Positions 1 through 53,845 of a stretch of DNA of 53,845 nucleotides are shown here, piece after piece. Under the pieces are notes generated by a model that was not told where the DNA came from, ran no database searches, and saw only the letters and a program-made list of their open reading frames with translations. Location of the stretch: NCBI RefSeq assembly GCF_004358095.2, contig NZ_SMZJ02000012.1, forward strand, positions 1 through 53,845, in the 5' to 3' direction. The number at the start of each line of letters is the position of its first letter. Positions within the stretch are counted from its first letter, which is position 1. The position numbers and the translations under genes were made by a program. Source of the stretch: Seonamhaeicola sediminis. GTDB lineage: Bacteria; Bacteroidota; Bacteroidia; Flavobacteriales; Flavobacteriaceae.

Positions 1-432
1 CTTAGTCTGTAGATAGGTTATGTCTGCTACCCAAAGCTGTTCTGGTTTATTGAGATTAAAAGATTTTGTGAGATTTGGATACTTTTTCATCCAATGTTTA
101 GAGTTTGTGGTTTTTGTATATTTTCTTCGCTTTCTTACCAGTAGCCCTTCCTGCCTTAAAATGTCAAAGAGCTTATCCCTTCCCACTTTTATGCCTTGAC
201 GCTCTATTTTTGGCTGGATTAAATGATAGAGTTTTCTTGTGCCTAATCGAGGTAGTTTACATCGTATATCTATAACCATAGACTTAACTTGAGCGACAAC
301 AAAGCTTTGGTGTAATTGTTTGTTCTCTCGCTTATAATAAGCTTGTTTGCTATAACCAAGTAATTTACACATGCCATTGATCGATAACCGATTCTGCTGC
401 TGCGTATACTCTTGAACTACTTGGTGCCAGAC
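1..432 (-). CDS. IS3 transposase OrfB (integrase), partial
   Basis: This is the catalytic half of an IS3 transposase, normally made as an OrfAB fusion by -1 frameshifting. The open frame begins at the slippery site near 432 (first codons VWHQVVQEY) and runs open to the window edge, giving 144 codons. Visible parts are a helical segment around SINGMCKLLGYSKQAYY, an HTH_21-like stretch (RLGTRKLYHLI, then GRDKLFDILRQEGLLVRK), and the start of the DDE integrase core at WVADITYL, which carries the first catalytic Asp. The remaining catalytic Asp and Glu lie outside the window. It has no independent start codon that I would trust. Confidence 0.85.
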
Positions 433-779
433 TTTTTTACAATCTTAATCTTTAGTTCTCGCTCAGCGACTTTGATAAAGTGCTTGAAAAAATCCAACTC
501 CTGATCTTTCTTTTTTAACTGTGCTTCTAGCTCTTTTATGCGTTGTTTATCCGGATTTTTCATCGGTCGACCAATACTTGTGTGATTTGGATAAGTAAAG
601 GTACCATATTTTCGTAACCAATTGGTAATGCAACCATTGCCTCGAATATCATATTTACGTTGCAGCTGGTCTTTGTTTAAAAAACCTTGCTCGTATTCAG
701 ATACAACCAAACGTTTGAAGTTCTCACTGTAATTTCTTGGGGGCTCTTGCTTTTTTCTTAACTGCCTTTTGTTTCCCAT
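417..779 (-). CDS. IS3 transposase OrfA (helix-turn-helix)
   Basis: This protein binds the ends of the IS. It has about 120 residues: a basic N-terminus (MGNKRQLRKKQ), an HTH_Tnp_1-type domain (RNYSENFKRLVVSEYEQG then KYDIRGNGCITNWLRKYG), and a C-terminal heptad-rich segment (RIKELEAQLKKKDQELDF), the usual leucine zipper for multimerisation. I chose the ATG at 779. A TTG at 800 would add seven residues overlapping the terminal repeat. Its 3' end overlaps OrfB by 16 bases and holds the frameshift heptamer, so the product is made both alone and fused to OrfB. Confidence 0.85.
   Translation of the reverse strand: MGNKRQLRKKQEPPRNYSENFKRLVVSEYEQGFLNKDQLQRKYDIRGNGCITNWLRKYGTFTYPNHTSIGRPMKNPDKQRIKELEAQLKKKDQELDFFKHFIKVAERELKIKIVKKSGTK
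432..438 (-). promoter_or_regulatory. Programmed -1 frameshift site A AAA AAG
   Basis: On the minus strand the OrfA codons read gtA AAA AAG, an exact X XXY YYZ slippery heptamer. A one-base slip back moves the ribosome into the OrfB frame, which starts gtc tgg cac caa and has no stop to the window edge. OrfA itself stops 13 bases further on. This is the standard IS3 arrangement for making the OrfAB transposase. I did not resolve a stimulatory downstream structure. Confidence 0.75.
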
Positions 780-827
780 TGTTCTAAATGTTATGGTCAA
801 CTTTTTTCAGGACGAGACAATACTGTC

Positions 828-858
828 AAAAGCCACCTTTAAAGGGTGGCTTTTTTTG
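828..858 (+). terminator. Rho-independent terminator
   Basis: AAAAGCCACC pairs with GGTGGCTTTT around a short AT loop, followed by a run of T. It reads on the plus strand and lies between the IS end and the glycosyltransferase start. It probably ended a gene that lay upstream before the IS inserted, and it now insulates the downstream operon from transcription out of the IS region. Confidence 0.75.
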
Positions 859-859
859 T

Positions 860-867
860 TACATTTG
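860..867 (+). promoter_or_regulatory. Candidate -7 promoter element TACATTTG
   Basis: Exact match to the Bacteroidota -7 consensus TAnnTTTG, four bases before the ATG at 872. If used, the transcript would start at or next to the ATG and be essentially leaderless. No clear -33 element is visible because the terminator occupies that position. Confidence 0.45.
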
Positions 868-871
868 TGTT

Positions 872-1879
872 ATGCAATTACATTTTTCTTTTATAATTCC
901 CGTATATAATAGACCAGATGAAATAGAAGAACTTTTACAAAGTTTTTTGGCTATGGAAACTACTACGGATTATGAAATTGTTATTGTAGAAGATGGTTCG
1001 TCAATATCCTCAAAGGAGGTTGTTAAACGTTTTTCAGAAAAACTTAATATTTCATATTACTTTAAGGAGAATTCTGGACCTGGAGATTCTAGAAATTTTG
1101 GAATGCAACATGCCACAGGTAATTATTTTATTATTTTAGATAGTGATGTTATTTTGCCTAAAAACTACTTAGCTGAGGTTGAGAAAAGTTTGTCAGATTT
1201 TTATGTAGACTGTTTTGGTGGCCCCGATGCAGCTCACGAATCGTTCACCAACGTTCAAAAGGCTATTAATTTTACCATGACTTCGTTTATAACTACAGGG
1301 GGAATAAGAGGTAATGAGAAAAGTATAGATAGGTTTCAGCCCAGAAGTTTCAACATGGGAATATCCAAAAAAGCCTTTGAAGCTTCTAAAGGTTTTGGAC
1401 GTATACATCCAGGAGAAGACCCCGATTTATCTATTAGACTCTGGGATTTAGGCTTTAAAACCAAACTAATACCAGAAGCTGTAGTCTATCATAAACGCCG
1501 AATTTCTTGGTCTAAATTTTATACACAGGTAAATAAGTTTGGTCTAGTAAGGCCAATTTTAAACAAATGGCATCCTTCAACAAAAAAAATAACTTACTGG
1601 TTCCCAAGTTTGTTTATAATAGGATTTGACATATCAATTTTGTTAGCAATTTTTGGTTTTAACAAGTTCTTGTTTTTATATATTTTGTACTTTTTCGTAG
1701 TATTTTTAGTAGCTCTATTTACTACAAAAAATATAAAAGTAGCTGCTATGTCTTTGTTGGCAATTTGTATCCAGTTTATGGGATACGGGCTAGGGTTTTT
1801 AGAATCTACTTGGGCGTTAACTATTTTAAATAATGATCCTGAGACACATTTCCCAAAGTTGTTTTTTAAAGAAAAATGA
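872..1879 (+). CDS. Glycosyltransferase family 2 with C-terminal membrane segments
   Basis: Probably transfers a sugar from a nucleotide donor to a cell-surface acceptor at the inner membrane. The 335-residue protein starts FSFIIPVYNRPDEIEELL (GT-A fold). It has VEDGSS near residue 45, the donor/metal motif LDSDV near 90, and an ED pair (HPGEDPDLSIRLWDLGF) near 180 typical of GT2 catalytic loops. The last 90 residues contain two or three hydrophobic spans (IIGFDISILLAIFGF, FLYILYFFVVFLVALF, MSLLAICIQF). The ATG at 872 starts at the fold; a longer upstream frame through the terminator is not credible. The stop overlaps the next gene by ATGA, which suggests co-translation. The substrate cannot be told. 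Confidence 0.85.
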   Translation: MQLHFSFIIPVYNRPDEIEELLQSFLAMETTTDYEIVIVEDGSSISSKEVVKRFSEKLNISYYFKENSGPGDSRNFGMQHATGNYFIILDSDVILPKNYLAEVEKSLSDFYVDCFGGPDAAHESFTNVQKAINFTMTSFITTGGIRGNEKSIDRFQPRSFNMGISKKAFEASKGFGRIHPGEDPDLSIRLWDLGFKTKLIPEAVVYHKRRISWSKFYTQVNKFGLVRPILNKWHPSTKKITYWFPSLFIIGFDISILLAIFGFNKFLFLYILYFFVVFLVALFTTKNIKVAAMSLLAICIQFMGYGLGFLESTWALTILNNDPETHFPKLFFKEK

Positions 1880-2835
1880 TAAGAAAATTAAAATCGAAAA
1901 TATCGGCATCATTTAAGAGTAAACGAATCAATGTTTTTCTATTATTCTTACTCTGTTCTTTTTTAATTTTAATTTTTTCAAAGCTTTCAAAAGAGTATAC
2001 CAAGACCGTAGCCTTTGAAATTGAAAAACTTAACCTTCCAGAAGAAAAAGTTATTTTAAGAGATTCTATACTGATTAATATAACGCTTAAAACGCATGGT
2101 TTTAGATGGCTTAAGTATTCCTTTGATAAACCAAAAATTAAAATAGATTTCTCCAAAGATGTTATTCAAAAAGAATCGGTCTATGTTTGGAATAAGTCTG
2201 TTGCTTATCTTAATAATACACAGTTTGATAAACAAGTGCAGTTGTTGAGTATAACTCCAGACACATTGGTGTTTAGATATGGTGTGAATATGGTGAAAAA
2301 GGTTCCTGTAAAGTTAAATGCAGATATTAAGTTTGGAGCTGGATATAATACTATAAATCCTATTGAGATAGAACCTGATTCTGTTTTGGTTATTGGTCCA
2401 CATGTGTTGGTTTCAGAAATTGACTTGTTAGAAACAGAGGACGTTATCTTAAATGATATTAGAACAGATTTGAATGTTGAAACCAAATTGAAATTACCTA
2501 AAAGCAGTACAGATTTAAAGTTTTCAGATGCCAATATAACACTAAAGGCCAATGTTGAAAAATTTACAGAAGGAACTTTAAAAGTTCCTGTAAGAATCAT
2601 TAATGTTCCTAATGGTATCAATTTAAAATACTTTCCTAAGGAAGTAAACGTATCTTATTATGTTAGTTTAAAGAACTTTAAATCTATTAAGTTAAACGAT
2701 TTTAAAGTAGTTTGTGATTATTCAAAAATTATAGAAAATCAGTCGTTTTTAGTACCAGAACTATTACAGTTTCCAAAAACGGTAAAGAATGCCAAAATTA
2801 ATCAACAGCAAATAGAATTTATAATAAGTAAATGA
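1876..2835 (+). CDS. YbbR-like domain protein
   Basis: 319 residues: a short basic N-terminus, one transmembrane helix (about 18-36, VFLLFLLCSFLILIFSKL), then an extracytoplasmic beta-rich region of YbbR-like repeats (for example KTVAFEIEKLNLPEEKVIL and GTLKVPVRIINVPNGI). In Firmicutes the YbbR protein CdaR controls the c-di-AMP cyclase CdaA. In Flavobacteriaceae a YbbR-like protein next to coaE is a common arrangement, but its role is not established. It overlaps the upstream glycosyltransferase and the downstream coaE by four bases each, so all three are probably one transcript. Family fairly sure; function inferred only. Confidence 0.75.
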   Translation: MIRKLKSKISASFKSKRINVFLLFLLCSFLILIFSKLSKEYTKTVAFEIEKLNLPEEKVILRDSILINITLKTHGFRWLKYSFDKPKIKIDFSKDVIQKESVYVWNKSVAYLNNTQFDKQVQLLSITPDTLVFRYGVNMVKKVPVKLNADIKFGAGYNTINPIEIEPDSVLVIGPHVLVSEIDLLETEDVILNDIRTDLNVETKLKLPKSSTDLKFSDANITLKANVEKFTEGTLKVPVRIINVPNGINLKYFPKEVNVSYYVSLKNFKSIKLNDFKVVCDYSKIIENQSFLVPELLQFPKTVKNAKINQQQIEFIISK

Positions 2836-3419
2836 CTATTGTAGGACTTACAGGTGGTATAGGCAGTGGGAAAACTACTGTTGCAAAAGAGTTTAAAAAA
2901 ATTGGAGTTCCTGTTTATATAGCTGATGAAGAGGCTAAGCGGCTTATGAATAGGTCTAAGGTTATTAAAAGGAAACTGATTGATTTATTTGGAGAAAATG
3001 CCTATATAGATGATAAACTTAATAGACCATTTATAGCAGATATTATTTTTAATGATACCATGTATTTGCAAAAAATGAATGCTATTGTTCATCCAAAGGT
3101 AGCAAGACATTTTGAAAAGTGGACTTTAAAACAAAATGCGCCATATGTTATAAAAGAAGTAGCTATTTTATTTGAAAACGGAGGGCATACACAATGCGAC
3201 TATATTATAACGGTAATTGCTCCAATTGAAGTTAGAATCCAACGGCTGTTAAAACGCGATGATACTACAAAAGATAAGATTAAAGCTATTATGAAAAACC
3301 AATGGTCTGATAAGGAAAAAGTGAAGTTGTCAGACTTTGTAATTGAAAATATTGAGCTTCAAAACACTATTATTCAGGTTAATGAAGTTCATGACAAAAT
3401 ACTTCAAAATATAGCATAA
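2832..3419 (+). CDS. coaE: Dephospho-CoA kinase
   Basis: Catalyses the last step of coenzyme A synthesis, ATP-dependent phosphorylation of the ribose 3'-OH of dephospho-CoA, in the cytoplasm. At 195 residues it has the usual length. The P-loop GGIGSGKTT is at residues 8-16, the CoA-domain helix carries YIADEEAKRLM, and IVHPKV and the lid region QRLLKRDDTT are typical of CoaE. The start ATG overlaps the ybbR-like stop (ATGA). A 76-base gap separates it from the sensor kinase gene, which has its own promoter. Confidence 0.93.
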   Translation: MTIVGLTGGIGSGKTTVAKEFKKIGVPVYIADEEAKRLMNRSKVIKRKLIDLFGENAYIDDKLNRPFIADIIFNDTMYLQKMNAIVHPKVARHFEKWTLKQNAPYVIKEVAILFENGGHTQCDYIITVIAPIEVRIQRLLKRDDTTKDKIKAIMKNQWSDKEKVKLSDFVIENIELQNTIIQVNEVHDKILQNIA

Positions 3420-3428
3420 TTCGTAATT

Positions 3429-3486
3429 TTAACATTTTTGTTAATGTAAGGTTAAAACATAAGTGCGCTAAATGTTAAAATGTTAA
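3429..3486 (+). promoter_or_regulatory. Repeated GTTAA motifs upstream of the two-component operon
   Basis: GTTAA occurs at 3440, 3451, 3474 and 3482, with an inverted TTAAC at 3429. The first pair is 11 bases apart (one helical turn) and the next is 23 bases on (about two turns). OmpR-family regulators typically bind tandem direct repeats with about this spacing, so this may be an autoregulatory operator for the response regulator at 5076. In AT-rich DNA the match could also be chance. Confidence 0.3.
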
Positions 3487-3491
3487 TTTTG
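3484..3491 (+). promoter_or_regulatory. Candidate -7 promoter element TAATTTTG
   Basis: Matches TAnnTTTG and ends four bases before the ATG at 3496, the same spacing seen at 872 and on the minus strand at 31618. A transcript from here would be leaderless or nearly so. Confidence 0.45.
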
Positions 3492-3495
3492 AGTA

Positions 3496-5073
3496 ATGAG
3501 CAAAAGAGTATTTATCCTATTGGTGCTTTTAATGAGTCTATCTTTAATAGGGATAATTTTCGTTCAGGCTTATTTTATAAAGAGTTTTGTTGAGAATGAA
3601 AAAAAACGGTTTCATTCAAGTGTATTGACCACCTTGCATAAGGTTTCTAATGATATTGAGGAAGATGAGTACAACTCAAAATTTGAATCTTATCAAAAAT
3701 TAATCACCGAAGAAACCGAAGTTGATTCCAGTGCTGTGTCTCAGTTATTTATTTATCAACAAAACAATAAAACAAAAGACAGACTAATTTATAGTAGTGG
3801 TGTTTTAGAAGAGAACTATAAATTATCACAATCGCTCTTTGACATTGGTTTAGATAGTCTTGAAATTCAAAGATTAACAGGCACTTCGAGATTGGAATTT
3901 TATCAAGGAGATGATTTAATTGATAATAAAGATTTAGGTAGCAGCCCTATTGTTAACATACTTAATAGTGGCAGGCTTAAAGAAGCTGAGAAAAACTATT
4001 TTGAAAAGAATTTTAAAGCCTACGTAAAAACTTTTCCCATTCATAAGCGAGTTTCCAATGAAACTATTAATGATTTCATGAAGTTGAAACTAGCAGAAGA
4101 AGGTATTGATTTAGACTTTGAATTTGCAATTTATAGTAATGAACTGGCAACCAAAGTACAAAGTGAAAACTTTGAATACGACTTGGAGTCTACTTATAAA
4201 GTGCCTATTTTTTATGATGAAAACAGACAAACACCTTATAAGTTATTGGTAAACTTCCCTAAGGATAGTAAGTTTATTTTAGCACCTATTATTGGTATGA
4301 TTTTGCTGTCCATTGTATTTACATCAATTATTGTAATAGCTTATACAAGTGCCTTGTATCAGCTTATAAAGCAACGTAAAATTTCGCAAATAAAAACAGA
4401 TTTCATTAATAATATGACACATGAGTTTAAAACACCTATTGCTACTATTAATCTAGCATTAGATGCCATTAAAAACCCAGCTATTATTGATGATAAAGAT
4501 AAAGTGAAACGCTACCTTTCTATGATTAAGGAGGAAAATAAACGTATGCACGCTCAAGTAGAGAACGTTTTAAGGATATCTAAACTAGAAAAAAACGAAC
4601 TAAATATAAGTAAAGACCGAGTAAAGTTACATGATATAATTGATACTGCCATTGCACATGTTGAGCTTATTGTGGAAAATAGACAGGGGTATATAAAAAC
4701 TTTTTTTGAGGCTAATAAATCGTCTGTTCTAGCTAATGAAACTCACTTTATCAATGTAATAGTAAACATTTTGGATAATGCTATAAAATATTCACCAAAC
4801 GCTCCAGAGATAGAGGTTTATACAGAAAATATTGGCACCAACATTATTCTAAAAATAAAAGATCATGGTAGTGGAATGAGTAAGGCAGCTGCCAAACGTG
4901 TGTTCGAGAAATTTTATAGAGAACACACGGGTAATATACACAATGTTAAAGGTCATGGTTTAGGCTTGGCGTATGTTAAGCGTATTGTTGATGATCATCA
5001 AGGTTATGTATCAGTAGAAAGTGAAAAAGGAAAAGGAAGCACTTTTATAATAAAGCTTCCCTTAATATCATAA
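3496..5073 (+). CDS. Sensor histidine kinase, RprX-like
   Basis: Membrane sensor kinase of 525 residues. TM1 is at about 5-27; a periplasmic sensor region of about 230 residues has no recognised domain; TM2 is at about 261-287. The HisKA domain follows with the H-box FINNMTHEFKTP (phospho-acceptor His near residue 309), then HATPase_c with the N-box ILDNAIKYSPN, G1 DHGSGM, G2 GHGLGLAYVKRIV and GKGSTF. The order and the two-TM layout resemble RprX of Bacteroides. It is two bases upstream of the response regulator gene, so the pair is one operon. The signal sensed is unknown. Confidence 0.88.
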   Translation: MSKRVFILLVLLMSLSLIGIIFVQAYFIKSFVENEKKRFHSSVLTTLHKVSNDIEEDEYNSKFESYQKLITEETEVDSSAVSQLFIYQQNNKTKDRLIYSSGVLEENYKLSQSLFDIGLDSLEIQRLTGTSRLEFYQGDDLIDNKDLGSSPIVNILNSGRLKEAEKNYFEKNFKAYVKTFPIHKRVSNETINDFMKLKLAEEGIDLDFEFAIYSNELATKVQSENFEYDLESTYKVPIFYDENRQTPYKLLVNFPKDSKFILAPIIGMILLSIVFTSIIVIAYTSALYQLIKQRKISQIKTDFINNMTHEFKTPIATINLALDAIKNPAIIDDKDKVKRYLSMIKEENKRMHAQVENVLRISKLEKNELNISKDRVKLHDIIDTAIAHVELIVENRQGYIKTFFEANKSSVLANETHFINVIVNILDNAIKYSPNAPEIEVYTENIGTNIILKIKDHGSGMSKAAAKRVFEKFYREHTGNIHNVKGHGLGLAYVKRIVDDHQGYVSVESEKGKGSTFIIKLPLIS

Positions 5074-5075
5074 AT

Positions 5076-5780
5076 ATGGAAGAGCAAAAAAAACGAATTT
5101 TATTAGTAGAAGACGATCCTAACTTCGGAACCGTTCTTAAAGACTATTTAATGATGAATGATTATGAGGTTACTCATGCAAAAAATGGAATGGAAGGCTT
5201 TGAGAAATTTAAAAAAGACGATTTCGATTTATGTATTTTAGATGTCATGATGCCCTATAAAGATGGTTTCACATTAGCCAAGGAAATACGAGAAAAAAAT
5301 ACCGATATACCAATTATTTTCTTAACCGCTAAAACTATGAAAGAAGATGTTTTAAAAGGCTATAAGGTAGGTGCAGATGATTATTTAAACAAGCCTTTTG
5401 ATAGTGAAGTTTTATTAATGAAGATTAAAGCTATCATTCAACGAAAAGCAACTGAAACTATTTCGGATAGCAAGCAGTTTGAATTTAAAATAGGCAAGTT
5501 TCATTTAAACTCAAAGTTACGTTTCCTACGCTTTAATGGTGGAGATCCGGTTAAATTATCACCAAAAGAAAACGAGTTGTTACGTTTGTTAGCACTTCAT
5601 GAAAATGACTTAATGCCTCGTGAATTGGCACTAACAAAGATTTGGAGAGACGATAATTACTTTACTTCTAGAAGTATGGATGTGTACATTGCCAAATTAC
5701 GTAAATACCTTAAACCCGATGAAAAGGTTGAAATACTTAATATCCATGGAGAAGGGTTTAGATTGGTGATAAATGAATAA
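5076..5780 (+). CDS. OmpR/PhoB-type response regulator, RprY-like
   Basis: Partner of the upstream kinase. The 234-residue protein has a receiver domain with the acidic pair VEDD near 11-14, the phospho-acceptor Asp near 56 (CILDVMMP) and the conserved Lys in FLTAK. A C-terminal winged helix follows (about 135-234), with LSPKENELLRLLALHEN, SRSMDVYIAKLRKYL and ILNIHGEGFRL. It should bind DNA as a dimer on tandem repeats; the GTTAA series at 3429-3486 is a candidate site. Targets are not deducible. Confidence 0.9.
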   Translation: MEEQKKRILLVEDDPNFGTVLKDYLMMNDYEVTHAKNGMEGFEKFKKDDFDLCILDVMMPYKDGFTLAKEIREKNTDIPIIFLTAKTMKEDVLKGYKVGADDYLNKPFDSEVLLMKIKAIIQRKATETISDSKQFEFKIGKFHLNSKLRFLRFNGGDPVKLSPKENELLRLLALHENDLMPRELALTKIWRDDNYFTSRSMDVYIAKLRKYLKPDEKVEILNIHGEGFRLVINE

Positions 5781-5891
5781 CAACAGAATTCAATTTTATT
5801 TGTAAGCCAAAATCAACTTTTCGTTGTTTTAATATTTAATACAACAGTCGCATATAGGTCCGATCATAAAAACAGAAAAGCTTGAAATAAT

Positions 5892-6545
5892 TTAAATACG
5901 TTCCTTTAACCAATTATTAAACTCAAAAAAGTTTTGAGGTGAAACACCATGGCCAACAGGAAATTCAGAGTAGTGGTGCTTGATGTTTAAGCTTTTTAAA
6001 AATGAGGGAGTTTGTCTAGCCCAATCTACAGGAATTACTTGATCTACATTTCCATGCGAACAATAAAAATCTAGATTAGAATAATCCTTTTTATTTAAAT
6101 CTTCAGGTAAAATATCATGATATACATAACCGCTTAAAGCAATCACGTTTTTTACTTTTTCAGGGTAATTAAAAGCTATACCATAACTTAAAATACTACC
6201 TTGACTAAAACCTAAAAGCGTAACATTGTCTTTATTTACAGGGTAATTTTCAGTTGCTTCATCAATAAAATTCGCAATTAAATCTCTTGATGCCTCGGCT
6301 TGTTCTTTATCGTTCCATTTACCGCGTTCAGCATCAAAATTAATAGTATACCAAGCATTACCATAAGGAGCCATTGGATAGGGAGCTCTTACTGAAATAA
6401 TAAAAAGCTCATCTGGTAATTCACTAGCAAAAGAGAATAAATCGTTTTCATCACTACCATAGCCATGCATCATAATTAATAATGGAGCATTTTTAGATAA
6501 ACTAGAAGGTCTGGTTAAATGATATAGGGCAAGTGAATTGTTCAT
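5892..6545 (-). CDS. Phospholipase/carboxylesterase-type alpha/beta hydrolase
   Basis: Cytoplasmic serine hydrolase of 217 residues with no signal peptide. The catalytic triad is visible: Ser115 in the nucleophile elbow GFSQGS, Asp168 in HGNVDQVIPV, and His199 in PVGHGVS. The N-terminal LIMMHGYGSDENDL supplies the oxyanion hole. This is the Abhydrolase_2 (YpfH-like) family, whose members hydrolyse short acyl or thioester substrates; the substrate here cannot be assigned. It lies four bases downstream of the small membrane protein gene and probably ends the minus-strand operon that starts with the BatA-type gene. It is convergent with the response regulator gene. Confidence 0.85.
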   Translation of the reverse strand: MNNSLALYHLTRPSSLSKNAPLLIMMHGYGSDENDLFSFASELPDELFIISVRAPYPMAPYGNAWYTINFDAERGKWNDKEQAEASRDLIANFIDEATENYPVNKDNVTLLGFSQGSILSYGIAFNYPEKVKNVIALSGYVYHDILPEDLNKKDYSNLDFYCSHGNVDQVIPVDWARQTPSFLKSLNIKHHYSEFPVGHGVSPQNFFEFNNWLKERI

Positions 6546-6549
6546 TATA

Positions 6550-6888
6550 TTATCTGCCTAGGTTAGCGAATATTTTTTGATATAAATCACCTACCAAAGG
6601 GACCTTTTGAGTTTTTTCAGTAATGGCCGATGAAAAGCCATAGATAAAAAGAACTGAAAAAAATAAATAGAACCCAGAAGTTACCAACCAACTGTCAAAA
6701 CTCCCGATAATATATCCTAAAGCCCAGAAGGTTAACCAAAGCCCTAACGATTGCCTTATGTGAAAACTGGCAAAAGCACTTTTTTTATGCTCTTCGTTAT
6801 TTAGAAAATAAGCTATAATTACTCCAAAAATAGTGATATAACTAATTATGGCGTTTTTCTTTCCGCGTTCAATATCTTGTTGCGTCAT
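6550..6888 (-). CDS. Small integral membrane protein (DUF4870/Tic20-like)
   Basis: 112 residues with about three hydrophobic spans (NAIISYITIFGVIIAYFL, LGLWLTFWALGYIIG, FYLFFSVLFIYGFSSAI). The motif KKSAFASFHIRQSLGLWLTF between the first two spans is typical of DUF4870-type small membrane proteins. No catalytic residues are visible and the function is unknown. It lies one base downstream of the dihydroorotase-like gene and four bases upstream of the esterase, so it is certainly co-transcribed. The DUF number is given from memory of the fold pattern and should be treated as tentative. Confidence 0.65.
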   Translation of the reverse strand: MTQQDIERGKKNAIISYITIFGVIIAYFLNNEEHKKSAFASFHIRQSLGLWLTFWALGYIIGSFDSWLVTSGFYLFFSVLFIYGFSSAITEKTQKVPLVGDLYQKIFANLGR

Positions 6889-6889
6889 T

Positions 6890-8146
6890 TTAGTTATTTA
6901 GGTGTAATTTGTTATTTGATAAAATACCGTAAACAATTCCTTTAAGGTTAGAACCCAAAAAAATGCTGTTTTTTGAACGGGATTTTATATGCCCTTTCTC
7001 AAAGGTGTATTTAGCATCTGGATTAAAAAGTGTTATATTAGCTTCACTACCTATATTTATTGAAGATTGTTTAACACCAAAATGCTGTTTTCCTTTGGTT
7101 AGAAGTTCTATGGTTTTTTTTGTAGTAAAGACAGTTTGTAAAGCTCCAAAAGCACTTTCTAAACCTATGGTGCCGTATTCAGCATGATCAAACTCTACTT
7201 TCTTCTCTTCAATATCGATGGGTGAGTGGTCTGAAGTAACCATATCAATGGTACCATCTTTAACACCTGTAATTAGCGCCTCTATATCTGCTTGAGTTCT
7301 TAAAGGTGGTAATACTTTTGAGTTAGTGTCAAAGTTTGTTAAAGATTCGTCTAGAATGCATAAGTTATGAATGGCAACACTACAAGTAACATCTAATTTA
7401 CTTTTTTTAGCTTCTCTAATCAAAGCCACCGATTTGGCTGTTGAAATAGTAGGAATATGTAATTTACCTCCAGTATATTCTAGTAAGAACAAATCACGGG
7501 CCACTTGTAGTTCTTCAGCTAATGAAGGAATACCTTTTAAACCTAGTTTGGTACTTGTAATGTTTTCGTTCATCACACCATGTCCTGAAATTTTATTTTC
7601 CTGTGGAAATGAACATACTAACCCGTTGAAATTAGATGCATATTGAAGTGCAATTTTCATGAGATTTGGGTTAGAAACAGGTTTCTTATAATCATAAAAT
7701 GCAACGGCTCCTGAAGTGCTCATATCGTAAAGCTCTGCTAAATCTTCACCTTTACTTCCAATGGTTAATGCACCTATAGGAACTACTGTTACGGCATTAT
7801 TATTAGCTTTTGATGTAATAAATGTAATATCAGCATTGGTATCTATAACAGGATTGGTGTTTGGGTTTAAAGCAATGGTTGTAAAACCAGATGAAGCAGC
7901 TACTTTTAGTCCATTCTTTAAGGTTTCTCGCTCCTCATAACCAGGTTCTCCAAAACACACACTACTGTCAAACCAACCTTGTGAGACATGTAGGTTTTCT
8001 AATGTTATTTCTTCGTAATCGTTAGTGTTTTTAATGTTTTTAGAAATCTTTAAAATCGTGCCGTTTTCAATTAAAATGTCTTGAATAGTATTGTGAAACT
8101 CACTTTTGGGATCTATTATGGTGGCAGATTTTATAAGTATGGTCAT
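6890..8146 (-). CDS. Dihydroorotase-like amidohydrolase, probably non-catalytic
   Basis: 418 residues with full-length PyrC architecture, but key metal ligands are replaced. The HxH of active enzymes (DxHVHxREP) reads DSSVCFGEP, losing both His and the substrate-binding Arg. The HCED-type motif reads SFPQEN, the HxxHxST motif reads LHIPTIST, and PHH reads IHN. The terminal Asp motif TSDHSP and the PNTNP substrate loop remain. Related flavobacterial proteins keep the same changes as far as I recall, so this looks like a conserved pseudoenzyme rather than a decaying gene. It may partner aspartate transcarbamoylase, as PyrC' does in Pseudomonas, but that is inference. It overlaps the upstream BatA-type gene by four bases. 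Confidence 0.8.
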   Translation of the reverse strand: MTILIKSATIIDPKSEFHNTIQDILIENGTILKISKNIKNTNDYEEITLENLHVSQGWFDSSVCFGEPGYEERETLKNGLKVAASSGFTTIALNPNTNPVIDTNADITFITSKANNNAVTVVPIGALTIGSKGEDLAELYDMSTSGAVAFYDYKKPVSNPNLMKIALQYASNFNGLVCSFPQENKISGHGVMNENITSTKLGLKGIPSLAEELQVARDLFLLEYTGGKLHIPTISTAKSVALIREAKKSKLDVTCSVAIHNLCILDESLTNFDTNSKVLPPLRTQADIEALITGVKDGTIDMVTSDHSPIDIEEKKVEFDHAEYGTIGLESAFGALQTVFTTKKTIELLTKGKQHFGVKQSSINIGSEANITLFNPDAKYTFEKGHIKSRSKNSIFLGSNLKGIVYGILSNNKLHLNN

Positions 8147-10068
8147 TTAAAATATTTTAAGATGAGCATTTCAGTAATCAATAACATCAGTGCAAAAATA
8201 ACAAACCATTTCCACAAGGCATTAACTTTTGTATCACTTTTTATGGTGTTAAAAACATCAGGTATTGAATTACTCAAAATTACATGTTTATAATTTGAAA
8301 AGTTTTGATACAATAAATTACTTTCACTTCTATTGTAATTAAAACTTACATTTTTTATAGTTTGAACTTTGTTGTTTATACTGTAAATATTTGCAACATC
8401 AGGCGTTTCAGATGTGTTGATAATCACTTTATTGTTAAAGTATTTCTGTCTTGGTATAATATTAATGCCATTATTAACAAGAGATAAAATATCATCTTGC
8501 TGTAGTTGTGTTTCTACTTCAAATTCATTTTCTTTTCCAATGGTATAGTACAATTCGGGTGTTTTAAAACTCTGTTTTGCAATGTTGTAAAGTGTTGGTA
8601 CTATTAATGGTGAGTTTTTGAAATTGGAATTATTATTATTTAAAGCAGCAGTAAATACAAACACATTATTTTGTTGGTAAAGAAAGGGCTTACCATCTTC
8701 AAACCTTAAAACCCAAGCATAACTGTTAGATGCCACTTCATAAAAACTTTCCACTTTTGGATATTGGAAGTTTGAGACCTGTTTTTCAAAAACGCCTTTT
8801 TTATAAAGCGGATGTGCATAATTTATTGAGGTGATGCGTTTTTCGGAATCTATTTGCGTAGAAAAACTTGAATTGAAATGATTCAATAACAGGTTATAAG
8901 ACTGTATATTAACTTTTTTAGAAGGAATCACAATAACAGAACCACCTTGAGAAACAAAATGCTTTAAGGCAGAAGCTAAGGCATTGGGAATGACGTCTAT
9001 TTCATTTAAAACAATAAGGTGTTTTTTTTCTATAAGACTGTAATTCAATTTATTAACAGAGGTTGAAGTTAAATTAAATTCCTCATTTGAAAAAATACGG
9101 TTTAAAAAAGCACCATCAGCATCATTCACAGCTAAAGCATTAATTTTTGAACCATAATTAATATTGAAAAACAAGTTGTTATCAAACCTTAGGTTAGTGT
9201 CATCAATAGTTATTTTACCGTTTATGATCTCATTGGTAGGTAGCGTAAATGAAGTTTCTGAAATTTTATCAATTTCTAATGATGTTTTAGCAATTAAATC
9301 TTCACCATTATAAACTGAAATAGGCACATTATCTATCGGATTACCACTATTTTTTAAAATGACCTTTAGTTGGTAGTTAATAGGTGTAGTTTCAGAAATA
9401 AAAGCAGTGTCAATTGAAATATTATTTGTGTTTATAGGTTTTAATTGAATTAAATGTAAATTGGTAAGTGAATCTAAATCGGGATTAAATGCAGTATTAT
9501 TTTGTTGAAAATCTGATATAAAAACAAGGTTTTTAAGCAAGCCTTTTTTCTTGCTGAAAAGCGTTTTGCTTTTTAATAATGCAGCATCTAGTGTTAATTG
9601 GTTTGGTGAATAATTTAACTGTAATAAATTATTCTTTATAGCTTTAATGGTTGTGTTTTTAAAAGAAGCATTATTAGTTATAACAGAAATGTTTTCGCTT
9701 TCGGGTATGTTAACAACTAAATCCTGTAAAGCCCGCTTTAGTAGTTCGCCCTGACTTCCTTTAGCCTGCATACTAAAAGAATTATCAATGTAAATAACAG
9801 TTTCCTTTTCAGTTTTAAAACGGTCATTTTTTGCTGTGAATGGTTGAGTAAATGCTAGTACAATAGCTGTTAAAAGCAGCAATCTTGTACAAAGAATAAG
9901 CCATTTTTTAATTTGTGAACTTTTACGAGAGTTTTCTTTTATTTCCTTTAGGAAAGCAACATTGGTAAAAGGTTCTTTTTTAAAACGTCTTAATTGGAAA
10001 AGGTGAACAACAATAGGAATGAGTAGCAGCAATAAGGCGTAAAGAAGTTCGGGGTGTTTAAATTGCAT
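8143..10068 (-). CDS. BatA-domain membrane protein with a von Willebrand A-like domain
   Basis: 641 residues. The N-terminus FKHPELLYALLLLLIPIVVHLFQLRRF, followed by a second hydrophobic span (LILCTRLLLLTAIVLAFTQPF), is the BatA N-terminal domain. A vWA-like region begins at VIYIDNSFSMQAKGS (a DxSxS metal site). The middle is beta-rich, SVIVIPSK near residue 350 resembles a glutamine-amidotransferase-like segment, and a last TM helix (WKWFVIFALMLLITEMLIL) ends the protein. It is probably an inner-membrane protein with a large periplasmic part. BatA-type proteins in Bacteroidota are linked to stress tolerance and envelope functions, but the exact role is unknown. It is first in a four-gene minus-strand operon. 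Confidence 0.8.
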   Translation of the reverse strand: MQFKHPELLYALLLLLIPIVVHLFQLRRFKKEPFTNVAFLKEIKENSRKSSQIKKWLILCTRLLLLTAIVLAFTQPFTAKNDRFKTEKETVIYIDNSFSMQAKGSQGELLKRALQDLVVNIPESENISVITNNASFKNTTIKAIKNNLLQLNYSPNQLTLDAALLKSKTLFSKKKGLLKNLVFISDFQQNNTAFNPDLDSLTNLHLIQLKPINTNNISIDTAFISETTPINYQLKVILKNSGNPIDNVPISVYNGEDLIAKTSLEIDKISETSFTLPTNEIINGKITIDDTNLRFDNNLFFNINYGSKINALAVNDADGAFLNRIFSNEEFNLTSTSVNKLNYSLIEKKHLIVLNEIDVIPNALASALKHFVSQGGSVIVIPSKKVNIQSYNLLLNHFNSSFSTQIDSEKRITSINYAHPLYKKGVFEKQVSNFQYPKVESFYEVASNSYAWVLRFEDGKPFLYQQNNVFVFTAALNNNNSNFKNSPLIVPTLYNIAKQSFKTPELYYTIGKENEFEVETQLQQDDILSLVNNGINIIPRQKYFNNKVIINTSETPDVANIYSINNKVQTIKNVSFNYNRSESNLLYQNFSNYKHVILSNSIPDVFNTIKSDTKVNALWKWFVIFALMLLITEMLILKYFK

Positions 10069-10102
10069 TCCTTTTTATTGATTAATCAAAATTACATAAT
10101 TT

Positions 10103-11110
10103 TCAACAAAAGAAAATGAAATCTTTTATAGGTTCAAGATTAAGTTTAGTTAAATGGCTTCTTATTTGCTTTTGAGCCTTCTTATTTGCTACAGTGATAA
10201 GGCTTTGTGAGTTTTTTATGGTAGCCAAGGTTTCAAAACTCAATAGCCTTTTTCCATAAATATCACGACCAATTTTATTGGGGTTATCACAAATCCATTC
10301 AAAAGAAATATGGCGCTCTAAAAAGATTTTAGCCATTAATTTACCTTTGGTTCCAGCGCCCCATATAACAGGTGTTTTATTTGGATTATAATCTATATCC
10401 AAATAATGATACACTTTTAAGTTAGTAAAATGGTTTTGGGCATAGTGAATATGTGTTCTAGAGGTTCTAGTAGTATAGTCTCGCCATTTGTGAATGATTG
10501 TGTTACAGGGTATACACTTAAAGTGGTGCTTGTAAAACCGGAATGTTAAATCATAGTCTTCTGGATAAATATTGGGGTTAAAGGCGTCACAGGAAACTAA
10601 GTCATCTCTATGTATCATCCAACATGGAGAAGGTATCACACATTCCTTATATATCTCATCATAATTATTACCTGTTTTTGTTAAATGATTTAACCAAGTT
10701 TCATAACTTTTATATCCAGGGCCTACACCTTGATTACTAAAATATTCAACTAAGCCAACAGCAACATGTTTTTTTCCATGAGTCATTAAATTGTTTGCTA
10801 ATATTTCCAATTTTTTAGGTAACATAACATCATCACTATCCATGCGGGTTATAAATTCTCCAGAACTATTTTTAAAAGCTAGTTTAAGTGCAGTAATAAT
10901 ACCTTTTCCTCTGTTTTTTAATAATTTTATTCTACTATCCTTTTTGGCATATTTTTCAACACGAGAGTAACTTTGGTCAGTAGAATGGTCATCAACAATA
11001 AGTAATTCCCAGTTTGTATAAGTTTGGTTTAATATAGAGTCTAAACATTCATTTAAAAAAGCTTCTGTATTTTTAAAAGGTGTTAGAATACTAATTAGGG
11101 GCTTTTCCAT
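10103..11110 (-). CDS. Glycosyltransferase family 2 with C-terminal nucleotide-binding-like domain
   Basis: 335 residues. The N-terminal GT-A domain shows SILTPFKNTEAFLNECLDSIL, LIVDDHSTD near 40 and the DXD-type TRMDSDDVML near 90. GT2-typical NIYPEDYDLTFRFY is near 180. After about residue 240 the protein changes character: TPVIWGAGTKGKLMAKIF looks like the glycine-rich turn of a Rossmann-like fold and is followed by ICDNPNKIG. This two-part layout suggests a sugar transferase joined to a small dinucleotide-binding-like module. No transmembrane segments. It stands alone, divergent from the peptidase gene at 11209. Confidence 0.82.
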   Translation of the reverse strand: MEKPLISILTPFKNTEAFLNECLDSILNQTYTNWELLIVDDHSTDQSYSRVEKYAKKDSRIKLLKNRGKGIITALKLAFKNSSGEFITRMDSDDVMLPKKLEILANNLMTHGKKHVAVGLVEYFSNQGVGPGYKSYETWLNHLTKTGNNYDEIYKECVIPSPCWMIHRDDLVSCDAFNPNIYPEDYDLTFRFYKHHFKCIPCNTIIHKWRDYTTRTSRTHIHYAQNHFTNLKVYHYLDIDYNPNKTPVIWGAGTKGKLMAKIFLERHISFEWICDNPNKIGRDIYGKRLLSFETLATIKNSQSLITVANKKAQKQIRSHLTKLNLEPIKDFIFFC

Positions 11111-11208
11111 ATAACGAATATACTATCTTTTAACAAAACCTTAAGAGCAGTAATTGTAACATAGTAGTATTTTGCACGTCATTTAAAAAACTTTAAAAAT
11201 CACTGTTA

Positions 11209-13101
11209 ATGAATAATAAAATTCTTGTTGCTGTATTCGCTAGTATTTTAATGATAGGTTGTGGTTCCTCAAAAAAATCTACCAATGATTTAGCAATAAA
11301 CTTACCTATTGAAACCGCTATTAATTTATCTGCTGTAAAAAATGATAAAGCTCCTGTAACCATAAATCCTGGAAGATTTACAACTGAAACGGTTACTTAC
11401 AGATTGCCCAAAGTAGTTCAAGGAACGTATTCTGTAAGTAATTTTGGGAAGTATATTGATGATTTTAAAGCTTTCAACTACAAAGGAGATGAAATGACAG
11501 TAACCAAAATTGACGACAATTCTTGGACTATTGCCGATGCCAAAAACCTAGACAAAATAACATATTGGGTTAACGATACTTATGATGTTGAATCTGAAGG
11601 AGGTATAGGGAAAGATGTACCGTTTTCGCCTTCTGGAACTAACATTGAGCCGGAGAATTACGTGTTGAACTTGCATGGCTTTATTGGATATTTTGATTCA
11701 TTAAAAAACAACCATTACAAATTAGATGTTACGGCTCCCACCAATTTTGTTAGAACATCAGCACTTCAAACTGTGAATACAAAATCTAGTGAAGACAGTA
11801 TAAATACCACGACAAGTTATTACGCTCCGCGCTATTTTGATATTACAGATAACCCAATGATGTATGGAAATTTAGATGTTGAAGAATTTCAGGTTGGTAG
11901 TATTAAAATTGTGTTGAGTGTTTATTCTCCAAACAAAATGCATTCTGCAAAGTCTTTAAAAGAAACCATTTTTAAAATGATGGAAGCTCAAAAAGCTTAT
12001 ATGGGAGATATTAATACCACACCACGTTATGATATTTATGTTTATCTGTCTGAAGGAAAAGAAGGCTCGCCTAAAGGGTTCGGTGCTTTAGAGCATCATA
12101 CATCTACTGTAGTAGTAATGCCGGAGGATATTCCAGCAGATGCCCTAGAAGAAAGTATGATAGATGTGGTGTCTCATGAGTTTTTTCATATTGTAACACC
12201 ACTAAGCGTGCATTCTGAAGACGTACATTATTTTGATTACAACAACCCAACATTTTCAAAACATTTATGGATGTATGAAGGTGTAACTGAGTATTTTGCA
12301 ACCTTGTTTCAAGTGGATCAAGGGTTGGTTGATGAAGCCGAATTTTACAACAAAATTATGGGTAAAATACAGGAAGCTTCAAGAATGAATGATGCCATGA
12401 GTTTTACTATTATGAGTGAAAACGTATTAAAAGCACCATATAAGGATGAATATTTAAATGTTTATCAAAAAGGTGCTTTAATAGGTATGTGTATTGATAT
12501 TTTAATGCGGGAAGAAAGTAACGGAAACAGAGGTATTCTGTCGTTAATGAAAGAATTATCAAATAAATACGGGAAAAATAAGCCTTTTGAAGATGACGCT
12601 TTAATTGATGAAATAGTTGCTATGACTTATCCTTCGTTGGGTGATTTTTTTAGAACGCATGTAGTTGGAGATTTACCAATTGACTATAATGAATTTTTTG
12701 AAAAAGTAGGTCTGGAAATAGGAGAGGGTAAGATAAAAACCAACTTTATTTTATTAAATGGCGTACCCATTGTTAGTGGCGATGGTCAAAAAGGCACCAT
12801 ATTTTTTACAGATGCGGCATTACAAAATAGTTTCTGGAAAGAACAGGGCGTTCAAGCCAATGATGTTATTAAATCTATTGATGGCAATACCTTAACACTC
12901 CAAAATGCTAACCAAGTATTACAAGAGGTATTCATGTGGAAACCTGGAAAGGATATTGAAGTTGTATTAGATAGAAATGGTGAAGAAATATTTGTAAAAA
13001 CTACTACTACACAACCTTATACTACTGGGGAAATGATAGTTGAAAAATCAAATGCAACTGAGGCTCAAAAAGATTTAAGAAAAGCATGGTTGAAAGGGTA
13101 A
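11209..13101 (+). CDS. M61-family (glycyl aminopeptidase-like) lipoprotein with PDZ domain
   Basis: Secreted zinc peptidase of 630 residues. The signal peptide ends in the lipobox LMIGC (Cys18), so the protein is lipid-anchored. An N-terminal beta domain is followed by the zinc site HEFFH at about 323-327, with the downstream Glu in MYEGVTEYFATLF as third ligand. C-terminal, VQANDVIKSIDGNTL is a PDZ segment. The family (M61) removes N-terminal residues from peptides and is common in Bacteroidota envelopes. It is monocistronic and ends at a bidirectional terminator shared with the TIGR02757 gene. Confidence 0.88.
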   Translation: MNNKILVAVFASILMIGCGSSKKSTNDLAINLPIETAINLSAVKNDKAPVTINPGRFTTETVTYRLPKVVQGTYSVSNFGKYIDDFKAFNYKGDEMTVTKIDDNSWTIADAKNLDKITYWVNDTYDVESEGGIGKDVPFSPSGTNIEPENYVLNLHGFIGYFDSLKNNHYKLDVTAPTNFVRTSALQTVNTKSSEDSINTTTSYYAPRYFDITDNPMMYGNLDVEEFQVGSIKIVLSVYSPNKMHSAKSLKETIFKMMEAQKAYMGDINTTPRYDIYVYLSEGKEGSPKGFGALEHHTSTVVVMPEDIPADALEESMIDVVSHEFFHIVTPLSVHSEDVHYFDYNNPTFSKHLWMYEGVTEYFATLFQVDQGLVDEAEFYNKIMGKIQEASRMNDAMSFTIMSENVLKAPYKDEYLNVYQKGALIGMCIDILMREESNGNRGILSLMKELSNKYGKNKPFEDDALIDEIVAMTYPSLGDFFRTHVVGDLPIDYNEFFEKVGLEIGEGKIKTNFILLNGVPIVSGDGQKGTIFFTDAALQNSFWKEQGVQANDVIKSIDGNTLTLQNANQVLQEVFMWKPGKDIEVVLDRNGEEIFVKTTTTQPYTTGEMIVEKSNATEAQKDLRKAWLKG

Positions 13102-13125
13102 GTGTTTTTCAAGTTTTGAAATAAG

Positions 13126-13153
13126 AAAATGGTAAACTTTAGTTTGCCATTTT
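13126..13153. terminator. Bidirectional terminator
   Basis: AAAATGGTAAAC pairs with GTTTGCCATTTT around a TTTA loop, with one wobble pair and T-rich flanks on both strands. It lies between the convergent M61 peptidase and TIGR02757 genes and can serve both. Its inner side lies directly against the stop of the minus-strand gene at 13155. Confidence 0.7.
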
Positions 13154-13154
13154 T

Positions 13155-13919
13155 TTAAAATCCCTCAAAAGCTCCTAGGCCAAAAAGCGCAAAATCATAT
13201 TTAACAGGATCATGTTTATCGAGTTTTCTCAGAGCAGTATCTAATTCTAATAGTGCTTTAGCATCATTCTGTTTTCTATTCAGCAAGCCTAGCTTTCTGG
13301 CAACATTACCAGAATGTACATCTAGTGGACATGATAAAATTGAAGTTGGAATATTTCTCCAAATACCAAAATCTACACCATTATTATCATTGCGCACTAA
13401 CCATCTAAGCATCATATTAATTCTTTTACAAGACGAACCTTTATTTGGGTCTCCAACATGTTTTTGAGTTCTCGATTCATGGTCTAAAGAAAAAAACACT
13501 CTTTTAAACTCATGTATAGCTGGCTGAATACTGTTATCGGTAATATTATTTTGAAACACAGTTTCCATACCACCATGATTGGTGTATATGTTATTCAGTG
13601 CCTTGATGAAATATTTGAAATCTATTGAATTAAAAGTACGATGCACAAACCCATCAAGTACATCTAGGTCCCTTTCTTTAAGATTCATAACAAAGTCATA
13701 CGGGGAATTACCAAGTAGTTCCATCATTCTATCCGCATTATTTATAATCATCTTACGGTTACCCCATGCTATTGAGGCAGTTAGAAATGATGCAATCTCA
13801 ATATCTTCCTTAAGCTGATAACGGTGCGGAACTTGTATAGGGTCACTATCAATGAACTTAGGATTATTGTATTGAGCTACCTTAGATTCTAAAAATTCTT
13901 TTAATTCTGATTTATTCAA
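13155..13919 (-). CDS. TIGR02757 (DUF2400) family protein, TTG start
   Basis: 254 residues of a conserved Bacteroidota/spirochaete family of unknown function. Typical features are ASFLTASIAWGNRKMIINN, FVHRTFNSIDFKYFIKAL, KRINMMLRWLVRND and PTSILSCPLDVHSGNVARKLGLL; the helical organisation and the last motif are reminiscent of HhH DNA glycosylases, but I see no proven catalytic site. Translation must start at the TTG at 13919: an in-frame TAA precedes it directly, and the following residues align with the start of the broken paralogue at 15051. A TACCTTTG promoter element lies 17 bases upstream. Confidence 0.88.
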   Translation of the reverse strand: MNKSELKEFLESKVAQYNNPKFIDSDPIQVPHRYQLKEDIEIASFLTASIAWGNRKMIINNADRMMELLGNSPYDFVMNLKERDLDVLDGFVHRTFNSIDFKYFIKALNNIYTNHGGMETVFQNNITDNSIQPAIHEFKRVFFSLDHESRTQKHVGDPNKGSSCKRINMMLRWLVRNDNNGVDFGIWRNIPTSILSCPLDVHSGNVARKLGLLNRKQNDAKALLELDTALRKLDKHDPVKYDFALFGLGAFEGF

Positions 13920-13936
13920 TTAATTGCCTTTGAGCA

Positions 13937-13944
13937 CAAAGGTA
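13937..13944 (-). promoter_or_regulatory. Candidate -7 promoter element TACCTTTG
   Basis: Minus-strand match to TAnnTTTG, 17 bases upstream of the TTG start of the TIGR02757 gene. Spacing allows a short leader. Confidence 0.45.
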
Positions 13945-14174
13945 ATATTGTAAATACAATTTTATGGTGTATATATTTGTACCGTTAAACATATTTATAA
14001 ACTGGACTAATTGTGTTTTACCACATCAGAATATGACATTAGTGTTTCTTATGATATTTAAATAAACCGTTCCATAAATTAATCTCAAACTGACCAATAT
14101 CATTGGCTGTTAGTTTTCAAATGGTTAAATTATTTTCGCAAAAATTAGATTCATTAAAACTAAATTCTTTAGGT

Positions 14175-14567
14175 ATGAATTCAATTACAAAACACTTAAA
14201 ACTAATTGCCATTATACTTATTACTCCGTTTTTAGTCCAAAGCTGCACCATTTACAAATCGGCAAACGTAAGTCTTGAAGAAGCAGCCAAGTCTGAATCT
14301 AAAACTAAGATTGTAAAAAAAGATGGTAAAAGGGAAAAGTATTCAAAAGTTTTGCTTTTAGATAGTGGAGAGCTCTATGGTGTAAATTGGGTAAATAGAA
14401 AACAAACAACTGATAGTATTTTTATAGATGCCAAAACAGTTAAAAAAGTTAAACTGGAAAACAAAAAACTTAACTCAAATATTGAAGGGGTTATTTGGGC
14501 AATTTCTTGGATAGGAGGTTTAACTTTAGCTATAGTTTATGTTTATCCTTGGATGTTTGGAGTATGA
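14175..14567 (+). CDS. Small lipoprotein of unknown function
   Basis: 130 residues if started at the ATG at 14175 (MNSITKHLKL). The signal peptide ends in the lipobox LVQSC (Cys24). The mature part has a charged stretch (KSESKTKIVKKDGKREKY), then a short beta-like region (YSKVLLLDSGELYGVNWVNRK), and a C-terminal hydrophobic span (GVIWAISWIGGLTLAIVYVY) that could insert in a membrane. A longer reading from 14103 would bury the signal sequence and is less likely. The gene sits between the intact and broken TIGR02757 copies. I do not recognise the family. Confidence 0.65.
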   Translation: MNSITKHLKLIAIILITPFLVQSCTIYKSANVSLEEAAKSESKTKIVKKDGKREKYSKVLLLDSGELYGVNWVNRKQTTDSIFIDAKTVKKVKLENKKLNSNIEGVIWAISWIGGLTLAIVYVYPWMFGV

Positions 14568-14652
14568 AGCAATATAGACACAATATTTATACCACCACAT
14601 TATATTAAATCACATCTGTTGATGTATGATGTGGAATCAAACATCTTGCCGC

Positions 14653-15051
14653 CTAAATTATATGATTAAACATAGTGAAGCGTTTTGCGGCAGAGTCTTT
14701 CAAGGGGTTACTTATATGCTTTAAACTCTTTATAAACTGAAGACAATCATCGCCATTGAAAGTACGGTGAACAAATGTGCTTAACTTTTCCAGATCTGTA
14801 GCTTGATGATTTATAACAAAATCATATGGTGCATCATCTAAAAGGTTTATCAGGCGTTTAGCATTATTTATGATACTTTTTCGGTTTCCCCAGGCTATAG
14901 TGGCGGTTAAAAAACCAGCAATTTCAATGTCTTCTTTTTTTGAGAATAGGTGAGGTATTTGAATTGGATCAGTTTCTATAAATCTTGGCTGGTTGTATTG
15001 AGTTACTTTTAAATCTAAAAATTCTCGTAATTCATTTTTATTTAATTTCAT
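14653..15051 (-). pseudogene. Truncated TIGR02757 paralogue
   Basis: 132 codons that align with the intact gene at 13155-13919. The first 113 or so residues match well (NELREFLDLKVTQYNQPRF, FLTATIAWGNRKSIINNAKRL, FVHRTFNGDDCLQFIKSL). After LKHI about 40 residues are missing, and the frame resumes at SNPLKDSAAKRFTMF, the equivalent of SSCKRINMM, then stops after six more residues. About the last 95 residues are absent and no remnant is visible down to 14568. DNA identity to the intact copy is only moderate, so the duplication is old or the copy came from a relative. Confidence 0.75.
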
Positions 15052-15194
15052 CTATCAAAAACAATATTGATGTTCATTAGGATACTTTAAAAATATAAAG
15101 CCTAAGCAAATTTATAAACATTTGATTGAAATAGGTATTGGTATGCTTTATGTTTAATAAAATTATTTTGAATATATTCTCTAATATAAAATTC

Positions 15195-15208
15195 TGTAAC
15201 TGGTTACA
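15195..15208. promoter_or_regulatory. Short inverted repeat TGTAACTGGTTACA
   Basis: Six-base arms with a two-base centre, 117 bases upstream of the lipoprotein gene at 15326. It has the shape of a dimeric repressor site, but no regulator or second copy was found in this window. Confidence 0.2.
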
Positions 15209-15325
15209 TGAAAAATTTAAAAATCATCGACGAAATATGTATTTTTGTTCTTATAAGAGATTTAAGTAATAAAAACTATAATTAAAAGAAAATAAAAACG
15301 TTAATTAGTAATAAATTAGATAGTT

Positions 15326-16144
15326 ATGAGAAAAATAATTGCCCTAGCACTCATTGTCTTATCCGTATCATGTCAAAAAGACAAAACACCATTAAACGAT
15401 TCAGGTCCAAGTGATGAGGCTAGAACTTTCTACCTAGAAAGTTTTAATGAATACAACTTAGCTAATCAAGTTTTTCAAGATCTTGTTAATATTAAAGGAG
15501 ATATAATTTTAAATGCTGAAAATTCATTAACTGGAAAAACCAGTAGCAGTAAAATTGATGTTTCAGTTTCCATAGAACCTTCAGATTTGGAAACTTTTCC
15601 TAAAACAATAACTGTAGATTTCGGTCCTTCTGGAACAGTTGGTCGAGATGGTGTCTTTCGCAGGGGAGTTATTCGTATAGTATCTACTGGATGGTTTTGG
15701 GAGCAAGGAAGTGTCCATACAACGACCTTTAGTAACTATTTCCATGATAATTTTAAAGTGGAGGGAACTCAAATCGTGCAGAATTTTGGTGAAAATGAAA
15801 ATGGTTTTATAGAGTTTGATGTTGAAGTCAATAACGGAGTTGTTTCTCATTCAGATGGCTTAAATATTACTTTTGATGAAGCGTCTACCAGAACGTGGAT
15901 TGTTGGTTCTCAAACTCCGTTTAATATTTGGGATGATGAGTATATAATTGACGCTGTTCAATCTGGGTTCTTTTCTGATGGTACTTCATATTTGTTAACT
16001 TTCGATGAACCATTACATTATGTATTACTACCCAGGGCTGTTAGATCTGGGATTGTAAATTTGGTAATAGGTGGCTTCACTGGTTTTGAAATCAACCATA
16101 ATAATCGGACTACCACGATACTGGGTGTGACGAGTACATTCTAA
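15326..16144 (+). CDS. Lipoprotein of unknown function
   Basis: 272 residues with a signal peptide ending in the lipobox LSVSC (about Cys16), so exported and lipid-anchored. The mature protein is beta-rich with repeated short strands (KTITVDFGPSGTVGRDGVFR, GVIRIVSTGWFWEQGSVHTT, NFGENENGFIEFDVEVNNGV) and many Thr, Gly and aromatic residues. I do not recognise a named domain; similar lipoproteins occur in Flavobacteriaceae. It stands alone, with a 274-base upstream region containing only the small inverted repeat noted separately. Confidence 0.75.
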   Translation: MRKIIALALIVLSVSCQKDKTPLNDSGPSDEARTFYLESFNEYNLANQVFQDLVNIKGDIILNAENSLTGKTSSSKIDVSVSIEPSDLETFPKTITVDFGPSGTVGRDGVFRRGVIRIVSTGWFWEQGSVHTTTFSNYFHDNFKVEGTQIVQNFGENENGFIEFDVEVNNGVVSHSDGLNITFDEASTRTWIVGSQTPFNIWDDEYIIDAVQSGFFSDGTSYLLTFDEPLHYVLLPRAVRSGIVNLVIGGFTGFEINHNNRTTTILGVTSTF

Positions 16145-16229
16145 CGGATTTGAAGATTTTGGGATATTATCTGAATTAAGTTTTTTTGGATAGTCTGTAT
16201 AAAACTTACTTGCAAAAAAAGAAACTTAA

Positions 16230-16892
16230 TTAGATTAATACGTTTCCGTCCTTCATTACTAACTTACGGTCAGTCATATTGGCCAGCTCTTCATTGTGGG
16301 TAACAATTACAAAAGTTTGTCCAAATTCATCACGGAGTTTAAAGAAAAGATTATGCAAGTTTTCAGCAGATTCACTATCTAAGTTTCCAGAAGGTTCATC
16401 GGCAAAAATTAAATCAGGATTATTGATTAAGGCTCTGGCAACAGCAACTCGTTGTTGTTCTCCTCCTGAAAGCTCACTAGGTTTATGATCATACCTTTGG
16501 GATAATCCTAAAAAATCTAATAATTCTTTAGCTCTTGTTTCGGCTTCATATTTTGAAATCCCTTTTATAAATGCTGGTAAGCAAACATTTTCTAATGCTG
16601 TAAATTCTGACAATAATTGGTGAAATTGAAAGATAAAACCAATATGCTGGTTTCTAAACTTCGCCAATTCTTTATCTGAAAGTGATTTTAAATTAGTACT
16701 GTTTATATTGAGCTCAAAAGGTTCTTGTTTTGAAGCATTCTCCAATGTGCCTAAAATCTGTAAAAGTGTTGTTTTTCCAGCACCAGAAGCTCCAACAATA
16801 GAAACTACTTCACCTTTTTCTACCATAATGTCTACACCTTTTAATACGTGTAAATCGTTATAGTATTTATGAATGTTTTTAGCTTGAATCAT
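16230..16892 (-). CDS. ABC transporter ATP-binding protein, LolD-like
   Basis: 220 residues of a single ABC domain: Walker [12 protein letters not shown] near residues 34-44, Q-loop [18 protein letters not shown], signature [15 protein letters not shown], Walker [13 protein letters not shown] and H-loop VIVTHN. The [15 protein letters not shown] segment and the length place it in the LolD/MacB/FtsE-type group, which powers lipoprotein release or related envelope transport. No permease gene is adjacent, which is usual in this phylum. It is divergent from folE across 136 bases. Confidence 0.87.
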
Positions 16893-17028
16893 GTGCTTAA
16901 TTTCATGGAATGAAAATACTACTTTAACAGGTAATCAGCAAAATTAAAATAATTGCTTTTTGAAAGTAGTCTTCAGAAATTTAGTCTGGTTTTTTTTAAC
17001 TATTTTTAGTTAATAATAAAATAACAAT

Positions 17029-17616
17029 ATGCCTTATAAAAAGTTTGAAGAATACAATATACAAGTGACCGATGATGTTAAAGACCGTTACAAAAAAATT
17101 ATTGAAGATTTAGGAGAGGATACTAAACGTGACGGACTTGTAAAAACTCCAGAACGTGCTGCTAAGGCTATGCAATTCTTAACTCAGGGATATCACCAAG
17201 ACCCTATTGAGATTCTTAAAAGTGCTATGTTCAAAGAATCTTATGATGAAATGGTAATTGTTAAAGATATAGAACTGTATTCGCTTTGTGAACATCATAT
17301 TTTGCCGTTTTTTGGTAAGGTTCATATAGCTTATATACCAAACGGACAAATAGTAGGGTTGAGTAAATTACCCAGAATAGTGGACGTTTTTGCCAGAAGA
17401 CTACAAGTTCAGGAACGCTTAACTGAACAGATTCTAGATTGTATCAATGATACCTTAAAACCGCAAGGTGTAGCCGTGGTTATTGAAGCTTCTCATATGT
17501 GTATGATGATGCGCGGTGTACAAAAACAAAACTCTATTACTACCACCTCAGGGTTTAGAGGACAGTTTGAAAAAATTGAAACTCGAAATGAGTTTTTAAA
17601 ATTAATTGGTAAATAG
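17029..17616 (+). CDS. folE: GTP cyclohydrolase I
   Basis: Converts GTP to 7,8-dihydroneopterin triphosphate, the first step of folate and tetrahydropterin synthesis. 195 residues. Zinc and catalytic residues are visible: the Cys and His of [20 protein letters not shown], and the later Cys in [17 protein letters not shown]. The substrate site shows [23 protein letters not shown]. This is the canonical type IA enzyme, so no zinc-independent substitute is implied. It is followed 55 bases later by a small membrane protein gene, probably on the same transcript up to the terminator at 17944. Confidence 0.95.
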
Positions 17617-17671
17617 ATAGTACAATAAATTTGGTATATTTCTTGTTATCAGTTTATTATAAAATTATTCT

Positions 17672-17944
17672 ATGAACAAGTATAAAAAATTAGCTTTAAG
17701 CGTGCTTTTAGATGCGCTTGGGTATGTATCCATTATTTTTCCTCCTTTCGATTTTGTTTGGGCGCCAGCATCAGCCTTAATTATGACCAAACTGTATAAA
17801 GGAAGGGAAGGTAAAGTGGCCGCAGTTGTTTCATTTATTGAAGAAGCACTTCCTTTTTTAGATGTTATTCCAACATTCACAATCATGTGGTTGTACTCTT
17901 ATGTTGTAAACCCTAAAAAAGAAGAAACAATTATAGAAGTATAA
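17672..17944 (+). CDS. Small membrane protein of unknown function
   Basis: 90 residues with two likely membrane spans (LSVLLDALGYVSIIFPPFDFV and IPTFTIMWLYSYVV) separated by a basic loop (TKLYKGREGK). Acidic and proline residues next to the spans (DALGY, FPPFDF) are shared with similar small proteins I have seen in Bacteroidota, but I cannot name the family. It lies downstream of folE and just before a strong terminator. Confidence 0.65.
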   Translation: MNKYKKLALSVLLDALGYVSIIFPPFDFVWAPASALIMTKLYKGREGKVAAVVSFIEEALPFLDVIPTFTIMWLYSYVVNPKKEETIIEV

Positions 17945-17977
17945 AAAAATCCCTTTCACATTAGAAAGGGATTTTTT
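17944..17977. terminator. Bidirectional Rho-independent terminator
   Basis: Perfect 14-base arms, AAAAAATCCCTTTC and GAAAGGGATTTTTT, around the loop ACATTA, with T runs on both strands. It ends folE and its partner on the plus strand and the TonB receptor gene, whose stop is at 17979, on the minus strand. Confidence 0.9.
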
Positions 17978-17978
17978 G

Positions 17979-20216
17979 TTACAAACTATAAGTTATAGCA
18001 AAACTAACATTTCTGCCCATATTAAAAATTCCATCAGGTTTTAACCTTGACAGATGATGTATATAGGTGCTGTTAGCTAAGTTAGTTCCTGAAAGTGAAA
18101 AGGACATTTCGTTATTAAAAAGATTAAATGAACCACCAAATCCAGCGCTTAACAAACTATAACTATTAGTAGGTGTTTCAAAGTTACTAACGTTATCTTG
18201 CCTAAAAGTAGATTTCAACTTAATAAATGCATAACCATTTTTAAGTGTATTGGTTTCAAATTCAGCTCTTAATATATTAGTTAAACTGTTAGCAGGAATA
18301 AGTGGTAAAAAGTCATTATTTTCTTGTTTTCCTGTAACTGTTTCAAAACTAGATTCAAAATGTAACCAGTCTAAAGGATGTGGGTGTAAATGAAACCCAA
18401 ACTCTCCACCGAATAATTTAGCATTGCCTTGAAGGTAACTGAAAACAGGTGCGCCATCTATTTCATTGCCATTTGGAGATAAAAAAATGTAATCGTTTAT
18501 GAGGTTATAAAAACCGTTAGCAAAAACTTCCACATGTTCTGTTTGGTATTCTAGGGCAATGTCTGTTTGGAAATTTTGCTCACTTGATAAGTTTTCATTA
18601 CCAATTTCATACCTGTTTGTTCCGTGATGTACACCATCTGAAGTTAATTCTGCCAAATTGGGTGCTCTAAATCCTGTTGCTAGATTAATTCGAGCAATGA
18701 AATTATCCGAAAGGTTGGTTTTGAATCCTATAGCTCCATTAAAACTGTTAAAGTTTTTGTCTAATACTGAAACTACAGTAATGTTTCTATTGTCAAATCT
18801 TAAGCCTAGCTGGATATCTGCATTAGTAAAATGAATGTGTGATGTAGCGAACATTCCTATATCATTTACGTTGGCATTAGGAATTAGTACTTCTTCACCA
18901 TAATTAATGTTGCTCTGTGTTAAACCTTGAGCCCCAACTATAGTTTCAAACTTCCCTATTTCAGGTAAATAATATTTTACATCATAGTTAAAAGTTTTTA
19001 GCTTCATATGAAGTGTAGCTTCTTCAATTTTTTCAATTTCTTCATCATGTTCGTCATGCTCTTCCTCATGCTCTTCCTCATGTTCATCTTCATGATGATG
19101 TTCCTCAAATTCTTTTCTGTTGTTATAGGTTAAACCAAAATTTACATCTAGTTTTGAATTATTAAAAAAGATTGTAGATTTAGAACTCATCACATGATTA
19201 GTAATTTGCTGAAAGGGTTCTAAAGGCGTAACTAAAGTTGATGGCTCATCAATTTCTTCAGGTATACCTATCTTAGAATTATTTACGTTGTAACGTAGTT
19301 CTGTTTTAAAATGAGTTGCTTGATATCCTACACCTGCCTTAAAGTCTTTTTCAGTAAAGCGTGTGTTAGTAACACGGTAAGCATCAGTTTTATAATCAGC
19401 ATGTTCGGCAACGCTTCCTCTAAATAAAAATTTAAAATTATCAGAAGAATGTTTAACACCAGCGTTTGAATTAAAGCCCTGTGTATTACTAAAATAATTA
19501 GCTGAAATATCAGCATTCGTGGTGTTTGATTGTGCAAATTTCTCAGGATTAAAATAGAGCACACCACCTAAAGCATCACTACCGTAGAGTAAAGAAGCTG
19601 GTCCTTTTATAACTTCTACACTTTCTATACCAGAACTGCTTAAACCTAATCCATGTTCATCTCCAAATTGTTGATTTTCTAGCCTAATACCTTGCGTATA
19701 AACTAGCACACGGTTAGCGCTCAATCCTCTAATTACTGGTTTACCTATGCCCAACCCTGTTGTTATACTCTCAACACCAGCAAAATCTGATATACCGTTA
19801 GATAAATTTATAGCACCTTCAGCATTTAAATTGCTTATTTTTTTTTGCTCTACTTTCATAACATTTTCACTTTGTAATTTATGAAACGGTGTAGATACAA
19901 TTATGTCTTCCATCTCAATAACTGAAGGAATCATTTCTATATTTAACATTGTATTATCAGGAAAACTTACATTGAGTGAAATGGTTTCATATCCCAAGTA
20001 CGTCACTACAATCTTATGAGTTCCGTTTGGGATATTCGTTATATTAAAACTTCCATTTTCTTTTGTTGAAGTGCCTTTTTCTAGTTGTGGAAAATAAATA
20101 TTTGCTGAAGGAATGGGTTCTTGATTGTTTTTATCAACAACAATACCCTCTAATTTGTTTTGAGAGTAAATAGGTAATATTGCTAAAAATAGCAATACAT
20201 TAAAAATATGTTTCAT
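17979..20216 (-). CDS. TonB-dependent receptor with His/Glu-rich segment (metal uptake candidate)
   Basis: Outer-membrane receptor of 745 residues from the ATG at 20216 (signal peptide MKHIFNVLLFLAILPIYSQ). A carboxypeptidase-like regulatory domain follows (GIVVDKNNQEPIPSANIYF), then a plug (SDFAGVESITTGLGIGKPVIRGLSANRVLVY) and the beta-barrel ending in aromatic AITYSL. Around 19030-19105 lies a dense His/Glu/Asp stretch (EEHHHEDEHEEEHEEEHDEH), expected in an external loop, as in the zinc receptor ZnuD of Neisseria. With the His-rich gene just upstream, a transition-metal substrate is likely. Zinc or copper cannot be told apart from sequence. Confidence 0.85.
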   Translation of the reverse strand: MKHIFNVLLFLAILPIYSQNKLEGIVVDKNNQEPIPSANIYFPQLEKGTSTKENGSFNITNIPNGTHKIVVTYLGYETISLNVSFPDNTMLNIEMIPSVIEMEDIIVSTPFHKLQSENVMKVEQKKISNLNAEGAINLSNGISDFAGVESITTGLGIGKPVIRGLSANRVLVYTQGIRLENQQFGDEHGLGLSSSGIESVEVIKGPASLLYGSDALGGVLYFNPEKFAQSNTTNADISANYFSNTQGFNSNAGVKHSSDNFKFLFRGSVAEHADYKTDAYRVTNTRFTEKDFKAGVGYQATHFKTELRYNVNNSKIGIPEEIDEPSTLVTPLEPFQQITNHVMSSKSTIFFNNSKLDVNFGLTYNNRKEFEEHHHEDEHEEEHEEEHDEHDEEIEKIEEATLHMKLKTFNYDVKYYLPEIGKFETIVGAQGLTQSNINYGEEVLIPNANVNDIGMFATSHIHFTNADIQLGLRFDNRNITVVSVLDKNFNSFNGAIGFKTNLSDNFIARINLATGFRAPNLAELTSDGVHHGTNRYEIGNENLSSEQNFQTDIALEYQTEHVEVFANGFYNLINDYIFLSPNGNEIDGAPVFSYLQGNAKLFGGEFGFHLHPHPLDWLHFESSFETVTGKQENNDFLPLIPANSLTNILRAEFETNTLKNGYAFIKLKSTFRQDNVSNFETPTNSYSLLSAGFGGSFNLFNNEMSFSLSGTNLANSTYIHHLSRLKPDGIFNMGRNVSFAITYSL

Positions 20217-20273
20217 CTTTATTTTTATTAATTTAATTCGTGACATATCGGAATTGATAATTCCGAATAAAAA

Positions 20274-20612
20274 CTAGATTAAATTAATAGCCGGTGGGCC
20301 CCGAAGCGAAAAATGTAACTGTTGGTATTTACTAAGGAATACGTATAATGATTCAATTTCAGAAAGAGGTTCTTTTTCTGAAAACAAATCGATACTATAA
20401 GAAGTAAGAGATTTATTGTTACTTAAGGGAAATTTTAGAAACTCACAGTCTAAATCTACTTTATGAATGTGTTCAGATTTTCCACCAATACAAACTTCAT
20501 GTTCATGATGTTCAAAAACATGAGCAAATTTAATAGCTGTTGGTGTAAAAATTACAGCAACTAAAAGAAGCATAATAGCTTTTATGGCAATATGATCTTT
20601 TAGTTTACTCAC
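20274..20612 (-). CDS. Small His/Cys-rich exported protein upstream of TonB receptor
   Basis: 112 residues from a GTG start at 20612 that directly abuts the stop of the preceding gene (TAG then GTG), so it is translationally coupled. A hydrophobic N-terminal span (IKAIMLLLVAVIFTPTAIKF) is followed by a metal-ligand-like region HVFEHHEHEVCIGG, HIHKVDLDCEF. The C-terminus ends SLRGPPAINLI. Similar small proteins with HxHxxC and a terminal RGPP occur before TonB receptors in Flavobacteriaceae as I recall them. A periplasmic metal carrier or sensor is plausible but unproven. Confidence 0.75.
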   Translation of the reverse strand: MSKLKDHIAIKAIMLLLVAVIFTPTAIKFAHVFEHHEHEVCIGGKSEHIHKVDLDCEFLKFPLSNNKSLTSYSIDLFSEKEPLSEIESLYVFLSKYQQLHFSLRGPPAINLI

Positions 20613-20918
20613 CTAATCACCAATTAATCTTTTTAAGCCTAACCGTTTAAGCATTTTCTTTTCAAACTCCCAGAAAAATTTATATTGACCAAACAACCAG
20701 CCAAATAGTACCAATAAAAACTGATAAACTATGAATAACAAAAGAATACGAATAAACCAATAACCAAAAGCACCTAAACTTTCTGAAGTAATATTTAAGA
20801 AGCGAAGAATGGGTTTTCCAATGTAAGAGGCCGTAGATCCAGTAACAGCAAATACAATAAAAATTATTGCAATTTGCCAATTAGATTCAATACCCCAACG
20901 TTGTTTTAATTTATTCAC
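20613..20918 (-). CDS. Small membrane protein, DUF6787-like
   Basis: 101 residues from a GTG start at 20918, with two spans (WQIAIIFIVFAVTGSTASYIG and FGYWFIRILLLFIVYQFLLVLFGWLF) and a basic C-terminus (FEKKMLKRLGLKRLIGD). It matches a small conserved flavobacterial membrane family that I believe is DUF6787. A TACTTTTG promoter element lies 19 bases upstream. It leads a likely operon with the His-rich protein and, after a 57-base gap, the TonB receptor. Function unknown. Confidence 0.7.
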   Translation of the reverse strand: MNKLKQRWGIESNWQIAIIFIVFAVTGSTASYIGKPILRFLNITSESLGAFGYWFIRILLLFIVYQFLLVLFGWLFGQYKFFWEFEKKMLKRLGLKRLIGD

Positions 20919-20937
20919 AGCAACTAAATTGTTGCTG

Positions 20938-20945
20938 CAAAAGTA
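20938..20945 (-). promoter_or_regulatory. Candidate -7 promoter element TACTTTTG
   Basis: Minus-strand match to TAnnTTTG, 19 bases before the GTG at 20918. It would drive the small membrane protein, His-rich protein and TonB receptor genes. Confidence 0.5.
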
Positions 20946-20964
20946 ATGAAATCCATTAGAATTC

Positions 20965-21405
20965 CTAAATTCTTACGTTAAAAGGTCCTAATCTTTGATT
21001 GTACTTCATTTGAAAATATATGAAGTAGTTATAGAGTTTATAATTTACTTCGTAACCATAATCTATATTTGGGTCATAATCAACCTGAAGCTCATATAAG
21101 TTTGGGTTAAACCTTGTAGGCTGTAATACTCTTTGGTTCCATTCTACTACATAAATGTAATTTCTTTTTTCCATAAACTGCTGGGAATAGAATCCCTCTG
21201 GTCTAGCCATAGAAGTTAACCAAATAGAAAAACCAGGATCAATGATAATGATTTCATATTCTAATTCTTCGTTGGTAATTTTAACCGTGTCATTTACTTT
21301 CACAGTTTCAGTTTTTTCATCCGTATTTGATGAAATCCTTTTTGTGGAATTACAGTTAAAAATAAAGAATGAACATGCAATAAGTATGTAAAGTATTTTT
21401 TTCAT
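20965..21405 (-). CDS. DUF6146-type lipoprotein
   Basis: 146 residues from the ATG at 21405. The signal peptide ends in the lipobox FIFNC. The mature part has a charged linker and then a conserved block (IIIDPGFSIWLTSMARPEG, RNYIYVVEWNQRVLQP, YDPNIDYGYEVNYKLYNYF) that matches the flavobacterial DUF6146 family as I remember it. Function unknown. It sits upstream of the metal-receptor operon and is transcribed in the same direction. Confidence 0.72.
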   Translation of the reverse strand: MKKILYILIACSFFIFNCNSTKRISSNTDEKTETVKVNDTVKITNEELEYEIIIIDPGFSIWLTSMARPEGFYSQQFMEKRNYIYVVEWNQRVLQPTRFNPNLYELQVDYDPNIDYGYEVNYKLYNYFIYFQMKYNQRLGPFNVRI

Positions 21406-21572
21406 GACAAATAATTTCCAATTCATACTTCAAAATTACATCAGCATTTAATCACTATAAAGTACTTTTGAGGTAACTATCATTATTAATGAGTAAACGC
21501 ACCAATTGTTATTCTTAAAGTTACAAAAACCATTCAGTAAAGCCCTGTTTTTAAAGTGTTTTTAACAAAAAA

Positions 21573-21645
21573 AGACTGTCGAAAAAAGTGTTTTTTACAA
21601 TCTGAAATGTTTTATCAGCTTTAATCCTCTTTTTTTGACAGTCTC
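21573..21645 (-). terminator. Long-loop terminator hairpin downstream of DUF937 gene
   Basis: AGACTGTC near 21573 pairs with GACAGTCT near 21637, and A- and T-runs just inside extend the stem to about 15 bases with one bulge. The loop is about 43 bases, longer than usual. On the minus strand the stem is followed by seven T, which fits termination of the DUF937 gene ending at 21668. Confidence 0.55.
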
Positions 21646-21667
21646 TTATCTTTTTTTAAACAATGTG

Positions 21668-22303
21668 TTACTTACCAAAGAGTCCTCCAAGTAAACCTCC
21701 AAGGCTACCTTTCTTTTTATTGCCACCTAAAACCATACTAGCAACATCATCAACTACACTGCCATCTCCATCAGCATCTAAAATAGACTCTAAAAAGCTT
21801 TGTTCTTGTTGTGGGGAGTTTCCGCTTATTAAACTACCCAATAAACTTTCTATGCCACCTTGATTTGTAACTTTTTGTTGTCTGGTTTGTTTACCTAAAA
21901 GCCCCATTAAAATTGGAGCGGCTATTTTTAGTATTTGGGCAACAGAACTCGCATCCATTCCAGATTTGGCTCCCAGTATATTAGTAACGTTTTGTTGTTT
22001 GTTTCCTAGTACATGCCCTAAAATTTTATCACCATCATTAAGTACGTTATTATCTACACCACCACTAAATAAACCGCCTAAATTATCTAAAATGCTGCCA
22101 TCATGTTTGTTGTTAATTGCTCCCAATAAGCCTTCGGCACCTTTAGGTGTTGAAGCATTACGCTTCATGGCTTGCATTAATACAGGTAAAGCCATGGTTA
22201 ATACATCCTGTGTTTTATTTTGAGGTTGATTAGTCTGACCCGCAACACCGTTAATAATTGTTTTCCCTAGGTCACTGTTTAATAAATCTAAAATTCCTGA
22301 CAT
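21668..22303 (-). CDS. DUF937 domain protein
   Basis: 211 residues. The N-terminal MSGILDLLNSDLGKTIINGV and LTMALPVLMQAMKRNASTP are typical of DUF937/YidB-type proteins. Gly/Asn-rich turns repeat through the middle (GGLFSGGVDNNVL, ILGHVLGNKQQNV, PILMGLLGKQTRQQ), and the C-terminal Gly-Leu tail is GSLGGLLGGLFGK. ILDADGDGSVVDD near residue 178 resembles a calcium-type DxDxDG loop. No signal peptide or membrane span is visible. Function unknown. Separate transcript, terminated by the hairpin at 21573-21645. Confidence 0.8.
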   Translation of the reverse strand: MSGILDLLNSDLGKTIINGVAGQTNQPQNKTQDVLTMALPVLMQAMKRNASTPKGAEGLLGAINNKHDGSILDNLGGLFSGGVDNNVLNDGDKILGHVLGNKQQNVTNILGAKSGMDASSVAQILKIAAPILMGLLGKQTRQQKVTNQGGIESLLGSLISGNSPQQEQSFLESILDADGDGSVVDDVASMVLGGNKKKGSLGGLLGGLFGK

Positions 22304-22407
22304 GATATTATATTATGAGTTAAAAAAATGAATGTTGAAGGTACAAAAAAAGTCCTAACATATATTGTTAGGACTCAATTATAACATTTAGGTCACATTA
22401 AAATGTA

Positions 22408-23358
22408 TTACCCAAGAATACTTATAATTTGTGAAGCTAATTCAGTACCAATTCTGTCTTGTGCTTCGTTAGTGGCAGCACCCGTATGAGGTGTTAAAGA
22501 TAAAGCTGGATTCATTAGTAACTGTACTTCTGGTTTTGGTTCTTTTTCAAATACATCAAGTGCAGCTCTGGCTACTTTGCCACTTTCAATGGCTTTTACT
22601 AGTGCTACTTCATTAACTACACCACCACGAGCAGCATTTGCTAAAATAACACCATCTTTCATCATGTTAAATTCTGCTTCGTCAATTACATAGTCTTTTT
22701 GAGCAGGTACATGCAATGTTAAGAAGTCTGCTTGCTTTAAAACCTCTTCTTTTGAAATAGTTTCAATATCAAAGTTCACTTTTTGACCATCAAAAAACTC
22801 TAATTCTAAGTTAGTTTTTTCAATAAATGGATCAAAAGCAACTACTTTCATTCCAGCACCCAAAGCTACTTTTGCTGTAGCTTGACCAATACGCCCAAAC
22901 CCTAAAACACCTAGAGTTTTCCCTTTCAGCTCAGTTCCTTTAGCATAAGCTTTTTTCAAACCTTTAAAGTTGCTGTCTCCCTCTAATGGCATTTCACGAT
23001 TGGCATTATGTAAAAAACGTGCTAATCCATATAGGTGACCAAATACTAATTCAGCCACAGAATGCGAAGAGGCAGCTGGCGTATTGATTACGTGTTTACC
23101 TTGCTCTCTGGCATATTCAACGTCAATGTTGTCCATACCAACACCACCACGACCGATGATTTTTAAGTTTGGACAAGCATCAATTAAATCTTTTCTTACA
23201 GTTGTTGCACTACGTACTAATAATACGCTAATATCGTTTTCATTAATGTAGTTTATTAACTGTTCTTGTGCTACGGTTGTGGTACTTACTTCGTATCCTG
23301 CTTTTTCTAGAGCTTCAATACCACTTTTTGAAATACCGTCGTTTGCTAATACTTTCAT
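22408..23358 (-). CDS. serA: D-3-phosphoglycerate dehydrogenase
   Basis: First step of serine synthesis: NAD-dependent oxidation of 3-phosphoglycerate to 3-phosphohydroxypyruvate. 316 residues, so the short form without the C-terminal ACT or ASB regulatory domains of E. coli SerA. The Rossmann motif GVLGFGRIGQATA is at about residue 150. The catalytic Arg is in NAARGGVVNE, the Glu in the KEPKPEVQLL region and the His in LTPHTGAAT. The substrate loop shows VRSATTVRKDL. It lies downstream of serC, separated by 137 bases with two hairpins, so expression of the two may be partly uncoupled. Confidence 0.93.
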   Translation of the reverse strand: MKVLANDGISKSGIEALEKAGYEVSTTTVAQEQLINYINENDISVLLVRSATTVRKDLIDACPNLKIIGRGGVGMDNIDVEYAREQGKHVINTPAASSHSVAELVFGHLYGLARFLHNANREMPLEGDSNFKGLKKAYAKGTELKGKTLGVLGFGRIGQATAKVALGAGMKVVAFDPFIEKTNLELEFFDGQKVNFDIETISKEEVLKQADFLTLHVPAQKDYVIDEAEFNMMKDGVILANAARGGVVNEVALVKAIESGKVARAALDVFEKEPKPEVQLLMNPALSLTPHTGAATNEAQDRIGTELASQIISILG

Positions 23359-23439
23359 TGTTTTTAGTTAAAAGTTTTAAGTTAAAAATTAAAAGCTTTA
23401 AAAACTATTATCCTTAACTTATAATTATTTTAAATTTTT

Positions 23440-23490
23440 AGTAAGCAACTGCAGACTGCCATTGCTTACTATTCCCAATAGCTATTGGGA
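23440..23490. repeat. Two adjacent hairpins between serC and serA
   Basis: First hairpin: AGTAAGCAA at 23440 and TTGCTTACT at 23462 with a 13-base loop. Second: TCCCAATAGCTATTGGGA at 23473-23490, a perfect 18-base palindrome. On the minus strand, the direction of the ser genes, neither is followed by a T run, so simple termination is unlikely. They look like small interspersed repeats or mRNA processing or stability elements. Confidence 0.5.
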
Positions 23491-23495
23491 CTTTT

Positions 23496-24560
23496 TTATG
23501 CTTTTCTTTCTAATTCGCTCATTACTTCAACAAGAGCTTGAACGCTTTCTATTGGTAGTGCATTATACATTGATGCTCTATAGCCACCAACACTTCTATG
23601 ACCATTAACAGCGCTGATGCCAGCTTCCTTAAGCATGGTATCAAACGTTTCTTTTAGGTTTTCATTTTCTAAAGTAAATGTGGCGTTCATGGTAGAGCGG
23701 TCTGCTTTAGACGCAAAACCTTTGAATAACGGGTTTAAGTCTATTTCAGAATACATTAAGCGTGCTTTCTTTTCGTTTTCCTTTTCAATGGCAGCTATAC
23801 CTCCTTTTTCCTTTAACCATTCTAGTGTTAGCATAGAAGTATAAACAGCAAATACAGGTGGTGTATTGAACATACTGCCTTTGTCTATATGTACTTTGTA
23901 ATCCATCATTGATGGAATTTTTCTAGATACTTTTCCTAATACGTCTTCTTTAACAACAACTAAAGTTGTACCTGCAGGTCCCATGTTTTTTTGAGCTCCA
24001 GCATAGATAACGTCAAATTTTGTAAAATCTAAACTTCTAGAAAAAATATCACTACTCATGTCACACGCTACAGGTATTGGTGAGTTAGGAAACTCTTTCA
24101 TTTGAGTTCCGTAAATGGTATTATTTGACGTGCAGTGAAAGTAATCATAATCCTCAGGGATTTCATAGCCCTTTGGAATGTAATTATAGTTAGCCTCTTT
24201 AGAAGATGCTACTTCATAAATATCATCATAAATTTTAGCTTCCTTAATTGCTTTGGCAGCCCAAGAACCAGAATTTAAATAACCAGCTCTTTTTTCCAAA
24301 AGATTAAGAGCAACCATTAAAAATTGTGTGCTAGCTCCTCCTTGTAAAAATAATGCTTTGTAACCTTTACCTTCTAATCCTAAAAGTTCTAATGCTAAGG
24401 CTCTGGCATTTTCCATAATATCTACAAAAGCTTTACTTCTATGAGATATTTCAAGGATAGATAAACCGCTATTGTCTAAATCTACAACTCCTTGAGAGGC
24501 TTTTAATAAAACTTCTGGTGGTAATATACTAGGTCCTGCACTAAAGTTATGTTTTTTCAT
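23496..24560 (-). CDS. serC: Phosphoserine aminotransferase
   Basis: Transfers an amino group from glutamate to 3-phosphohydroxypyruvate to give phosphoserine; the same enzyme family also serves pyridoxal phosphate synthesis. 354 residues. MKKHNFSAGPSILPPEVL is the typical start, FLQGGAS binds phosphate, and the PLP Lys lies in YAGAQKNMGPAG near residue 190. VGGYRASMYNALP near the end is typical of class V SerC. Transcribed toward serA; with it, two of the three serine-pathway steps are here (serB not seen). Confidence 0.95.
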   Translation of the reverse strand: MKKHNFSAGPSILPPEVLLKASQGVVDLDNSGLSILEISHRSKAFVDIMENARALALELLGLEGKGYKALFLQGGASTQFLMVALNLLEKRAGYLNSGSWAAKAIKEAKIYDDIYEVASSKEANYNYIPKGYEIPEDYDYFHCTSNNTIYGTQMKEFPNSPIPVACDMSSDIFSRSLDFTKFDVIYAGAQKNMGPAGTTLVVVKEDVLGKVSRKIPSMMDYKVHIDKGSMFNTPPVFAVYTSMLTLEWLKEKGGIAAIEKENEKKARLMYSEIDLNPLFKGFASKADRSTMNATFTLENENLKETFDTMLKEAGISAVNGHRSVGGYRASMYNALPIESVQALVEVMSELERKA

Positions 24561-24637
24561 TGTTATGTGTGGTAAAATTTAAAGATGCAAAGTTGGTAAT
24601 TAATTCACGAAAACAAGCTAAAAAATCAATAATTTTT

Positions 24638-25699
24638 TTAAGAAATTGATATTAAAAATTCAACAGAATTAACACTATCCGCATAATCCCAAAGTTGAGG
24701 TTTTTGAGTAGTACCAAACGGCACTTCGTTTTCAAAAATCCCTTTAGAAACAATACATTGTATTTGTTGGGAATCTACATTTAATTTTTCCTTCAAAAGG
24801 GCAATGTCTTCGTAATACTCATAGAATAAAGTAGCTATTGGAGAAGCATAACTAGTATCTTCTTTTATCATTAAAAAACCGTTTTCCAGCATATCAAATT
24901 CACTCATTAAATACACAGCTTTGTTATAGTCATAATTATTGGCGTATTTAGTTTCTTCGATGATAGGATGCCAGTGGTAAACAGACTCAAAAAAAACATC
25001 AAAATTATAGCCCTTTGGCACAAATAGTTTTGATACGTTTCTACAACCTAAACCATAATATCTAAAAATGTCTTCAGAAAGTTTTTTTAAATCGTCTAGT
25101 GTTTCATTTCCTGTTAAAACAGCTACCGAATTTCTGTTATTTCTAATAATTGATGGTTTCCCTTTAAAATAGTATTCAAAGTAGCGTGCTGTATTATTAC
25201 TTCCAGTTGCAATTACGGCTTCAAAATTCTCTAGTCTTTCTTCAGTAAAAGAAATACACCCTCTAAAATTAGGTTCAGCATATTCTAGATATTTTGCCAA
25301 ATAGGGGAGCAAGTGTTTATCATTTGAAGATTGTTTTACCAAAACATGGTGACCAGTAACTAACACGGTTAAAAAATCATGAAAGCCTACCAGAGGGATA
25401 TTTCCAGCCATGATAATGGCAATCAATTTGGAATCTGATTCTTGAAAATCATAGGGCTTTAACCACTTGTTAAGGTTGCTTAGTGTTAATGTCTCTGTCC
25501 AGCTTTTTAAAGAGAACCTGATATTCTCTTGAGTGAACCAGCCATTATGCTCTTCGGCTAGTTTTAACTGGTGTTTAAAACCATCAAAAAACAAATCATT
25601 AAATTCAACATTATCTTTTTTAGTAATAACTTCATTAGAGAATTGACTTAAAAATTCTCCTAGTTTTACAAAAGCATTAATTCTTTCTTGTAATTGCAT
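24638..25699 (-). CDS. LuxC-like acyl-CoA reductase
   Basis: 353 residues from the ATG at 25699 ([14 protein letters not shown]). An upstream extension would run through the divergent promoter and is rejected. The aldehyde-dehydrogenase-like fold of the LuxC family shows an NAD/acyl region ([53 protein letters not shown]) and the likely catalytic Cys in [15 protein letters not shown]. LuxC reduces activated fatty acids to aldehydes. No luciferase or LuxDE partners are near, so the acyl substrate is unknown. It is divergent from a ferredoxin gene, sharing a 76-base promoter region, and lies upstream of serC and serA in the same direction. Confidence 0.82.
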
Positions 25700-25729
25700 G
25701 CTTAATTTGGTTTTGATAGGTTTAGGCGT

Positions 25730-25737
25730 TACTTTTG
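25730..25737 (+). promoter_or_regulatory. Candidate -7 element TACTTTTG for the ferredoxin gene
   Basis: Plus-strand match to TAnnTTTG, 38 bases before the ferredoxin ATG at 25776. It is only six bases from the opposite-strand element at 25744-25751, so the two promoters must compete or be co-regulated. Confidence 0.5.
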
Positions 25738-25743
25738 CGATTG

Positions 25744-25751
25744 CAAATTTA
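25744..25751 (-). promoter_or_regulatory. Candidate -7 element TAAATTTG for the acyl-CoA reductase gene
   Basis: Minus-strand match to TAnnTTTG, 44 bases before the ATG at 25699. The two divergent elements form a pseudo-palindrome (TTTTGC-GATT-GCAAAT). Confidence 0.45.
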
Positions 25752-25775
25752 AGGAAACAAAAAGAAAAATACGGT

Positions 25776-26129
25776 ATGGCAATTATAATAACAGACGAAT
25801 GTATAAATTGTGGAGCATGCGAACCAGAATGCCCAAACACTGCAATTTATGAAGGCGCCGATGACTGGCGTTATAAGGACGGTACTAGCTTGGAGGGTAC
25901 TGTAGTTTTAACAAATGGAACCGAGGTTGATGCTGATGAGGCTCAAGAGCCTATTAGCGATGAACTTTATTATATTGTTCCCGATAAATGTACCGAGTGT
26001 AAAGGTTTTCATGATGAACCTCAATGTGCTGCGGTTTGTCCGGTAGATTGTTGTGTGCCAGATGAAGACCATGTAGAAACTGAAGAGCAGTTGTTGGCAA
26101 AGCAACGCTTTATGCATCCAGAAGATTAA
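25776..26129 (+). CDS. 4Fe-4S dicluster ferredoxin
   Basis: Small electron carrier of 117 residues with two cluster motifs. The first is [12 protein letters not shown] at residues 9-20; the second is [18 protein letters not shown], with a longer spacing between its second and third Cys, as in Fdx-type (YfhL/Alv) ferredoxins, plus DCC after it. The ATG at 25776 ([13 protein letters not shown]) is the canonical start; a longer reading from 25698 would overlap the divergent gene. It ends at a terminator at 26155-26186. The partner enzyme is unknown; the divergent acyl-CoA reductase is only a neighbour. Confidence 0.92.
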
Positions 26130-26154
26130 TTGAAAATCGATATTAATTTATATT

Positions 26155-26186
26155 AAAATCCCAAGTGAAAGCTCGGGATTTTTTGT
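26155..26186 (+). terminator. Rho-independent terminator after ferredoxin
   Basis: AAAATCCC and GGGATTTT arms, extended to 11 bases with one mismatch, followed by a T run ending near 26184. Confidence 0.75.
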
Positions 26187-26354
26187 TGGTATTTATTTCT
26201 TATTTAGAAAGTTTTAACTTTTAAATTTATTGCTAAGTGTGATTAAAGGCTTTTTAACTTTGATGATAAGTTCCCCCATAAAATGCCAAGATATGAGATT
26301 GTTTATAGTTCTAAATTAATCTAACAATCTAATTATCTAATCCGTCTAATTAAC

Positions 26355-26362
26355 TACATTTG
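26355..26362 (+). promoter_or_regulatory. Candidate -7 promoter element TACATTTG (ychF)
   Basis: Match to TAnnTTTG, 21 bases before the ychF ATG at 26384. No good -33 TTG at the expected distance. Confidence 0.45.
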
Positions 26363-26383
26363 CATTCGCAAAAATCATAAAAA

Positions 26384-27478
26384 ATGAAAGCAGGAATTGT
26401 AGGATTACCAAATGTGGGAAAATCAACTTTATTTAATTGTTTGTCAAATGCAAAAGCTCAAAGTGCTAATTTCCCATTTTGCACAATAGAACCTAATATT
26501 GGAGTTGTGAATGTGCCAGATCCTAGGTTAGAAAAGTTAGAAAGTTTGGTAAACCCAGAAAAAGTAATTCCTGCAACTGTTGAAATTGTTGATATTGCTG
26601 GATTAGTAAAAGGAGCAAGCAAAGGCGAGGGATTGGGTAATCAGTTTTTAGCCAATATTAGAGAAACGGATGCTATTCTTCATGTATTGCGTTGTTTTGA
26701 TAACGATAATATAGTTCATGTAGATGGAAGCATAGACCCTATTAGAGATAAGGAAACTATTGATATTGAGCTACAACTGAAAGATTTAGAGACTACCGAA
26801 AAGAAATTAGATAAAGTAAAAAGGGCAGCAAAAACAGGAAATAAAGAGGCTCAAGCTGAGGAAGCTGTGCTACTTAAAATTAAAGAAGGTTTGGAAGCAG
26901 GACAATCAGTTAGAGCATTAGAGTTTAGCAATGAAAATTATGAAGATTATGTGAAACCCTTACAATTTATTACCGATAAACCTGTGCTTTACGTTTGTAA
27001 TGTAGACGAAAGTGCCGCTGTATCTGGTAATGATTACGTAGAGCAAGTAAAAGATGCTGTGAAAGGAGAAAATGCTGAAGTTTTAGTACTTGCCGTAGGG
27101 ACTGAAGCTGATATCAATGAATTAGATGATTACGAAGAGCGCCAAATATTTCTAGAAGATATTGGTTTGGATGAACCTGGATCTTCTAAATTAATTCGTG
27201 CAGCTTATAATCTACTAAAGCAGCAAACCTATTTTACTGCGGGTAAAAAAGAAGTTAGAGCTTGGACTGTTGATTTAGGCGCTACTGCACCGCAAGCGGC
27301 TGGGGTTATTCATACAGATTTTGAAAAGGGATTTATTAGAGCTGAAGTTATTTCATATAATGATTTTGTGTCTTATGGTAGTGAAGCCAAAGTAAAAGAA
27401 GCAGGTAAAATGCGCGTTGAAGGTAAAAATTATATTGTTGCTGATGGTGATGTGATGCATTTTCTTTTTAATGTTTAG
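26384..27478 (+). CDS. ychF: Redox-regulated ATPase YchF (Obg-related)
   Basis: 364 residues. G1 motif GLPNVGKSTLF at residues 7-17, switch region SANFPFCTIEPNIG, and G3 DIAGLVKGASKGEGLG. The usual NKxD is replaced by the NVDE-type motif YVCNVDES, typical of YchF, which prefers ATP over GTP. The C-terminal TGS-like domain shows YFTAGKKEVRAWTV, APQAAGVIHTDFEKGFIRAEV and DGDVMHFLFNV. It associates with ribosomes and acts in translation or stress responses. Monocistronic, with its own promoter element. Confidence 0.95.
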   Translation: MKAGIVGLPNVGKSTLFNCLSNAKAQSANFPFCTIEPNIGVVNVPDPRLEKLESLVNPEKVIPATVEIVDIAGLVKGASKGEGLGNQFLANIRETDAILHVLRCFDNDNIVHVDGSIDPIRDKETIDIELQLKDLETTEKKLDKVKRAAKTGNKEAQAEEAVLLKIKEGLEAGQSVRALEFSNENYEDYVKPLQFITDKPVLYVCNVDESAAVSGNDYVEQVKDAVKGENAEVLVLAVGTEADINELDDYEERQIFLEDIGLDEPGSSKLIRAAYNLLKQQTYFTAGKKEVRAWTVDLGATAPQAAGVIHTDFEKGFIRAEVISYNDFVSYGSEAKVKEAGKMRVEGKNYIVADGDVMHFLFNV

Positions 27479-27661
27479 GGGCATTGAAAAAATAATTAGA
27501 ATTTTTGATACAGAAAATTAATATTACCTGTAAGTAACAATCAACAAGAATTAAATTAAAAACAGATTTATATCAAAAGTAGTATAAGTCTACTAAGCAC
27601 GGAATAAATTAATTACCTTCTTATTAGTTTTATTTTAGTTAAATGTAAAAAATTGGTTAGA

Positions 27662-28867
27662 TTATTTATCCAAAACAGTCTGTGTTTTCATGGGAGTTAC
27701 AGGTTTAATATCGGATATTTTTCTGGAATATTTTCTACCATTTAAGAACCTGCCAATAAAAGTAGCTCTAACAAAATAATGATACGTGACAAAACATATA
27801 ATACCAGAAGTAATTAGAACAAACAACATCTTAAAAGTAGATGGAATAGCCCAATCAACAATAAAACTCGGAACCAATGCTGTTAGTGTAACGTGTACTA
27901 AATAGACCCAATACGATGAATCTGATATATAGCGCATTCTTGCAGAATGATTACTAGTATAGCGAATAAATACACCTGTAATTCCAAAAACAAATAACCA
28001 AACCATTATAGACTTTATGATGATTAAAATGTCATTGTTAAGTATGTCTCGCATGAAAAAGTATATTGAAAATAAACCTATACCCAATACGATGTTTATC
28101 CAATCATGTTTCTTAAAAACATGTAAAAGATGTTTAGACTGATATAATATCCAGCCAATGCTATAAAAAGCGAAATAGTAAATAAAGGTATTAAAGTCTG
28201 GAACAAATGAGACCGAAGTGTTTACAGAATAGGTGCCCATTATAACATATACTAAAGCAGTTATAGTAGCCAAAATCAAAATGCGAAATATTGGTTTTTT
28301 AATGGTCCAACTAAATCCGTTTGAAATTTGAAGCGACACTCTAGGGAGCTTTTTAAACATAAACCCTAGAATTACAGAAACAAACGTTATTAATACCAAA
28401 TAATACAAAAACCATAAGTGGTATGTACTTTTAGGTACAAATACCTCTAAGTTGGAAAATATGGACAAAGTATCTTCCAATGCAGTATCAATACCTCTAA
28501 AAACGTTACTTGTATAGCTAAAAGCAAATAAAATGGTAGGCCATAGCAAAATAACAAAAACCAAAAAAGGGTACAATATCCTTTCAAGACGATTTTTGAT
28601 CATTTTTACAGGTGTGCGTTCAAAAAATAACATGGCTCCAAAAAATCCTGCGACTACAAAAAATATTTGCATTCTGAATGCATGAATTAAACCAAGAATA
28701 TAGTCGTTTGAAATGTGAGTAGCGTTTGGGTCTTGAATTTGCCAAACCTTATAATCAAAGGTGCCATAAGTAATAACGGAGTGAATAACCAAACCCAGAA
28801 GCATCATGATAGCACGTAGAGAGTCTAGCGAATGAATTCGTTCTGTTTTACTAAGCGTGGTTTTCAT
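27662..28867 (-). CDS. Acyltransferase-3 family membrane protein
   Basis: 401 residues with about ten hydrophobic spans. The N-terminus ERIHSLDSLRAIMMLLGLVIHSVITYG carries the conserved Arg and His of the acyltransferase-3 (OafA/NodX) fold, and FVVAGFFGAMLFFER and RLERILYPFLVFVI follow. These enzymes acylate sugars, lipids or peptides at the inner membrane; the acceptor here is unknown. It is downstream of the DUF6048 gene by 27 bases and may be on the same transcript as rlmD, DUF6452 and DUF6048, although it functions separately. Confidence 0.85.
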   Translation of the reverse strand: MKTTLSKTERIHSLDSLRAIMMLLGLVIHSVITYGTFDYKVWQIQDPNATHISNDYILGLIHAFRMQIFFVVAGFFGAMLFFERTPVKMIKNRLERILYPFLVFVILLWPTILFAFSYTSNVFRGIDTALEDTLSIFSNLEVFVPKSTYHLWFLYYLVLITFVSVILGFMFKKLPRVSLQISNGFSWTIKKPIFRILILATITALVYVIMGTYSVNTSVSFVPDFNTFIYYFAFYSIGWILYQSKHLLHVFKKHDWINIVLGIGLFSIYFFMRDILNNDILIIIKSIMVWLFVFGITGVFIRYTSNHSARMRYISDSSYWVYLVHVTLTALVPSFIVDWAIPSTFKMLFVLITSGIICFVTYHYFVRATFIGRFLNGRKYSRKISDIKPVTPMKTQTVLDK

Positions 28868-28894
28868 ATTTGGCTGGTGTGTTACACCTCCAAG

Positions 28895-29623
28895 TTACTT
28901 ATTTTTTTTATATAGCGGAATACGATACCCTAAAGTGTAGCTGTAACCAGCACCAATACTGGTACTGTCATAGGTTCTGCCATACCCAGGAACATAGAGG
29001 TTTTCAAAATTGTTTGGTTGGGTGTCACTTACTAATAATTTTAACTGCACATTAAGACCCATATAAAGGTTATTAAATAATTCTACCTTCATTCCTAAAA
29101 TAAGTTCTGTCCAAAAGGCTGTTAAACCATTAAACTCCTCTAGTTCATTAACCGATAACTGAGGCGCCCAATATTGATTGGTACTATAAATATTAAAACT
29201 ATTTCTGTTGTGGCTAAAGGAACTGGCTCCAACTCTAAACCCAGCATATACCATGTTGTCCATGTCCAGCCAATTGTCGTACATATTGTAATCAATACCT
29301 GCCTTTAAATAAGATCCAGACGTATTTACATCTAAATAGTCTGTAATGGTATTTTTTTCCTCAAATCCCAATTCTCCAGCTATATATAGGTTTTGTTTTA
29401 TTCTAAAATCTGCAGCCACTTCAAAACCAGTGTAATCATCGTCTAAAAAAGATCGAGCAAGTTTACCAATATCGCCAGCGATCCTAAGACCATATTTTTG
29501 TTTTACCACCAATGAATCTGAAACAGGTTTAGGAATACTATCGTTTTGTGCTTTTGCAGACACATGTACCAATAGTATGGTTATAATACTAATGCAGTAT
29601 GTTAAAATGTGTTGCGCTTTCAT
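28895..29623 (-). CDS. DUF6048-type outer-membrane beta-barrel protein
   Basis: 242 residues from the ATG at 29623; a TTG two codons earlier is the alternative. Signal peptide ending in VSAKAQ. The mature part has alternating short strands typical of small barrels (YGLRIAGDIGKLARSFL, FEVAADFRIKQNLYIAGEL, SYLKAGIDYNMY, VYAGFRVGASSF, YTLGYRIPLYKK), ending near a basic tail. The family, which I identify as DUF6048, is commonly next to DUF6452 and rlmD in Flavobacteriaceae. The start lies inside the end of the DUF6452 gene (35-base overlap), indicating coupled translation. Confidence 0.75.
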   Translation of the reverse strand: MKAQHILTYCISIITILLVHVSAKAQNDSIPKPVSDSLVVKQKYGLRIAGDIGKLARSFLDDDYTGFEVAADFRIKQNLYIAGELGFEEKNTITDYLDVNTSGSYLKAGIDYNMYDNWLDMDNMVYAGFRVGASSFSHNRNSFNIYSTNQYWAPQLSVNELEEFNGLTAFWTELILGMKVELFNNLYMGLNVQLKLLVSDTQPNNFENLYVPGYGRTYDSTSIGAGYSYTLGYRIPLYKKNK

Positions 29624-30134
29624 CTTCAATAGGTTCGTTATTTGTTAGGTTTTCGGTAGATAATATCCAGTTATCTCCATCTGCTTCGGGTACAATTTCT
29701 ACACTTTCATAAACGGTTTTATATCCACAGGCACGAGATACATAAACTTCTTTCAAGGCATAATTTATTATCAAAATATCTTGGTTTCCTCCAATAATGT
29801 CATCACTGGGGTCATCGGGTGTGCCGTTATCATTAAAACTAAAATCTTTATGAAGCACATATCTTGTTGGAGAACCATCTGTTTTTAAAGGAAGTATCAA
29901 CTGACTTGAACTTACCGAATTATAACCGGGTAATATATTCTCGTTGTCTTCTCCAAAAACCACTAAATTGAAGGCACTCTTCTTGTTTTCAGGATTTTCG
30001 GCATCGTATAAATCTATAATTAATCTGGGTGTTGTTGGTGTGCTTTCGGGGCAAATATCATCGCGTTCGCAACTTATGGAGATGACCATTACAAGGGTAA
30101 CAATTGAGATGATACTATTTCTTATATATTTCAT
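29589..30134 (-). CDS. DUF6452-type lipoprotein
   Basis: 181 residues. Signal peptide with lipobox ISISC, followed by ERDDICPESTPTTPRLIIDLYD, a start typical of the DUF6452 family. Two further Cys and a charged, Asp-rich middle (NDNGTPDDPSDDIIGG). Likely exported and lipid-anchored. It overlaps the DUF6048 gene and follows rlmD by 29 bases. The pair probably works together at the outer membrane, but no activity is known. Confidence 0.75.
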   Translation of the reverse strand: MKYIRNSIISIVTLVMVISISCERDDICPESTPTTPRLIIDLYDAENPENKKSAFNLVVFGEDNENILPGYNSVSSSQLILPLKTDGSPTRYVLHKDFSFNDNGTPDDPSDDIIGGNQDILIINYALKEVYVSRACGYKTVYESVEIVPEADGDNWILSTENLTNNEPIEDESATHFNILH

Positions 30135-30163
30135 TAATGGGTTTATTCGTTTAATTAAAACGT

Positions 30164-31618
30164 TTATTCTTTTTCCAGAAGTAGTACGGTTTCAATATGC
30201 GCCGTATGCGGAAACTGATCTACTAAACTGAGTTTTTTTATGTTGTAGCCTGCAGCTGCAAAATGCTCTATATCTCTAGCTTGAGTTGCTGGATTGCAAG
30301 ATACGTAAACCAAACGTTCTGCATTTAGGTTTATTATTTTTTTAAGTGTCTTTGGAGTAATACCAGCACGAGCAGGGTCTAGTATAATAGTCCTTATTTT
30401 TCCAATATATTCTGGATGTTCACTTAAAAACTTTCCAACATCTGCGGCATAAAATTGTAGTCCTTGAATATTATTTCGCTTTGCATTTTCTTTGGCATCT
30501 TCTATAGCTGAAGCTACAATATCTACACCTATTATTTTGGTATTAGTAGCTTTAGAAGCCAATATTTGTCCAATTGTTCCAGTACCGCAAAATAGGTCTA
30601 AAACCACTGTATTGTTTATAGCTTCTTTATTCTCTAGCGCATAGTCTATGACTTTACTATAAAGCTTTTCGGCTGATTTTGGATTGGTTTGAAAAAAGCT
30701 TTTCATGCTAATTTCAAAATTTAAATCTAGCAATTGTTCTACAATTTTATCATCACCGTGTATAAGATTGAGACTTCCAGTGGTAGCTATGGTGCGGTCT
30801 CCAATTTCATCATTAATAGTATGTAGAAATCCAGCAATTCTATCGCCAAATAGTTCTATAAGATAATCGGCAAATTTGTTGAGGTTGAATTTTGGTAAAT
30901 CATAAGACGTAGTAACAAGATTAAAAAGTAGTTTATTGGTTTTGTATGATTTTCTAATTACCAAATACCTAAAAAACCCTTCTTTTTTTGGACCATGCCA
31001 AGGAGGTAAACCTGTTTGCTCACAATAGTTCCTTATGTTTTTGAGGTTATCTTCCAGTTGAGCATCAAATAGGCCACTATCTTTGTTTAAATTTTCACCA
31101 CACCACCATAGCCCTCGTCTTTTAAAACCTAATGTAAAAGCATCAATATCGGTTTTTTTAATTCTGTCATAACCAATAGCAGAAAAGCCATATTCCATCT
31201 TATTTCTATAATGAAATGTACTAGGGGAGCTTACAAATTCATCAAAATACGTTTCAATATCATGAATTTTACCAATGCGTTTAAAAAGTTCTAAAGTACT
31301 GGTTGTTTTGTAGGCGTGTTGTTTTTTAATGGGCAGATTGATGTATGGTGCCCCAGGAATATCTTGGTAAGGAACTTCAACTTCATCAACAGATTGTTTG
31401 ATAACCTCTAATAATTTACCTTCAGCATATTTTTTACTGGATTTGTTAATTTGAGTTTTTACCGTTTGACCAGGAATGGTGTTGGGAACAAAGACTACAA
31501 ACTCACCATATTTGTTTCTAAGGCGTCCAATACCTTTACCTCCAAAGGCATAATCCTCTATGAGTAACTCAATGATTTCTCCTCGTTTAACAAACTTATT
31601 TCTTTCTCTTCGTGGCAT
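30164..31618 (-). CDS. rlmD: 23S rRNA (uracil-5-)-methyltransferase RlmD/RlmC type
   Basis: 484 residues. The TRAM domain is at about 10-75 (GEIIELLIEDYAFGGKGIGRL). The SAM site is VLDLFCGTGTIGQILASKA, and the catalytic region has ILDPARAGI and VSCNPATQARDI with the nucleophilic Cys. Enterobacterial RlmC and RlmD carry a 4Fe-4S site with CxxxxxCGGC between TRAM and the methylase; here that stretch reads VPYQDIPGAPYINLPIKKQ, with no Cys. The enzyme therefore should lack the cluster. The closest assignment is RlmD, but the target uridine is not deducible. A promoter element lies four bases upstream of the start. Confidence 0.85.
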   Translation of the reverse strand: MPRRERNKFVKRGEIIELLIEDYAFGGKGIGRLRNKYGEFVVFVPNTIPGQTVKTQINKSSKKYAEGKLLEVIKQSVDEVEVPYQDIPGAPYINLPIKKQHAYKTTSTLELFKRIGKIHDIETYFDEFVSSPSTFHYRNKMEYGFSAIGYDRIKKTDIDAFTLGFKRRGLWWCGENLNKDSGLFDAQLEDNLKNIRNYCEQTGLPPWHGPKKEGFFRYLVIRKSYKTNKLLFNLVTTSYDLPKFNLNKFADYLIELFGDRIAGFLHTINDEIGDRTIATTGSLNLIHGDDKIVEQLLDLNFEISMKSFFQTNPKSAEKLYSKVIDYALENKEAINNTVVLDLFCGTGTIGQILASKATNTKIIGVDIVASAIEDAKENAKRNNIQGLQFYAADVGKFLSEHPEYIGKIRTIILDPARAGITPKTLKKIINLNAERLVYVSCNPATQARDIEHFAAAGYNIKKLSLVDQFPHTAHIETVLLLEKE

Positions 31619-31622
31619 CGTG

Positions 31623-31630
31623 CAAAAATA
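31623..31630 (-). promoter_or_regulatory. Candidate -7 promoter element TATTTTTG (rlmD)
   Basis: Minus-strand match to TAnnTTTG, ending four bases before the rlmD ATG at 31618. Same leaderless spacing as at 872 and 3496. Confidence 0.5.
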
Positions 31631-31752
31631 ATAATAGCCACAAATAAATAACGCTTAATTTGGTTTAACTTTAATGGTTTTTAGTTTTCATTTAAAAAAA
31701 TGAACCTTTTTAGAATTTTGTAGTCTTTTATATGTGTGTAGGTTTTTAATTA

Positions 31753-32310
31753 ATGCGTAAAAGTAGTTATCACATAGATGCCAAATTGATTTTAGATTAT
31801 CAATCTGGAGATAATTTGGCTTTAGAAAAGCTTGTAAAAAGATGGCATAAAACATTTTGTAATAAGGCCCATTGGATAGTTAAAGATCCTGATGTAGCCA
31901 AAGATATTGCTCAAGAAACCTGGAATACCATTATTAGCAAAATAGATGATTTAAATGATCCAAAAACGTTTGCAAGTTGGTCATTACGGATTGTTTGTAA
32001 CAAATCTTTTGACTGGATAAAAAAGCAAAATAAAACTAAAGAACAATTGAAAACCTATCATCTTGAGAGTAATACGGAAGCAATAGAAGAAAATCACGAA
32101 ACTGAGTTGTTACAAAGAAATTTATTGAATGCCATAAAAAAGTTGCCACTACATCAACAAATGGTTATTAGGCTGTTTTACGTAGAAGATTATTCATTAA
32201 AAGACATCAGTAAGAGCTTAAATATTTCAGAAGGAACTTCAAAATCTAGACTATACCATGCTAGAGAAAAATTGAAATTAATATTAAAAAACAGACATTA
32301 TGAAAAATAA
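31753..32310 (+). CDS. Sigma-70 family RNA polymerase sigma factor (ECF type)
   Basis: 185 residues with the two ECF domains. Sigma-2 is at about 15-85 (VAKDIAQETWNTIISKIDDL, TFASWSLRIVCNKSFDWIKKQ) and sigma-4 at about 125-180 (AIKKLPLHQQMVIRLFYVEDYSLKDISKSL then EGTSKSRLYHAREKLKLIL). It redirects RNA polymerase to a small set of promoters. Its stop overlaps the next gene, a small membrane protein that is the obvious candidate for its regulator. No canonical zinc-binding anti-sigma (HxxxCxxC) is visible. Confidence 0.88.
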   Translation: MRKSSYHIDAKLILDYQSGDNLALEKLVKRWHKTFCNKAHWIVKDPDVAKDIAQETWNTIISKIDDLNDPKTFASWSLRIVCNKSFDWIKKQNKTKEQLKTYHLESNTEAIEENHETELLQRNLLNAIKKLPLHQQMVIRLFYVEDYSLKDISKSLNISEGTSKSRLYHAREKLKLILKNRHYEK

Positions 32311-32686
32311 CATGGAAGACATAGACAAATTAATCAAGGAAACATTAACTAAAGAAGAAGCTAAATTCTATGATCAATTAGATGAACAAAATATATTCCA
32401 GATGTTAGGAGGCCTCTTTAAGGGAAAGAACTTATGGTTGACATTGATTATGAATTTCATGACAGCCATTGTTTTTGGTTTACTAATCTATTGCATTATT
32501 CAAACTTTTGATACCCAAAAGACCAACGACTTAATTCTTTGGGTAGGAGGTGTATTAATTTGTTTTTTATATATAAGTATGATAAAAATATACCTATGGA
32601 TGCAAATGCATAGAAATGCACTTACAAGAGAGATAAAACGGTTAGAACTTCAAATTTCATCATTATCAAGTAAAATATCTGAATAA
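32300..32686 (+). CDS. Small membrane protein coupled to sigma factor (DUF6768-like)
   Basis: 128 residues: a charged N-terminal region (MEDIDKLIKETLTKEEAKFYDQL), two membrane helices (LWLTLIMNFMTAIVFGLLIY and LILWVGGVLICFLYISMI), then a coiled-coil-like C-terminus (TREIKRLELQISSLSSKISE). An ATG at 32300 overlaps the sigma gene by 11 bases; a second at 32312 begins one base after its stop. The pairing with a sigma gene is recurrent in Bacteroidota and suggests a membrane anti-sigma-like regulator, which is inference. The DUF6768 name is from memory. Confidence 0.72.
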   Translation: MKNNMEDIDKLIKETLTKEEAKFYDQLDEQNIFQMLGGLFKGKNLWLTLIMNFMTAIVFGLLIYCIIQTFDTQKTNDLILWVGGVLICFLYISMIKIYLWMQMHRNALTREIKRLELQISSLSSKISE

Positions 32687-32689
32687 GTT

Positions 32690-32860
32690 ATAGGATAAAA
32701 CAGCGTAATATTTGTTAACTTGCATACCTATCCAGGGATGATTTCTCTCCCACGCTGAATTTTCGTCCCCTATACCATTATTATTGGGATTCCGAAAGGA
32801 TAAAGGTAGAGCAGGAATGGTTATTTTAATCGCATAGCGAGATTAAATTATTTAGTGTTT
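32690..32860 (+). ncRNA. Structured unexplained region upstream of rocD
   Basis: This stretch holds several possible stems: GGGA/TCCC around 32735-32755, ACCATT at 32774 with AATGGT at 32816 enclosing TCC-GAAA-GGA at 32791-32800 (a GNRA-like tetraloop), and TTTAATCGC/GCGAGATTAAA near 32824-32850. Base composition is less AT-rich than the intergenic average. I do not recognise it as a known riboswitch. It could be a leader for rocD, a small RNA or a decayed repeat. Confidence 0.3.
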
Positions 32861-32929
32861 GAATCTTTTAAGAAACAAACGGTGCCAGAGTATGTTTTAC
32901 TAAGGCATTTAACCTTAAATTTTTTTAAA

Positions 32930-34174
32930 ATGGCTGTTTTACAAAAATTAACATCGCAGCAAGCAATTGATTTAGAAAAAAAGTATGGCTCTAACACCTA
33001 TAAACCACTTCCTGTTGTTTTGAGCAAAGGTGAAGGCGTTTATGTTTGGGATGTTGATGGCAAGCGATACTACGATTTTTTATCAGCTTATTCTGCAGTA
33101 AACCAAGGACACTGTCATCCAAAAATTATTAATGCTTTAACAGAGCAATCAAAAACTATAACGCTTACCTCCAGAGCTTTTTATAACGACAAATTAGGGC
33201 TTTACGAAAAGTATACTTGTGAATATTTTGGTTTTGACAAATTACTTCCTATGAACTCTGGTGCAGAAGCTGTTGAGGCAGCTATAAAGGTTTGTAGAAA
33301 GTGGGCTTATGAGGTTAAGGGTGTTGCAAAGAATGAAGCCAAAATAGTAGTATGTAAAAATAATTTTCATGGGCGTACCACCACTATTGTATCGTTTTCA
33401 AGTGATAGTACTTCGTACACCAATTTTGGTCCGTATTCTAATAGTTTTATTAGTATTGATTATGATAATTTAGAGCAATTGGAATCTGTTTTAAAAAACA
33501 ATCCTAACATTGGTGGCTTTTTAGTAGAGCCTATACAAGGTGAAGCAGGTGTTTATGTGCCTTCTGAAGGGTTTTTGGCAAAAGCTAAGGCTTTATGTGA
33601 AGCTTATAATGTTTTATTTATTGCCGATGAAATTCAAACCGGAATAGCTAGAACAGGGAAACTATTGGCGGTACATCATGAAAATGTAAGACCAGATATT
33701 TTAATTTTAGGAAAGGCTTTAAGCGGAGGCGTTTACCCTATAAGTGCAGTTTTAGCAGATAACCACATTATGGATGTTATGACCCCAGGTACTCACGGAA
33801 GTACTTTTGGCGGCAATCCTTTGGCTGCTGCTGTAGCAATTGCAGCTTTAGAGGTAATTAAAGAAGAAAATTTAGCCGAAAATGCAGCAGTTTTAGGAAC
33901 CATTTTTAGAAGTGAATTAAATAAATATATTGCAACTAGTAATATTGTGACTTTAGTTAGAGGTAAAGGTTTATTAAATGCGGTAGTGATTAACGATTCT
34001 GAAGATAGTGAAACTGCTTGGAATATTTGTTTAGCTTTAAGAGATAATGGATTAATAGCGAAGCCAACCCATGGTAACATTATTCGTTTTGCGCCACCTT
34101 TGGTTATGAACAAAACACAGTTATTAGACTGTATTGACATCATTACAAGAACATTTAAACAATTTGAAAAATAA
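32930..34174 (+). CDS. rocD: Ornithine--oxo-acid aminotransferase
   Basis: Transfers the delta-amino group of ornithine to 2-oxoglutarate, giving glutamate semialdehyde, in arginine and ornithine breakdown. 414 residues from the ATG at 32930 ([20 protein letters not shown]); an upstream in-frame ATG would add a non-conserved tail. Class III aminotransferase motifs: [46 protein letters not shown], and the PLP Lys in [28 protein letters not shown] near the end is typical of RocD. Three bases downstream begins a membrane protein gene. Confidence 0.93.
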
Positions 34175-34177
34175 TTT

Positions 34178-34624
34178 ATGGAAGAAAAATCGGCTTTTGA
34201 AAGTTTTGAACTTGGAGTTAATCAAGAAATTAAAGGGTATTTAGAAGAAATATCAAAGTGGTCTTACTTTTTATCTATATTAGGTTTTGTAGGTATAGGT
34301 TTTATGGTATTTGGTGGAATTGCCGTAGCTATTACAGGAGCGGCTAGTTCTGGATTAGATGGTTTTTATGGAACGGGTTATACCACAGGAATGGCACTAT
34401 TTTATATACTTTTGGCACTTCTCTACTTTTTTCCGGTGTTGTATTTGTTCAAGTTCTCTAAAAATATGAAAAGTGCTTTAAGATTAACAAATGGCCAAGA
34501 TTTTAAAGTTGCTTTTTCTAATTTAAAGTCACATTATAAGTTTATAGGAATATTTACAATAGTAATTATATCATTATACATCTTGGTTTTAATTGGAGTA
34601 GCAACAGGAGCTGCACTTTTTTAA
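34178..34624 (+). CDS. DUF5362-type membrane protein
   Basis: 148 residues. The start SAFESFELGVNQEIKGYLEEISKW is followed by about three membrane helices (FLSILGFVGIGFMVFGGIAVAI, GMALFYILLALLYFFPVLYLF, FIGIFTIVIISLYILVLIG). This matches the DUF5362 family as I know it. Function unknown. It begins three bases after the rocD stop, so it is co-transcribed, and ends at the strong terminator near 34640. Confidence 0.75.
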   Translation: MEEKSAFESFELGVNQEIKGYLEEISKWSYFLSILGFVGIGFMVFGGIAVAITGAASSGLDGFYGTGYTTGMALFYILLALLYFFPVLYLFKFSKNMKSALRLTNGQDFKVAFSNLKSHYKFIGIFTIVIISLYILVLIGVATGAALF

Positions 34625-34642
34625 AAGAATAGCATTATTAGA

Positions 34643-34675
34643 TAAAAAAAGCGACCAAATTTGGTCGCTTTTTTT
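34643..34675. terminator. Bidirectional terminator with perfect palindrome
   Basis: AAAAAAGCGACCAAATTTGGTCGCTTTTTT is self-complementary, with T runs on both strands. It ends rocD and its partner on the plus strand and the membrane-protein cassette on the minus strand. Confidence 0.9.
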
Positions 34676-34693
34676 ATAGGTTTAGGTGAAAAA

Positions 34694-35023
34694 TTATTGT
34701 CCCATCATTTCTTGCATTTTTTGTTGCATTAACTCTTGGTCTTGTAAAGTTTCCCAACCAAAAGTCATAACAGCCCAAACTATTAATAACAAATAAAGAG
34801 CACTTAATACAATACCAATAATCGACAAAATTTTACCAGTTCTTACATTTTGAATTCCAGTATAGTTTTCTGGGTTTTCATTATAAATTTTTGTGGCCTT
34901 TGAAGCTAGTACAATAGCTACAATACCTAAAATAATACCAATACCATAAAAGCAACATCCAAGAATTGATAAAATTCCAAAAACTAAGATAAGCGTTGCA
35001 TTGGGTAATTTTTGTTGTTCCAT
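34694..35023 (-). CDS. CCC-motif membrane protein (dispanin-like topology)
   Basis: 109 residues. The first helix ATLILVFGILSILGCCFYGIG carries the Cys pair, followed by ILGIVAIVLASKATKIYNEN, a polar linker, and a second helix (TGKILSIIGIVLSALYLLLIVWA). The Gln/Met-rich tail (QDQELMQQKMQEMMGQ) is unusual. The order of helix, double Cys, GIVAIVxAxK, linker and second helix is the same as in CD225/dispanin proteins such as the one at 36003. It ends the minus-strand cassette. Confidence 0.75.
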   Translation of the reverse strand: MEQQKLPNATLILVFGILSILGCCFYGIGIILGIVAIVLASKATKIYNENPENYTGIQNVRTGKILSIIGIVLSALYLLLIVWAVMTFGWETLQDQELMQQKMQEMMGQ

Positions 35024-35040
35024 GAGTTTAAGATTTTTGA

Positions 35041-35301
35041 TTAAATAAATTTAAATATGTAGCTAGTAAGCATGATAGCTGCGTTTAGAATTGCCAAAAT
35101 AAGAATAATTTTATTGGCATTTTTAAAATTTTTAAAGGCATTAAAAAAAATTACCCCAAAAAGTAAAAGAAGTGAGTATACAACTGGGTACATATAGAAG
35201 GCTTCCAGAAACTCACCTTTAAAAATTAAGACTACAGATCTTTGTAAACCACATCCGAAACACTCTATTCCAAAGAGTTTTTTGTTTAAGCATGGTAACA
35301 T
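35041..35301 (-). CDS. DUF2752 membrane protein, short
   Basis: 86 residues from the ATG at 35301; a TTG at 35313 would add four. The DUF2752 signature is at the N-terminus, GIECFGCGLQRSVVLIFKGEF (CxxCGxxR), followed by two membrane helices (YPVVYSLLLLFGVIFF and IILILAILNAAIMLTSYIF). The family is found in many bacteria and its function is unknown; the Cys pair may bind metal. It lies between the longer DUF2752 gene and the CCC-motif gene. Confidence 0.78.
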   Translation of the reverse strand: MLPCLNKKLFGIECFGCGLQRSVVLIFKGEFLEAFYMYPVVYSLLLLFGVIFFNAFKNFKNANKIILILAILNAAIMLTSYIFKFI

Positions 35302-35330
35302 ATATTCTTCCAAAACAAACTTATTTAATA

Positions 35331-35738
35331 TCAGGGAGCTAAAATATTAAAAGGATATTGATTGATATTCCGTAATACCCAATACAAAAGAATAACCACT
35401 AATAAACTAATTGTTATAGCTGGTTTATGAAGCAAGTTACTAAATTTTCTTTTTAATAGAACATTTAAAAACTTGATGAATAAATCATAAATAATAATTA
35501 AAACTAACAATACTATTAAAAAATTATGCCTCAATCCAGTAATAATATTTCCGTTTAGTATTTGATGTATAGCTCTTTGGCTTCCACACCCCGGACAATA
35601 GGTTCCTGTAAAAGCATAAAGTGGACACTTAGGAAATAAGCTATTTTCTAAAGGATTGTATAAAAAAAATAGTGATAGGATTATTATGACTCCTATCACC
35701 ATTAATATTATAAGACTTTTTTTAGTGTTTTTATGCAT
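35331..35738 (-). CDS. DUF2752 membrane protein, long
   Basis: 135 residues from the ATG at 35738. One N-terminal helix (SLIILMVIGVIIILSLFFLY), then the signature FTGTYCPGCGSQRAIHQILNGN, then two helices ([16 protein letters not shown] and ISLLVVILLYWVL). It is the fuller version of the same family as the next gene. Its start overlaps the end of the dispanin-like gene by eight bases, pointing to coupled expression. Confidence 0.8.
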   Translation of the reverse strand: MHKNTKKSLIILMVIGVIIILSLFFLYNPLENSLFPKCPLYAFTGTYCPGCGSQRAIHQILNGNIITGLRHNFLIVLLVLIIIYDLFIKFLNVLLKRKFSNLLHKPAITISLLVVILLYWVLRNINQYPFNILAP

Positions 35739-36003
35739 TTGATAGAGCAGTAGCAAACATAGCAGCTCCAAAAATAAGATAAATAATCCAACCTAATGCG
35801 GCTATTCCAACACCTATTAAACCCCAAAGTTTAGCATTTTTAGAGGCTTTGTTAGCTTCGTCATACCTTCCATCTTCATATGCGCTGTTTACTTTAGTAG
35901 CATAAATAATACTCACTATACCAGTTGGTAAACAACATAATATTGTACTAATAATGGCAAGGGCTAAATAGCTACTGGGTCTTGCGGGTTTGTTTTCTTC
36001 CAT
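35731..36003 (-). CDS. CD225/dispanin family membrane protein
   Basis: 90 residues. Proline-rich start (EENKPARPSSYL), an intramembrane helix with the Cys pair (LAIISTILCCLPTGIVSIIY), the diagnostic ATKVNSAYEDGRYDEANKASKNAKLW, and a second helix (GLIGVGIAALGWIIYLIFG). This is the dispanin fold, the bacterial relative of eukaryotic IFITM proteins. It is first in a four-gene cassette of small membrane proteins. Upstream on the minus strand a TATCTTTA near 36041-36048 matches seven of eight promoter consensus bases. Confidence 0.85.
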   Translation of the reverse strand: MEENKPARPSSYLALAIISTILCCLPTGIVSIIYATKVNSAYEDGRYDEANKASKNAKLWGLIGVGIAALGWIIYLIFGAAMFATALSNA

Positions 36004-36475
36004 GAAAGTTGATTTTAATTTGGTTATTAAATTGATGAACTAAAGATAGCAAAAACACTGGCTAAAAATGAAAGAAATTTTTTCTTAGTTGTATATCACC
36101 ACTTTTTTGGTAATTATTTCACCGTTTTTAAGGTCGATTTTTTATTATAAACACCAATATTAAATGGTATAGTAGAAAACATATATTCTTTTATCCTACA
36201 TTTTTTTCTGAAGTCGAATAGCAGAGTACTACCCTAACTGCTGCAGCCTTTCATTGTAAAACTTTATAAAGGATTTAGAGGGTGTGATTGTATATGTATC
36301 CATCTAGAATACTCATTAATAGAAGTAAATTTCCAAATTCATTAAGGCTCAATAATTGAAGGACTTGTAGTATCATTCCAATTAGAGATAATCTAATACA
36401 AATTAATTTAACTTGTAAACCAAAATGATATGTTTAATTTTACGACTGTTTGAGATTTAATTTAAATTACACTTG
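36004..36475. other. 472-base gap without a gene
   Basis: This is the longest non-coding stretch in the window. Apart from the near-consensus promoter TATCTTTA at 36041-36048 for the dispanin-like gene, I see no convincing small gene, RNA fold or repeat. Near 36230-36250 there is a less AT-rich patch (ACCCTAACTGCTGCAGCC) that could be a remnant of something older. Confidence 0.4.
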
Positions 36476-36664
36476 ATGAAGTATTTGAACTATATTTTAA
36501 TTGTTGTAGGCGCTATAGTGGCTTTATATGCTAATGGCAGTAAGGAACAAAATCAATATATATTAATTACTGGCATTGTATTGCTGATGGTAGGTATTTA
36601 CAGGTTATCAAGAACTATACCCAGTAAAAGAGATAAAGATAACAAGTTAAATTCTGATGAATAA
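36476..36664 (+). CDS. Small two-helix membrane protein
   Basis: 62 residues. Two membrane helices (YILIVVGAIVALYANG and YILITGIVLLMVGIYRLS) with a basic C-terminal tail (SKRDKDNKLNSDE). The ATG at 36476 is preferred to the TTG before it. It overlaps the Smr gene start by one base (TAATG), so the two are coupled. Conserved small proteins of this shape precede Smr genes in Flavobacteriaceae in my recollection; function unknown. Confidence 0.65.
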   Translation: MKYLNYILIVVGAIVALYANGSKEQNQYILITGIVLLMVGIYRLSRTIPSKRDKDNKLNSDE

Positions 36665-37224
36665 TGGGCTTAAAGGTAGGTGATTATGTTTTAGTTTTAG
36701 ATGAAGATTTAGCTGGTGTTGTAAAGCATATCGATATAAATATAGTTTCAATTGAGACTAAAGATGGTTTTTTATTAGATTTTCCTAAAGAAGCTTTGGT
36801 TAAAAATAAGCCTAATTCATTTAAGAAAGATATTTTTTCTCACTCCAGCTTAAATGTTGTAGTATCAGAAAAAGAACAATTTAAAAAGCGAAAACCATCT
36901 AAAATTAAAGTAAAAGAGCGTTTTCAACCTACAATGGAAGTAGATTTGCATATAAACCAATTAGTAAAATCTACTAAAGGTATGACAAAGCATGATATGT
37001 TAACGCTTCAGTTAGATACGGCTAAAAGACAATTGGAATTTGCCATGAGCAAACGCATTCAGAAAGTGGTATTCATTCATGGGGTGGGTGAAGGTGTTTT
37101 AAAACTTGAATTAGAATATCTATTTGGTAGATACAATAATGTTAAGTTTTATGATGCCAATTACCAAAAGTATGGTTTAGGTGCTACCGAGGTGTATATC
37201 TATCAGAACGTTAAGCCTAATTAA
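36664..37224 (+). CDS. Smr-domain protein (MutS2-like C-terminal domain)
   Basis: 186 residues. The N-terminal half is a small beta domain (KVGDYVLVLDEDLAGVVKHI, DUF2027-like) followed by a basic linker (KKRKPSKIKVKERF). The C-terminal Smr domain begins MEVDLHINQL, continues LDTAKRQLEFAM and has the nuclease-type VVFIHGVGEGVLKLEL. Smr domains cleave or bind branched nucleic acids, or mRNA in stalled-ribosome clearance. Its 3' end overlaps the convergent TSP3 lipoprotein gene by eight bases. Confidence 0.85.
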   Translation: MGLKVGDYVLVLDEDLAGVVKHIDINIVSIETKDGFLLDFPKEALVKNKPNSFKKDIFSHSSLNVVVSEKEQFKKRKPSKIKVKERFQPTMEVDLHINQLVKSTKGMTKHDMLTLQLDTAKRQLEFAMSKRIQKVVFIHGVGEGVLKLELEYLFGRYNNVKFYDANYQKYGLGATEVYIYQNVKPN

Positions 37225-38134
37225 ATTCTGGGGTAATGGATTGGGAACCACTGGTGCCAGAACCTTCAAGAATTCCAAAATCTAATGACTCTTGTTTTAA
37301 TTCAGTAATTTCAATATCCCTAATAGTAACAGTTACATTAAAGGTTTGTGTAAAAGTATGTGCCCTGTATTTTACTGCAGGAAGCACATCGTTTACTTCT
37401 GGATTTAAATAATCTGGACCAACATCAGGATTGGTGATATCATTACCTAAGTTTTGGTCTTGAGTTCCTTTTTCTTCGTCTCTGGTTAAGGTACCATCAC
37501 CATCGTCATCATTATCTAAATAATCAGGTGTACCATCACCATCGGTATCTTGTGCATCACTCACATTTCCATCTTCATTAGGGTCTGGATTTTCGTCTTT
37601 AGTTAAAACATTATCACCATCATCATCGGCATCTTTATAATCTGGTAATCCATCACCATCCGTATCCTGTGCATCATCGTAAATACCATCACCATTGGGG
37701 TCTGGGTTTTCTAGTGCCGTTGGTACGCCGTCATTGTCATCTTCAATCAAAGTAGTTGAAATAACTACGGAGCAATCACTATCGTCGTTCATAGTAATAT
37801 CAATTTCATCGTCTGGAACATCAGTGCAAAACAAATCTAACTTAGAAATACGTTCATTGCTGTACGTTCTGTAATATAAAGTTCCTGATTTAGTATCGTT
37901 TAAAACGCCATCACTATTAACTTCAAAAAGCTCCTCTCTTGTGAAACCATTGATAAAAATTGATAAAGATTCTGAAGGGTCATCTTTGGTTTTATAGAGC
38001 ACCAAACCGTTAACTCCATCACAGGCTTCAAATGTATCGTCAAAATCTATGTTGAAGGTGATTATATCTCCATCATCACATGAAAAAAAATAGAATATCA
38101 AAGAAGGAATTAATACAAAAAGTAACTTACGCAT
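37217..38134 (-). CDS. Lipoprotein with thrombospondin type 3 (calcium-binding) repeats
   Basis: 305 residues. Lipobox FFSC after a hydrophobic signal. The middle (about 137-220) carries Asp-rich TSP3 repeats such as DTDGDGLPDYKDADDDGD and DTDGDGTPDYLDNDDDGDG, each with DxDxDG calcium loops, alternating with NPDPNGDG. The N- and C-terminal parts are beta-rich. It is probably an outer-membrane-anchored, calcium-stabilised protein, perhaps an adhesin or structural component. A promoter element lies 18 bases upstream. Confidence 0.82.
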   Translation of the reverse strand: MRKLLFVLIPSLIFYFFSCDDGDIITFNIDFDDTFEACDGVNGLVLYKTKDDPSESLSIFINGFTREELFEVNSDGVLNDTKSGTLYYRTYSNERISKLDLFCTDVPDDEIDITMNDDSDCSVVISTTLIEDDNDGVPTALENPDPNGDGIYDDAQDTDGDGLPDYKDADDDGDNVLTKDENPDPNEDGNVSDAQDTDGDGTPDYLDNDDDGDGTLTRDEEKGTQDQNLGNDITNPDVGPDYLNPEVNDVLPAVKYRAHTFTQTFNVTVTIRDIEITELKQESLDFGILEGSGTSGSQSITPEFN

Positions 38135-38152
38135 TGGGTACTGATTTTAAGG

Positions 38153-38160
38153 CAAAAATA
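38153..38160 (-). promoter_or_regulatory. Candidate -7 promoter element TATTTTTG (TSP3 lipoprotein)
   Basis: Minus-strand match to TAnnTTTG, 18 bases before the ATG at 38134. Confidence 0.4.
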
Positions 38161-38253
38161 ATAGAATTGTAATTATAACGTAGGTTATTGATAATAATTT
38201 TATTTCAAGTATTTTTACACCTTAAAAAGGTTTATAACCTTAAACACTGTAAA

Positions 38254-39399
38254 ATGAAAACTGTTTATTTTGATAATGCTGCCACTACGCAAATACGTGA
38301 AGAGGTCATAGCTTCTATGCTTGAGGTTATGAATGGTAGTTACGGAAACCCATCATCTTCGCATAGTTTTGGGAGATCATCAAAATCTTTGGTTGAAAGT
38401 TGCAGAAAATCAATTGCTAGTTTCTTTAATGTGACTGCTAGTGAAATTATTTTTACTTCAGGTGGCACAGAAGCCGATAATCTGGTGTTACGAAGTGCTG
38501 TTAGAGATTTAGGGGTTAAACACATTGTGACTTCTAAAATAGAGCATCATGCCGTTTTGCATACACTGGATCAATTAGAAAAAGAACATCCACTAAAAAT
38601 TAGTTTTGTTAAGGTTGATGATAGAGGGACTATTGATTATGAGCAGTTAGAAAGCCTTTTAAAAGGTGAGGAAAAAATATTGGTAAGCCTCATGCATGTT
38701 AATAATGAAATAGGTAACCTTTTAGATATAGAACATGTTGCTAATTTATGTAAGGCCAATAATGTTCTATTTCATACCGATGCAGTACAAGCTATTGGTC
38801 ACTATCAATTAGATTTACAAAAGATTCCAGTTGATTTTTTAGCGGCCTCAGCTCATAAATTTCATGGTCCAAAAGGGGTGGGGTTTGCTTTTATTAGAAA
38901 AAATACCGGCTTAAAACCTCTTATTTTTGGAGGTGAACAAGAGCGTGGACTTAGAGCCGGAACAGAAAGTGTTCACAACATTGTTGGTATAGCGTCTGCA
39001 CTAAAGATAGCCTATAATAACCTGGAAAAGGAAGCCACCTATATAAAGGGATTAAAGCAATATTTTATTGAAAATTTATTGAAAGCAATTCCGCAAGTAA
39101 AGTTTAATGGGCTTTCAGCCAATATGGAAAAAAGTACATATACTTTGGTTAATATTTGTTTACCTGTAGACCCCAAAAAAACAACCCTGTTATTATTTCA
39201 GTTAGATTTAAAAGGGATTGCTTGCTCAAAGGGAAGTGCTTGCCAAAGTGGGACTTCTCAAGGCTCACATGTGTTAGCTGAAATTTTAAATGATGAAGAT
39301 TTAGAAAAACCGTCTATTCGATTTTCTTTTAGTGTTTATAATACAAAAGATGAAATAGATTATGTGGTGGAGGTTTTAAAAGACTTGTTAGAAACTTAA
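38254..39399 (+). CDS. Cysteine desulfurase, NifS/IscS-like
   Basis: Removes sulfur from cysteine for iron-sulfur cluster or thiolation pathways, using PLP. 381 residues from the ATG at 38254 (MKTVYFDNAATTQIREEV); an upstream in-frame ATG adds a non-conserved tail. Motifs: YGNPSSSHSFGR, FTSGGTEADN, SKIEHHAVL, FHTDAVQAIGHY, the PLP Lys in SAHKFHGPKGVGF, and the active Cys in CSKGSACQSGTSQGSHV. No scaffold gene (iscU/nifU) is adjacent, so it may serve another sulfur pathway. Confidence 0.9.
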   Translation: MKTVYFDNAATTQIREEVIASMLEVMNGSYGNPSSSHSFGRSSKSLVESCRKSIASFFNVTASEIIFTSGGTEADNLVLRSAVRDLGVKHIVTSKIEHHAVLHTLDQLEKEHPLKISFVKVDDRGTIDYEQLESLLKGEEKILVSLMHVNNEIGNLLDIEHVANLCKANNVLFHTDAVQAIGHYQLDLQKIPVDFLAASAHKFHGPKGVGFAFIRKNTGLKPLIFGGEQERGLRAGTESVHNIVGIASALKIAYNNLEKEATYIKGLKQYFIENLLKAIPQVKFNGLSANMEKSTYTLVNICLPVDPKKTTLLLFQLDLKGIACSKGSACQSGTSQGSHVLAEILNDEDLEKPSIRFSFSVYNTKDEIDYVVEVLKDLLET

Positions 39400-39498
39400 T
39401 AAGACACATGTCACCTTTTAATTTATTAGGGGGTATAGATTGTATTTATTATACGTCTACTTCGTGATTTAAATAATTTCGTTTTTTTACCAAAAAAA

Positions 39499-41958
39499 TT
39501 AAAACTTCATCGTAGTTCTAACATTAAACACTCTAGGTGTTAAATAATTAGGAATAGCAAACTGACGTTTACTATACACATCTCTAACCCATGTATTGGT
39601 AATGGAGTTTTGAACATCAAAAATGTTGAAAATCTCAAAACCTAGTGATAATTCTTTAAAAGGCTTTTTCCAACCACGGTTAAATTGCTTTTTGTCATCC
39701 ACCAACACAAGTTGTAAACCAAGGTCAGCTCTTTTGTAATCTGGTAATCTAGTTTGATAGATGTAGGGGTCTGCGTAACTTGGTGAACCACCAGGAACAC
39801 CCGTGTTATATACCAAATTTAAATACATTTTAAGGTTTGGCATATTGGGCACATAGTCTTGAAATAAGGCCGCAAACTTCAAGCGTTGGTCTGTTGGTCT
39901 TGAAATATAACCTCGGTTTTCAATGTTCTCCTCTGTTTTTAAGTAGCCAAAACTAAACCATGACTCTGTTCCGGGCACAAATTCCCCATTCAATCGCATA
40001 TCCAATCCGTAAGCATATGCTTTTGCACTATTATTGGCTCTATAACGAATTCTAACATTTTCAATGGTATAAGGATTTACATTTGATAGATTTTTGTAAT
40101 AAACCTCAGAGGTAAGTTTAAAAGGTCTGTCCCACATTTTAAAACTATAATCATTACCTAAAACCAAATGAAAAGATTTTTGGGCTTTTACATTGGGTTG
40201 AACCGTTCCAGTAGCATCACGTAACTCTCTATAAAAAGGTGGTTGATAATAAATACCTGCCGCAGCTCTAAAAAGCATGTCTCTTTTCCAACTAGGTTTT
40301 ATAGCAAATTGTGCCCTCGGACTAAACACCGTTTGGTTTGTAGAGACAATACTTTCACCCTTTACAGACCAATTGTGTACTCTTACTCCAGCATTATACC
40401 ACACATCACTATTCCCTAAAGTAGAGCGTTTACTCCATTGAGCATAAGCTTGTATACGGTTTATTTGTGTGAAATTAGTTGCTCGTACATTTTGAAAGGG
40501 TTCTAACGGACCGCTGTATGGTATATAAGGCTGTTCATTGGTTGGAATGGTTCTTGGAGGCCTTATTGAAAAGCCGGCAGAATCAATGACTTCCCATTCT
40601 ACCAAGCGATCTCTGATATCTTCATTAGTGTATTTTACAGACCACTCAATTCGGTTATCATCTAGCTTTATATCCCCTTTGTGTTCAATATTAGTGATAA
40701 GGGCATCTAAATCATTTCTACCATGGTTTAATTGACTGCCTATACCTTCGCTAAATTCCACTTCACCAATATCTTCATCACCAATGTTAGTGTTTACTTC
40801 GCCTAATCTGTATTGTGCCAGTATATCGAAATACTCTTCCTCTGTGGTATGATAGGTTGAAGCAATCAGTTTTAAAGTTAAATCATCATTTGCAAAATAG
40901 GTTCCTTTAAAAGCACCAAAGTAGGTTTGGTATTGATCTTCTTCTTGACCTTCATAAAACACCAATAAAGCTATGGGATCACTTAAAGTACCAAAATTAG
41001 TCTGACGTGTTTGTGGTTCATAACTATAAAGGTTTATAGAGGCATTTCCTAAAAAACTTAAGTGAAATTTATTGGTGAATTTATAAGTAAAAAAAGCTTG
41101 TAAATCGGCAAATGTAGGGTTGAAGTTCGTTTCGGTTTCTTTTGCATTCACCAATAAACTGTTATCGCGGTAGCGCGCACCAACAATACTGGTGAATTTA
41201 GAATCTTTATTTATGTTCTCTAAGGAAATACTACCACCTAATAAGCTTAAATCTGTATTTACTTCAAATTGGTAAGGCGTTTTGTAAGTAATATCAAGTA
41301 CGGAGGATAACTTATCACCATATTTTGCCTGAAAACCACCCGATGAAAAATCAACATTTTGAACCAAATTGGTATTAACAAAACTCAATCCTTCTTGCTG
41401 ACCAGACCTAATTAAGAAAGGTCTATAAACTTCAATATCATTTATATAGACCAAATTTTCATCAAAATTTCCACCTCTTACTGAGTACTGTGTACTCAGT
41501 TCGTTGTTGTTACTAACCCCTGGAAGTGTCATTAAAAGGTTTTCAACACCGGCATTGGCACCGGGAATTTTTCTAATAACTTCTGGTTGAATATTTATGA
41601 TGCCTTCAACTTCTTTTCGTCTTGTAGTATTTATGGTTACTGTAGAAATTTGTTCTACCGAAGTTTTTAAAACGGGATTAAACTCTAATTCTTCACCATT
41701 TTTTAAATTGAAAACGCTTGAAACCTTTTTAAATGAAAGATGTGTAAATTCAATAGTAATATCTGTGTTTGAAGGTATTTCTAAGAGATAAAACCCGTTT
41801 TCGTTAGTTTGGGTTCCTAAGTCATCGGCTTTAATATTCACACCTTCAATGGGTTGCTTATTTTCATTTAAAATGATACCTCTAATTATCGATGTTTGTG
41901 AAAAGCTTTTGAAAGCTATGAATGAAAGTAAAACAAAGAAAAAGAATTTTGGTTTCAA
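39499..41958 (-). CDS. TonB-dependent receptor
   Basis: 819 residues from a TTG start at 41958, the only in-frame position that keeps the signal peptide KFFFFVLLSFIAFKSFSQ. A carboxypeptidase-like regulatory domain follows (IIRGIILNENKQPIEGVNI), then the plug (GANAGVENLLMTLPGVSNN, QYSVRGGNFDENLVYINDIEV) and a long barrel ending RTTMKF. The substrate is unknown; no SusD-type partner is adjacent. The start codon overlaps a TACTTTTG sequence, probably by chance. It follows the M23 peptidase gene by 13 bases on the same strand. Confidence 0.85.
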   Translation of the reverse strand: MKPKFFFFVLLSFIAFKSFSQTSIIRGIILNENKQPIEGVNIKADDLGTQTNENGFYLLEIPSNTDITIEFTHLSFKKVSSVFNLKNGEELEFNPVLKTSVEQISTVTINTTRRKEVEGIINIQPEVIRKIPGANAGVENLLMTLPGVSNNNELSTQYSVRGGNFDENLVYINDIEVYRPFLIRSGQQEGLSFVNTNLVQNVDFSSGGFQAKYGDKLSSVLDITYKTPYQFEVNTDLSLLGGSISLENINKDSKFTSIVGARYRDNSLLVNAKETETNFNPTFADLQAFFTYKFTNKFHLSFLGNASINLYSYEPQTRQTNFGTLSDPIALLVFYEGQEEDQYQTYFGAFKGTYFANDDLTLKLIASTYHTTEEEYFDILAQYRLGEVNTNIGDEDIGEVEFSEGIGSQLNHGRNDLDALITNIEHKGDIKLDDNRIEWSVKYTNEDIRDRLVEWEVIDSAGFSIRPPRTIPTNEQPYIPYSGPLEPFQNVRATNFTQINRIQAYAQWSKRSTLGNSDVWYNAGVRVHNWSVKGESIVSTNQTVFSPRAQFAIKPSWKRDMLFRAAAGIYYQPPFYRELRDATGTVQPNVKAQKSFHLVLGNDYSFKMWDRPFKLTSEVYYKNLSNVNPYTIENVRIRYRANNSAKAYAYGLDMRLNGEFVPGTESWFSFGYLKTEENIENRGYISRPTDQRLKFAALFQDYVPNMPNLKMYLNLVYNTGVPGGSPSYADPYIYQTRLPDYKRADLGLQLVLVDDKKQFNRGWKKPFKELSLGFEIFNIFDVQNSITNTWVRDVYSKRQFAIPNYLTPRVFNVRTTMKF

Positions 41959-41971
41959 AAGTAGTTACAAT

Positions 41972-43660
41972 TTATTTTCGATAGAACAACGATTCAAAAG
42001 TAGAATTATTTCCAACATTATCAGTAACAATTATTTTTAAAATGTTTTTGGTGTCGGTTACAATACCATCATTGAAATCAAAAGTTATAGTTTTGTCTTT
42101 ATAATTATCACGTTCCATTAAAATCCATTTTCCATTAATGGTTGCCCTGTAATTTGATACACCAGAGCCTTCGTCATCAATTTTAATTTTTAGATAGCGA
42201 TACTTACTAAGCCATTGTCCGTCTTTAAAGTTAACAGGTGTGATGGTTGGTTTTATAGTATCTGTTGCTAAGGCAAAAGTACCAAGTGTTTTTGTAGAAG
42301 CTGTAAGTATATTGCCTCTCCTTTGGGTATACGTATATGATGAAAATTTATTGTAGCCCAAAAGACGCGCAATATAAAGCTTACTTTTGTCTGCTTCTTT
42401 GTAATTACTAATATCATAAGTAATGTTGAAGTTCTTTTTAGCAGCTATGACATCTTCATGAAGTTTTAAAGTATCACTATTGACTTCAAAATCTAGGTAA
42501 AAATCTTCATAAAAAGTGTCTTGGTAAAAGTCTACTGAAATTTTCCCCTCTTTTAGGTTAACCGCTTGGTCAGCTTTAATAAAATAGGGTGTAGTTTTTG
42601 TTTGTATCGGTGTTGTGATATTGTTTTTAGATCCTTTTAAGTTAAGCGTTACCCAAGTCTCATTATTTTTAAAATCAGCCACGCGAATTTTGTAAACTAA
42701 ATAAGTGCTATCCTCAATTTTTATCACACCGTCGTTTATAACAGATTTGAAAATACTAAGTGGGTTGTTCTTTTTGTACAATTTTTGAACGCGCTCTTTT
42801 TTTGTAACGTAATGTTCGTAATCAATTAATTGATTGATGTGTTTGGTTTCGGTAAACGAAAATCTTTTAAAATCTAATTCAAAATTTTTATTACCATTTA
42901 CAAAAGTTTGTATGTTGTAAACACCGTTTGAATTTGCAGCCAAATTTTGTCTGTCATTTGTTTCAATACCAAATCCTATGTTTCCAATGGCGTTCACATT
43001 TTTAATTACATAGTCGCCACTTTCAATTGGAATTAAACGGAGCTTTTGTTTTTTGTTAGAATTATTTACGAAAGAGTTTTCATCTAATGGGTAGGCATAA
43101 ATAGACTTTACAAAAGGCATAGTACTGTCAGCTATGTCAATGCCAAATAACATAGGGTTTATGGGGCGCTGTGCATTATCTCTAATTTCAAAGTGCAAAT
43201 GCGGACCACCAGAGCCACCAGAATTTCCACTGTAAGCTACCAAATTACCTTTTTTGACAGGAAGTGTTTCCGCACCTGGAAACATTTCTATTTCGTATGA
43301 CTCCTTTTTGTATTGATGCTTTTTTACATAAGCTTCAATTTCAGGGGCAAACTTCTGTAAATGGGCATACACCGAAGTGTAACCGTTTGGGTGTGTAATG
43401 TATAATGCCTTTCCGTAGCCATAAGCTGATATTTTAATTCTACTCACATAACCATCAGCAATGGCTTTTACATTTAAACCTACACGTTGCTGCGTTTTGA
43501 TATCTAAACCAGAATGAAAATGGTTGGAACGTAATTCTGCAAAGGTTCCAGAAAGTATTAAAGGAATGTCTAACGGATTACCAAAATAGTCTTGTGGGTA
43601 TTGATTTTGGGCATTGATTAAAAAAGGGAAAACTAAAACAAAAGCAAGTATAAATCTCAT
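41972..43660 (-). CDS. M23-family metallopeptidase (LytM type)
   Basis: Secreted zinc peptidase, probably a peptidoglycan endopeptidase. 562 residues with signal peptide MRFILAFVLVFPFLINAQ. The M23 domain is at about 25-175: ELRSNHFHSGLDIKTQQRVG (first His and Asp ligands), YGKALYITHPNGYTSVYAHL, and the HxH motif GGPHLHFEIRDN. The C-terminal 380 residues are beta-rich with no recognised domain. It is upstream of the TonB receptor, 13 bases apart, so both are likely co-transcribed. Confidence 0.87.
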   Translation of the reverse strand: MRFILAFVLVFPFLINAQNQYPQDYFGNPLDIPLILSGTFAELRSNHFHSGLDIKTQQRVGLNVKAIADGYVSRIKISAYGYGKALYITHPNGYTSVYAHLQKFAPEIEAYVKKHQYKKESYEIEMFPGAETLPVKKGNLVAYSGNSGGSGGPHLHFEIRDNAQRPINPMLFGIDIADSTMPFVKSIYAYPLDENSFVNNSNKKQKLRLIPIESGDYVIKNVNAIGNIGFGIETNDRQNLAANSNGVYNIQTFVNGNKNFELDFKRFSFTETKHINQLIDYEHYVTKKERVQKLYKKNNPLSIFKSVINDGVIKIEDSTYLVYKIRVADFKNNETWVTLNLKGSKNNITTPIQTKTTPYFIKADQAVNLKEGKISVDFYQDTFYEDFYLDFEVNSDTLKLHEDVIAAKKNFNITYDISNYKEADKSKLYIARLLGYNKFSSYTYTQRRGNILTASTKTLGTFALATDTIKPTITPVNFKDGQWLSKYRYLKIKIDDEGSGVSNYRATINGKWILMERDNYKDKTITFDFNDGIVTDTKNILKIIVTDNVGNNSTFESLFYRK

Positions 43661-43782
43661 AGAAATGTATTACGGCTAAAATATTAATTTGAGGTGAATA
43701 TGCCAAGACCAAAAAAAAAAATCAAGCCAATGTTTTTTTATTGTTTGATAATGAGGTAATTCAAAATTTTATAAAAAAACAA

Positions 43783-43813
43783 TTGTAATTTATAAGCAGG
43801 TATGTTAACTTTG
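43783..43813 (+). promoter_or_regulatory. Promoter for the zapA region: -33 TTG and -7 TAACTTTG
   Basis: TAACTTTG at 43806-43813 matches TAnnTTTG, and a TTG at 43783-43785 lies 20 bases upstream, the expected -33 to -7 distance. This is the best complete promoter match in the window. It drives the coiled-coil gene at 43837 and zapA. Confidence 0.6.
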
Positions 43814-43836
43814 TGAGATAAGTATTGAATTTTTAA

Positions 43837-44127
43837 ATGAGTAATATTGAAGATATTGTAGATTCTCTTGAAAACAAAATTAGCAAAGTATTACATAAAG
43901 TAGCACTTTTAAAACAGGCTAATTTGAAATTACAGGAAGAATTAAACGCTTCAAAAAAACAAGTTCGAGACCAAAAATTGTTGATAACAGATTGGGAAGA
44001 AAAACATAATGCTCTAAGAATAGCAAATACAATACTTGGTAGTGACGATAACAAAAGAGAAACTAAGCTTAAAATAAACGCATTAATAAGAGAAATAGAT
44101 TATTGTATAGCACAACTTTCAGATTAA
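43837..44127 (+). CDS. Coiled-coil protein upstream of zapA (ZapB-like)
   Basis: 96 residues, almost entirely helical: IEDIVDSLENKISKVLHKVALL, KLQEELNASKKQVRDQKLLI and KLKINALIREIDYCIAQL have the heptad pattern of a coiled coil, with no membrane span. Its length and position, 15 bases before zapA, match a conserved flavobacterial arrangement. ZapB in Enterobacteria is a small coiled-coil partner of ZapA, so a division-ring role is plausible, but sequence similarity is only in the coiled-coil character. Confidence 0.8.
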   Translation: MSNIEDIVDSLENKISKVLHKVALLKQANLKLQEELNASKKQVRDQKLLITDWEEKHNALRIANTILGSDDNKRETKLKINALIREIDYCIAQLSD

Positions 44128-44142
44128 TGCCGCATATATTCA

Positions 44143-44436
44143 ATGTCAGAAAAGCTTAAAATAAAGCTATCTATAGCTAATAGAGTATACCCTTTAACTA
44201 TTGAAGCAAGTCAGGAAGAAGGGTTGCGCAAGGCGGCTAAGAATATTGAATATATGATTAAACAGTTTGAGCAAAGTTATTCTGTGAGAGATAAACAAGA
44301 TGTTTTGGCTATGTGTGCCTTACAATTTGCATCTCAAGTTGAACAGAAATCTATTGATAAAGAGCATGTGAATGAACATGTAGAAATTAAGCTTAAAGCG
44401 CTTAACGAGCTATTACATTCGCATTTAAACTCTTAA
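44143..44436 (+). CDS. zapA: Cell division protein ZapA
   Basis: 97 residues. Binds and bundles FtsZ filaments at mid-cell. The N-terminal domain KLKIKLSIANRVYPLTIEAS and EEGLRKAAKNIEYMIKQFEQSY is diagnostic, followed by DKQDVLAMCALQFASQVE and a C-terminal helix that forms the dimer or tetramer stalk. It is in an operon with the coiled-coil gene, and its end is only 28 bases from the 6S-like RNA. Confidence 0.9.
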   Translation: MSEKLKIKLSIANRVYPLTIEASQEEGLRKAAKNIEYMIKQFEQSYSVRDKQDVLAMCALQFASQVEQKSIDKEHVNEHVEIKLKALNELLHSHLNS

Positions 44437-44464
44437 CGTTCTTTAAAATAAACTAAAAGTTACT

Positions 44465-44634
44465 GCCTACATTGGTTATTTTTTTTGATAAACTCAACGT
44501 TAATTCTTTAAAAAGGGTGAGTTTAAGTTGTAAAAGCATGCTGCCTTAGTCGCAGATCCTTGATCAGCTTGTTAGCCCTAAACTTGTTTTTAAGGAGTTT
44601 ATACAGAATGCACAACTGATGTAGGCTTTTTTTA
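44465..44634 (+). ncRNA. ssrS: 6S RNA (6S-Flavo type)
   Basis: A structured stretch of about 165 bases fits 6S RNA, which binds the housekeeping RNA polymerase and releases it by making a product RNA. A terminal stem of 13 pairs joins GCCTACATTGGTT (44465-44477) with AACTGATGTAGGC (44614-44626), including two G-U pairs, followed by a T run. A second stem ATAAACTC (44488-44495) pairs with GAGTTTAT (44595-44602). Above it is a large asymmetric bubble, then an upper stem AGTTTAAG/CCTAAACT (44520-44527 with 44577-44584). GAGTTTA at 44519 also complements ATAAACTC, giving an alternative fold. Position between zapA and rny parallels zapA-ssrS in Enterobacteria. Confidence 0.75.
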
Positions 44635-44658
44635 TATATAAATCAACTAAATTTAAGA

Positions 44659-46233
44659 ATGGACAACTCAATTATATTGGCAGTAGGAGGTGCGGTTGTA
44701 GGCCTAATATTAGGCTTTATTATTGCAAAGGTTTTAGAAAAGAATAAAGCCTCTAAACTTATCAAAGAGGCTAAAAAAAGTGCTTCCCTCATATTAAAAG
44801 AAGCAAATAGCGAAGGCGAAACCATAAAAAAGGATAAAATACTTCAGGCAAAAGAAAAGTTTATCGAACTAAAGGCAGAGCATGAAAAAGTTATTTTTGC
44901 CAGAGACAAAAAAATGGCTGAGGCCGAAAAAAGAACCAGAGATAAAGAGTCTCAAGTATCAAGCGAACTTTCTAAAGGAAAGAAACTAAATCAAAGTTTG
45001 GAAGACAAAATTAAGGATTACAACCATAGGCTTGATGTACTTGATAAGAAACAGGAAGAACTTGTTAAGCTTCATAAAAGTCAGGTGCAACAGCTAGAGG
45101 TTATTTCTAGTTTATCAGCCGAGGAGGCCAAAGAACAGCTAGTAGAGTCTCTAAAAGGTGAAGCAAAGAATGATGCCATGGCATTTATTCAAAGTTCTTT
45201 AGAAGAGGCTAAATTAACCGCAGAACAAGAGGCCAAAAAAGTCATTATTAATACGATTCAACGTATTGGAACTGAGGAAGCTGTAGATAACTGTGTGTCA
45301 GTTTTCAATATAGAATCTGATGACGTTAAAGGACGTATTATAGGGCGTGAAGGTAGAAATATTCGTGCCATTGAAGCCGCAACAGGCGTTGAAATAATTG
45401 TTGATGATACTCCTGAAGCTATTATTCTTTCTTGTTTTGATTCTGTTAGAAGAGAGATTGCGAGGTTATCATTACATAAATTGGTTACAGATGGGCGTAT
45501 TCATCCTGCTCGTATTGAAGAAGTGGTTAAGAAAACCAAGAAACAAATTGAGCAGGAAATTATTGAAGTTGGTAAGCGTACTGTTATAGACCTAGGTATT
45601 CATAATTTAAATCCAGAATTAATTAAAATGGTGGGACGTATGAAGTATCGTTCCTCTTATGGGCAAAACTTGTTACAGCATTCTCGAGAAGTTGCTAAAC
45701 TTTGTGGCGTTATGGCGGCTGAACTTGGTTTAAACCCCAAACTAGCTAAACGCGCTGGACTATTACATGATATAGGAAAAGTGCCAGATGCTGAAGCTGA
45801 TATGGAAACACCTCATGCTATTTTAGGTATGCAATGGGCAGAAAAGTACGGTGAAAAACATGATGTATGTAATGCTATAGGAGCCCACCACGACGAGATT
45901 GAAATGAAATCATTATTAGCACCTATTATTCAGGTTTGTGATGCTATTTCGGGAGCGCGTCCTGGAGCACGTCGTCAAGTTTTAGATAGCTATATTCAAC
46001 GTTTAAAAGATCTTGAAGATATTGCATTTGGCTTTACAGGAGTTAAAAAAGCCTACGCTATTCAAGCAGGAAGAGAACTCCGTGTTATTGTTGAGAGCGA
46101 AAAGGTAAATGATGATATGGCAGCTGATTTATCATTCAATATTTCTCAAAAAATTCAAACCGATATGACGTATCCTGGTCAGGTTAAAGTAACAGTTATT
46201 AGAGAAACTAGGGCAGTTAATATCGCTAAATAA
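44659..46233 (+). CDS. rny: Ribonuclease Y
   Basis: Membrane-anchored endoribonuclease that starts mRNA decay. 524 residues with an N-terminal helix ([22 protein letters not shown]), a long coiled coil (about 30-200, rich in K, E, A), the KH domain ([26 protein letters not shown]), then the HD domain with [11 protein letters not shown] near residue 370 and [10 protein letters not shown]-terminal signature [21 protein letters not shown]. The gene follows the 6S-like RNA and ends before the convergent xerD. Confidence 0.95.
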
Positions 46234-46247
46234 AACTTTTATTTTTT

Positions 46248-46273
46248 TGTCACACCGAGAGCAGTCGAAGTGT
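46248..46273. repeat. Degenerate flavobacterial interspersed repeat
   Basis: TGTCACACCGAGAGCAGTCGAAGTGT resembles the short interspersed repeat of Flavobacteriaceae with halves like CACTTCGA and TCGAAGTG around a GAGCGCAGT-type core. Only the right half is intact. It lies between rny and the palindromic terminator. Confidence 0.4.
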
Positions 46274-46293
46274 AAATAGAAGTAGATAAAATT

Positions 46294-46317
46294 AAAGTCC
46301 AGTGTACACTGGACTTT
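46294..46317. terminator. Bidirectional terminator, 24-base perfect palindrome
   Basis: AAAGTCCAGTGT pairs with ACACTGGACTTT with no loop spacer in the sequence; in RNA a few central bases open. The plus-strand side is followed by TTCT, and the minus-strand side has a short T run. It separates rny from the convergent xerD, whose stop begins at 46319. Confidence 0.7.
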
Positions 46318-46318
46318 T

Positions 46319-47215
46319 CTATTTCCTAGGATGATATTTTTCAACGACCTTGGTTAGATGACTTTTATCAACATGTACGTAAATTTCGGTGGTAGTGATA
46401 CTTTCATGCCCTAACATGAGTTGTATGGAGCGTAAATCGGCATCATTTTGTAGTAAATGTGTAGCAAAGGAATGTCTAAACGTGTGTGGTGATATTTTCT
46501 TTTTTAAGCCTACTTGTTCAGCTAATTGTTTCACAATATGGAACACCATAGCTCTAGTTAGCTGTTTGCCCCTTCGGTTTAGAAATAGAGTATCCTCAAA
46601 CCCTGGTTGAATGCGTAAATGATTTCTAATATGTTTTTTGTATATATTGATATACTTTTGCGTAGAAGCAACAATGGGTACAAACCGCTGTTTGTCTCCT
46701 TTACCAGTTACTTTTATAAAGCCTTCATCAAAATATAGATCAGATATTTTTAAGTTAACAAGTTCACTTACACGTAAACCACAGCCATAAAGGGTTTCTA
46801 ACATGGCTCTGTTGCGCTCTCCTTCGGGTTTACTTAAATCTACAGCAGCTATAATGGTATCAATTTCTTCTTCTGAAAGTGTATCGGGCAATTGTCTTCC
46901 TATTTTGGGCGACTCAATAAGTTCTAAAGGATTATCCTTTCTGTAATCTTCAAAAACTAAATAACCAAAAAAACTACGCAAGCCTGATATAATTCTAGAC
47001 TGCGAACGGGCATTAATATCTTTTGCGATTTCGTAAATGAATTGCTTGATAACCTCTGAAGAAATTGAAATAGGAGAGAGACTTAAATTCTTATCTTCCA
47101 AATACCGAATCAATTTTTTTACATCTCTAGAATAGTTATCAATGGAGTTATCAGATAATCCACGTTCTATCTTGAGGTAAAGTTGATAATCTTTCAGAGC
47201 ATGCTGCCATTTCAT
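46319..47215 (-). CDS. xerD: Tyrosine recombinase XerD
   Basis: Resolves chromosome dimers at dif with XerC during division. 298 residues. The N-terminal SAM-like domain (WQHALKDYQLYLKIERGLSDN) is followed by the catalytic domain with the full set of residues: Arg in LYGCGLRVSELVNL, Lys in VTGKGDKQRFVPI, His/Arg in SPHTFRHSFATHLL, His in LGHESITTTEIYVHV and the nucleophile Tyr in the last of these. The usual length is about 300. The gene is alone on the minus strand between rny and the TM2 gene. Confidence 0.92.
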   Translation of the reverse strand: MKWQHALKDYQLYLKIERGLSDNSIDNYSRDVKKLIRYLEDKNLSLSPISISSEVIKQFIYEIAKDINARSQSRIISGLRSFFGYLVFEDYRKDNPLELIESPKIGRQLPDTLSEEEIDTIIAAVDLSKPEGERNRAMLETLYGCGLRVSELVNLKISDLYFDEGFIKVTGKGDKQRFVPIVASTQKYINIYKKHIRNHLRIQPGFEDTLFLNRRGKQLTRAMVFHIVKQLAEQVGLKKKISPHTFRHSFATHLLQNDADLRSIQLMLGHESITTTEIYVHVDKSHLTKVVEKYHPRK

Positions 47216-47231
47216 AATTTAAAAATAAGAT

Positions 47232-47264
47232 AAAAAAAAAGACCACTAGGATGTGGTCTTTAAA
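47232..47264 (-). terminator. Rho-independent terminator after TM2 gene
   Basis: On the minus strand AAAGACCAC pairs with GTGGTCTTT around ATCCTA, followed by nine T. It ends the TM2-domain gene before xerD. Confidence 0.85.
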
Positions 47265-47282
47265 TACAGTACATTACTTTTT

Positions 47283-47615
47283 CTAAAAATTACCAGATAA
47301 CATATTTATTAAGTCAATTATCCACCAAATACCCAATCCTCCTAGTGTTAAAATAAACACTATGTTCCAAATGACTGGTTTGCCGTAATACCATCTGTGT
47401 GCAGCTAAACCTCCTAAGAAAAACCATAATAATACACCAACAACTAAGTCTTTCTGTGCAGCTATAGGAGTAGCTAGAGTTTCTACAACCTCAAGAGTTG
47501 TATTGACTTCGGTATTGGTTGATGTAGAAATTGTTCTTTTAACAGGAAAAGAAGCATAACTAGCACTATACATTAATAAAGTGACTAATAAGGAAAATAA
47601 TAATTTACTTTTCAT
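47283..47615 (-). CDS. TM2-domain membrane protein
   Basis: 110 residues. Signal-like N-terminus (MKSKLLFSLLVTLLMYSASYAS), a Thr-rich linker, then the TM2 domain: DLVVGVLLWFFLGGLAAHRWYYGK with the conserved GxxGxHRxY-type motif (here GGLAAHRWY), and the second helix VFILTLGGLGIWWIIDLINML. The TM2 family is widespread and poorly understood. It is divergent from the secreted-protein gene at 47663. Confidence 0.85.
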   Translation of the reverse strand: MKSKLLFSLLVTLLMYSASYASFPVKRTISTSTNTEVNTTLEVVETLATPIAAQKDLVVGVLLWFFLGGLAAHRWYYGKPVIWNIVFILTLGGLGIWWIIDLINMLSGNF

Positions 47616-47652
47616 AATTAATTGGTTTATGTTTGTATAAATGTAAAAAAAA

Positions 47653-47660
47653 TATTTTTG
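47653..47660 (+). promoter_or_regulatory. Candidate -7 promoter element TATTTTTG
   Basis: Match to TAnnTTTG, ending two bases before the ATG at 47663. If real, the transcript is leaderless or starts inside the codon, so the motif may be chance. Confidence 0.3.
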
Positions 47661-47662
47661 AA

Positions 47663-48547
47663 ATGAGTAAAAAGTTTCTATTTATTAGTCTCATTTTATT
47701 TACGCCATTATTTTGTTTTTCTCAACAGGGATATGAGTATTTTGGCGGATTGATACTAAATGATTCTACCAGTATGACTTATAAATTGAGTTTAACAGAA
47801 AGCAAAGGTGAAGTAAAAGGATATTCTATTACTGATTTAGGAGGCTTATATGAAACAAAATCGACCGTTTTTGGAGAGTATGATAACGTTAATAAAGAGT
47901 TGAATTTTAGAGAAGTTCAAACAATATATACCAAAACACCCTTAGAGAAAGATTATGATTTTTGTTACGTAAATACCACAATAAAAAACTTTTCTTTTGA
48001 AAAAACTGAAAAATTCAAGGCGAATTTTGTGGGTCTTTTTGAAGATAATAGCCAATGTATCAATGGTGAGTTGTTTTTAAGTATTGCACAGGACATAGAG
48101 GATAAGATGATGAAGGTAAAAAAGAAGATTGATAGGATGAAAAGAATTCCTGATAGTGTAAAACAAAAGTTTCAACCTTTAAAAATGATGGACTCACTAA
48201 ACATGAATATTTTAAGAAAAAATCAAACGTTAAGTGTTTTTTCTAAAAGTAAGAACGTTAAGTTAATAATTTATGATGGAGGTAAGGAAGATGGCGATAA
48301 GATTACAGTATCTGTAAATGGGAAAGTAATACGGCAAGGTTTTAAAGTAAGTAATAAAAAAGAAATTATTGTATTAAGTTTAAAGGAAGATGTAACATCT
48401 GTAGCAATTAAAGCAATTAATGAAGGCGAGATTTCTCCAAATACAGCTGTTGTTAAGTTAGAAGATTTAAATAACAATATTAAAGCCTTATCTAATTTGA
48501 AAACAGGAGAAATAACTACTATAGATATTTTAAAGGTGAAAAAATAA
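47663..48547 (+). CDS. Secreted protein of unknown function
   Basis: 294 residues from the ATG at 47663. Signal peptide KKFLFISLILFTPLFCFSQ. The mature part has two regions: a beta-rich N-terminal half (YEYFGGLILNDSTSMTYKLS, GEVKGYSITDLGGLYETKS) that resembles extracellular domains of Bacteroidota, and a C-terminal half with VKLIIYDGGKEDGDKITVSV, similar to the beta segments of bacterial Ig-like modules. No catalytic motif. It precedes aroQ by 12 bases, so they probably share a transcript. Confidence 0.75.
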   Translation: MSKKFLFISLILFTPLFCFSQQGYEYFGGLILNDSTSMTYKLSLTESKGEVKGYSITDLGGLYETKSTVFGEYDNVNKELNFREVQTIYTKTPLEKDYDFCYVNTTIKNFSFEKTEKFKANFVGLFEDNSQCINGELFLSIAQDIEDKMMKVKKKIDRMKRIPDSVKQKFQPLKMMDSLNMNILRKNQTLSVFSKSKNVKLIIYDGGKEDGDKITVSVNGKVIRQGFKVSNKKEIIVLSLKEDVTSVAIKAINEGEISPNTAVVKLEDLNNNIKALSNLKTGEITTIDILKVKK

Positions 48548-48559
48548 TATCTTTATCCT

Positions 48560-48988
48560 ATGAAAAAAATAATCATCATTAACGGACCCAACTTAAACTT
48601 ATTGGGTAAGCGTGAACCTAATATTTATGGAAGCTTGACTTTTACAGAGTTTTTGGATGAAATAAAAGTAAAATACCCAAATGTAAGCATTGAATATTAT
48701 CAATCTAATATAGAGGGAGAACTTATTGATAAACTTCATGAAGTAGGTTTTAGCTATGATGGTATTATTTTAAATGCGGGAGCCTATACACATACCTCTA
48801 TAGGAATAGGGGATGCAATAAAAGGTATTGAAACCCCAGTAGTTGAAGTACATATTTCAAACACTTTTGGAAGAGAAGAATTTAGACATCAATCTTATAT
48901 ATCACCCAATGCTAAAGGGGTTATTCTCGGTTTCGGATTGCAGAGTTATGAATTAGCGTTAGAAAGCTTTCAGAAAAGCCCTAAATAA
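48560..48988 (+). CDS. aroQ: Type II 3-dehydroquinate dehydratase
   Basis: Third step of the shikimate pathway. 142 residues, the usual length. Catalytic and binding motifs: IINGPNLNLLGKREPNIYG (with the active Tyr in NIYG and the Arg in KREP), YQSNIEGELIDKLHE, ILNAGAYTHTSIGIGDA and VEVHISNTFGREEFRHQSYIS. The dodecameric class II enzyme, not AroD. One-base overlap (TAATG) with the next gene. Confidence 0.95.
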   Translation: MKKIIIINGPNLNLLGKREPNIYGSLTFTEFLDEIKVKYPNVSIEYYQSNIEGELIDKLHEVGFSYDGIILNAGAYTHTSIGIGDAIKGIETPVVEVHISNTFGREEFRHQSYISPNAKGVILGFGLQSYELALESFQKSPK

Positions 48989-49470
48989 TGAAAATCTTTG
49001 CGCTTTGGATTCTAGTATTTTCTTCTGTAAGTATTTCGTTAAGTGCGCAATCTAAAGTTAATTTTGGAGTTAAAGGTGGTTTCAACTATACGTTTTTTAA
49101 AATAAAAGAATCTAGTTTTGGTTTTGACCAAGACAATGAATCTGGGTTTTATAGTGGCGTATTTTTAGATTTAGAAGTTGATGAAAGTTATGGGCTTCAA
49201 CCAGAATTACTATTTATATCTCTAAAGGATTTTAAGTTTTTAAATGTACCACTTTATATACGATATGAAGTAGCAAACAGGATTAATCTATTGGTAGGTC
49301 CTAGTGTAAACTATTTCTTCGATTTCTTTTCTAATAAATTAAAGATCAGAGCAGATTTAAGTAGTTCTTATGATATAACTTCAAATATAGATATACACGT
49401 AAAATATGCCTTAGGCTTTAAGGAAATTACTCCCAATAGCCTATTTATTGGTGTTGGTTTCAAAATATAA
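48988..49470 (+). CDS. Small outer-membrane beta-barrel protein
   Basis: 160 residues. Signal peptide MKIFALWILVFSSVSISLSAQ. Alternating strands (KVNFGVKGGFNYTFFKI, GFYSGVFLDLEVDESYGLQP, VPLYIRYEVANRINLLVGPSVNY) ending in aromatic SLFIGVGFKI fit an eight-strand barrel of the porin-family (OMP_b-brl_2) type. Starts inside the aroQ stop, so coupled to it. Role unknown. Confidence 0.8.
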   Translation: MKIFALWILVFSSVSISLSAQSKVNFGVKGGFNYTFFKIKESSFGFDQDNESGFYSGVFLDLEVDESYGLQPELLFISLKDFKFLNVPLYIRYEVANRINLLVGPSVNYFFDFFSNKLKIRADLSSSYDITSNIDIHVKYALGFKEITPNSLFIGVGFKI

Positions 49471-49503
49471 GGTACTAAGGATTAAAGTATATTTTGAAAA
49501 ACA

Positions 49504-49531
49504 AAAAAGTTCCGAGAAATCGGAACTTTTT
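49504..49531. terminator. Bidirectional terminator with GAAA loop
   Basis: AAAAAGTTCCGA and TCGGAACTTTTT arms of 12 bases around GAAA, with T runs on both strands. It ends the aroQ/barrel transcript and lpdA, whose stop is at 49561. Confidence 0.9.
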
Positions 49532-49560
49532 TATCTATAAATCTAACTTGTATAAGAAGT

Positions 49561-50937
49561 CTAGATGTGGATACACTCATCGTAAGCATCAGCAACAGCT
49601 TCCATAACTGCTTCACTCATAGTAGGGTGAGGGTGCACTGCTTTTAATACATCATGTCCGGTTGTTTCCAGTTTTCTGGCTACTACGGCTTCGGCAATCA
49701 TATCGGTTACGCCAGCTCCAATCATGTGGCAACCTAACCATTCACCGTATTTGGCATCGAATATTACTTTTACAAAACCGTCTTTATTTCCACCGGCACT
49801 TGCTTTACCTGATGCAGAGAATGGGAATTTTCCAATCTTGACGTCTAATCCTTTATCTTTGGCTTGTTGCTCTGTTAAACCAACTGATGCAATTTCAGGT
49901 GAGCAATAGGTGCAACCAGGAATATTTCCGTAATCCAAAGTTTCAACATGATGCCCTGCTATTTTTTCAACACATAAAATACCTTCAGCAGAAGCTACGT
50001 GAGCTAAAGCTTGACCAGGTGTTACATCACCAATGGCATAGTAACCAGGAATATTAGTTTGATAGAAATCATTAACTAATATTTTGTCTCTATCAACTAC
50101 AATACCTACCTCTTCTAAACCAATATTTTCAATATTCGTTTTAATTCCCACAGCAGATAAAACCACATCTGCTTCAAGAACTTCTTCTCCTTTTTTAGTT
50201 TTAACAGTTGCCTTAACACCTTTACCAGAAGTATCTACATTGGTAACTTCGGCAGACGTCATGATATTAATGCCATTCTTTTTAAAAGAACGTTCTAATT
50301 GTTTAGATACATCGCCATCTTCTACAGGAACAATATTTGGTAAATATTCTACAATAGTTACTTCAGTACCAATGGAATTATAGAAATAAGCAAACTCAAC
50401 CCCAATAGCACCAGAACCTACAACAATCATTTTTTTAGGTTGTTTTGGTAAGCTCATAGCTTCACGGTAACCAATTACTTTTTTACCATCTTGAGGTAAA
50501 CTAGGTAACTCACGAGAACGTGCTCCGGTAGCAATAATGATGTGGTCTGCGCTATAAACAGTACCATCAACATCAATCTTTTTACCTGGTTTTAAAGTAC
50601 CATAACCATTTATAACGTCTATTTTGTTCTTCTTCATTAAGAACTCAATACCTTTACTCATTCCTTCAGCAACACCACGACTGCGTTTTACAACCGCATC
50701 AAAATCGTGCTCAGCGTCTTTAACTTTTAAACCGTAATCTTCAGCATGCTTCAGATACTCAAATACTTGCGCAGATTTTAATAAGGCTTTTGTAGGAATA
50801 CATCCCCAATTCAAACAAACACCACCTAAGCTTTCTTTCTCAACAATGGCGGTTTTAAAACCCAGTTGAGATGCTCTAATTGCTGTTACATATCCACCAG
50901 GACCACTTCCAAGAACTATAATATCGTATTTACTCAT
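49561..50937 (-). CDS. lpdA: Dihydrolipoyl dehydrogenase
   Basis: E3 subunit of 2-oxo acid dehydrogenase complexes; re-oxidises lipoamide with FAD and NAD. 458 residues. FAD motif VLGSGPGGYVTAIRA, redox-active Cys pair in GGVCLNWGCIPTKALL near residues 41-46, NAD motif VVGSGAIGVEFAYFYN, and the C-terminal active site GCHMIGAGVTDMIAE with HPHPTMSEAVMEA. No E1/E2 genes are adjacent. A promoter element lies 18 bases upstream of the start. Confidence 0.95.
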   Translation of the reverse strand: MSKYDIIVLGSGPGGYVTAIRASQLGFKTAIVEKESLGGVCLNWGCIPTKALLKSAQVFEYLKHAEDYGLKVKDAEHDFDAVVKRSRGVAEGMSKGIEFLMKKNKIDVINGYGTLKPGKKIDVDGTVYSADHIIIATGARSRELPSLPQDGKKVIGYREAMSLPKQPKKMIVVGSGAIGVEFAYFYNSIGTEVTIVEYLPNIVPVEDGDVSKQLERSFKKNGINIMTSAEVTNVDTSGKGVKATVKTKKGEEVLEADVVLSAVGIKTNIENIGLEEVGIVVDRDKILVNDFYQTNIPGYYAIGDVTPGQALAHVASAEGILCVEKIAGHHVETLDYGNIPGCTYCSPEIASVGLTEQQAKDKGLDVKIGKFPFSASGKASAGGNKDGFVKVIFDAKYGEWLGCHMIGAGVTDMIAEAVVARKLETTGHDVLKAVHPHPTMSEAVMEAVADAYDECIHI

Positions 50938-50955
50938 GTGTTAAAATTTAAGGTG

Positions 50956-50963
50956 CAAATTTA
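50956..50963 (-). promoter_or_regulatory. Candidate -7 promoter element TAAATTTG (lpdA)
   Basis: Minus-strand match to TAnnTTTG, 18 bases before the lpdA ATG at 50937. Confidence 0.5.
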
Positions 50964-51017
50964 CGAAATCGATTTTTAATAAAGAATTTAGAACCCTATA
51001 AAATTTGTATGATTTAT

Positions 51018-51025
51018 TACCTTTG
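51018..51025 (+). promoter_or_regulatory. Candidate -7 promoter element TACCTTTG (NADH dehydrogenase)
   Basis: Match to TAnnTTTG, 18 bases before the ATG at 51044. It is divergent from the lpdA promoter across 54 bases. Confidence 0.5.
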
Positions 51026-51043
51026 TAAAGCAAGTATCATTAT

Positions 51044-52324
51044 ATGAATATTCCCAGAACAAGTTATCCCAGAGTTGTTATTATTGGCGGCGGCTTTGCA
51101 GGTATAGCTTTAGCAAAAAAGCTTTCAAAACAAGAAGTTCAGGTTGTTTTATTAGATAAAAACAATTACCACACATTTCAGCCATTACTGTATCAGGTTT
51201 CTACCGGTGGATTAGAGCCAGATTCCATAGCTTACCCTATAAGAAAGGTTTTAAAAGATTTTCCCAATTTTTATTTTAGGTTAGCTAATGTTGAAGAAAT
51301 TGATACAGCGAAGAATAAGGTAAAGACCAATATTGGCAATTTAAAATTTGATTATTTGGTCATTGCCTCAGGTTCAGTAACCAATTATTTTGGAAACTCA
51401 GACATTGAAAAGCACAGTATGGCGATGAAAACCATACCCCAGTCACTCAATTTAAGAAGTTTAATTCTGGAGAATTTTGAAGATGCTCTTTTAACGTCCG
51501 ATTTAAATGAGCGTAATGCTTTGATGAACTTTGTAATTGTTGGTGGAGGACCCACTGGCGTAGAACTTGCTGGGGCTTTGGCAGAAATTAAAAAAGGAAT
51601 TTTACCCAAGGACTACCCAGATTTAGACACTCGTTTGGCGCAAATTCATGTGGTGCAGTCTGGTGATTGTATCTTAAAAGGTATGAGTGCCAAAGCTTCT
51701 CAAAAGGCAGAAGATTTTCTTGAAAAACTTGGGGTTAATATTTGGAAACATGTAAGAGTAACCAATTACGATGGAAAAACAGTTACTACTGATACTGATT
51801 TAACTTTTGAAACTGCCACACTTATTTGGGCTGCTGGAGTGAAAGGAGCTACAATTAAAGGCTTAGATAGTAGTGATTTTATTACTAGAGGTCATCGTAT
51901 TGATGTGAATGCCTTTAGCCAAGTAAAAGGCTTTCACCATATTTTTGCCATAGGAGATGTGGCATACATGCAAACTAAAGATTTCTCTGATGGTTTACCA
52001 ATGATGGCGCAACCAGCCATTCAACAAGGAGAACAATTGGGTGATAATCTATTAAACTTAATTGAAGGTAAACCTTTAAAAGCGTTTACTTACAAGGATA
52101 AAGGTGCCATGGCTACCATTGGTAGAAATAAAGCCGTTGTAGATTTAAAAAAATGGAAGTTCCAGGGAGTTTTTGCGTGGTATGTTTGGATGTTTGTCCA
52201 TCTGTTTTTTTTAATAGGTTTTAGAAATCGTATGGTGGTTTTTATAAACTGGGTGTATAATTATGTGCGTTTTGATAGGGAAGCACGATTAATTATTCGT
52301 CCTTTCAAGAAGAGACATCCTTAG
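51044..52324 (+). CDS. Type II NADH dehydrogenase (NDH-2)
   Basis: Oxidises NADH and passes electrons to quinone without proton pumping, at the inner face of the membrane. 426 residues. FAD motif VVIIGGGFAGIALAKKL, the quinone-side motif NYHTFQPLLYQVSTGGLEPDSIAYPIR, NAD motif FVIVGGGPTGVELAGALAE, FAD-binding FAIGDVAYMQT and the membrane-association helix WYVWMFVHLFFLIGFRNRM near the C-terminus. Typical NDH-2 length. Monocistronic. Confidence 0.93.
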   Translation: MNIPRTSYPRVVIIGGGFAGIALAKKLSKQEVQVVLLDKNNYHTFQPLLYQVSTGGLEPDSIAYPIRKVLKDFPNFYFRLANVEEIDTAKNKVKTNIGNLKFDYLVIASGSVTNYFGNSDIEKHSMAMKTIPQSLNLRSLILENFEDALLTSDLNERNALMNFVIVGGGPTGVELAGALAEIKKGILPKDYPDLDTRLAQIHVVQSGDCILKGMSAKASQKAEDFLEKLGVNIWKHVRVTNYDGKTVTTDTDLTFETATLIWAAGVKGATIKGLDSSDFITRGHRIDVNAFSQVKGFHHIFAIGDVAYMQTKDFSDGLPMMAQPAIQQGEQLGDNLLNLIEGKPLKAFTYKDKGAMATIGRNKAVVDLKKWKFQGVFAWYVWMFVHLFFLIGFRNRMVVFINWVYNYVRFDREARLIIRPFKKRHP

Positions 52325-52435
52325 CGCTTTTTATGGATTCCATATGTTTTTTTTTGATGTTCATACTATTAATCTGTTAATTTTCAGATATTTTGATTAA
52401 ATTAATAAACTATTAACCAATCAAATTTATTCAAA

Positions 52436-53365
52436 ATGAAAAAACATGTAATTATTATCATGCTACTTTCTGTGGCAGTAATGTATTCTCAAAAAAAGAA
52501 AAACGGAACCGTTTACATTGAACATCCAGCTATTGAAATAGTTGAAGCTATGCAACAAGCTGATATTGCAGGCGATGTTGACAAAGTAGCATCTTATTTG
52601 GCAGATGATTTTATGTCTGTTAGTGGCACTACCAGAAATAAAAATGCCAAAGGAACCAACAAAGAGCAATTTCTAAAATGGGTAGAAAATAAAACAAAGT
52701 GGACTGCTTATGCAAGTTTAACTAGACATGGTGAAGCTTACCCCGATGCCATAGAATACAAAGATGGTAAAACATGGGTGCAAACTTGGAATTATTTAAA
52801 AGGAGTTCATGATGCCACAGGCGTTAAAATAGAAATGCCATTACACAACTTGTATAGACTTAATGCTGATAACAAAATTGAGTTAGAGATTTATTATAGT
52901 TATCCCGTTGGTCAAGATATAAGAGCTGGCTTTACAGAAAGAACTAATGGAACTATTTATAATGAGCACCCACATATTAACAAAGTAAGACGTATGATGG
53001 CAGCTTTTGAAAACATGGATTTAGAAAAGGCGTACAGTTATTTTGATGAAAACTGTTCATTCTCAAGTCTTGAAATGCCTGTTGGAGAAAGTATGGATTT
53101 AGACGAGGTCAAAGAAAGCCATAAAGGGTTTTATGATAAATTTGAAATATCTAGCATTGATGTGGTTGGATATCCAGATTTGTTACATTATGAAATTGGT
53201 GGCAATGACATGACGGTTCAATCTTGGTGGAACTTCAGATTAATAAGAAAGTCAGATAAAAAGAAGATAATTATGCCCGCCATGTATACTCATGATTTTA
53301 ATGATGACGGAAAGGTTGTAAGATCTATTGGTTATTTTAGTACTAAGGTATTAGATGCAAAGTAA
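52436..53365 (+). CDS. Secreted protein with tandem NTF2-like domains
   Basis: 309 residues. Signal peptide MKKHVIIIMLLSVAVMYSQ. Two domains of about 140 residues each begin with the same phrase: NGTVYIEHPAIEIVEAMQQA near residue 22 and NGTIYNEHPHINKVRRMMAA near 178. Each continues with an NTF2/SnoaL-type pattern (DKVASYLADDFMSVSG; EKAYSYFDENCSFSS; WVQTWNYLKG and VQSWWNFRL), so the gene arose by internal duplication. No conserved catalytic residues are evident. Ends at a strong terminator. Confidence 0.78.
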   Translation: MKKHVIIIMLLSVAVMYSQKKKNGTVYIEHPAIEIVEAMQQADIAGDVDKVASYLADDFMSVSGTTRNKNAKGTNKEQFLKWVENKTKWTAYASLTRHGEAYPDAIEYKDGKTWVQTWNYLKGVHDATGVKIEMPLHNLYRLNADNKIELEIYYSYPVGQDIRAGFTERTNGTIYNEHPHINKVRRMMAAFENMDLEKAYSYFDENCSFSSLEMPVGESMDLDEVKESHKGFYDKFEISSIDVVGYPDLLHYEIGGNDMTVQSWWNFRLIRKSDKKKIIMPAMYTHDFNDDGKVVRSIGYFSTKVLDAK

Positions 53366-53381
53366 AGTTTCTTTTTATATG

Positions 53382-53418
53382 AAAGCAAAAAAACTCCTGA
53401 AAAGGAGTTTTTTTGCTT
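53382..53418. terminator. Bidirectional terminator
   Basis: AAGCAAAAAAACTCCT and AGGAGTTTTTTTGCTT arms of 16 bases around a GAAA-type loop, with T runs on both strands. It ends the NTF2-like gene and faces the DinB remnant at 53417. Confidence 0.9.
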
Positions 53419-53705
53419 ATAAATCATCAGTAAAATGGCGTTTACCTTTTTCTTTATTAAATTTTTCCTTGTTGTAGGTTTTTGATTGTCCTTTTGGAAT
53501 TGAAAGAGAACGCCATTCTTCTGATTTAATAAGTTTACCTAAAAAAACAATTTGTCCAACATGATAGGCATAATGAGCTAATTGACGGTTAATGGCTTCT
53601 GTAACTGTATGTCCTTGATTTCTGATGTATATAATATGTTCTAAATCTTTGTCCTTTAAAAGTCCGATGGCATCGAACAAGCAACTCCAACCTTTGTTCC
53701 AATCA
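53417..53705 (-). pseudogene. 5'-truncated DinB-like (DUF1572) gene
   Basis: The C-terminal half of a DinB/DUF1572-type protein is intact: WNKGWSCLFDAIGLLKDKDL, IIYIRNQGHTVTEAINRQ and LAHYAYHVGQIVFLGKL, with the His residues of the usual metal site (HTV, HYAYH) visible in this half. Upstream, the frame continues through EFYWIND and then a palindromic repeat at 53722-53739 and reaches a stop with no start codon; the normal N-terminal 80 or so residues are missing. The remaining piece may start at the TTG at 53680, but it would lack half the fold. Confidence 0.7.
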
Positions 53706-53721
53706 TTAATCCAATAGAATT

Positions 53722-53739
53722 CCCCGAGGCTTGCCTCGG
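53722..53739. repeat. Palindromic repeat CCCGAGGC-TT-GCCTCGGG
   Basis: Perfect eight-base arms with a two-base centre, very GC-rich for this genome. The same type of palindrome is familiar as an interspersed repeat in Flavobacteriaceae. It lies where the DinB-like gene loses its normal N-terminal half, so repeat insertion or recombination probably broke the gene. Confidence 0.7.
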
Positions 53740-53845
53740 GTGTAGAAAAGGAAAAGTATGAAAAACGGTTGGTTTTTCATAACGCTTTGAAAAAGTGTAT
53801 ATTTCGATTGTGGAAGATGAGCATATATACAAGAGCCATAACAAG

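Follow-up and report, generated by a model that had tools for sequence, protein, structure and literature searches.

The window analyzed here is the whole stretch of 53,845 nucleotides from Seonamhaeicola sediminis. Between zapA and rny it contains a gap (44437-44658) for which the sequence comparisons support a 6S RNA gene, an ordinary member of Rfam family RF01685 (6S-Flavo). The features of the locus, with the evidence for each in brackets, are:

43837..44127, + strand: small ORF before zapA, zapB-like (PF06005, 19.1 bits, below the cut-off of 31.5)
44143..44436, + strand: zapA (PF05164, 68.3 bits)
44462..44633, + strand: putative 6S RNA gene (6S-Flavo), full length including terminal stem and U-run (R1 covariance model and RF01685)
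44465..44477, + strand: terminal stem P1, 5' strand, 13 pairs (folding)
44488..44495, + strand: inner closing stem P2, 5' strand, ATAAACTC, 8 pairs (folding)
44496..44513, + strand: central bubble, 5' side (folding)
44502..44513, + strand: 5' arm of a predicted collapse helix, partner 44588-44599 (fold with product RNA masked)
44514..44579, + strand: apical arm, i.e., the upper stem (folding)
44580..44594, + strand: central bubble, 3' side (folding, alignment)
44595..44602, + strand: inner closing stem P2, 3' strand, GAGTTTAT, 8 pairs (folding)
44614..44626, + strand: terminal stem P1, 3' strand, partner of 44465-44477 (folding, covariation)
44627..44633, + strand: U-run of seven T (sequence)
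44659..46233, + strand: rny, RNase Y (PF12072, 117.1 bits; HD domain PF01966, 70 bits; KH domain PF00013, 29.2 bits)

The RF01685 match lies at 44492-44600 and scores 112.6 bits against a gathering threshold of 85. It covers model positions 1-108 of 108, so that the 6S-Flavo model (Weinberg et al., 2010, PMC2864571) is matched from end to end. This was the sole Rfam match at gathering level in the window and the single RF01685 match genome-wide. The general 6S/SsrS model RF00013 gave no match in the same genome at E ≤ 0.001 with strict filters; of the two Rfam models suggested as a check, 6S-Flavo was thus the one that answered. The RF01685 model omits P1 and leaves P2 unpaired, and the RNA delimited here is longer, at about 170 nt. 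Its ends were taken from a covariance model, R1, which matched 44462-44633 (158.9 bits, E 1.7e-32); R1 contains the window's own sequence, and its match therefore delimits the RNA and says nothing on its identity. The original prediction of a 6S RNA candidate at 44465-44634 is borne out by the RF01685 score and by the covariation described below, and its span of 170 nt was nearly right, the ends set by R1 differing slightly. The gap had also been described as free of protein genes, which holds in that only one frame of 50 aa or longer, a 60-aa frame on the minus strand (44643-44825), reaches into it.

Folding recovered all of the parts that had been noticed by eye, i.e., the 13-pair terminal stem, the 8-pair stem, an asymmetric bubble (44496-44513 versus 44580-44594), the upper stem and the T run. 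P2 is extended by 5 further pairs beyond a one-base bulge at 44603, and the closing stem, large central bubble and apical arm of the general 6S architecture were all found. P1 together with the U-run looks like an intrinsic-terminator-like end of the RNA; 155 of 158 family loci end in GGY followed by at least 4 T. The fold has a z-score of -4.2, and none of 200 shuffles was equally stable.

Two alignments were used for covariation. A1 holds 30 aligned relatives, 17 of them from a single genus (g2), and A2 holds 147 of the 158 family loci, with 11 of the 17 rows of that genus left out. In A1, 99.1% of 1080 cells are paired in the closed fold, and 20 of 36 pairs are changed on both sides as compared to 8.1 in shuffles, with 0 of 500 shuffles reaching this value. 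In A2, 98.2% of P1 cells are paired, 10 of 12 counted pairs are changed on both sides, and 157 cells are doubly changed versus 43.4 when shuffled; such shuffle counts ignore relatedness, and slid controls, which allow for it, gave far lower values for both the closed fold and P1. The apical arm has 12 of 14 counted pairs with both sides changed in A1, and each pair of P2 is formed in 134/145 to 147/147 rows of A2. Covariation in the same gap of relatives, as had been proposed for a check, backs the predicted fold.

The RNA is widespread in the family, which is taken here as Flavobacteriaceae from the name of the Rfam model and from the strong R1 match of a Flagellimonas locus (L139, 161.3 bits). 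In a sample of one genome per genus (159 genomes), RF01685 was found in 156, above the cut-off in 145, and in 131 of the 131 genomes with at least 90% completeness. For gene order, 158 family loci were compiled from 30 first loci of a phylum sample and 128 matches of the family sample; 19 of the 156 matched genomes, mostly those with the weakest matches, were left out of this set. The order orf96-zapA-6S-rny was seen in all of the first 30 loci, where a homologue of the small ORF before zapA was likewise in place in 30/30. Over the full set, zapA-6S-rny is kept in 152 of 158 loci; five more keep zapA-6S but have no rny behind it, and the last is truncated by a contig end. The RNA lies directly 3' of zapA on the same strand in the window and in 157 of the 158 loci, the remaining one being that cut by the contig end. 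Sub-threshold ZapB matches, as for the small ORF of the window, were also seen for the ORFs before zapA in two loci of other phyla (L103 and L155).

The constant place behind zapA raises the alternative that the structure is merely a zapA 3' UTR with its terminator, or an rny leader, with no 6S function. The RNA has no recognizable promoter of its own: the box TAnnTTTG, quoted as a Flavobacterium promoter box in PMC9723704, occurred within 45 nt upstream of the RNA in only 1 of 158 loci. However, the element scores as 6S-Flavo, and its internal covariation is far above that of a terminator. Additionally, five small family genomes (1.4-1.8 Mb, 83-90% complete), which had no Rny match at E ≤ 1e-5, keep zapA-6S (L278 of G422, L279 of G382, L293 of G394, L299 of G379 and L327 of G472), and the RNA therefore appears to outlive rny. 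Four matches in family f8 of the same phylum, as well as one in family f5, have neither zapA nor rny within 1.5 kb, and those of f8 likewise speak against a 3' UTR or leader. We regard this alternative as extremely unlikely, while a 6S RNA could still be cut from the zapA transcript.

Some further features of these loci were observed. In L279, a tyrosine-recombinase-like gene, recognized by eye, follows directly after the 6S RNA and is like the gene behind rny in the window. The motif GTTC[AT]TTA stands directly behind the zapA stop codon in 97 of 158 loci (44438-44445 in the window), in most cases 20-25 nt ahead of the RNA. The 3' strand of the RNA carries TTGA-N15-nAAACYTG (44560-44586 in the window), which has constant spacing in 128 of 158 loci and resembles unusual Bacteroidota promoter boxes save for a nearly fixed C, present at the fifth position of the box in 144 of 147 rows. 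Given this C, a promoter-mimic reading by comparison with TAnnTTTG is offered as a remark at most.

With its family membership, fold, covariation and genomic place observed, the element is very probably a 6S RNA of about 170 nt that would hold the polymerase, template a product RNA and be released by refolding; polymerase binding, product RNA and release are here assigned by analogy with the 6S family. The RNA would form a long rod whose central bubble mimics an open promoter, and this rod would hold the housekeeping RNA polymerase holoenzyme. Once nucleotides are available again, the enzyme would transcribe the 5' side of the bubble and then P2 into a short product RNA, whose synthesis would free the P2 3' strand (44595-44602). 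The freed strand would then pair elsewhere in the RNA, in this case most likely with 44502-44513, and the polymerase-RNA complex would fall apart. The candidate start of the product RNA is likely 44501, the tenth base of ACUCAACnnU, which is T in 125 of 157 loci, and 44488-44495 would be the expected template for its later part. Published work describes 6S-Flavo as carrying out the function of an already validated RNA class (PMC2864571), reports detection of 6S RNA in Flavobacterium psychrophilum (PMC9723704) and gives evidence for product RNAs of the Bacteroides thetaiotaomicron 6S RNA (PMC7366714).

The release step had been proposed as a possible switch in which the P2 5' strand, ATAAACTC, flips from 44595-44602 to GAGTTTA at 44519-44525. 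This part found no support. GAGTTTA can indeed pair with 44489-44495, so the helix can form in the window RNA, and 141-147 of the 147 family rows retain a 5-bp core of it. However, covariation was absent and shuffles paired equally well: in A1 the helix is 57.9% paired, a figure biased by genus g2, with 500 of 500 shuffles as high and 0 pairs changed on both sides, and in A2 it is 88.0% paired, with 349 of 500 shuffles as high and 1 pair doubly changed in 1 cell. All 17 g2 rows of A1 break at least 3 of its 8 pairs in the aligned register. Furthermore, its 5' strand is the product-RNA template and would be occupied during release if the mechanism follows the cited account (PMC8876501). The switch was dropped for its lack of covariation in both alignments and is very improbable; its conserved 5-bp core may serve in a folding intermediate or have some other cause.

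The 5' bubble and then the P2 5' strand serve as template for the product RNA in known 6S RNAs. The freed P2 3' strand forms a hairpin with the 3' bubble in E. coli, and in Bacillus subtilis a collapse helix with the distal part of the 5' bubble (PMC8876501). To model release by refolding, 14 nt up to and including the tenth base of ACUCAACnnU, a guessed start, were masked in 153 of the 158 loci; five loci that lacked a motif were dropped. In the resulting folds, the predicted partner of the freed strand was the distal 5' bubble in 73 loci, the 3' flank in 33, the 3' bubble, as a hairpin, in 32 and the apical arm in 1, with 14 mixed or without a partner. As 17 of the 32 in the 3'-bubble hairpin class come from genus g2, the counts without this genus are 73 for the collapse helix, 33 for the flank, 15 for the 3'-bubble hairpin, 14 mixed or none and 1 apical. 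Masking 10 nt instead gave 80 distal 5' bubble, 28 flank, 24 3'-bubble hairpin, 1 apical and 20 mixed or none. An earlier reading of the 3'-bubble hairpin as the release device of the whole family was rejected as an artefact of A1, in which 17 of 30 rows are from genus g2 and all belong to that class.

P2 was formed in 146 of 153 free RNAs. With 14 nt masked, the mean predicted refolding gain was -4.62 kcal/mol, compared to -2.16 when the three partner regions were shuffled with their base composition kept; it beat the mean of a locus's own shuffles in 145 of 153 loci, and 195 of 1530 shuffles were as good. For the window the gain is -5.0 kcal/mol, with 22 of 500 shuffles as good. The predicted collapse helix 44502-44513/44588-44599 has 80.3% of its cells paired in the 147 rows. 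The two refolding helices that were counted showed no covariation, because the P2 3' strand is nearly invariant. On a tree of ZapA and Rny fragments (135 rows, 124 labelled), in which 12 of 132 inner branches are well supported and 76 poorly, the three refolding classes took 19 changes versus 45.2 when shuffled. Thermodynamic modelling thus makes recapture of the freed P2 3' strand likely, whereas its exact partner, 44502-44513 here and others elsewhere, is a prediction. The collapse helix predicted for the window lineage resembles that of B. subtilis 6S-1 RNA (PMC8876501); unlike it, other genera of the family are predicted to use an E. coli-like 3'-bubble hairpin or the 3' flank.

Across the phylum sample, RF01685 matched 37 of 296 genomes, 13 of them above the cut-off, which indicates that the model is narrow. 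R1 hardly improved on this, with 40 of 296. R1 was also run over 59 loci spanning up to 8 kb around rny (52 around rny, 49 of these Bacteroidota by title, and 7 controls), a set in which a 6S gene elsewhere lies outside its view. It gave 12 matches at E ≤ 1; the nine at E ≤ 0.004 were all on the rny strand and all in the zapA-rny gap. At E ≤ 1 it missed 6 of the 7 control loci from other families or phyla, and the one matched (L033) had an E of 0.076. In family f2, of the same order, all six model matches are linked. In other families of the phylum, RF00013 gave sub-threshold matches (42 of the 296 genomes, none above the cut-off), and all 30 of those whose loci were examined sit between zapA and rny, which argues that these weak matches are real. 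In a further 40 Bacteroidota public genomes, RF00013 gave 0 matches at E ≤ 0.01. A zapA gene precedes rny in 52 listed loci, 40 of which are Bacteroidota by title; in 21 of these 40, including Bacteroides and Prevotella, the gap is below 130 nt when measured to the first possible rny start codon, i.e., as a lower bound. The zapA-6S linkage is lost in many Bacteroidota.

The window RNA shares with RF00013, the family of E. coli and other 6S/SsrS RNAs, both the rod with a central bubble and a zapA gene upstream, and differs in having rny where Proteobacteria have the 5-FTHF cyclo-ligase gene fau (PMC7641849 and PMC9130861). These papers give the order zapA-ssrS-(fau) for beta- and gammaproteobacteria (PMC7641849) and place ygfA/fau next to 6S in alpha- and gammaproteobacteria, some beta- and deltaproteobacteria, and Firmicutes (PMC9130861). 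The original prediction held that the zapA linkage was kept across phyla. Public genomes were scanned for a conserved Rny motif by means of a DNA pattern that favours CGN codons; this yielded at least 119 loci, and 118 of their genomes (L071 left out) were searched with RF00013 at E ≤ 0.01, phylum names being read from record titles. The genomes fell into four sets of 34, 40 (the Bacteroidota above), 22 and 22, which gave 21, 0, 12 and 7 matched genomes, 40 together; 15, 0, 9 and 4, together 28, were over the cut-off.

In 10 of the 40 matched genomes (9 of the 28 over the cut-off) the RNA lies between zapA and rny on one strand. All ten are in the first set, which is biased, as its 34 genomes were picked after loci with zapA near rny and Rfam results for 20 loci were known. 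By title, they are Desulfobacterota (Desulfobacteraceae L155, Desulfobacterales L067, Desulfobulbaceae L087, Smithella L089 and a deltaproteobacterium, L110), Nitrospinota (Nitrospinaceae L103), Rokubacteria (Rokuibacteriota L075) and Acidobacteriota (Acidobacteria L152 and L123, and Holophagaceae L106, in which the 6S match is sub-threshold and ZapA weak). In L149, rny lies downstream of the 6S match and a contig end upstream. For the other 29 matches, neither zapA nor rny was seen within the flanks, which reach up to 1.5 kb and in some cases stop at a contig end; among these 29 are Armatimonadota, Planctomycetes, one Bacteriovoracaceae genome and the Bacillota. Among the last 44 genomes searched, mostly Bacillota, Actinobacteria and Planctomycetes by title, 0 of 19 matched genomes were linked. 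The predicted linkage thus stood for a set of Gram-negative phyla, in which it is common, was not seen in the Bacillota- and Planctomycetes-titled genomes examined and is lost in many Bacteroidota. Its reach is wider than the cited literature passages state, with several other phyla sharing the place, and is not universal.

Among the linked loci, the Nitrospinaceae L103 has the order zapB-like gene, zapA, 6S, fau (PF01812, 117.1 bits) and rny, and so bridges zapA-6S-rny and the proteobacterial zapA-ssrS-fau. Three side observations concern the same genes. In L156 (5182-6999), zapA-fau-rny was seen with no 6S found between, the sub-threshold 6S match of that genome being on another stretch; in L114, L072 and L147, a 5-FTHF cyclo-ligase homologue adjoins rny with no 6S found between; and Alkalicoccus (the genome of L077) has two separate 6S matches over the cut-off, L341 and L352, neither of them near zapA or rny.

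The linkage in Bacteroidota and Proteobacteria might have arisen twice, by coincidence. This would fit the 30 genomes, out of 40 matched by the general 6S model, for which no linkage is shown, the 21 Bacteroidota-titled zapA-rny loci without room for a 6S RNA, and the unlinked f8 and f5 matches. However, 10 of 40 matches falling in a short zapA-rny interval within megabase genomes is, by our estimate, far above random, strand and order are identical in four phylum-level groups besides Bacteroidota, and L103 unites both patterns in one locus. We therefore consider coincidence unlikely, though more credible since none of the 19 further matched genomes was linked, a result that also lowered our belief in an ancestral arrangement. 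The phyla with the linkage group together in many bacterial trees. An old shared neighbourhood with repeated loss would be the simplest account of the gene order.

Under a plausible but tentative reading, zapB-zapA-6S-(fau)-rny would be an ancestral cassette that predates the split of Bacteroidota, Acidobacteriota, Desulfobacterota, Nitrospinota and Proteobacteria, and within the family the release part would have been swapped among the collapse helix, the 3'-bubble hairpin and the 3'-flank hairpin while the captured strand stayed fixed. As part of the same reading, zapA-ssrS-fau of E. coli would possibly be a remnant from which rny was lost.

The RNA itself is ordinary, being carried by nearly all sampled genera of the family. 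What the locus adds is a zapA-6S bond found outside Proteobacteria, and gene order can flag 6S RNAs whose scores fall short of the Rfam thresholds. Natural variants from related laboratory flavobacteria offer a comparison for the release step. If the ancestral cassette is true, transcription, cell division and RNA decay would have become coupled in their growth-rate control at an early stage of that bacterial branch.
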